Part shown: positions 1-33,214 of the stretch, one piece after another | How positions within the stretch are numbered: the stretch's first letter is position 1 | Layout of the letters: each line of letters opens with the position of its first letter | Assembly (NCBI GenBank): GCA_025937135.1 | Contig: JAICRZ010000011.1 | Location: 1 to 33,214, forward strand | Source of the DNA: Thermoleophilaceae bacterium | GTDB lineage: Bacteria; Actinomycetota; Thermoleophilia; Solirubrobacterales; Thermoleophilaceae | Direction: 5' to 3' | DNA length: 33,214 nt | Notes under the pieces: generated by a model | What the model was told of the DNA's origin: nothing | Database searches by the model: none | What the model saw: only the letters and a program-made list of their open reading frames with translations | Translations under genes and position numbers: made by a program

Positions 1-743
1 GCCGCGTTCTCGACGGCGTCCCACGCCCAGTAGCCGCCCCAGCCGAGCTCGGAGTACGACCACAGCGCGCCGAGCAGGATGCCGGTGCCGAGGAACGTCC
101 AGGCGATCATCGCGAAGCGGCGCGTCGAGCGGATCCAGTCCGCGTCGGTGCGCTTCGTGATCAACGCGCCGACCATGAACGCGAACGGGATCGAGAAGCC
201 GACGTAGCCGGAGTAGAGGCACGGCGGGTGGAACATCATCGCCGGGTGGCGCAGCAGCGGGTTGAGGCCGTTGCCCTCGACCGGCGGCTGGGCGAGCGTG
301 GCGAACGGGTTCTGGTTCTTCAGGACGATCAGCCCGAGGAAGAAGACGGCGATCAGCCCGAGCACGGCGTTCGCGTACGGGGCGATCTCGCGGTGGCGCC
401 GGCGCGTGGCGAACAGGACCACGCTCGAGTAGACCGACAGCAGGAACACCCACAGGAGCAGCGAGCCCTCCTGGCTCGACCACATCGCGGTGAGCTTGTA
501 GAAGTTCGGCGTGTCGGTCGACGAGAAGCGCGCGACCAGGCTGAACGAGAAGTCCGAGCGCATGAAGGCGACCTCGAGGATCAGCATCGCGAGCGTCATC
601 AGCCCCGCCAGGACGTAGATCGCGCGGCGCGCGGAGACCACGAACTGGCGCCGGCCGCTGCGGGCGCCGTAGAGCGCGGCGATGCTCGAGTACATCGCCA
701 CGAGCAGGCCGACTACGAGGGTGGCCCAGCCCAGCGACGCCAT
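1..743 (-). CDS. ccmF: cytochrome c maturation heme lyase CcmF (N-terminal part, cut by window edge)
   Basis: Integral membrane subunit of the System I cytochrome c synthetase, which attaches heme passed on by CcmE to the CxxCH motif of apocytochromes outside the membrane. I translated it by hand; 247 codons lie in the window and the C-terminus is off the left edge. It starts MASLGWATLV, has several hydrophobic segments, and carries family motifs: WSSQEGSLLLW, NPLLRHPAMMFHPPCLYSGY and the tryptophan-rich WGGYWAWDAVENA, the heme-handling WWD region. In most CcmF proteins this last motif reads WDPVENA; here Pro is Ala. The ATG (743-741) overlaps the ccmE stop by one base (TGATG), so the two are translationally coupled. 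Identity is secure; the rest of the protein cannot be seen. Confidence 0.95.
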   Translation of the reverse strand, partial: MASLGWATLVVGLLVAMYSSIAALYGARSGRRQFVVSARRAIYVLAGLMTLAMLILEVAFMRSDFSFSLVARFSSTDTPNFYKLTAMWSSQEGSLLLWVFLLSVYSSVVLFATRRRHREIAPYANAVLGLIAVFFLGLIVLKNQNPFATLAQPPVEGNGLNPLLRHPAMMFHPPCLYSGYVGFSIPFAFMVGALITKRTDADWIRSTRRFAMIAWTFLGTGILLGALWSYSELGWGGYWAWDAVENA

Positions 744-1153
744 CAGAGAGTGGAGCCCGGCTTCTTCTGGAACTTGGACGGGCACTTCGTGGTGAGCGTG
801 TCGCGCTCGCCCTGGAAGACGCCACCCCGCATCTTCCCCGTCACGATGATCTCGCGGCCGGCGCGGAAGGTGTCGCTCACGAGCCCCTGGTAGGAGACCG
901 GAAGCGTCGCGCTGCCGTTGCGGTCGCGCACGCGGAAGAAGAGCGTGTCGCCGGCGCGGTGCTGGATCGTGCCCGCCACCACCTTGCCGGTCAGCTCGTA
1001 GCTGCCGGAGCTCGTGCCCTTCGAGAGCGCCTGCGACGGGGTCAGGGCCGTCGAGGCGCTGCCGAAGCTCGTGTAGAGCAACGCGCCCGCCAGCACGATG
1101 GCTGCGCTCAGCGCTACGAAGAGGCGGATCTTTCGCTTACGGGAGGGGTCCAA
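743..1153 (-). CDS. ccmE: cytochrome c maturation heme chaperone CcmE, Cys-type variant
   Basis: Membrane-anchored periplasmic heme chaperone that binds heme covalently and hands it to CcmF. After a basic start (DPSRKRKIR) comes one transmembrane helix (about VALSAAIVLAGALLY) and an OB-fold beta domain with YELTGKV and the C-terminal TTKCPSKFQ. E. coli CcmE uses His in an HxxxY motif; a known variant found in archaea and Desulfovibrio uses CxxxY. Here the motif is C-P-S-K-F, so Tyr is replaced by Phe. The frame stays open to an ATG at 1195, but those 14 extra codons lie across a strong hairpin (1172-1213); the TTG at 1153, which gives MDPSRKRKIR, is the better start, at 136 residues. It overlaps ccmF downstream. 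Family call is secure; the start is less so. Confidence 0.9.
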   Translation of the reverse strand: MDPSRKRKIRLFVALSAAIVLAGALLYTSFGSASTALTPSQALSKGTSSGSYELTGKVVAGTIQHRAGDTLFFRVRDRNGSATLPVSYQGLVSDTFRAGREIIVTGKMRGGVFQGERDTLTTKCPSKFQKKPGSTL

Positions 1154-1171
1154 AATCAGCCCGCAGTATCG

Positions 1172-1213
1172 CAGCCCACAGCCCGCGGATCTCACTCCGG
1201 GGGCTGTGGGCTG
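1172..1213 (-). terminator. hairpin terminator downstream of the penicillin acylase gene
   Basis: Arms 1172-1188 and 1197-1213 pair over 17 bp with one mismatch around an 8-base loop. It begins 9 bases past the acylase stop codon (1223-1225), and on the minus strand a short T-rich stretch (GATTTTGG) follows about 15 bases later. It probably ends acylase transcription, which would leave ccmEF with its own promoter or dependent on readthrough. The upstream ATG of the long ccmE frame lies in the loop. Confidence 0.6.
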
Positions 1214-1222
1214 TCGGCTGTC

Positions 1223-3664
1223 TTACTTCCGTCCCGGCCGGTGGCCGCTGAACGAGATCACCTGCTGGATCCCGGTCGGGCGGTTCGTGTACCGGATCGT
1301 GGTCTGGAGCAGCCCGGGAGCGAACTTGATGCGCTCGGCGTTCGCGTCCGAGGTCCAGGTCGCCGGGTTGTTGCTGCCCTGCTGCGCCGCCAGCTCGTTG
1401 CCCGCCGCGTCGACCGCCGCCCACAGCGCCGTCCGGCACGCGGCGAGGTCGCCGCCGCCGCAGAAGCGCGTCTTGAACGGGCTCTTCAGGTTCTGCCCGA
1501 GCAGCTCGCGCAGGTCCTTGTCGACGTACTGGATCCGGCCGCCCGTGAAGCCGCTTCCCGGGCTGTTGGTTCGGCCCTCGAGGTCCGTCAGCTGCCCGAG
1601 CTGCGGCCCGAGCACCGGCGCGAGGACCGCGTCGGCGATCTTCGGGTAGACCGCGTCCATGATCGCCGGTGCAGCACCGGCGTCCATCTTGCCGTCGAGG
1701 TCGCGGTCGAGCCGGCTGCCGCCCTGGGCCCGCCAGGCGGTGAGCAGGTCGAGCATCTGCTGGTCACGAGCGTTCGGCGCCGGGCCGCTGCTGAGCACTC
1801 CGGCGATCCCCTCGAACACGGTGCCCACCACGCGCAGGTCCTGCGTGGCCGCGCCGTTCATCGCGCTCGTTAGCGACGCCAGATCGTGCTGCTGGCGCGA
1901 GGCGACGCCCGCGTTGAGCATCTGCACGCGCTGGATCGAGCCGTAGCTCCACTCGCTGTCCGACGACCCGAACCCGGGCGCCGGCTTGTTGTTCCAGTTG
2001 ACGAGCGAACCCGACGCCGGGTTGGCGACGTGAGCGTGGGCGTTCGCCTTCAGGAAGCCCTTCCAGTCGTACTTGCCGGTCCCCTTCGTCGGGAGCCGCG
2101 GATCCACCTTGTTCGAGCGGATCGGCAGTCGGCCCGCCGAGTAGGTGGCGATGTTCTTGTCGTCCGCGTACCCGACGTTGAACGTGAACGGCGACGTGGC
2201 CGCGGCCTTGTAGAACGACTTGACGCCGCTCACCTTGCCGTCGGACATCCGGCGGAACATGAGCTGCCACAGGATGTCGCGGCCGTGGCTCGAGCGCGCG
2301 AACGAGATCGCGACGGGCTTGCCGCCGGACTTCGCGTACGCCTGGACCGGCCCGTGCACCGTCGTGCGGTAGACGACCCGGCCCACGCCGGCGATGCTGC
2401 CGGCGTCGACGCGACCCATCTTGCGGCACTTGCCCTTGTAGCGGTACTTGGTCCTCGAGCCGCCGCAGAGCGTCTCCACGAACTGGTCGTTGGTGTCCGA
2501 CCCGGCGGAGGTGAGGCTCCACGCGAAGTCGGCGCCGCGGCCGATCAGGATGTCACCGGGACCGCCCGGCATGGCGGCGCCGCGCGCCTCGATGCCAGGG
2601 CCCTTGAGGTCCATCTCGAGCGTCAGGCCCGGATAGAAGTAGCCGATCTGCGGGCCCGCCACGAACAGCGGGTGCCCGGTGGCCGAGCGCTTGCCGCTCA
2701 CCATCAGGAAGTTCGACGCGTAGCGGTGCGTCTTCGCCGCGAGCGAGATCGCCTTGGCGTTGGTCACCGAGCCGTCGTCGATCACGGCGTTGCCCGCCGT
2801 GCTGCGCGCGCCCTGCTCGTACGGGAAGCGCCGGTCGATCGTGACCGGGGTGTCGCGGTCGTCGTGCTCGCTCAGGTCGTTCCAGACCTGCTGGCCGGGA
2901 CCCGCCCCCATGCGCTTGCGCAGCGCGTCGAGGAGCTGCGAGCGACGCACCTCGTCACCGCCGCCCTGGCCGAAGATCTGCCCGGCCAGCGCGTTGAGCG
3001 AGTACACGTCCACGCGCGTCCACGGCTTCTCCTTCGACTTCTCGTGACGCAGGCGGGCGTTGATGCCCTTCACGTAGGTGTCGATGTCGTGCAGGAGGCC
3101 GCGGCCCTCCTTGCCCGCGTGCTTGAGAGCGCGCGTCTGCTCGCGGTCGATGATGCGGTCCGCCTGGCGCGAGACCTTCACGCTCTTGAGCCCGGTGACG
3201 AGCGAGAACGCGTCGATCCCCGGCGAGTCGAGCGCGGCAAAGCGGCCGGGGTAGCGGCCCTGCGCGAGCAGCAGGCCGCGATCCTCCTCGAGCACCCAGC
3301 CGGCGCCCCAGATCACGGCGTCGCGCGTCTTGCCGGTGATGTGCGGGACGTCGAAGGAGTCCCGCACGATCGTCAGGCCCTTGCGCGGCGTCTTCTCGAC
3401 GTGCGTGGGCCCGGGTGAGCCCGCGGAGCCGAGTCGCTCCGACTTGAAGTACTTGGTCAGGTCGGGGGCGGTGACCTGGTTGAAGAGCGGCGTGAGGCCG
3501 TCGTACATCAGCGCCTGCTGATCGGCGCCCGGCGGGACCGGCACGCCGCCGTACTGGCCGGACGGGATGATGTTCAGCGCGGTGCCGGCGTAATCGCGGG
3601 CGCTGGCTGGAACGGCAAAGATGGCAAGGGCGAGCAAGCTCCCCAGAACGGCACGGCGCAGCAT
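1223..3664 (-). CDS. secreted penicillin acylase family Ntn-hydrolase (N-acyl amide / acyl-homoserine-lactone acylase type)
   Basis: An 813-residue precursor of the peptidase S45 family, which hydrolyses amide bonds in beta-lactams, acyl-homoserine lactones or similar compounds after self-cleavage into alpha and beta chains. A signal peptide ends near residue 22 (AVPASA). The alpha-chain motif IVRDSFDVPHI is at about 99-109. The expected autocatalytic Ser is S317 in YASNFLMVSG, where cleavage would expose the beta-chain nucleophile; VAGPQIGYFYPG and FAWSLTSAGSDTNDQF follow as in penicillin G acylase. Length is normal. A strong ribosome site (GGAGGAG) precedes the ATG. The substrate cannot be told from sequence: quorum-signal quenching, penicillin side chains or lipid amides are all possible. 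No regulator or transporter lies beside it, and a hairpin follows the stop codon. Confidence 0.9.
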   Translation of the reverse strand: MLRRAVLGSLLALAIFAVPASARDYAGTALNIIPSGQYGGVPVPPGADQQALMYDGLTPLFNQVTAPDLTKYFKSERLGSAGSPGPTHVEKTPRKGLTIVRDSFDVPHITGKTRDAVIWGAGWVLEEDRGLLLAQGRYPGRFAALDSPGIDAFSLVTGLKSVKVSRQADRIIDREQTRALKHAGKEGRGLLHDIDTYVKGINARLRHEKSKEKPWTRVDVYSLNALAGQIFGQGGGDEVRRSQLLDALRKRMGAGPGQQVWNDLSEHDDRDTPVTIDRRFPYEQGARSTAGNAVIDDGSVTNAKAISLAAKTHRYASNFLMVSGKRSATGHPLFVAGPQIGYFYPGLTLEMDLKGPGIEARGAAMPGGPGDILIGRGADFAWSLTSAGSDTNDQFVETLCGGSRTKYRYKGKCRKMGRVDAGSIAGVGRVVYRTTVHGPVQAYAKSGGKPVAISFARSSHGRDILWQLMFRRMSDGKVSGVKSFYKAAATSPFTFNVGYADDKNIATYSAGRLPIRSNKVDPRLPTKGTGKYDWKGFLKANAHAHVANPASGSLVNWNNKPAPGFGSSDSEWSYGSIQRVQMLNAGVASRQQHDLASLTSAMNGAATQDLRVVGTVFEGIAGVLSSGPAPNARDQQMLDLLTAWRAQGGSRLDRDLDGKMDAGAAPAIMDAVYPKIADAVLAPVLGPQLGQLTDLEGRTNSPGSGFTGGRIQYVDKDLRELLGQNLKSPFKTRFCGGGDLAACRTALWAAVDAAGNELAAQQGSNNPATWTSDANAERIKFAPGLLQTTIRYTNRPTGIQQVISFSGHRPGRK

Positions 3665-3725
3665 CTGTTCTCCTCCACTCGGGTACGCCTCCCGCCCCCA
3701 GCGGCGAGGGATGCTACAGAAGGAG

Positions 3726-4070
3726 TTACCCGGGCTGTCCGCCGCCCGCGCGTTCGGACGAGTGCCCGGGTCCCGGCCACGGGGCGAGCACCAGCACCAG
3801 GCGGGTGTCCGACTTGGCGGTCACCTCGTGCGGCTCCGATCGCTCGAAGTGCGCGAGGAAGCCGGGGCCGCCGGTCTGCGAGCTGCCGTCGGCCGAGAGC
3901 TCGATCTCGCCGTCGGCGACGAACAGGTACGCCCGCTCGTGGACCTGGTGCTCCTGGAGCTGCTCACCCGCGGGCAGGTTGATCGCGATGACCCGGGCCT
4001 CGCCGTCGGAGCGCAGCACCTGCGGCTGATGCGGCTGCACGTCGAGCGAGTTGATCTCCCAGGTGTCCAC
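3726..4070 (-). CDS. small single-domain cupin protein
   Basis: A 114-residue protein with one cupin barrel. The two cupin motifs can be read as GEQLQEHQVHERAYLFVADG (residues about 35-54), supplying two His and a Glu-like set of metal ligands, and GFLAHFERSEPHEV, supplying a late His. Single cupins of this kind are small-molecule binding proteins, isomerases or dioxygenases, and no specific activity can be assigned. The start is GTG with a good AGGAG ribosome site 9 bases upstream. The C-terminal 20 residues (GPGHSSERAGGGQPG) are low complexity and probably disordered. It sits 43 bp after the antiporter stop on the opposite side from the acylase, and may be co-transcribed with the antiporter. 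Confidence 0.8.
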   Translation of the reverse strand: MDTWEINSLDVQPHQPQVLRSDGEARVIAINLPAGEQLQEHQVHERAYLFVADGEIELSADGSSQTGGPGFLAHFERSEPHEVTAKSDTRLVLVLAPWPGPGHSSERAGGGQPG

Positions 4071-4113
4071 TTATCTGCTCCTGTGTCGGGTCGGTCGGCG
4101 TCGGGACGCGGAA

Positions 4114-5352
4114 CTATGCCGCAACCCCGGGGGCTTCCGCGCGCTCGGTCCGTTCGGCGATCCACTCGGCCCCCGCGTGGTCGGTCAGGCCGTGCGCGAT
4201 GATCGACGTGAGCACCGCCAGCGACGCGATCTCGAAGACCCTGTCGCCCGCCCGGATCCCCTGGCTCAGCACGAGCAGCGAGAACGTCATCGTGGCCACG
4301 CCCTTCGGCCCGAACCAGCCCATGAACGCACGCGTGGCGGCATCGGTGCGCGTGCCGAGCAGCGCCGCGAACACGGCGACGGGACGCGCGGCCAGGAGCG
4401 TGAAGGCGACTATCGCGACCGCCGCCCAGCCGTCGCTGAACAGCCCGCCGAACGTGAGCAGCGAGCCGAACACGACGAAGATCCCGAGCTTCACGATCTC
4501 CAGGAGGTCCTCGGCGCGCGTCTCGAACGCGCCGCGGATGTCGGGCCGGCGGATGCCGAGCACGATCGCGCACACGAACACCGCGATCAGGCCGTTGCCG
4601 TTCGGCGGCAGCACCGCCAGGCCGTAGGTGGCGAACGCGACCCCGACCGCGAACAACGCCTTCTGCTTCGGACTGACCTCGCTGCGCAGCGCGACGCTCC
4701 GCGGCATCGCCACGGATGCGACGTAGCCCACGATCAGCCCGGTCGCGAAGCCCACCGCCACGTCCTGGAGCACGAACTTCCACCACACGAAGCCGGTCTG
4801 GCTCGGGTCGAGCGCGCTCGCGAACGCGAGGACCGCCGGCAGCGCGAGCCCGTCGTTGAGCCCCGACTCGAGGTTCAGCGAGTGCCGGATGATCCGCGGC
4901 ACGCGCGGGTTCGTGACCACGCTCGACGAGAGCACCGGGTCGGTCGGCGAAAGCAGCGCGCCCAGGAGGAACGACTCCGTCCAGCCGAGGTCCGTGAGCG
5001 CCTTGGTCGCCAGAGCGACGAGCACGCACGTCAGCGGCATCGCCAGGACGAGCTTGCGAAACGGCAGCCGCCAATGCGTCTGGAGCATCTCGGCCTCTAC
5101 CTCCAGCCCGTCGCGGAAGAGGATGAGGATGAGCGCAACCGTGGCGAGCGCGCTGACGAAGCCCGACCCCGCCCCGAAGTGCAGGACCTTGACGCCCCCG
5201 TCGCCCAGGACGAAGCCCGCGACGACGAACACGGCGGTCAGCGACAGGAAGCTTCGTCGCGCAAGGCCGGCGATGACGGCGCCGAGCACGAGCAGCCCGC
5301 CGAGCACGACGACCGTGTCGTTGAACGCGTCGGTCCCCGCGGCGGCGATCAC
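4114..5352 (-). CDS. cation:proton antiporter (CPA family, NhaP/KefB-like)
   Basis: A 412-residue polytopic membrane protein with about 12 hydrophobic segments, expected to exchange Na+ or K+ for H+ across the cytoplasmic membrane. Characteristic stretches are LLGALLSPTDPVLSSSVV, where the Asp-Pro pair belongs to the ion-binding core, SGLNDGLALPAVLAFA, the typical ESxxNDG motif of CPA1 exchangers, and FGPKGVATMTFSLL near the end. There is no C-terminal TrkA-N (NAD-binding) or CBS domain, so it is not a full KefB/C potassium channel-type antiporter. It starts with GTG 13 bases after the stop of the duplicated Cys-pair protein, which suggests co-transcription. Which cation it carries cannot be decided from sequence. 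Confidence 0.9.
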   Translation of the reverse strand: MIAAAGTDAFNDTVVVLGGLLVLGAVIAGLARRSFLSLTAVFVVAGFVLGDGGVKVLHFGAGSGFVSALATVALILILFRDGLEVEAEMLQTHWRLPFRKLVLAMPLTCVLVALATKALTDLGWTESFLLGALLSPTDPVLSSSVVTNPRVPRIIRHSLNLESGLNDGLALPAVLAFASALDPSQTGFVWWKFVLQDVAVGFATGLIVGYVASVAMPRSVALRSEVSPKQKALFAVGVAFATYGLAVLPPNGNGLIAVFVCAIVLGIRRPDIRGAFETRAEDLLEIVKLGIFVVFGSLLTFGGLFSDGWAAVAIVAFTLLAARPVAVFAALLGTRTDAATRAFMGWFGPKGVATMTFSLLVLSQGIRAGDRVFEIASLAVLTSIIAHGLTDHAGAEWIAERTERAEAPGVAA

Positions 5353-5365
5353 GCCGCCTAGGGTG

Positions 5366-6262
5366 TCAGAGACCCTCGTCGAGGAAGAGCTGCGAGTCGA
5401 ACAGGAGCGCGGCCGCCGCGCGGTAGACGAGCGGCCTCCGGGCGTCGAAGCGGCCGATGCCGAGTGGAAGCGTCACGCCGCCGTCGGCGCCCTCGAGCGG
5501 CTGCCAGACGAGCCAGTCGCGGCTGAGCGTGTCGAACCAGATCCGCGGCTCGTCGTCACCGCTGCGATCGGTGTTGCGTTCGGTCCCCGTGCGGCAGCAC
5601 GGGCAGCCCTCGCGTGCGACCAGCTCGAGGCACGCGAGCGCCTCGTCGCAGGCGGCCTCGACCGCCCCGCGGCCGAAGCTCGTCAGCGGAAGCTCGAAGC
5701 CGCCGCACTCCAGGCACGCGGTGAACAGGCGCCAGCGGCCGGAGCCGGTGTCGTAATAGATCGTGGACGCGCCGGCGCGGTCGACCTCGTTCGGGGTCGC
5801 GGCGATGCGCAGCGGCAGGCGGCTGCCGCATGTGAGAGCGCGGGCGGCGGCGCGAACTTCCTGCGGCGCCCAGAAGGTGCGGATGCCGAGCGGCAGCGAC
5901 GCGCCCTGCGCGCCGCCCGCCAGGTCGGTCCAGACCATCCATTGACCGGTGGCGGTGTCCCACCAGACCTGCGGGCCGTTGCCGTGCGGCGAAGGGTTCT
6001 CACGCCAGCTCCGCGCCTCGCAGCCGAGACAGCCGCCGCGGGCGTGGATGCGGGCCAGGAAGGCGCCGGCGCGGGTGGCCGCGAGCTCGCCCTCCTCGGC
6101 GTCGCGCACCTGGAGGAGCATGCGGTAGCCGCCGCAGGCGTCGCAGTGCGCCTCGACCGACCAGTCGCCCTCGTCCGGCAGCCAGGTGACGTCGGTGCCG
6201 GGGGCCTGCTCGGTGAGGATCGAGTCTGACTCGTGGCGATCTCGGCGGAAGACGGCGCACAT
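5366..6262 (-). CDS. unrecognised protein with two tandem Cys-pair/Trp-rich repeats, possible zinc binding
   Basis: I do not recognise a named family. The 298 residues split into two similar halves of about 130. Each half has a Cys pair followed by Gly-Gly (CDACGGY at 40-46; CLECGGF at 183-189), a helix rich in Ala, a second Cys pair (CLGC at 78-81; CPCC at 220-223), then a W.D......W..W segment (VWWDTATGQWMVW; IWFDTLSRDWLVW) and a shared LPLGI. Two further related strands (TWLPDEGDWSV; IYYDTGSGRWRLF) begin each half. Four Cys per half in two pairs suggest one zinc site per half; this is inferred. There is no signal peptide or membrane segment, so it is probably cytoplasmic. It lies between an anti-sigma kinase and the antiporter on the same strand. 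The ATG has only a weak ribosome site. Confidence 0.75.
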   Translation of the reverse strand: MCAVFRRDRHESDSILTEQAPGTDVTWLPDEGDWSVEAHCDACGGYRMLLQVRDAEEGELAATRAGAFLARIHARGGCLGCEARSWRENPSPHGNGPQVWWDTATGQWMVWTDLAGGAQGASLPLGIRTFWAPQEVRAAARALTCGSRLPLRIAATPNEVDRAGASTIYYDTGSGRWRLFTACLECGGFELPLTSFGRGAVEAACDEALACLELVAREGCPCCRTGTERNTDRSGDDEPRIWFDTLSRDWLVWQPLEGADGGVTLPLGIGRFDARRPLVYRAAAALLFDSQLFLDEGL

Positions 6263-6316
6263 GGCGCCTGTCTTGTTCCCAACAGGGGGGGCGTCTAACC
6301 CCGGCCGGTAAGCGGG

Positions 6317-6835
6317 TCAGACGGTGGTTTGCGTACCGAGCCGGAGGCGCGCCATCGGCCCGCGCCGAAAGCGGCTGTCCGGCCGCGTTTCCTGCTGCGC
6401 CTCCGACTGGGCGGAGGCCGCCTCCTGCGGCTCCTCGAGCTGCTCGTCAGCCACCCGCCGGGAGCCCATCTCGAACCAGACGCAGGTGCCGGCTTCGCGG
6501 TCGACGCCCCAGCGGTGCGAGAGCCGGTCGACGATGAAGAGGCCCCAGCCGCTCTCGTCGCCGCCGTCGGGCGGGACCGGCTCGAAGCCGTGGCCGCTGT
6601 CGGTGACGGTCACCCGCAGACAGCCGTCGTCGTCGATCGTGACGTCGAGGCGCAGCTCGTCGTCGGGGCCGATGTCCGAGTGGAGCACGGCGTTGGTCAC
6701 GAGCTCGCTCACGCAGAGCGAGGCGTCGTAGAAGACGCCTGCGTCGAGCAGCGAGTCGAACCCGTCGAGGGCCCTCCGCGCGGCGGACACCGCCTCGGGG
6801 CGGCTGCTGAATTTGAACGAGCGTTGTTCTGCCAT
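6317..6835 (-). CDS. RsbW-like anti-sigma regulatory factor (HATPase_c_2 serine kinase)
   Basis: A 172-residue protein with a single GHKL ATPase domain, as in partner-switching anti-sigma factors that hold a sigma factor and phosphorylate an anti-anti-sigma protein. The N box is visible as ELVTNAVLHS, the G1 box as DSGHGF and the G2 box as GWGLFIVDRL. The last 45 residues (from about VADEQLEEPQ) are a Gln/Glu/Arg-rich tail not needed by the fold. I chose the ATG at 6835 because AGAGG sits 8 bases upstream; the longer frame to 6883 adds a poor N-terminus. No sigma factor or STAS-domain partner lies nearby, so its target is unknown. Actinobacteria carry many orphan proteins of this class. Confidence 0.9.
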   Translation of the reverse strand: MAEQRSFKFSSRPEAVSAARRALDGFDSLLDAGVFYDASLCVSELVTNAVLHSDIGPDDELRLDVTIDDDGCLRVTVTDSGHGFEPVPPDGGDESGWGLFIVDRLSHRWGVDREAGTCVWFEMGSRRVADEQLEEPQEAASAQSEAQQETRPDSRFRRGPMARLRLGTQTTV

Positions 6836-6887
6836 TCTTGGCCTCTGAAGTAACCCTCGTTGGGGACGCGTCCTTGCGCCCAAGGTG

Positions 6888-6916
6888 ATTCTTCATAGCC
6901 CAGCCCCATACGTCAA
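6888..6916 (-). promoter_or_regulatory. possible promoter of the anti-sigma factor gene
   Basis: On the minus strand TTGACG (6916-6911) is followed after 17 bases by AAGAAT (6893-6888), a fair match to the housekeeping -35 and -10 boxes. It would give a leader of about 45 bases before the ATG at 6835. This is reading by eye only. Confidence 0.35.
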
Positions 6917-6932
6917 GCGGGCGGGCGAAGGA

Positions 6933-7652
6933 TCACACAGCGCGGTCGGACCGCTGACCGAGCCGCCGGAGCACGGTTCCGCAGCCGGTGAAGAGCGCGC
7001 CGAGCAGCGCGACCACGAGCACCTGGAGGCCGGTGTTGGGAAGCGTGGGCCTCTGCGGCGCGGCTTTGGCGGCCGGCGATGCCGGCGCGGATGGCGAGCC
7101 GGTGCCGCGGCTGCTGCTCTGGCTCGGGGACGCCGCCGCCGCTCCGTTGACCACGACGGTGCCGTGCATGTTCGGGTGGATCGCGCAGATGTAGGCGAAG
7201 CGGCCAGGCTTCGAGAAGGTGTGCGAGGCGCTCTGGCCCTTCTTCAGGGTGCCCGTGTTGAAGCTGCCGCCGCTCGCCGTGGCTGTGTGCGGGGCGCTGT
7301 CGCGGTTCGTCCAGGTGACGGTGTCGCCCGCGTTCACGGTCACGGTCGGCGGTGCGAAGGCGAAGTTCTGGATCGTCACCGCGCCGGCCGCGGCCGCGTG
7401 GACCCTGGGCTTCTTCTTCGGGAGCGGCTGTTCCTTCGCCGCGACGACCTCAGGCTGCGGCTGCGGCGGTGGCGGCGCTGGCTGCGGCTCTGTCTGCGGA
7501 GGCTCGACGGCGGCCGCGCCGTCGCCCGATGGCGCGACCGCCGGAGCCGTGGACGGAGGGGCCGACGGCGCCGCGGGCACGCCCGCGTCCGCCAGCAACG
7601 CGCTGGGCACGAGCAGGATGCCTGCGACCGCGGCTGCCAGGGCACTCCTCAC
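6933..7652 (-). CDS. cell-surface blue-copper (plastocyanin-like) protein with LPxTG-type tail
   Basis: A 239-residue exported protein. Residues 1-22 form a signal peptide, and 23-85 are a Pro/Ala-rich linker. Residues about 90-170 form a cupredoxin domain (AVTIQNFAFAPPTVTVNAGD). The type 1 copper ligands are all visible: H122 in SAPHTA, and C156, H159 and M162 in CAIHPNM. A second Ala/Ser/Pro-rich linker leads to LPNTG (204-208), then a hydrophobic helix and a basic end (RRLGQR), the layout of a sortase cell-wall anchor. The domain probably moves single electrons at the cell surface. No sortase is in the window, so anchoring is inferred. The start codon is GTG, with a small hairpin (7654-7668) just before it. 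Confidence 0.85.
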   Translation of the reverse strand: MRSALAAAVAGILLVPSALLADAGVPAAPSAPPSTAPAVAPSGDGAAAVEPPQTEPQPAPPPPQPQPEVVAAKEQPLPKKKPRVHAAAAGAVTIQNFAFAPPTVTVNAGDTVTWTNRDSAPHTATASGGSFNTGTLKKGQSASHTFSKPGRFAYICAIHPNMHGTVVVNGAAAASPSQSSSRGTGSPSAPASPAAKAAPQRPTLPNTGLQVLVVALLGALFTGCGTVLRRLGQRSDRAV

Positions 7653-7688
7653 GCTGCGGCATACGCAGTCGCGCGCGCGGTGGTTCGC

Positions 7689-7805
7689 TCAGAAGTCTCC
7701 GCCGCCGCCGAAGTCGCCGCCGCCGCCGAAGTCGCCGCCCCCGATGTCGCCGCCGAAGTCGTCGCCGCCGCCGAAATCGCCGCCGTCACCGAAGTCGTCG
7801 CCGCC
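7689..7805 (-). repeat. tandem (D)FGGG-coding repeat at the 3' end of the membrane protein gene
   Basis: Units of roughly 15-18 bases (plus-strand form close to GAAGTCGCCGCCGCCGCC) repeat with small changes and encode GGGDFGGG-type peptides. Such a tract may vary in length between strains through slippage. The reading frame stays open through all copies. Confidence 0.7.
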
Positions 7806-9014
7806 CCAGCCGCCGCCGAAGAAGCCCGGCCCGCCCCAGCCGAACCCGCCGCCGAGCATCTCGCCCACCAGCAGGCCGCCGAGGAAGCCGCCGCCGCCGA
7901 AGCCGCCGAAGAAGCCGCCGGCCCACGGCCCGTAGTACGCCGGGGCGTTCCAGTAGGGCACGCTCCGGCCGCCCACCTCGATCTCGCGCATGCTCGGGTC
8001 CTGCCCGCTCTCCACCCGCTGAGCGTCGGCCGCACACGCCGGGACCGGGCGCGGCGCCCCGCCGGGCGGCGCCCACTCGACGTCGCGGACGGACGGCCCG
8101 TGACGCGGGTCGAAGAAGCACGGCGGCCGATGCTCCGGCGGTTCGCGGCCCTCCAGCCGCGCGCGCGCCGAGGCCATCTTGTAGCGGCCGTCCTGCACCA
8201 TCGAGGTCACCGGCGCGAGGTCGTCGGGCCGCTGCGCCGCGTCGAACGCCTCCTCCGCGCGCGTGTACAGCTCGACCGCCTGGCCGTACTCGTCCACCGC
8301 GGTGCGGTCGGCGTTCGGCATCTCCACGTCGAGGTCGAGCGAGCGGATGTCGTCGCCGAGCGCGACGAGGTCGTCGCGAGCCACGCGCTTGACCTCCTCG
8401 AGCTGGGCCCGCTCCTCCTCGCGGCGGCGGCGGCGTTGACGACCCGCGTAGGCGAACCCGAGCACGAAGATCACCGCCAGGATGATCAGCGGAACGGTCG
8501 AGCCGATGCCGCCGCCGGTTCCACCACCACCCCCGCCGCGCGCGTCCGCCACGCGGTCGACGAAGTCGTCGAGCACCGCCTGCGCGCCCTTGCCGCGATC
8601 GTCGGCCGCGACCTGTCGCGCGATGTCGCCGGCGTGGACGTCGGTGCTGCCGGCGCGCAGCTTCGAGCCCGCCACGAGCGCGTAGGTGCCCTGGCGGCCG
8701 AGGGCGTCGTGCAGCTCGCGCAGCATCGTGTCGGCCGAGCCGCCCGTCTCGCTCAGCGCCGACCCGGGCACCACGGCCACGTAGACCGCGCCGGCGTCGC
8801 CGTTCTCGATCCGCTGCGTCAGCTCGCGCTCGGCGCTCCCGCCGAGGATGTTCGTCGCGCGGTGGTCGACACAGACCGGACGGTCCTCGAGGCAGGTGGC
8901 CGCGCGATCGACCGTCGTGGCGGCGTGGGCGGGCGCGCTCAGCGCGAGCGCGAGCAGAGCCGCGAGCTCAATCGCCCAGACCGGCCGCGCGCAGCGCTTC
9001 TTCCTGGTTCGCAT
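7689..9014 (-). CDS. single-pass membrane protein, TPM-like outer domain and Gly/Asp/Phe-rich tail
   Basis: A protein of about 441 residues. A signal sequence (LAALLALALSAPAHA) is followed by an exported domain of about 140 residues resembling TPM-type domains (ELTQRIENGDAGAVYVAVVPG), a Gly-rich hinge, one transmembrane helix (VPLIILAVIFVLGFAYAG) and a basic, coiled-coil-like inner region (QRRRRREEERAQLEEVKR). Next comes a conserved-looking stretch (CFFDPRHGPSV, then GGAPRPVPAC) and a C-terminus made of Gly/Phe/Asp repeats such as GGGDFGGGGDF. Its function is unknown, and the TPM likeness is a judgement by eye. The frame is open to 9044, but the ATG at 9014 gives MRTRKKRCAR before the signal core. 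That start still overlaps the upstream NTF2-like gene by 47 bp, which hints at coupling. Confidence 0.7.
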   Translation of the reverse strand: MRTRKKRCARPVWAIELAALLALALSAPAHAATTVDRAATCLEDRPVCVDHRATNILGGSAERELTQRIENGDAGAVYVAVVPGSALSETGGSADTMLRELHDALGRQGTYALVAGSKLRAGSTDVHAGDIARQVAADDRGKGAQAVLDDFVDRVADARGGGGGGTGGGIGSTVPLIILAVIFVLGFAYAGRQRRRRREEERAQLEEVKRVARDDLVALGDDIRSLDLDVEMPNADRTAVDEYGQAVELYTRAEEAFDAAQRPDDLAPVTSMVQDGRYKMASARARLEGREPPEHRPPCFFDPRHGPSVRDVEWAPPGGAPRPVPACAADAQRVESGQDPSMREIEVGGRSVPYWNAPAYYGPWAGGFFGGFGGGGFLGGLLVGEMLGGGFGWGGPGFFGGGWGGDDFGDGGDFGGGDDFGGDIGGGDFGGGGDFGGGGDF

Positions 9015-9366
9015 AGACACGTCCGAACACGATCTTCCCGGCACGGAGCCTCCAAACCCAGCCAGTCGGCCGGTCGATGATCATCCCGCCGCCGCGTCCG
9101 TGGATTCGCCCGAGCGCCACGACGGTCTCCCCCATGTCACGGAAGTCGTTGGGATAGACGCGCAGCTCGTCCCAGACGCGGCCGACGTCCTCGAAGTAGC
9201 GGGCCATCCCCTCGTGCCCGCGGTACGGGATGCCGCCGGTCGTGAGGTTCGCCGTCACGGGGAGGAACTCGACCTCCTCGTCCATGACCTCGAGGATCGC
9301 CTCGACGTCGCGCGCGGCGAACGCGGCGAAGGCCCGCCGGCACAGCTCCACGTTCGCCTCTGACAC
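8968..9366 (-). CDS. SnoaL/NTF2-like protein
   Basis: A 132-residue protein of the NTF2-like fold. The opening MSEANVELCRRAFAAFAARD is the usual helix of SnoaL-like proteins, and YRGHEGMARYFEDV and VWRLRAGKIV are the typical middle and late strands. Members are cyclases, isomerases, or binding proteins of unknown role, and no catalytic residue can be picked out with confidence. The start is GTG, 28 bases beyond the 3' end of the tRNA-Gly on the same strand. Its 3' end overlaps the start of the TPM-like membrane protein gene. A role linked to that neighbour is possible but not shown. Confidence 0.8.
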   Translation of the reverse strand: MSEANVELCRRAFAAFAARDVEAILEVMDEEVEFLPVTANLTTGGIPYRGHEGMARYFEDVGRVWDELRVYPNDFRDMGETVVALGRIHGRGGGMIIDRPTGWVWRLRAGKIVFGRVYANQEEALRAAGLGD

Positions 9367-9394
9367 GCGCGCAGTATGGCGCGGGGCGCGGTCA

Positions 9395-9467
9395 AGCGGA
9401 CGACGGGCCTCGAACCCGCGACCCCCAGCTTGGGAAGCTGGTGCTCTACCAACTGAGCTACGTCCGC
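9395..9467 (-). tRNA. tRNA-Gly (anticodon CCC)
   Basis: A complete cloverleaf reads on the minus strand. It has a perfect 7-bp acceptor stem (GCGGACG/CGTCCGC), D arm GCTCAGTTGGTAGAGC, anticodon stem CCAGC/GCTGG around TTCCCAA (anticodon CCC, codon GGG), a five-base variable loop and a T arm with TTCGAGG. The discriminator base is T and no CCA is encoded, so CCA must be added by nucleotidyltransferase. Total length is 73 bases. A possible -10 box (TAGACT) lies about 10 bases upstream. Confidence 0.97.
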
Positions 9468-9500
9468 GCGCGGGCCAGTCTACCTTCGCTTTAGGGCTTC

Positions 9501-10085
9501 ATGAAGGGCAGCTTTACCCTTGTCGAAGCAGTGAGCCGCCTCCTCCGCCCCGTGCCCCTTGTCGCCCTCGCCGGCGTGCTGGCGCTGCTCGCGCTGCTCG
9601 CCTACGGCGTGGCGTCGCGCGGCACCGACACGTCGATCGACAGTCAGCTCGCCGCAGGCAAGCGCCCGGCGGCGCCCGCCACCACGCTGGCCAAGCTCGA
9701 CGGCGGCGGCGGCGTGCCGCTGTCCTCGTACAGGGGCAAGGTGGTGGTGCTGAACTTCTGGGCCTCGTGGTGCGGGCCGTGCCGTGGCGAGGCGCCCGTG
9801 CTCGAGCGCTGGCAGCACAAGCTGAGCGCACGCAACGCGACGATCGTGGGCGTCGACGTGCTCGACGTGACCGAGGACGCCCGCAGGTTCATCGACCGGT
9901 ACGGGCTCACCTACCCGCAGCTCCGCGACGGCGACGGGTCGCACCTCAAGCGCTTCGACGTGGTCGGCTATCCGGAGACGGTGGTGCTCGACCGGCGCGG
10001 CCGGATCGCCGCGACCGCGCGCGGCCCCGTGGACGAGCGCTTCTTCGCCGAGCAGGTCGCGCCGCTGCTGAAGGAGCCCGCGTGA
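9501..10085 (+). CDS. TlpA/CcmG-like membrane-anchored thiol:disulfide oxidoreductase
   Basis: A 194-residue thioredoxin-fold protein anchored by an N-terminal helix (about 18-38) with its domain outside the membrane. The active site is WCGPC (C91, C94) in VVVLNFWASWCGPC, and the cis-Pro region is VVGYPETVVLD. In cytochrome c maturation such proteins reduce the apocytochrome CxxCH cysteines, drawing electrons from CcdA. The stop overlaps the ccmH start (GTGA), and ccdA follows, which strongly supports this role. The ATG at 9501 has a weak AGGG ribosome site; a GTG ten codons further in is an alternative start that would leave the helix intact. Confidence 0.92.
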   Translation: MKGSFTLVEAVSRLLRPVPLVALAGVLALLALLAYGVASRGTDTSIDSQLAAGKRPAAPATTLAKLDGGGGVPLSSYRGKVVVLNFWASWCGPCRGEAPVLERWQHKLSARNATIVGVDVLDVTEDARRFIDRYGLTYPQLRDGDGSHLKRFDVVGYPETVVLDRRGRIAATARGPVDERFFAEQVAPLLKEPA

Positions 10086-10528
10086 GGCTGATCGCGCTCG
10101 CGCTGGCACTGCTCCTGCTGGCGCCGGCGGCCGCGCTGGCCGCGGCGTGCCCGAAGACCTCGTCGACCGACATCGAGGACGAGGTCATGTGCCTCCAGTG
10201 CGGCGTCCCGCTCAACCTCGCCGAGGACGCGCCGTCGGCGAAGCGCGAGCGCGCGTTCATCCAGGCGCGCGTGGAGCGCTGCGAGTCGAAGCAGCAGATC
10301 AAGGACGAGCTCGTTGCGCAGTTCGGCTCGCGGATCCTGGCCGAGCCGCATTCGAAGAGCGCCTGGTGGATCCCCGCCGTCGCGTTCGCCCTGGGCGCAG
10401 TCGCGGTCGGCTTCGGGGCGCGCCGCTGGCGCCATCGTCGCGTGGAGGCATCCGCCAGCGGCGGACCGGCCCTCGACTCCGGCGACTCGGCGCGGCTCCA
10501 GGCCGACATCGAGCGGTACGACCTGTGA
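10082..10528 (+). CDS. ccmH: cytochrome c-type biogenesis protein CcmH
   Basis: A 148-residue protein with a signal/anchor helix at the N-terminus, the redox motif CLQCG (C37, C40) that matches the family's CxxC, a helical domain (ARVERCESKQQIKDELVAQFG) and one transmembrane helix (WWIPAVAFALGAVAVGFG). CcmH keeps apocytochrome thiols reduced for heme attachment by CcmF. It lacks the TPR region found in fused CcmH/CcmI proteins. It begins with GTG within the stop of the thioredoxin gene, and its own stop overlaps the ccdA start, so the three form one coupled operon. The partner genes ccmE and ccmF are about 8 kb away on the other strand. Confidence 0.92.
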   Translation: MRLIALALALLLLAPAAALAAACPKTSSTDIEDEVMCLQCGVPLNLAEDAPSAKRERAFIQARVERCESKQQIKDELVAQFGSRILAEPHSKSAWWIPAVAFALGAVAVGFGARRWRHRRVEASASGGPALDSGDSARLQADIERYDL

Positions 10529-11265
10529 CGGTCATCGCGGCATCGGGCGACGCGACGATCTTCGCCGCCTTCGCGGTCGGCTTCGTGTCGTTCATCTCGC
10601 CCTGCGTGCTGCCGCTCGTGCCGGGCTACCTCTCGGCGATCTCCGGCATCTCGTTCACGGAGCTGCGCGAGGGCCGCGGGCGCGCGCAGGTGCTCGGGCC
10701 CGCGCTGATCTTCTGCATCTCGTTCACGGTCATGTTCGTGGCGCTCGGGATGGGCGCGACCGGGATCGGCCACTGGCTCGGCGACCACCGCGTCGCGCTG
10801 CGCCACATCTCGGGGCTCGTGATCGCCGCGATGGGCGTGCTCTTCATAGCCACGATGTTCATCCCGAAGCTCAACCGCGAGTGGCGCCCCGAGACGCTGA
10901 TGCAGCGCGCAGGCACCGGCGGCCCGGTCATCGCGGGACTGGCATTCGCCGTGGCTTGGCTGCCCTGCACCGGCCCGACGCTGGCGGCCATCCTGACCGC
11001 GGCGTCGAACCAGAACACGGTCGCTAAGGGCGGCGTGCTGCTGGCGTTCTACTCCGCCGGGCTGGCCATCCCGTTCATCCTCAGCGCGGTCGCGTTCGCG
11101 CGCGTGACCGGGATCTTCAGGTTCTTCCGCGACCACTACACCGTGATCACGGTCGTCTCCGGCGTGATCCTCGTGGTGATGGGCGTGATGCTCTACACCG
11201 ACCAGCTCGCGCAGTTCAACTCGTTCCTGAACAAGACCGGGCTGAACTCGATCGGCGGGCTGTAG
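10525..11265 (+). CDS. ccdA: cytochrome c biogenesis protein CcdA (DsbD-type electron carrier)
   Basis: A 246-residue membrane protein with about six helices that passes electrons from cytoplasmic thioredoxin to extracytoplasmic thiol proteins such as the TlpA/CcmG-like one here. The two membrane cysteines that form the redox pair are C27 in FISPCVLPLVPGY and C148 in AWLPCTGPTL, both in their usual sequence setting. The GTG start at 10525 overlaps the ccmH stop. An N-terminally longer reading of the frame would only cover ccmH out of frame. The gene runs to 14 bp before the convergent glycosyltransferase gene. No clear terminator hairpin is visible in that gap. Confidence 0.93.
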   Translation: MTVIAASGDATIFAAFAVGFVSFISPCVLPLVPGYLSAISGISFTELREGRGRAQVLGPALIFCISFTVMFVALGMGATGIGHWLGDHRVALRHISGLVIAAMGVLFIATMFIPKLNREWRPETLMQRAGTGGPVIAGLAFAVAWLPCTGPTLAAILTAASNQNTVAKGGVLLAFYSAGLAIPFILSAVAFARVTGIFRFFRDHYTVITVVSGVILVVMGVMLYTDQLAQFNSFLNKTGLNSIGGL

Positions 11266-11279
11266 CCGCCGCCACGCCC

Positions 11280-12212
11280 TTAGGCGCGCAGATAGACGCT
11301 CCTCGACCTCGACCCCCTCGCCAGGTGACGGGCGACGCCGAGCGGAACCGCGACCGCCGCGGTGAGGTTGTGGACCAGATGCAGGCCCACACCGGCGACC
11401 GCGCCCGCCGCGCCCAGCCTGCGCGCCAGCAGCGCATAGAAGCTCCGGTTGAGTACGAGCATCACCGCGAGCGCGCCGAGCCCCGGCCCCGCCCGCCGCG
11501 TCGCTGCCGCGCCGGCGACCGTGACCGACGCCGCCAGGGTGGCGCGCTGGCGCCAGCCGACGTTGAGCGCTGCCGGCAGCGAGCGGGTGCGCAGCGACAT
11601 CTCGATCCACGGCACGCCGCGGCGCATAATGTCGGTCCACACCATCATGCCGAGCGTCCAGCGCTTCGTGTGCGTGCCCTGGATCCGCGGGTCGAGCACG
11701 ATCCGCCCGCCTGCGGCGATCAGGCGGGTGCCGAACTCGACGTCCTCGATCGCCGGTCCGGGGAAGAGCCCCTCGTCGAAGCCGCCGACGGCGAGCGCAG
11801 CCTCGCGCCGGACCGCGCCGATTCCGCCCCAATAGGTCTGAGCGGCTCCCGCGGCCTGCTGATGGACGTGGTGGTGGAGCAGGTTGCGGAACCGCGAGAC
11901 GACCCCGGGCGCGCTCGGGCTGTCGTCGTAGGAGCCGAAGACCGCCGTCAGCTCCTGGTCGCCGTCGAGCGCCTCACGCAAACCGTCGAGGGCGCCGGCG
12001 CCGACCAGGACGTCGGCGTCGATGAACGCCACCGCGTCTCGCGTAGCGCGCTTCAGGCCGAGGTTGCGCGCCGCGGCGCATGCCGCGGTCGGCGGCGAAT
12101 CGATGACGATCAGCTCGTCCCCGTCGTGCATCTGACCGCGGATCGCGGCCACGCAGCGGCCGAGCTCGGGCTGGTAGTTCGTCGCCGGCACGACGATGCT
12201 GAACGTCGTCAC
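11280..12212 (-). CDS. family 2 glycosyltransferase, membrane associated
   Basis: A 310-residue GT-A fold transferase. Nucleotide-sugar binding is shown by TTFSIVVPATNYQPEL at the start and FIDADV, the DxD-like metal motif. The acceptor/catalytic region shows WGGIGAVRREAAL, GGFDEGLF and IEDVEFGTRL, with the usual ED pair. The last 100 residues contain hydrophobic segments (LGALAVMLVLNRSFYALL) and end basic (RHLARGSRSRSVYLRA), suggesting it works at the inner membrane face, perhaps on a lipid carrier or cell-wall glycan. Substrate unknown. I chose the GTG at 12212; a GTG at 12257 would add 15 poorly conserved-looking residues. No other polysaccharide gene is adjacent. Confidence 0.85.
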   Translation of the reverse strand: MTTFSIVVPATNYQPELGRCVAAIRGQMHDGDELIVIDSPPTAACAAARNLGLKRATRDAVAFIDADVLVGAGALDGLREALDGDQELTAVFGSYDDSPSAPGVVSRFRNLLHHHVHQQAAGAAQTYWGGIGAVRREAALAVGGFDEGLFPGPAIEDVEFGTRLIAAGGRIVLDPRIQGTHTKRWTLGMMVWTDIMRRGVPWIEMSLRTRSLPAALNVGWRQRATLAASVTVAGAAATRRAGPGLGALAVMLVLNRSFYALLARRLGAAGAVAGVGLHLVHNLTAAVAVPLGVARHLARGSRSRSVYLRA

Positions 12213-12269
12213 GTGGCGAGGGTAAGCGGGCTGCCGTGACTTCGCCACCGGCGCCACCGGCGCCGAGGG

Positions 12270-13904
12270 CTACATCTGCTCCGGCGCCTCGACCCCGAGC
12301 AGGTCGAGCGAGCGGGCGATGACGCGCTTCGCGACCACGCTCAGGGCGATGCGGAAGTCCTCGTCGCCCCCCTCCTCGGCGGCGCCGACGACGCGGCAGT
12401 CCCGGTAGAAGGCCGAGAACGACTGCGACACCTCCTGGGCGTACGCGGTCAGTCGATGCGGCGCGCGCCGCTCGGCGGCGATCTGGACCTCGGCGGGCAG
12501 CTCGAGCAGCCGCTTGACCAGCGCTCGCGCAGACGGGTGCAGCACCTCGGGGCTCGCGGCCAGATCGACCGCGAGCGCCTGCTCGACCCGCTCGTCCCCC
12601 GCCTTGCGCAGGATCGACGCGATGCGTGCGTGCGCGTACTGCACGTAGTAGACCGGGTTGTCCTGCGACTTCTCGCGCGCGAGCTGGAGGTCCAGGTCGA
12701 GCGTGGTGTCGTGCGAGCGCTGAAGCATGAAGAAGCGCGCCGCGTCCACGCCGATGTCGTCGACCAGGTCGTCGAGCGTGACGATCGTGCCCGCGCGCTT
12801 GGACATCTGCGCGCGCTGGCCGCCCTCGAGCAGGTTCACGAGCTGCATGATCAGGAGCTCGAGCCGGTCGGGATCGCCGCCGAGCGCGCCGAACGCCGCC
12901 TTCATCCGCGACACGTAGCCGTGATGGTCGGCCCCCCAGACGTCGATCAGGCGGTCGAAGCCGCGCTCGCGCTTGTGCTGGTGGTAGGCGATGTCGGAGG
13001 CGAAGTAGGTGTCCTCGCCACTGCCGCGCTTCAGCACCCTGTCCTTGTCGTCGCCGAAGCTGCTGGTCCGCAGCCAGGTCGCGCCCTCCGAGCGGAAGAC
13101 GTGGCCCTGCTCCTCGAGCAGCTCGATCGCCCGGTCGACCTCGCCGCGCTCGTGCACCTCCGACTCGTGGAAGAAGCGGTCGAAGTGGACGCGGTAGCGC
13201 TCCATCGTCGCGCGCATCGCCGCCACCATCAGCTCGACGCCGCGGCGGGCGAGCTCGTCGACGTCCATGTCGGCGGAGCCGTCGATCTGCTGCGCGACAT
13301 CGGACACGTACGCGCCCTGGTAGCCGTCCTCGGGCGGATCCTCGCCGCGGGCGCGCGCCCGGATCGACTCGCCGAAGCGGCGCACCTGCGAGCCGTAGTC
13401 GTTCACGTAGTACTCGCGCTCGACCTCGTGTCCGGCGAACTCGAGGATCCGCGCCAGCGAGTCGCCGTACGCGGCGTGGCGGCCGGTCGCGGCGTTGGGC
13501 GGACCCGTGGGGTTAGCGCTCACGAACTCCACGAGCACGCGCTCGGCGGTCTCGGGCAGGGTGCGTCCGTAATCGTCGCCCGCCGTGACCGCGGCCGCGA
13601 CGGCGGCGCGATACCACTCGTCCGCCATGAAGAGGTTCAGGAAGCCGGGCCCCGCCACCTCGGCGCGCTCGAGCGCCTCGCCGAGCCGACCGCGCACGCG
13701 CTCGGCCAGCCGCTCGGCCACCTCGCGCGGCGGCTGGCGCAACGCCGGCGCGAGCAGCATCGGCACGTTCGACGAGTAGTCGCCGAACTCCGCCTTGGGC
13801 GGCCGGTCGAGCTTCGCACCGGCCCGCGCGCCGTTCCCGGCGAGCTCCCCCGCGGAGTCCAGAACCGCGCCCGCGACATCCGAGACTGGGTCGGCGTTAC
13901 TCAC
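12270..13904 (-). CDS. argS: arginyl-tRNA synthetase
   Basis: Class I synthetase that charges tRNA-Arg in the cytoplasm; 544 residues, slightly short for the family. The N-terminal Add1 domain ends near 90, followed by the Rossmann catalytic core. Family signatures are VEFVSANPTGP, the LEFAGHEVEREYYVNDYG region, DVWGADHHGYVSRMKAA and MSKRAGT (KMSK equivalent, QMSKR at 366-370). The C-terminal anticodon-binding DALR domain includes YVQYAHARIASILRK. The HIGH motif, usually HVGH or HLGH after NPTGP, here reads NAAT (137-140). The rest of the core looks intact, so the gene is probably functional. Start is GTG. It lies 120 bp downstream of rlmH, with a large inverted repeat between. Confidence 0.93.
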   Translation of the reverse strand: MSNADPVSDVAGAVLDSAGELAGNGARAGAKLDRPPKAEFGDYSSNVPMLLAPALRQPPREVAERLAERVRGRLGEALERAEVAGPGFLNLFMADEWYRAAVAAAVTAGDDYGRTLPETAERVLVEFVSANPTGPPNAATGRHAAYGDSLARILEFAGHEVEREYYVNDYGSQVRRFGESIRARARGEDPPEDGYQGAYVSDVAQQIDGSADMDVDELARRGVELMVAAMRATMERYRVHFDRFFHESEVHERGEVDRAIELLEEQGHVFRSEGATWLRTSSFGDDKDRVLKRGSGEDTYFASDIAYHQHKRERGFDRLIDVWGADHHGYVSRMKAAFGALGGDPDRLELLIMQLVNLLEGGQRAQMSKRAGTIVTLDDLVDDIGVDAARFFMLQRSHDTTLDLDLQLAREKSQDNPVYYVQYAHARIASILRKAGDERVEQALAVDLAASPEVLHPSARALVKRLLELPAEVQIAAERRAPHRLTAYAQEVSQSFSAFYRDCRVVGAAEEGGDEDFRIALSVVAKRVIARSLDLLGVEAPEQM

Positions 13905-13954
13905 GCGGCCAATGGTATGGCGCTGCTTACTGCGGGCCGCGGGCCGCGGGCCTG

Positions 13955-14024
13955 GGGAAATGGAGATTCCGGTCCGGCAGCGTCTGAGCCGGTGCCGGCG
14001 GGCCGCCGGAATCGAACATTTCCC
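13955..14024 (-). repeat. inverted repeat between rlmH and argS, possible terminator or structured argS leader
   Basis: Arms 13955-13972 and 14006-14024 pair over about 15 bp, interrupted by a small internal loop (GA against TTC), with a GC-rich loop able to fold further. It begins at the base right after the rlmH stop codon. No T-run follows on the minus strand, so a classic terminator is uncertain, and a leader structure affecting argS is equally possible. Confidence 0.5.
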
Positions 14025-14432
14025 TCAATAGTGGTATGGCTCGCCCGCCAAGATCTTGTTCGCCCGGTAGATCTGCTCCAGCAGCACCACGCGCGCGAGC
14101 TGATGCGGCAGCGTCATCCGTCCCAGCGACAGCTTCATGTCGCATTCGTCCATGTTGAGCCCGCGCGGCCCGCCGACCACGAAGCAGAGGTCGCGGCCCG
14201 ACTGGCGGCGATCCTCGAGCCAGCGGGCGAACTCCTCGGACTCGAACTCGCGCCCGCCCGCGGCCAGCAGCACGACGAACGCCTCGTCCGGGATGCGCCC
14301 GTCCACGTTCTGGTCGTCCCGCACCTCCGTGAGCTCGAGCCGCGTATGGCGAGCCAGCAGCTTCTGGTAGTGCTGGACGTCGTCCGCGTAGGGAGGGCGC
14401 AGGCGCCCGACTGCCAGAACGATCGTCCTCAC
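14025..14432 (-). CDS. rlmH: 23S rRNA pseudouridine-1915 N3-methyltransferase RlmH
   Basis: SPOUT-class methyltransferase that uses S-adenosylmethionine to methylate pseudouridine 1915 in helix 69 of 23S rRNA. The protein is 135 residues, about 20 shorter than the usual 155. The knot region is clear: DLCFVVGGPRGLN, then LSLGRMTLPHQLARVVLLEQ and the C-terminal YRANKILAGEPYHY. The N-terminus (MRTIVLAVGRLRPPY) also matches. The shortening is in the middle loop. It starts with GTG 13 bases after the stop of the M48 protease gene and is probably transcribed with it. The conserved core makes the call secure. Confidence 0.93.
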   Translation of the reverse strand: MRTIVLAVGRLRPPYADDVQHYQKLLARHTRLELTEVRDDQNVDGRIPDEAFVVLLAAGGREFESEEFARWLEDRRQSGRDLCFVVGGPRGLNMDECDMKLSLGRMTLPHQLARVVLLEQIYRANKILAGEPYHY

Positions 14433-14445
14433 CGCGCGGTGGAGG

Positions 14446-15684
14446 CTAGTGATCCTGCGCCCAGGTCAATGCGTAGCCGATCCGGTCCACCGTCTTCGGA
14501 TGCGTGCCGAACACGAACTGGAGCCAGCCGGGCGGGTCGGGGTCCGCCACGTTCTGGACCGCCAGCTTGCGCTGCATCCCGACGAAGGCGGCCGGGTGGC
14601 CGTAGAGGTGGAGCGAGTAGGAGTCGGCCGACGCCTCGACCCCGCGCGAGACCGCGTTGCCGGGGATGTTCAGCAGGAAGGAGACGAGCGCGATCGACAG
14701 AGCCGCCGCCGGCAGCACGACCGGCCCGGCGCCGCGGCCGAGGCGCGCCTCGGGCGCGAGCCGCTCGGTCAGCCGCTGGATCACGAGCATCCCCGCCGGC
14801 GCCACGATCGCCAGCCACAGGAGCCCGCGCGGGACGTCGCGGTGCTTCACGTGACCGAGCTCGTGTGCGACCACCGACGCGACCTGGTCGGGCGGGAAGT
14901 CGTTCAGCAGGTTGTCGTAGATGACCACCCGCTTCGTGCCCCCGATTCCGTTCACGTAGGCGTTCGCGCCGGTCGTGCGGCGGCTCGCGTCGACGCGGTA
15001 GACCTGCCCGACCTTCACGTGCGCCTCATCGGCGAGCTTGAGCACCTCACTGCGGACGGGACCGTCGGGCAGCCGCTCGAACTTGTTGAAGAGCGGGTCG
15101 ATCAACACCGGCGAGAAGAAGACGAACACCGCGCTCAGCACGATGGCCGCCGCCGCGCCGAGGGCCCACCACGAGCGCGGGAAGCGCCGGATCACCCCCA
15201 TCAGGATCACGGCGCCCAGTGCGGTCAGAACCATCGAGACCGCGACGGACTTGCCCAGGTCGGCGACCCAGCCGCCCCAGTCCTGCGTGGAGAGGCCGAA
15301 GTCGCGGGCGCGCTGTTCCGCCGGTATCGACACCGGAAGCTGCACCACCACGAGCAACACCGCGAACGCCGCGCCCGCGGCGGCGGCGGCGAGGATCGGG
15401 CGCGAGCGGCCGCGCACGAGCGCCCGCCGCAGCCGCCGCGGCAGCCGGAGAGCCAGGAATGCGAGCGTCCCTGCCTCGATCGCGAGCCCGCCGAGGCCGA
15501 GCAGCCGCTGGGTCCCGCTGTAGTCGTGCATACGGGCCAGCTCGGATGGGCTGAAGTACGCTTCCGCGGCTACGGGAGCCGGATGGATGAGCCCGTGTCG
15601 CGGCCGCAGCACCAGGGTCGCCGCACCGGCTGCGACGACCGCGATACCTACGGCCAGCGGCAGCCCGACACGATGAGCCTCCAT
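14446..15684 (-). CDS. M48 family membrane metalloprotease (Ste24/CAAX-protease-like)
   Basis: A 412-residue membrane zinc protease. At least six hydrophobic segments flank the catalytic part. The zinc motif HELGH is at 274-278 in VVAHELGHVKHRD, and the third ligand is E350 in VEASADSYSLHLYGHP. Length, the motif NGIGGTKRVVIYDNLL before the active site, and the late E.SADSYS match Ste24-type enzymes, which in bacteria are thought to act in membrane protein quality control; bacteria lack the prenylated CAAX substrates. The ATG has no clear ribosome site. It is divergent from the phosphoesterase gene with 27 bp or less between the two starts, so the promoters must overlap coding sequence. It runs into rlmH downstream. 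Confidence 0.9.
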   Translation of the reverse strand: MEAHRVGLPLAVGIAVVAAGAATLVLRPRHGLIHPAPVAAEAYFSPSELARMHDYSGTQRLLGLGGLAIEAGTLAFLALRLPRRLRRALVRGRSRPILAAAAAGAAFAVLLVVVQLPVSIPAEQRARDFGLSTQDWGGWVADLGKSVAVSMVLTALGAVILMGVIRRFPRSWWALGAAAAIVLSAVFVFFSPVLIDPLFNKFERLPDGPVRSEVLKLADEAHVKVGQVYRVDASRRTTGANAYVNGIGGTKRVVIYDNLLNDFPPDQVASVVAHELGHVKHRDVPRGLLWLAIVAPAGMLVIQRLTERLAPEARLGRGAGPVVLPAAALSIALVSFLLNIPGNAVSRGVEASADSYSLHLYGHPAAFVGMQRKLAVQNVADPDPPGWLQFVFGTHPKTVDRIGYALTWAQDH

Positions 15685-15711
15685 TCGCAGGACACTCTAG
15701 AGAGCACGCCG

Positions 15712-16452
15712 GTGCCCCCGGTCCGAGTCGCGATCCTCTCGGACGTGCACGGCAACCTGCCGGCCTTCCAGGCGGTCCTCGCCGACATCGACAAGGAGGG
15801 CGTCGACGCGATCTGGTGCCTGGGCGACCTGGTCGGCTACGGCGCGCAGCCGGACGAGTGCGTCGCGCTCGCGAAAGAGGCTTGCGATCTGTGCCTGATC
15901 GGTAATCACGACCTGGTGGTGGTCGACCGGCTCGACATATCGGAGTTCTCGATGAACGCGGCGATCGCCGCCACGTGGACGAAGGAGAACATCGCCAAGG
16001 AGTCGGTCGACTTCCTGACCGCGCTCGAGCCGGTCGACGAGGCGCACCCGGCCGGCCTGTACCACGCGAGCCCGCGAGACCCGGTCTGGGAGTACGTCCT
16101 GTCGTCCACGATCGCCACCGGCTGCCTGGACGCGATGACCCCGCGCGTGGGCGCGGTCGGCCACTCGCACGTGGCGCTCTACTTCACGCGCCGCGCCGGC
16201 GGCGACGTGAGCGGCGACCAGGCGCCGGGCGGGACCGAGCTCGACCTCTCCGATGGCGAATGGATCGTCAATCCGGGCGGCGTCGGCCAGCCGCGCGACG
16301 GCGACCCGCGCGCTGCCTGGCTGCTGCTCGACCTCTCGTCCTGGCGCGCGACCTGGCGGCGGGTCGAGTACCCGATCGACGACGCCGCGCGCGCGATCCA
16401 GCAGGCCGGCCTGCCCGCCGCCCTCTCCGACCGGCTCTACTACGGCCAGTGA
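15712..16452 (+). CDS. calcineurin-like metallophosphoesterase (YfcE/DR1281-type)
   Basis: A 246-residue protein with the full set of metal-binding motifs in order: LSDVHGNL, CLGDLVGYG, LIGNHDLVV and VGHSHVALYF. This family hydrolyses phosphomono- or diesters with two metal ions; the substrate is unknown. I chose the GTG at 15712 (MPPVRVAILSDVHGN), with GAGAG about 9 bases upstream. An ATG at 15673 in frame would add 13 residues and overlap the divergent protease gene by 12 bp. Its stop shares bases with the start of the lipoprotein gene (TGATG), and the kinase follows, so phosphoesterase, lipoprotein and kinase are translated as one unit. Confidence 0.9.
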   Translation: MPPVRVAILSDVHGNLPAFQAVLADIDKEGVDAIWCLGDLVGYGAQPDECVALAKEACDLCLIGNHDLVVVDRLDISEFSMNAAIAATWTKENIAKESVDFLTALEPVDEAHPAGLYHASPRDPVWEYVLSSTIATGCLDAMTPRVGAVGHSHVALYFTRRAGGDVSGDQAPGGTELDLSDGEWIVNPGGVGQPRDGDPRAAWLLLDLSSWRATWRRVEYPIDDAARAIQQAGLPAALSDRLYYGQ

Positions 16453-16976
16453 TGCGCGTCCTCACAGCCCTCGCCGCCGTCGCGGCAATCGCCCTCCTCG
16501 CCGGCTGCGGCAGCGACAAGAAGACGATCCCCAACGACGACGCGGCGTCGCTGATCCGCGCGCTGCGCAGCGCGCGCGACCTGGCCGGCAACCCGGACAA
16601 GTGCCCGCAGCTCCAGAGCGCGGTGCGGCTCGTGCAGAACCGCGTGGAGTCGCTGCCCGCGAGCGTGGACAAGGACACGCGCGACACCCTCGTCAACGGA
16701 GTGAACAACCTGATCGACGACGCGCAGTCGGAGTGCAAGAACGCGACGACGACGCCCACGACGACCACCACCACTCCGACCGAGACACAGCCGACCCAGA
16801 CGCAGCCGACCCAGACCCAGCCGACCCAGACCCAGCCGACCCAGACCCAGCCGACCACTCCCACCACCCCCACGCAGACCACGCCCACCGACAACGGCGG
16901 CGTGACGCCCGGCAACCCGCCGCAGGTGCCGCCCGGCCAGGGCAAGAAGCCGAAGAAGGAGAAGGGGCCGAGGTGA
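16452..16976 (+). CDS. secreted lipoprotein with QPTQT repeats
   Basis: A 174-residue lipoprotein of no recognised family. The lipobox LLAGC puts the lipidated Cys at 19. A short helical domain (about 25-97) contains two Cys (DKCPQL and SECKN) that could form a disulfide. The rest is a Thr/Pro/Gln-rich stalk with TTTPTTTTTTP, four copies of QPTQT plus a partial one, and a basic end (GKKPKKEKGPR). Such stalks can span the wall or be glycosylated on Thr; that is inference. Its ATG overlaps the phosphoesterase stop by one base, and its stop overlaps the kinase GTG (GTGA), so it may be the surface sensor or partner of the kinase. Confidence 0.8.
   Translation: MRVLTALAAVAAIALLAGCGSDKKTIPNDDAASLIRALRSARDLAGNPDKCPQLQSAVRLVQNRVESLPASVDKDTRDTLVNGVNNLIDDAQSECKNATTTPTTTTTTPTETQPTQTQPTQTQPTQTQPTQTQPTTPTTPTQTTPTDNGGVTPGNPPQVPPGQGKKPKKEKGPR
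16788..16857 (+). repeat. 15-bp tandem repeat encoding QPTQT
   Basis: Four full copies and one partial copy of a 15-base unit (CAGCCGACCCAGACC form) lie in frame in the lipoprotein gene. Copies differ by at most one base, which points to recent expansion and possible length variation by slippage. Confidence 0.85.
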
Positions 16977-18148
16977 GCGCACCGCGCGAGATCGCCGGCC
17001 GCTACGAGCTCGACCGCCGCCTGGGCGCGGGCGGCATGTCCACCGTCTTCCTCGCGCGCGACAGCGTGCTCGAGCGTCCGGTCGCGGTGAAGCTGCTGGC
17101 CGAGCACCTCTCCGACGACGAGGCGTTCGTGGCCCGCTTCCGGCGCGAGGCGCTCGCCGCCGCGAAGCTCCAGCACCCGAACATCGTCCAGGTCTTCGAC
17201 TCCGGCGAGGACGAGCCCTCGGGCCGCCACTTCATCGTCATGGAATACGTGAACGGGCCGTCGTGCGCGGACCTGCTGCGCGAGACGCCGGAGCTCGGGA
17301 TCGAGCAGACGGTCGACATCGTGAGGGGCGCCTGCCACGGGCTCGACTACGCGCACCGCGCGGGCGTCGTCCACCGCGATGTGAAGCCGGGCAACCTGCT
17401 CATGTCGGATGAGACCTCGAGCGTGAAGCTCGCCGACTTCGGCATCGCCAAGGCCGCCGAGCAGACGCGCATCACGCAGGTCGGCGCCGTGCTCGGCACC
17501 GCCGCGTACCTCTCGCCGGAGCAGGCGACGGGCGAGGAGGCGGGGCCCGCGTCCGACATCTACTCGCTGGGAGTCTGCGCCTACCAGTTCCTGGCCGGGC
17601 GGCTGCCGTACGAGTACAGCTCGCTGACCGAGCTTGCGCTGAAGCAGCAGAGCGACCAGGTCGAGCCGATCGCGCGGTTCCGGCCGGACGTCCCGCCCGC
17701 GCTCGACATGGCGATCCGCCGCTGTCTCGAGCGCGATCCCGCACTGCGCTACGCATCGGCGATCGAGATGGCCGCGGCGCTCGACGGCGGCCTCCACGGC
17801 GACGAGCCGCGCACCGCGCCGTTCCAGACCGCCTCCACGCAGATGCTGGGCGAGGACGCGACGCAGGCGCTGCCGCGCACGACCGCCCTGCCGCGCCGCG
17901 AGCAGCCCACGTATGCGCCCGCCGCACCGCCCGCTCAGCCGCGCGAGCGCCGCCCGCAGCAGCAGAAGAAGAAGCGCGGCGGCGGCGGCGCCCGTTTCGT
18001 CGCGCTGCTGCTGATCCTGCTCCTGGCCGGTGTGGCCGTCGCGCTGCTCGTGTCAGGCGGCGGCGGGGGCTACACCAACATCAACGCCGGCAACTCCAAG
18101 GACCAGGCGTCCGACCTCATCCAGTACGTGCGCGACCACCGGAAGTGA
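16973..18148 (+). CDS. PknB-type transmembrane Ser/Thr protein kinase
   Basis: A 391-residue eukaryotic-like kinase. The catalytic domain spans about 8-270, with Gly-rich loop LGAGGMSTVF, ATP-anchoring K40 in VAVKLL, catalytic loop HRDVKPGN (D136), DFG at 155-157, and activation loop ending GTAAYLSPEQA. A juxtamembrane Pro/Gln/Arg-rich stretch (REQPTYAPAAPP, RPQQQKKKR) leads to one transmembrane helix (FVALLLILLLAGVAVALLV) and an external tail of only about 30 residues. It has no PASTA repeats, so it cannot sense muropeptides like PknB; sensing might go through the lipoprotein encoded just upstream. GTG start overlaps the lipoprotein stop. Its last 32 bp overlap the 3' end of tgt on the other strand. 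Confidence 0.93.
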   Translation: MSAPREIAGRYELDRRLGAGGMSTVFLARDSVLERPVAVKLLAEHLSDDEAFVARFRREALAAAKLQHPNIVQVFDSGEDEPSGRHFIVMEYVNGPSCADLLRETPELGIEQTVDIVRGACHGLDYAHRAGVVHRDVKPGNLLMSDETSSVKLADFGIAKAAEQTRITQVGAVLGTAAYLSPEQATGEEAGPASDIYSLGVCAYQFLAGRLPYEYSSLTELALKQQSDQVEPIARFRPDVPPALDMAIRRCLERDPALRYASAIEMAAALDGGLHGDEPRTAPFQTASTQMLGEDATQALPRTTALPRREQPTYAPAAPPAQPRERRPQQQKKKRGGGGARFVALLLILLLAGVAVALLVSGGGGGYTNINAGNSKDQASDLIQYVRDHRK

Positions 18149-19301
18149 CCGCCTCCGCATAGTCGGCAAGGCGTCCCTCGCGGATCGCCTGGCGGATTTC
18201 GCTCATCAGCCGCGCCATGAAGGTCAGGTTGTGGTGGGTGAGCAGGCGCTTGGCGGTGAGCTCACCGGCGCGGACGAGGTAGTGGAGGTAGCCGCGGGTG
18301 AAGTCGCGACAGGCGGGACACGGGCAGTCGGGATCGATCGGCTCGTCGCTCTCGCGCCAGGGCGACTTGGCCAGGTCGAGCCGCCAGCGCGAGTCCGGGT
18401 CGTGCACGAGCGCCATGCCGTGACGAGCGATGCGGGTCGGCGTCGCGCAGTCGAAGGTGTCGATCCCGGCGGCCACGCTGGCGAGGATGTCGTCCACGTC
18501 GCCGATCCCGAGCAGGTGGCGCGGCTTCTCCGCCGGCGTCGGCCGCAGCGCCCAGCGCACGACCTCGCGCATCTGCTCCTTCTCCTGGCCGAGCGAGCCG
18601 CCCACGGCGATGCCGTCGACGCCCGGCTGCGCCGCGATGCGCTCGGCCGACTCGATCCGCAGGTCCTCGTAAACGCCGCCCTGGACGATCCCGTAGAGCT
18701 GCTGCCACTCCGGCGCATGTTCCGCGCGCCAGTCGACGCAGCGGTCGAGCCAGCGGTGCGTGCGCTCGGTGGAGCGCGCCGTGTAGTCGCGGTCGACGTG
18801 GAAGGGCGTGCACTCGTCGAACGCGAGCGCGATGTCGGAGCCGAGCACGGCCTGCACCTCCATGCTCGTCTCGGGCCCCATGAAGCGCTCGCCGCCGTCG
18901 ACGTAGGAGCGGAAGCGCACGCCCTCCTCGCTGATCTCGAGGATCCGGTCCTGGCGGCTGCCGCTCCGGCTTCCCTTGATCTCCTCGGCAACCGATCCGT
19001 GGCCCATCGAGAACACCTGGAAGCCGCCCGAGTCGGTGATGATCGGCTGCGACCAGGCCATGAACTCGTGCAGGCCGCCGAAGCGCTCGATCAGCTCGTG
19101 GCCGGGCTGGATGAAGAGGTGGAACGTGTTGCCGAGCACCATGTCGAAGCCGAGATCGGCGACCTCGGAGGGCAGCATCGTCTTGACGGTGGCGCTGGTG
19201 GCCAGCGGGACGAATGCCGGCGTCTCGACCGTCCCGTGCCGCAGATGAAGGACGCCCGCGCGGGCATCCCCGTCGCGGGCGTCGATCTGGAAGGGCTCCA
19301 C
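18117..19301 (-). CDS. tgt: tRNA-guanine transglycosylase (queuine/preQ1)
   Basis: Exchanges guanine-34 for the queuosine precursor preQ1 in tRNAs with GUN anticodons. The 394 residues show the family motifs: TPAFVPLATSATVK, IITDSGGFQVFS with the catalytic-site Asp, YGIVQGGVY, HLLGIGDVDDI, a DTFDCATPTR region, and the zinc site CPCPACRDF with the distal His in LLTHHNL. The GTG start lies 10 bases after the stop of hsp20, so it is probably transcribed from the hsp20 promoter. The 3' end overlaps the kinase gene by 32 bp in a convergent arrangement. No other queuosine biosynthesis gene is in the window. Confidence 0.95.
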   Translation of the reverse strand: MEPFQIDARDGDARAGVLHLRHGTVETPAFVPLATSATVKTMLPSEVADLGFDMVLGNTFHLFIQPGHELIERFGGLHEFMAWSQPIITDSGGFQVFSMGHGSVAEEIKGSRSGSRQDRILEISEEGVRFRSYVDGGERFMGPETSMEVQAVLGSDIALAFDECTPFHVDRDYTARSTERTHRWLDRCVDWRAEHAPEWQQLYGIVQGGVYEDLRIESAERIAAQPGVDGIAVGGSLGQEKEQMREVVRWALRPTPAEKPRHLLGIGDVDDILASVAAGIDTFDCATPTRIARHGMALVHDPDSRWRLDLAKSPWRESDEPIDPDCPCPACRDFTRGYLHYLVRAGELTAKRLLTHHNLTFMARLMSEIRQAIREGRLADYAEAVTSGGRARTG

Positions 19302-19311
19302 CCGGAGCAGG

Positions 19312-19764
19312 CTAGCCCTCGATGGTCGGCGGCTTCCCGTTCCCGTTCGTCGACTTGATCTCGATGCGACGCGGCTTGCGCTCCTCCGGCTTCGGGATCT
19401 TCACCTCGAGCACGCCGTGGGCGAAGTTCGCCTCGATCGTGTCGGGGTTGATCCCCTCGGGGAGCGTCAGGGCCCGGCTGAACTTGCCGAACTGGCGCTC
19501 GAGGCGGTACCAGCCGCGCTCGCGCTGCTCGTGCTCGGCCTGGCGCTCGCCGGAGATCCGCAGCGTGTTGTCGCGCACCTCGATGTTCACGTCGTCCTCC
19601 CGCAGCCCGGGAAGGTCGGCGCGGAGCAGGAAGTGGTCCTCCGCCTCGACGAGGTCCATCGGCGGGGTCCAGCTCCGGGCCTCGGAGGCCGAGCGGTCGA
19701 AGAGCGTGCTGAAGAGCCGGTCGAAGTCGGTGCTGAACGGCTCGGGCTTCATCAAAAGGGCCAT
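19312..19764 (-). CDS. Hsp20/alpha-crystallin small heat-shock protein
   Basis: A 150-residue ATP-independent holdase chaperone of the cytoplasm. The alpha-crystallin domain runs about 35-135: PPMDLVEAEDHFLLRADLPG, then VNIEVRDNTLRISGER, the FGKFSRALTLPEGINPD segment, and the A-x-x-x-x-G-V-L signature as ANFAHGVLEVKIPK. The C-terminal tail has no clear I-x-I motif except RIEIK. I chose the ATG at 19764, with a near-perfect ribosome site (AGGAGGAG, 7 bases upstream); the longer frame to 19881 crosses the promoter. tgt follows after 10 bp. Confidence 0.95.
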   Translation of the reverse strand: MALLMKPEPFSTDFDRLFSTLFDRSASEARSWTPPMDLVEAEDHFLLRADLPGLREDDVNIEVRDNTLRISGERQAEHEQRERGWYRLERQFGKFSRALTLPEGINPDTIEANFAHGVLEVKIPKPEERKPRRIEIKSTNGNGKPPTIEG

Positions 19765-19803
19765 TTGATCTCCTCCTGTGACCCAACTATCTGATTCGGT
19801 GTC

Positions 19804-19833
19804 AGTGTAGATATCTAAGTCGGTCATTGTCAA
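19804..19833 (-). promoter_or_regulatory. hsp20(-tgt) promoter with palindrome overlapping the -10 box
   Basis: Minus-strand TTGACA (19833-19828), an 18-base spacer and TACACT (19809-19804) give a strong housekeeping-type promoter, about 40 bases before the hsp20 ATG. A perfect 10-bp palindrome TAGATATCTA (19808-19817) fills the end of the spacer and touches the -10 box, a good position for a repressor. I see no CIRCE element and no full HspR (HAIR) site. Confidence 0.6.
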
Positions 19834-19858
19834 CTCGAACTTGATAGAAATCGGCGCC

Positions 19859-20638
19859 ATGTCACTACCTCCAGCAGACAACGGTGCAGCGGCGCTCGTA
19901 ACGGGCGCCTCGTCGGGAATCGGCGAGGCGATCGCCCGCCGGTTGGCGGAGCGCGGCTACCGCGTCGCCCTGGTCGCGCGCAACCAGGAGAAGCTCGAAG
20001 CCCTCGCGCGCGAGATCGGCGGGGAGGCATTCGTCTGCGATCTGGCCGACGCCGCCGCGCGCGATCGCCTGGCACGCGACATCGCGGGTCGCGGGCTCCA
20101 GGTCGAGGTGCTCGTGAACAACGCCGGCTTCGGCGTCTACAAGGACTTCGCCGAGAGCGACCGCGAGCGCGAGATCGAGCAGGCGCGCGTGAACGTGGAG
20201 GCAGTCGTGGACCTCACGCACCGCTTCCTGCCCGACATGATCGGGCGCGGGCGCGGAGCGATCATCAACACAGCGTCGACCGCCGCGTTCCAGCCGATCC
20301 CCGGCAACGCCGGCTACGCGGCTGCAAAGGCCTACGTGCTCGCCCTGAGCGAGGCGCTCCACGAGGAGACGCGCAAGACCGGCGTGACCGTGACCGCGCT
20401 CTGCCCCGGTCCCGTGCATTCGGGCTTCCAGGAGGCATCGGGTGCGCAGGAGTTCGCGAAGACGCTGCCCAAGCCGATGTGGCGCCAGCCCGACGCCGTG
20501 GCGCGCGCGGCGTTGAAGGCGGCGGACCGCGGCAAGCGACTGGTCGTGCCGGGCGCGCCGAACCGGATCAGCGGCGCGATGGCGCGCTTCTCACCGCGGC
20601 CGGTGCTGCTGCGCGTGCTGCGGATGAGCTCCTCGTAG
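19859..20638 (+). CDS. short-chain dehydrogenase/reductase (SDR)
   Basis: A 259-residue classical SDR that reduces or oxidises a small carbonyl or alcohol using NAD(P). The cofactor loop is TGASSGIG (15-22), followed by VARNQEKLEAL, where Arg after the second strand favours NADP(H). NNAGFG is the structural motif, and the catalytic residues are Ser in NTASTAAF and Tyr/Lys in YAAAK. The sequence LCPGPVHSGFQEAS matches DltE/YqjQ-like members; the substrate is unknown. The ATG at 19859 is preferred to an upstream TTG (19841). It is divergent from hsp20 and shares its control region, so the two may respond together, though that is only a guess. Confidence 0.9.
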   Translation: MSLPPADNGAAALVTGASSGIGEAIARRLAERGYRVALVARNQEKLEALAREIGGEAFVCDLADAAARDRLARDIAGRGLQVEVLVNNAGFGVYKDFAESDREREIEQARVNVEAVVDLTHRFLPDMIGRGRGAIINTASTAAFQPIPGNAGYAAAKAYVLALSEALHEETRKTGVTVTALCPGPVHSGFQEASGAQEFAKTLPKPMWRQPDAVARAALKAADRGKRLVVPGAPNRISGAMARFSPRPVLLRVLRMSSS

Positions 20639-20644
20639 CGCGGC

Positions 20645-20709
20645 CCCCCCGGGGGGTTCCGCAGAAAACGACGACATGCTGGACGAAATCCGCGGGACCC
20701 CCCGCGGAT
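20645..20709. terminator. two hairpins between convergent SDR and gpmI genes
   Basis: A GC palindrome of six C and six G (20645-20656) follows the SDR stop. A perfect 9-bp hairpin (ATCCGCGGG at 20688-20696, CCCGCGGAT at 20701-20709, loop of four) lies 10 bp past the gpmI stop. Together they can end transcription from both sides; neither has a long T-run. Confidence 0.55.
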
Positions 20710-20718
20710 GGGCTCTGC

Positions 20719-22239
20719 CTAACGCTCGATCAGCGACTCGCCGGTCATCGCGTCCGGCTTGTCGATCCCGAGCAGGTCGAGCACCGTCGGCGACACGTCG
20801 GCGAGGATCCCGCCGCTGCGCAGACCACTCACGTCCGCCGTGACGATCAGCGGCACCGGATTCAGCGAGTGCGCGGTGTTCGGCGAGCCGTCCGGCTCGA
20901 GCATGTGGTCGGCGTTGCCGTGGTCGGCGGTGATGATCAGAGCGCCGCCCTTCGCCTCCACCGCGCGCACCACGTCGCCCAGGCACGCGTCCACCGTCTC
21001 GATCGCCTTGATCGCCGCGGGGATAGAGCCCGTGTGGCCGACCATGTCGGGGTTCGCGAAGTTGATGATCCCGAAGCCGAAGTCGCCGTCGCGCCAGTGC
21101 GAGACGAAGGTGCCGGCCGCGGCACGGGCGCTCATCTCGGGCTTGTGGTCGTAGGTCGGCACGTCGCGCGGCGAGTCCACCAGCTCGCGCTCCTCGCCCT
21201 CGTACGGGTGCTCCTCGCCGCCGTTGAAGAAGTACGTGACGTGCGCGTACTTCTCGGTCTCCGCCACGTGCAGCTGCTTCTTGCCGTGCTCGGCGAGGAA
21301 GGAGGCGAGCGTGGTGTCGGGGCGGTCCGGCGGGAAGGCGACGGGGTAGTCGAACTCCTCCTGATACTCGGTGAGCGTCGTGAGCTTCACGCGCGGCGCC
21401 TCGCCACGGTCGAACTCGCCGAAATCGCTCTCGCCGAGCGCGCGCGTGAGCTGGCGTGCGCGGTCCGGGCGGAAGTTGAAGAAGAGGACCGCGTCGCCGT
21501 CGCGGATCCGCCCCTCCCCCCCCACGACCGTCGGCTTGATGAACTCGTCGGTCTCGTCGCGCTCGTACGCCGCGCGCACCGCGTCGACGCCGCTGCCTGC
21601 GTCGGGGGCGTCGCCGCGGCCGTGCACGAGCGCGTCGTAGGCCAGCTTGGTCCGGTCCCAGCGCCTGTCGCGGTCCATCGCGTAGTAGCGGCCGGTGACG
21701 GTCGCGACCCCCCCGCGCCCCGTGTCGCGCAGCCAGCCCTCGGCCTCCTCGACGTAGCCGGCGCCCGAGTCGGGAAGCGTGTCGCGGCCGTCGGTGAACG
21801 CGTGCAGCAGGATCTCCGGCACGTCGGCGTCGGCGGCCATCGAAATCAGCGCGCGCAGGTGCTCGAAACCGGCGTGGACACCGCCCTTCGAGACGAGGCC
21901 GAGCAGGTGCAGGCGCCCGCACTCGCGCGCTGCCTCCATCGCAGCCGCCAGCACGTCATTCGAGGCGAGCGAGCCGTCGGCGATCGCGTCGTCGATGCGC
22001 GTGAGGTCCTGGCGCACGATCGAGCCGGCGCCCAGGTTCAGGTGGCCGACCTCCGAGTTGCCCATCTGTCCCTCGGGCAGGCCCACCGCGCGCCCGCACG
22101 CGGTCAGCTCGGTGTGCGGGTGCTTCTCCCAGAGCGCGTCGAAGACCGGCGTGGCCGCCTGCGAGACCGCGTTGCCGGGGCCGTCGGGCGCGAGCCCCCA
22201 GCCGTCGAGGATCACCAGGGCTACGGCCGGGACGCTCAC
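20719..22239 (-). CDS. gpmI: 2,3-bisphosphoglycerate-independent phosphoglycerate mutase
   Basis: Interconverts 3- and 2-phosphoglycerate in glycolysis using two Mn2+ ions and a phosphoserine intermediate. The 506 residues show VALVILDGWG, NSEVGHLNLG with the nucleophile S62, HAFTDGRDT, VTGRYYAMDRDRRW and the late metal site TADHGNADHM. Length and motif order are standard for the alkaline-phosphatase superfamily enzyme. It is the last gene of the gap-pgk-tpiA-gpmI operon, and its GTG overlaps the tpiA stop (GTGA). In many actinobacteria the gene after tpiA is secG; here it is gpmI, which keeps a further glycolytic step in the operon. Two hairpins follow the stop. Confidence 0.96.
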   Translation of the reverse strand: MSVPAVALVILDGWGLAPDGPGNAVSQAATPVFDALWEKHPHTELTACGRAVGLPEGQMGNSEVGHLNLGAGSIVRQDLTRIDDAIADGSLASNDVLAAAMEAARECGRLHLLGLVSKGGVHAGFEHLRALISMAADADVPEILLHAFTDGRDTLPDSGAGYVEEAEGWLRDTGRGGVATVTGRYYAMDRDRRWDRTKLAYDALVHGRGDAPDAGSGVDAVRAAYERDETDEFIKPTVVGGEGRIRDGDAVLFFNFRPDRARQLTRALGESDFGEFDRGEAPRVKLTTLTEYQEEFDYPVAFPPDRPDTTLASFLAEHGKKQLHVAETEKYAHVTYFFNGGEEHPYEGEERELVDSPRDVPTYDHKPEMSARAAAGTFVSHWRDGDFGFGIINFANPDMVGHTGSIPAAIKAIETVDACLGDVVRAVEAKGGALIITADHGNADHMLEPDGSPNTAHSLNPVPLIVTADVSGLRSGGILADVSPTVLDLLGIDKPDAMTGESLIER

Positions 22240-23001
22240 TTCACGAGGGCTGCCGCCGCCTTGACGATCTCCGCGAGCCCGTCGGGGTCGAGCGAGGCGC
22301 CGCCCACCAGCGCGCCGTCGATGTCGGGCTGCGCGAGGATCTCGGCGGCGTTGCCGGGCTTCACGCTGCCGCCGTACAGCACCCGCACGCGGTCGGCGGC
22401 GTCCTTCGAGCGGTCGCCCACGAGCGCGCGGATGAACCCGATCGCGTCCTGCGCCATCTCCGGCGTGGCCACGTGCCCCGTGCCGATCGCCCAGATCGGC
22501 TCATATGCGATGACCACGTCCGCCAGCCGCTCCTCGGGCACCCGCTCGAGCGCCTCCTGCACCTGGTGGCGGAGCTTGCGCTGCGTCTCGCCGGCCTCGC
22601 GCTCCTCCTCGGTCTCGCCCACGCAGAGCATCGGCTCGAGGCCGGCCTCGAGCGCGGCCGGGACCTTGTCCTGGAGCGCGCGGTCGGTCTCGTTGAAGTA
22701 CTGGCGGCGCTCGGAATGGCCGAGCAGCGTGCCGTGCACGCCCAGCTCCACGAGCATCGGCGCCGAGACCTCACCCGTGTAGGCGCCCTCGGCGTCCTGG
22801 TGCATGTTCTGCGCGAGCACCTTGACCTCGGAGCCCCCGAGGCCCTCGAGCGTTGCGGCGAGCGCGGTGAACGGCGGGCAGATCGCCAGCTCCACCCCAT
22901 TGCCCATCGGCAGCCGGGCGAGCAGCTTCTGCGCGTACTCGCGCGCCTGCCCGGCCGTCTTGAACATCTTCCAGTTGCCCGCGATGTACGGGCGCCTCTG
23001 A

Positions 23002-23012
<11 letters not shown>
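22236..23012 (-). CDS. tpiA: triosephosphate isomerase
   Basis: Interconverts dihydroxyacetone phosphate and glyceraldehyde 3-phosphate. The 258-residue TIM barrel has all catalytic residues: K15 in GNWKMFK, H99 in LLGHSERR, and E171 in AYEPIWAIGTG, with the phosphate-gripping VLYGGSVKPGN and GALVGGASL near the end. The ATG lies 11 bp inside the 3' end of pgk, and the stop overlaps the gpmI start, so translation is coupled on both sides. Nothing unusual in length or sequence. Confidence 0.97.
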
Positions 23013-25610
<2,598 letters not shown>

Positions 25611-26570
25611 TCAGGCCCTGCGCGGCGGCTTGTCGACGTCCCGGTGAACGACGTCGACCAGATACTCGCCGCGCTCCTCGATCAGCGCCGCCAGATGCTC
25701 GGCGATCACGACGGAGCGGTGGCGGCCGCCGGTGCACCCGATCCCGATCGTGAGGTGCGACTTGCCCTCGCGCACATATGACGGCAGCAGGTAGTCCAGC
25801 AGCGGCACCAGCCGGTCGTAGAACTCGTCGATGCCGTCGGAGTTCTCGACGTAGTCGATCACCGGCTGGTCGAGGCCGGTCTTGTCGCGCAGCTCGGACT
25901 CGTAGTGCGGGTTCGGCAGGAAGCGCACGTCGAACAGCAGGTCCGCGTCGCGCGGCGCGCCGTGCTTGAAGCCGTAGGTCATGAACGTCACGGCGAGCTT
26001 GCCGACGTGGCCGTGCGGGAGCATCTTGTCGGCCACGACCTTGCGCAGGCGCGCGGCGGACAGGTCGGTGGTGTCGATCGAGACGTCGGCGATCGCCCGC
26101 AGCGGCGCCAGCGCGGTGCGTTCCTGCGCGATCGCGCCGGCCACGCTGCCGCCGTTCGCCAGCGGGTGCCGGCGGCGGGTCTCCTTGAAGCGGTCGATCA
26201 GCACCTGCTCGGTCGCGTCGAGGAACAGCACGCGGTGCTTGACCCCGCGCGTGCCCATGTCCTCGAGCACCTTGGCGAGGCCCTCGAAGTACGTCCCGCC
26301 GCGCACGTCGCACACCACGGCGGCCTTCTCGACCTTCGATCCCTCGTGCGCGAACAGGTCTGCCAGCGACGCGATCATCTCCGGCGGCAGGTTGTCCACG
26401 CAGAAGTAGCCGGCGTCCTCGAAGCACGCCATCGCCTGCGACTTGCCGGCGCCGGAGAAGCCGGTGATCACCACGAAGTCGTCGATCGCCGGCTGCGGCG
26501 CCTCGGCCCCCGCGGCGTCCGTGACGACCAGGCGACGGGCCGCTCGCGCTGCTCTCGACCTGAGTGCCAT
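25611..26570 (-). CDS. rapZ: RapZ/YvcJ nucleotide-binding protein
   Basis: P-loop protein that in E. coli acts as an RNA adaptor controlling glmS and amino-sugar synthesis; in Gram-positives (YvcJ) it is a nucleotide-binding protein of less clear role. The 319 residues contain the P-loop GFSGAGKS (37-44), YFCVDNLPPEMI, the sequence FMTYGFKHGAPRDADLLFDV, and the C-terminal IGIGCTGGRHRSV of the family. The N-terminus has about 28 residues more than usual (basic, Ala/Arg rich), but the ATG overlaps the uvrC stop by one base (TGATG), so this start is likely real. yvcK and whiA, which normally come next in actinobacteria, are missing here. Confidence 0.95.
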   Translation of the reverse strand: MALRSRAARAARRLVVTDAAGAEAPQPAIDDFVVITGFSGAGKSQAMACFEDAGYFCVDNLPPEMIASLADLFAHEGSKVEKAAVVCDVRGGTYFEGLAKVLEDMGTRGVKHRVLFLDATEQVLIDRFKETRRRHPLANGGSVAGAIAQERTALAPLRAIADVSIDTTDLSAARLRKVVADKMLPHGHVGKLAVTFMTYGFKHGAPRDADLLFDVRFLPNPHYESELRDKTGLDQPVIDYVENSDGIDEFYDRLVPLLDYLLPSYVREGKSHLTIGIGCTGGRHRSVVIAEHLAALIEERGEYLVDVVHRDVDKPPRRA

Positions 26571-28450
26571 CAGCGGATCTTGTTCACGTACTCGTAGATG
26601 TCGCGCGCCGTCTTGCCCGGCAGCCCCGGCACCGACTCGAGGTCCTCGCGCGAGGCCGCGAGGAAGCGCTCAGGCGTGCCGAAGTGGGAGAGCAAGAGTC
26701 GCTTACGCGCCGGACCGACTCCCGGCAGGTCGTCGAGCACCGAGCGCGTCATCGCCTTGTCGCGGCGGCCGCGGTGGAACTCGATCGCGAAGCGGTGCGC
26801 CTCGTCGCGCACGCGCTGGAGCAGCTGGAGGGCGGGCGAGGAGTGCGGCAGGACGATCGGGTCGGAGCGGCCGGGCAGGAAGATCTCCTCGATCCGCTTG
26901 GCCAGCGAGACGACCGTGACGCCCAGGTCGCGGAACGGCTCGAGCGCCCGCATGCCCGCCGCGAGCTGGCCCTTGCCGCCGTCGATCACGATCAGCGCCG
27001 GCACCGACGCGAAGCTCGGGTCGTACGAGCGCTCGTGCGGAGAGCGCTCGCGCTGCTGCACGTACTGGCCCATCCGCCTCGTCAGCACCTCGTTCATCGC
27101 CGCGAAGTCATCCTGCGCGGCTTCGCGGATGCCGAAACGGCGATAGTCCGACTTCTTCGGCCCGGCGCCCTCGAACACGACCATCGACGCAACCGTGTGC
27201 GTCGCGCCGAGGTTCGAGATGTCGAAGCACTCGATCCGCATCGGCAGCGTCTCCATGCCGAGCGCCGCCTGAAGGATCTCGAGCGACTCGACCATCTGCA
27301 CGCGCCGGTGCTCGTTGCGCAGCCGGTCCTGGTCGAGCGCCAGGCGTGCGTTGCGCTCGGCGAGCTCGAAGATCCGCCGCTTGTCGCCACGCTCCGGGTG
27401 GCGCACCTCCACGTGCGTGCCGCGCCGGTCGGCCAGCGCCTCGGCAATCGTCTCGAGGTTGCCCGTCGAGCGCGGCACGAGTATCTGCGGCGGCACCGCC
27501 GGCGATGTGGCGTAGTACTGGAGCACGAACTCCTCCACCACCTCGCCCTCGTCCCGGCCGGCCTCGTTCTCGAGGTAGAAGCTCTGCCTGTCGGCGAGCA
27601 CGCCATCGCGAACCTGGAACACCTGAGCGTTCGCATCGGTGCCCTCCGCCGCGACCGCGATCGCGTCAAGAGTGCCGACCGCGCTGTTGGAGATCCGCTG
27701 GCGCTCGAGCAGATGGCGCACCGACTTCAGACGGTTGCGGTACGCGGCTGCCTGCTCGAACTCCTGCGCCGCCGCCGCCTCGGTCATCTGGTGCTCGAGC
27801 TCGCGCTCGATCTGCCGGTAGCGGCCCGACAGGAAGCCGACAACAGCGTCGATCGACCTGCGGTATTCCTCCTTCGACTGGTAGCCGACGCAGGGGGCGC
27901 CGCAGCGCTTGATGAAGTAGTCGAGGCACGGGCTGCCGCTCGCACGGCCCGGCTCCGCGCCGTCGCAGGTGCGGTACTGGAACACCTTGCCGAGCAGGTC
28001 GAGCGTCTCGCGCACGCGCTTGGCGTTCGAGTACGGGCCGAAGTACGCGCGGTTGCGGCGGTGCTTCTCGCGCGTGAAGTAGATCCTCGGAAAATCTTCG
28101 TCGAGCGAGATCGCGATGTAGGGATACGACTTGTCGTCGCGCAGCCGGACGTTGTAGCGCGGGCGGTACTCGCGGATGAAGTTCTGCTCCGCCAGCAGCG
28201 CCTCGGCCTCGGTCTCGGTGACGATGAACTCGATGTGGCCCATCTCGCCCAGCAGGCCGGACGCGCCGCGCGTGGAGGGGTTCGAGAAGTGGCCGGCCAC
28301 GCGCTTGCGCAGCGACTTCGCCTTGCCCACGTAGAGCACACGCCGCTTGTCGTCGCGGAACAGGTAGACGCCGGGCGCGTCGGGCAGGTTGCGCCGCTGG
28401 GCGCGCAGGCGTTCCTCGCGGCTCTGGGACTCGGTTTCGGCGGTTGCCAA
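26570..28450 (-). CDS. uvrC: excinuclease ABC subunit C
   Basis: Makes the two incisions of nucleotide excision repair beside UvrB-bound lesions. Domains in order are GIY-YIG nuclease (GVYLFRDDKRRVLYVGKAKS), a Cys-rich patch (CDGAEPGRASGSPCLDYFIKRCGAPC in pieces: C-D-G, PCLDYF, RCGAPC), the UVR motif (AQEFEQAAAYRNRL), the RNase H-like nuclease (ECFDISNLGATHTVASMVVF and VIDGGKGQL) and two helix-hairpin-helix motifs (LPGVGPARKRLL; VPGLPGKTA). I chose the TTG at 28450 (626 residues). A GTG at 28513 would add 21 residues and overlap the divergent lipoprotein gene by 37 bp. Its stop overlaps the rapZ start. Confidence 0.95.
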   Translation of the reverse strand: MATAETESQSREERLRAQRRNLPDAPGVYLFRDDKRRVLYVGKAKSLRKRVAGHFSNPSTRGASGLLGEMGHIEFIVTETEAEALLAEQNFIREYRPRYNVRLRDDKSYPYIAISLDEDFPRIYFTREKHRRNRAYFGPYSNAKRVRETLDLLGKVFQYRTCDGAEPGRASGSPCLDYFIKRCGAPCVGYQSKEEYRRSIDAVVGFLSGRYRQIERELEHQMTEAAAAQEFEQAAAYRNRLKSVRHLLERQRISNSAVGTLDAIAVAAEGTDANAQVFQVRDGVLADRQSFYLENEAGRDEGEVVEEFVLQYYATSPAVPPQILVPRSTGNLETIAEALADRRGTHVEVRHPERGDKRRIFELAERNARLALDQDRLRNEHRRVQMVESLEILQAALGMETLPMRIECFDISNLGATHTVASMVVFEGAGPKKSDYRRFGIREAAQDDFAAMNEVLTRRMGQYVQQRERSPHERSYDPSFASVPALIVIDGGKGQLAAGMRALEPFRDLGVTVVSLAKRIEEIFLPGRSDPIVLPHSSPALQLLQRVRDEAHRFAIEFHRGRRDKAMTRSVLDDLPGVGPARKRLLLSHFGTPERFLAASREDLESVPGLPGKTARDIYEYVNKIR

Positions 28451-28476
28451 CTCCCATTCGAGGATAGGGTGCGCGC

Positions 28477-29424
28477 GTGACGCGACGGCTGACAGCTCTC
28501 GCGATCGCCGCACTCGCCCTCGCGGGCTGCGGCGGCGGGTCCGCGGGCGGAGCCGCGCAGCCCGCCACGATCGCGATCGACTTCACCCCGAACGCGGTCC
28601 ACGCGCCGATCTACGCGGCAACGCGCGAGCACTTCGACCGCGACCACGGCGTCAACCTCACGATCAGGGGCCCGGGCACGTCGCCGGACTCACTGAAGCT
28701 GCTCCTGGCCGGCAAGGCGGACGTGGCGGTGCTCGACATCCACGACCTCGGCCTCGCGCGCGAGCGCGGCGCGGACGTGGTGGGCATCGGCGCGCTGGTG
28801 GACCGGCCGCTGGCCGCGATCATCTGCGCGCCGAACATCACGCGCCCGCGCGACCTCCAGGGCAGGCGCGTGGGTGTCTCGGGGCTGCCGTCGGACCCCG
28901 CCGTCCTGCGGCCGGTCATGCAGGCCGACGGCGGCGCCTTCGCCAAGCTCCACCTGATCACGATCGGGTTCAACGCGGTGCCGAACCTGATCGCCCACCG
29001 CGTGGCCGGCGTGCCCGCGTTCTGGAACGTCGAGGGCGTCCTGCTCCAGCGCCGCGGCTTCCACCCGCGCATCTTCAAGCTCGACGACTACGGCGCTCCG
29101 CACTATCCCGAGGTCGTGCTCGTCACGAAGCGCTCGACGCTCGTGAAGAGGCGCAAGCTGATCGAGGGCGTGCTGGCGGCAATCGCCGACGGCTCACGAT
29201 CGGTCCTGAAGGACCCCGCGCCCGCCATCGATGACGTGGCCCGCGCCGCCGACGCCGACCGCGGCCTGATCGCCGCTCAGATGAGCGCGCTGAAGCCGAT
29301 CGTGAACCCGTCGCTGCGCTTCGACCGCGGCGTGCTCGAGCAGTGGGCGTCCTTCGACGCCCGCTTCGGCATCCTCAGGCGGCGACCGAGCGTGGCGCGG
29401 ACGTTCGCTCTGAATCTGCGCTGA
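28477..29424 (+). CDS. ThiY/NMT1-like ABC transporter substrate-binding lipoprotein
   Basis: A 315-residue periplasmic-binding-protein-fold lipoprotein. The lipobox LALAGC places the lipid on C18. IAIDFTPNAVHAPIYAA matches the opening of thiamine-pyrimidine (HMP/formylaminopyrimidine) binding proteins, usually D.TPN..H...Y.A; LKLLLAGKADVAVLD and NLIAHRVAGVPAFWNVEG also fit NMT1/THI5-like proteins. No permease or ATPase gene lies beside it, and I see no TPP riboswitch in the 26-bp upstream gap, so the ligand remains open. The GTG has AGGATAGGG upstream. The last 50 bp overlap the 3' end of the GMC oxidoreductase gene on the other strand. Confidence 0.85.
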   Translation: MTRRLTALAIAALALAGCGGGSAGGAAQPATIAIDFTPNAVHAPIYAATREHFDRDHGVNLTIRGPGTSPDSLKLLLAGKADVAVLDIHDLGLARERGADVVGIGALVDRPLAAIICAPNITRPRDLQGRRVGVSGLPSDPAVLRPVMQADGGAFAKLHLITIGFNAVPNLIAHRVAGVPAFWNVEGVLLQRRGFHPRIFKLDDYGAPHYPEVVLVTKRSTLVKRRKLIEGVLAAIADGSRSVLKDPAPAIDDVARAADADRGLIAAQMSALKPIVNPSLRFDRGVLEQWASFDARFGILRRRPSVARTFALNLR

Positions 29425-30964
29425 CGCGCCCGAGGATCAGGTCGGCGCCCTTCTCGGCGATCATGATCGCCGGCGCGTTCGTGTTGCCGGACGTGATCCG
29501 CGGCATCGACGAGGCGTCGATCACGCGCAGGCCCTCGACGCCGCGCACGCGCAGCTCGGTGTCGAGCACCGAATCGCCCTCGCGACCCATGCGGCAGGTG
29601 CACGACGGGTGGTAGGTGTGCTGCGCCTCGGCGCGCACCCAGGCCTCGATCTGCTCGTCGGTCTTCACGCCGTCGCCGGGGTCGATGTTGCGCACCGTGA
29701 TCTTGCCGAGCGGGCCGCTGTAGGCGATCTCGCGGGAGAGACGAACCGCCTGGATCACCGTGCGCATCTCCTCCGGGTCCTGGAACCAGCCGAGCCGGAT
29801 CGCCGGCGCGGCGTGCGGGTCGGCGGAGCGCAGCCGCACCTCGCCCTCGCTCGTCGGCCGGACGAACGAGGGGCCGAGCGTGTATGCCGGCTTCGGATAC
29901 GTGCGGAAGCCGTTGTCGAAGTAGTACGCCGCGCCGAGCAGGAGCTGGAAGTCGGGCGCCTCGATGCCGTCGCGGATGCGCACGTGTGCGCCCGCCTCGG
30001 CCACGTTCGACGACAGCATCCCCTTGCCGCGCCCGGCGATGTACTGGACGAGGTGCTGTGGCTTGGTCGCCTCCAGCAGCGTCTTAGTGTCGCGGCACTC
30101 GAAGGTGACCGTCATCAGCGGATGGTCCTGGAGGTGGCGCCCGACGTGCGGCGAGTCCACCACAGGCTCGATGCCGTGCTCGCGCAGGTGGTCGGCGGGC
30201 CCGATGCCGGACAGCATCAGCAACTGGGGGGAGTTGAAGGATCCCGCCGACACGATCACCTCGCGCTCCGCGCGCACGGTCCCCGAATGGGATTCGACAC
30301 CCACCGCACGACCGCCCTCGATCACCAGCCGGTGAACGTGGGCGCCGGTCTCCACCGTCAGGTTCGGTCGCTTCTCGACCGGATGCAGGAACGCGTCGGC
30401 GGCGCTCCAGCGGCGGCCGCGCTTCTGCGTGAGCTGGAGCGGCCCGGCCCCCTCCTGCTCGGCGCCGTTGAAGTCGTCGTTCGGCCTGATCCCGGCGGCC
30501 TGCGCGGACTCCACGAACGGCTCCGACAGCGTGCTCGCCCAGGTCGGATCGGCGATGTTCAGCTCGCCCGCCTGGCCGTGGTATTCGTCGTGGATGCGCT
30601 CGTTGTGCTCGGAGCGCTTGAAGTACGGGAGCACGTCGGCGTAGCTCCAGCCGGTGGCGCCGTCCTCGTTCGCCCACGCGTCGTACACGGAGCGATGGCC
30701 GCGCATGTAGATCATCGCGTTCATCGAGCTCGACCCGCCGAGCGAGCGCCCGCGCGGCAGGTACATCGAGCGGCCGATCAGGCTCGGCTCGGGCTCGGAG
30801 TCGTAGTTCCAGTCGAGGTCGGTGCGGAACTGCTTCGCGAAGCCGACCGGGATGCGGATGTTCATCTTGCGGTCCGACCCACCCGCCTCGAGCAGCAGCA
30901 CGCGTATGCCTGGGTCGGCGCTCAGGCGATTCGCGAGCACGCAGCCGGCGGACCCGGCGCCCAC
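29375..30964 (-). CDS. GMC family FAD-dependent oxidoreductase (choline/alcohol dehydrogenase-like)
   Basis: Flavoprotein that oxidises an alcohol; 529 residues from the first standard start codon. FAD binding is shown by GAGSAGCVLANRLS, LLLEAGG and the GMC signature PRGRSLGGSSSMNAMIYMRG. The C-terminal signature gives active-site residues: His in HTYHPSCTCRMG and Asn in SGNTNAPAIMIAEKGADLIL. Most relatives start a few residues earlier with a DYIVVGAGSAG strand. Those residues (ADYDYIVV) are present in frame upstream of the GTG at 30964, yet no ATG, GTG or TTG precedes them before the frame enters the hydrolase gene; an ATC at 30988 is the only nearby candidate. The substrate is unknown; BetA-like choline dehydrogenase is one option. 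The 3' end overlaps the lipoprotein gene. Confidence 0.9.
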   Translation of the reverse strand: MGAGSAGCVLANRLSADPGIRVLLLEAGGSDRKMNIRIPVGFAKQFRTDLDWNYDSEPEPSLIGRSMYLPRGRSLGGSSSMNAMIYMRGHRSVYDAWANEDGATGWSYADVLPYFKRSEHNERIHDEYHGQAGELNIADPTWASTLSEPFVESAQAAGIRPNDDFNGAEQEGAGPLQLTQKRGRRWSAADAFLHPVEKRPNLTVETGAHVHRLVIEGGRAVGVESHSGTVRAEREVIVSAGSFNSPQLLMLSGIGPADHLREHGIEPVVDSPHVGRHLQDHPLMTVTFECRDTKTLLEATKPQHLVQYIAGRGKGMLSSNVAEAGAHVRIRDGIEAPDFQLLLGAAYYFDNGFRTYPKPAYTLGPSFVRPTSEGEVRLRSADPHAAPAIRLGWFQDPEEMRTVIQAVRLSREIAYSGPLGKITVRNIDPGDGVKTDEQIEAWVRAEAQHTYHPSCTCRMGREGDSVLDTELRVRGVEGLRVIDASSMPRITSGNTNAPAIMIAEKGADLILGRVSADSERTSAPRSVAA

Positions 30965-30998
30965 GACGATGTAGTCGTAGTCGGCGATGCTCCGGACG

Positions 30999-31865
30999 CT
31001 ACCGGACCGGCGCTCCCGGCGGGACGAACGCGCCGATCAGCTCCGCGAGGCGCTCGGGCTGATCCTCGGGGATGAACGCCAGGGTGTCGCGAACCTCCTC
31101 GTGCCGGGCGTCCGGGATCACGCGCGCGAGGCGGCGCCCGTGCGCCTTCGGGAACACGGGGCTCGGCGCCCGCTGCCACACGATCAGCGCGGGGATCCGC
31201 AGCTCACGCAGCTTGCGGGCGGCGCGCATGGTGTCGCGCGGCCGCGCGTGCTTGACGATCTCGCGCAGGTCGCGGCGCACGCCCGAGTCCTTCAGCGGCG
31301 CCCCGAAGTACCCCTCGAGAATCTCCCTCTCGGGGAGGTTCTTCGTGATGGGGGTGAGCAGCGTCCACTGTCCCGCACGGGTGGCGAACGCCTTCAGCAG
31401 GAGCGCGAAGATCGGCGGGACGAACGCGAGCGGGCGCAGCGGCTTGATCGCCCAGGGCAGGAAGTTCGTGAACGCGTCGCCCGGCGTGAGCACAACGCGG
31501 CCGATCCGCTCCGGATGCTCGGTCACGAGCACCTGCGTGAGCGCGTCGCCGGTGTCGTTCGAGATCACGGTCACGTCGTCGAGATCGAGTGCCGCGATGA
31601 AGTCGGCGATCAGGCGCGCCAGTCCCGGCGCGCTGCGATCGGCGCCGTGCGGCAGCGGGTGGCTGTGCGCTCCCAGCGGGAGGTCGGGGGCCACGCAGCG
31701 GTAGCGGTCCGCCAGCAGCGGCACGACCTTGCGCCAATGGTCGCCGTTGACGAACAGCCCGTGGACGAAGACGAGCACCGGGCCGTGACCCCGCTCGCGA
31801 TAGGCGATCGTGCCCTGCGGCAACTCCACCGTGCGCTCGTCGCCGAGGGCCGCCGAGATCGACAT
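30999..31865 (-). CDS. alpha/beta-fold hydrolase with incomplete catalytic triad
   Basis: A 288-residue alpha/beta hydrolase of the haloalkane-dehalogenase/epoxide-hydrolase type. Oxyanion strand LVFVHGLFVNGDHW and nucleophile elbow VISNDTGDALTQ are clear, the nucleophile being the Asp. The place where an acid is expected reads WQRAPSPVFPKAH, without Asp or Glu, and the end reads FIPEDQPERLAELI with no His in the usual spot. So the enzyme may be inactive or use other residues. The ATG at 31865 lacks a clear ribosome site; a GTG at 31913, directly after the metallo-hydrolase stop, would add 16 residues and fits tight coupling. The GMC gene follows closely. Substrate unknown. Confidence 0.85.
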   Translation of the reverse strand: MSISAALGDERTVELPQGTIAYRERGHGPVLVFVHGLFVNGDHWRKVVPLLADRYRCVAPDLPLGAHSHPLPHGADRSAPGLARLIADFIAALDLDDVTVISNDTGDALTQVLVTEHPERIGRVVLTPGDAFTNFLPWAIKPLRPLAFVPPIFALLLKAFATRAGQWTLLTPITKNLPEREILEGYFGAPLKDSGVRRDLREIVKHARPRDTMRAARKLRELRIPALIVWQRAPSPVFPKAHGRRLARVIPDARHEEVRDTLAFIPEDQPERLAELIGAFVPPGAPVR

Positions 31866-31913
31866 GCAGCGATTGTCCGCCCGCACCGGCGGCGCCCGTG
31901 TGAGACCGGCCAC

Positions 31914-32582
31914 TCAGGCGGGCACGGCGGGCACCACGACCGCGGGGCCGTCGAGGTCCGCGGTGTCGAACGACGGCGCGTCGCAGCGCACGACCGGGCG
32001 GTCGCCCTGCATCCCGAGGAACTCGTCGGCGGTCTCGAGGAACGAGATCGCGGGCGTCCGGTAGTGCATCGGCACGACCCAGCGTGCGCCGATCCGCTCC
32101 GCTATGGCGGTCGCCTGGCGCGCGCCGATCGTGGGTCCGTCGCCGACCGGGATCATCAGCAGGTCGACCTCACCGATCGCGTCCGCCTGCTCGGGGCGCA
32201 GGTCGGCCTGGCCGAAGTCGCCGAAGTGGCAGACGCGGATCCGGCCCAGGGTGAAGACGAAGATCGAGTTCGGCCCGCGCATCGTGCCCGCCTGCTCGTC
32301 GTGCTCCGACGCCACCGCCACCACCTCGCCGATCGGCGACTCGAGGCGGCCGGCCGTCGAGCGGATGACTGCGGGCGAGCCGCCGATGCTCTCGGCGCTG
32401 TTGTGGTCGAAGTGCTCGTGCGTGATCAGGAGGAGGTCGGCCGTCACGCCGTCGATCGGCGGGTACTCGAACGTCATGCCGCGTTTCGCGAGCGCCTCGC
32501 CCGGGACGCCGAACGGGTCGATGAACACCGTCGCCTCCGCCTCCAGGCGAAATGCGGACTGGCCGTACCACTGGATCTTCAT
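31914..32582 (-). CDS. UlaG-like metallo-beta-lactamase-fold hydrolase
   Basis: A 222-residue protein of the metal-dependent hydrolase (L-ascorbate-6-phosphate lactonase-like) branch of the MBL fold. It starts MKIQWYGQSAFRLE, a typical opening. The metal-binding motif is THEHFDHN (H55, H57, D59, H60), followed by HFGDFGQ and the late MHYRT. Family members hydrolyse lactones or phosphodiesters; the substrate here is unknown. The ATG lies 15 bp beyond the stop of the response regulator gene, and the alpha/beta hydrolase follows at once, so the three are probably one transcript. Confidence 0.9.
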   Translation of the reverse strand: MKIQWYGQSAFRLEAEATVFIDPFGVPGEALAKRGMTFEYPPIDGVTADLLLITHEHFDHNSAESIGGSPAVIRSTAGRLESPIGEVVAVASEHDEQAGTMRGPNSIFVFTLGRIRVCHFGDFGQADLRPEQADAIGEVDLLMIPVGDGPTIGARQATAIAERIGARWVVPMHYRTPAISFLETADEFLGMQGDRPVVRCDAPSFDTADLDGPAVVVPAVPA

Positions 32583-32597
32583 GACGGTCCCATCTGC

Positions 32598-33214
32598 TCA
32601 GAGGTTCCGCTGCGCCCAGAGCGCAGCCTGGGTGCGGTCGGTCACGCCGATCGTCTGGAAGACGCGCGTGAGGTGTGCCTTCACGGTCTTCTCGCTGATC
32701 TCGAGCCGCCGCGCGATCAGCTTGTTCGGCATGCCCTCGGCGACGAGCCCGAGCACCTCGCGCTCGCGGTCGGTCAGCTCGACGGTGGCCGGCCGCGCGT
32801 CGGCGCGCGCGCTGATGACCGCGTGCGCGGCCTTCGGCGCAAGCGGCGACTCGCCGCGCGCGGCGGCCAGGATCCCGCGGTGGAGCTCGTCGGGCTCGAG
32901 GTCCTTGAGCAGGTACCCGACCGCGCCGGCGTCGAGAGCCTCGAGGATCCGCTCGCGATCGGAGAACGAGGTGAGCACGACCACGTGCGCCGAGGGGACC
33001 GCCGCCCCGATCCGGCGCGTGGCCTCGATGCCGTCCACCTCGGGCATCGACAGGTCCATCAGCACGACGTCCGGGTTCAGCTCCACGGCGCGCTGCACGG
33101 CCTGCTCGCCGTCCGCCGCCTCGCCGGCCACCTCCACGTCCCCGCGGTTCGCGAGCAGATCGACCAGGCCGGCGCGCACGACGGCGTGGTCCTCCACGAT
33201 CAGCACACGGATCA
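32598..33214 (-). CDS. NarL/FixJ-type response regulator (start just outside window)
   Basis: A two-component DNA-binding regulator of about 205 residues. The receiver domain shows LIVEDHAVVRAGL, phospho-acceptor Asp in VVLMDLSMPEVDG (about D54), the switch Thr in VVLTSFSD and Lys in YLLKD. The LuxR-type helix-turn-helix is LTDREREVLGLVAEGMPNKLIARRLEISEKTVKAHL. Reading the last bases, the frame continues above a GTG at 33206 through codons for Arg and Ile to TG at the window edge, so the true start is very probably an ATG missing one base (MIRVLIVEDH). The sensor kinase presumably lies just outside; this is inference. Confidence 0.95.
   Translation of the reverse strand, partial: IRVLIVEDHAVVRAGLVDLLANRGDVEVAGEAADGEQAVQRAVELNPDVVLMDLSMPEVDGIEATRRIGAAVPSAHVVVLTSFSDRERILEALDAGAVGYLLKDLEPDELHRGILAAARGESPLAPKAAHAVISARADARPATVELTDREREVLGLVAEGMPNKLIARRLEISEKTVKAHLTRVFQTIGVTDRTQAALWAQRNL

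Follow-up and report, generated by a model that had tools for sequence, protein, structure and literature searches.

A rare, unnamed family of proteins built from tandem βββα units with putative zinc sites in one actinobacterial order

A gene on the minus strand at positions 5366..6262 of the window, the whole 33,214-nt stretch of Thermoleophilaceae DNA analysed here, encodes a 298-aa protein composed of four βββα units. By profile searches it belongs to a lineage-restricted, unnamed and rare family, with credible members in six of the 232 genomes searched in its order. The protein is highly likely to be a duplicated domain with two structural zinc sites, still putative, and two of its four mini-domains very probably hold a zinc atom. 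The working reading of its role, with a probability of about 0.4, is that of a stress-induced acidic adaptor with structural zinc, which may tune a co-transcribed antiporter.

The ORF begins with ATG, is covered by a full-length structural model and has a homologue in a genus mate, G001 (locus L003), the protein of which is 78% identical at the amino-acid level. Comparison of the two genes by the Nei-Gojobori method gives dS 0.47, dN 0.15 and a dN/dS of ~0.32, and the neighbouring antiporter gives similar values in the same comparison (dS 0.50, dN 0.145). The ORF is a real gene under purifying selection. The constraint resides in the units, above all in unit 4 (dN/dS about 0.11); the N-terminal 22 residues and the linkers are under less of it, and linker 2 has a dN/dS above 1, a value taken from a stretch of only 10 codons, like each of the linkers. 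The sequence-only reading had described a tandem duplication in which each half carries CxxCGG, a second Cys pair and LPLGI, and this description is borne out. CxxCGG lies at residues 40 and 183, the second pairs are CLGC at 78-81 and CPCC at 220-223, and LPLGI lies at residues 123 and 265. The two halves align with a score of 157, which none of 2000 shuffles reaches (31.6, sd 5.6), and the spaced pattern CxxCG-(29-37)-CxxC occurs twice, a number reached by 0/5000 composition shuffles. The W-rich strand, said to occur four times, does so only if the looser forms at residues 27 and 169 are counted; the strict form, W.D..W..W, occurs twice (100 and 242). The calculated pI of the protein is 4.83, it contains no lysine at all, and the calculated values for the proteins of the window genome (G000), G001 and a further genome, G132, are 4.8, 4.8 and 4.6, respectively.

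Each half is itself the product of a duplication, in which a Cys4 βββα unit is followed by a Cys-free βββα unit. By unit alignment, unit 1 (residues 23-85; 6008..6196, minus strand) and unit 3 (residues 164-226; 5585..5773, minus strand) are of the Cys4 type, whereas unit 2 (residues 96-150; 5813..5977, minus strand), with a single cysteine, C145, outside the site positions, and unit 4 (residues 237-293; 5384..5554, minus strand), the most conserved of all, are of the Cys-free type. Site 1 consists of the pairs C40/C43 (6134..6145) and C78/C81 (6020..6031), and site 2 of C183/C186 (5705..5716) and C220/C223 (5594..5605), all on the minus strand. Profiles of the Cys4 and Cys-free units align in hhalign with a score of 27.5 against 8.3 (sd 1.9) for column shuffles, 0/300 of which reach it, and an earlier run with other settings gave a score of 20.8 at E 5.6e-4. 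By these profile comparisons, the two kinds of unit are homologous and descend from one ancestor. Over six genomes, all four cysteines are present in 9/9 first units, and none or one cysteine is found in 8/8 second units; loss of the cysteines as a set in the second units matches the prediction of a shared metal site. The gap between the Cys pairs is 33-34 residues in seven units and 30 in that of G100. In the G174 unit it is only 22, so that most of the helix is missing there, which counts against the explanation preferred here.

Structure prediction agrees with this partition. An AlphaFold2 model of the two-unit domain, built on eight domain sequences, has a pLDDT of 89.2 and a pTM of 0.79 and folds into two βββα units, with strands at 17-21, 26-31, 39-46, 90-94, 99-106 and 109-116 and helices at 51-68, 71-80 and 126-138. 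For the full protein, a prediction of which had been proposed as a check, the model (m4ce5144e7b3b, five sequences; pLDDT 78.8, pTM 0.68) contains four βββα units. In the first units of each domain, the model places the first Cys pair in the turn that joins β2 and β3 and the other pair after the long helix; if this helix packs back along the sheet, as the topology suggests, both pairs would come to lie at one pole. The profile statistics, the all-or-none pattern of the cysteines and the modelled topology together support the earlier proposal of a duplicated domain of zinc-binding type with pseudo-symmetric strands. In the preferred explanation, CxxCGG in the turn between strands β2 and β3 and CxxC where the next helix ends would together hold one metal ion per domain, presumably zinc in a structural role.

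The earlier statement that no family could be named is upheld in the libraries searched (Pfam, NCBIfam, PADLOC and PDB), none of which gives a clear match to a known domain. Neither Pfam nor NCBIfam has a match for the 298-aa protein as a whole, PADLOC matches neither this protein nor its relative in G132, and a literature search found no paper on such a family. Single-member library matches for the domains, such as EspG (0.013), DUF7340 (0.04), phrog_30062 (0.0048) and others, are weak. The matches among PDB sequences are to Toxoplasma gondii AP2IX-6 (E 0.33-0.41) and to designed propellers, the latter over a short hairpin of Kelch type; with the domain profile, nuclear-receptor zinc fingers also appear, at best at E 0.25, and the Cys-unit profile finds three weak matches only, the best at E 0.62. 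Structure searches also give no clear match, from which novelty of the fold does not follow.

The family is confined to a few genomes. Profile A2, made from the first domains, has hits in 5/232 genomes of the order, in 2/299 sampled genomes of the class and in 2/396 of the phylum sample, the last two being the window genome and a chance frame in an enolase locus (G531). A wider profile (A3) finds 6/399 class genomes, among them G414, which was judged a chance match, as was G097. The Cys-unit profile (A6) finds 8/232 order genomes, six of which were accepted (G000, G001, G100, G132, G136 and G174), and 1/168 in the phylum, namely the window genome itself; A6 already includes the unit of G136, which was first found independently at E 7.5e-5. 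Frames of 26 aa with a stop in G039 and of 45 aa in G054 were regarded as chance on account of their shortness. A scan of a genome collection returned one locus, that of G001, and no relative was found in plasmids, phages or viral contigs. Since in the genome searches a score is given to the top first-look candidates alone (for example, the best 17 of 77 in G000) and several genomes are incomplete, these absences are not strict. The G132 relative has the two-domain form of the window protein, and those of G100 and G174 are single domains. The G136 relative, of 182 aa, has a single Cys unit and, at its N-terminus, a hydrophobic stretch that is probably a membrane segment; inspection by eye suggests a Cys-free unit before the Cys unit, but profile A7 does not find it.

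A sequence that resembles a SigB-type promoter, GTTAGA-13-GGGAAC (6275..6299, minus strand), lies 12 nt before the ATG and is matched exactly in G000 and G001. In both genus members CCGGCCGGGGTTAGACGC, a variable stretch and then GGGAACAAGACAGGCGC are kept before the ATG, and the gene further upstream differs. PMC8346170 gives GTTTAA-N12-14-GGG(A/T)A(A/T) as the SigB-type consensus and GGGAAC as the -10 box of one S. coelicolor promoter. The putative promoter agrees with this consensus at 5/6 positions in the -10 and 4/6 in the -35 box, with its spacing of 13 inside the 12-14 range. With the -10 box only 12 nt ahead of the ATG, the mRNA would be nearly leaderless. With at most one mismatch, the pattern is found at a single place in each of G000 and G001, in either case before the 298-aa gene, and at three places in G012 and four in G021 with other sequence; one site per genome at this stringency does not reveal a regulon. 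SigBFG-family sigma factors score over the cut-off in 5/5 genomes tested.

In the window, the minus-strand order is cupredoxin, HATPase, the 298-aa gene, antiporter and cupin. The sequence-only reading had placed the gene between an anti-sigma kinase and a cation antiporter on the same strand, and rightly so; the upstream neighbour is a HATPase_c_2 anti-sigma-kinase-like gene (6317..6883, minus strand; PF13581, 1.7e-16), and a Na+/H+ exchanger family gene begins 13 nt downstream (4114..5352, minus strand; PF00999, 6.8e-36), with an equal gap in L003. The cupin gene that follows (3726..4070, minus strand; PF07883, 2.5e-09) adjoins the antiporter in 4/5 loci of other genera. The order in G001 is cupredoxin, homologue, antiporter and cupin, and the HATPase gene was not found beside the homologue. 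Five orthologues of the antiporter from other genera are 69-72% identical to it, and the 298-aa gene is absent from all five of their loci within 1.5 kb flanks. G012 and G021 have the order cupredoxin, HATPase, antiporter. These loci without the 298-aa gene suggest cupredoxin-HATPase-antiporter-cupin as the older unit, which the gene seems to have entered in one genus. As a separate observation, G012 and G021 have the HATPase gene immediately ahead of the antiporter, and in the window the 298-aa gene separates the two (6317-6883; L019 7507-9266; L032 545-1048; L034 850-1458).

Elsewhere, the relatives in G100 and G136 have a USP gene as neighbour, that in G174 a BrkB-family membrane protein together with a zinc dehydrogenase, and that in G132 a cupredoxin; no antiporter adjoins any of these four in the stretches read. 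Two recurrences may be recorded here: USP genes adjoin the relatives in both G100 and G136 (L018 6519-7094; L025, upstream part), and a cupredoxin-domain gene lies near the target or its relative in G000, G001 and G132 (window 6933-7652; L016 2705-3118; L019 8430-9266), although the G132 context otherwise differs. Two further observations concern other parts of the window: 7689-9044 encodes a protein of 451 aa, whose C-terminal tail is very rich in glycine and whose best Pfam match has an E-value of 0.29, and the phosphoglycerate kinase ORF at 23002-24741 has about 190 residues ahead of its PGK match (193-568), its start having probably been set too far upstream.

The tie to the antiporter, linked to the gene in both genus members but not in the 5/5 loci of other genera, is one of genus level only, as the differing contexts elsewhere also indicate. 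The hint at stress or ion response that had been drawn from the neighbours is therefore weak as argued, because the kinase gene was not found beside the G001 homologue and the antiporter occurs without the gene in five loci out of five; the SigB-like promoter adds separate support to it. In the preferred explanation, a SigB-type stress sigma factor would switch the 298-aa gene on, and the antiporter and cupin genes, across gaps of 13 and 43 nt, would be transcribed with it. The acidic, soluble product would act as an adaptor, not an enzyme; the tryptophan-rich faces of its sheets would bind a partner protein, which could be the antiporter or a regulator of it. A genus-level insertion that has nothing to do with the antiporter and persists for some other housekeeping or stress role, in an operon that is incidental, is rather unlikely; it would account for the antiporter orthologues without the gene and for the relatives in four other genomes without an adjoining antiporter, whereas the 13-nt spacing has been kept in both genus members at a dS of about 0.47 and the gene's own promoter would drive the antiporter and cupin as well. 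Still less likely is a thiol/zinc redox switch like the zinc-binding anti-sigma factors or Hsp33, which would release zinc under oxidative stress and signal to a partner. Two invariant Cys4 sites, a stress-type promoter and, in some genomes, neighbours of the kinase, USP or PNPOx-like kinds are in keeping with such a switch; however, both pairs are CxxC knuckles that sit where predicted secondary-structure elements end, as is the case in structural sites, the family searches match neither anti-sigma factors nor Hsp33, and the neighbours are inconstant.

Improbable, too, is a nucleic-acid-binding regulator in which the tandem βββα units would work as tandem AP2 domains do, zinc being an extra clamp, to control the antiporter operon or others. 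Indeed, a tandem AP2 structure is the best structural match; 6sy0_B ranks first in Foldseek for the domain model (E 0.055, prob 0.57), and VIA aligns 6sy0 with the domain model over 55 residues at 3.0 Å (Z 5.8) and with the full model over 56 residues (Z 6.2). The weak profile match to AP2IX-6 and the top match in the viral structure library, a phage HNH endonuclease at E 0.043 where none reaches E 0.001, point the same way. However, both Z-scores fall below the guide level of 8. Several T. gondii mitoribosomal chains rank after 6sy0 at Z 4-5, and unrelated ribosome and Mediator chains outrank it in Foldseek with the full model. When AP2 profiles are compared with the units in hhalign, 61/300 and 81/300 column shuffles reach the observed score, and since the score is thus no better than that of shuffles, the protein is not filed as AP2. 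The Pfam AP2 model (PF00847) does not match the window protein and is found in 0/119 Actinomycetota genomes searched, and the acidic pI and the lack of lysine speak against general nucleic-acid binding.

What can be said of the family is that it is real, unnamed and local in spread, with no strong functional surprise; it is small, is held by none of the domain libraries searched, and has a clear unit-by-unit history. If the promoter and operon are read correctly, the structural-zinc adaptor would be a candidate accessory protein of a cation/proton antiporter under general-stress control in a poorly studied bacterial class; if not, it would be one of many lineage-specific zinc proteins. The boldest version is a long shot: a zinc βββα fold family not described before, perhaps a tandem AP2-like fold of bacteria, would have evolved by duplication, zinc being lost from every other unit, and in one actinobacterial genus it would act in the cytosol, induced by SigB, to regulate a Na+/H+ antiporter.

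Among known systems, the Kelch repeat hairpin (SAKe designs, KLHL12) shares about 20 residues, 'YDP..N.W', that resemble the W-hairpin, but the match amounts to only 4-5 bits per repeat, and a Kelch propeller is ruled out since both models are βββα with long helices and lack four-stranded blades in a ring. The Cys-rich tail of a DUF1998-like helicase (L002) is weakly similar (E 7.8e-4, 34% over residues 152-224); kinship was rejected, as the first Cys pair is absent and profiles fail to recover the match. Zinc ribbons and treble clefs have in common with the window protein two CxxC knuckles of CxxCGG and CPxC flavour, and no family of either kind is matched in the libraries; unlike these folds in their usual form, the modelled window protein has a strand and a long helix between its pairs, and its second pair stands at the C-terminal end of the helix. 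AP2/ERF-type domains, in which a three-stranded antiparallel sheet packs on a helix, as in the tandem of ApiAP2 SIP2 (6sy0), resemble the modelled protein in βββα order and tandem layout and give the best, if weak, structural match, whereas the window protein, for which profiles lend this likeness no support, is acidic and carries a Cys4 site in alternate units.
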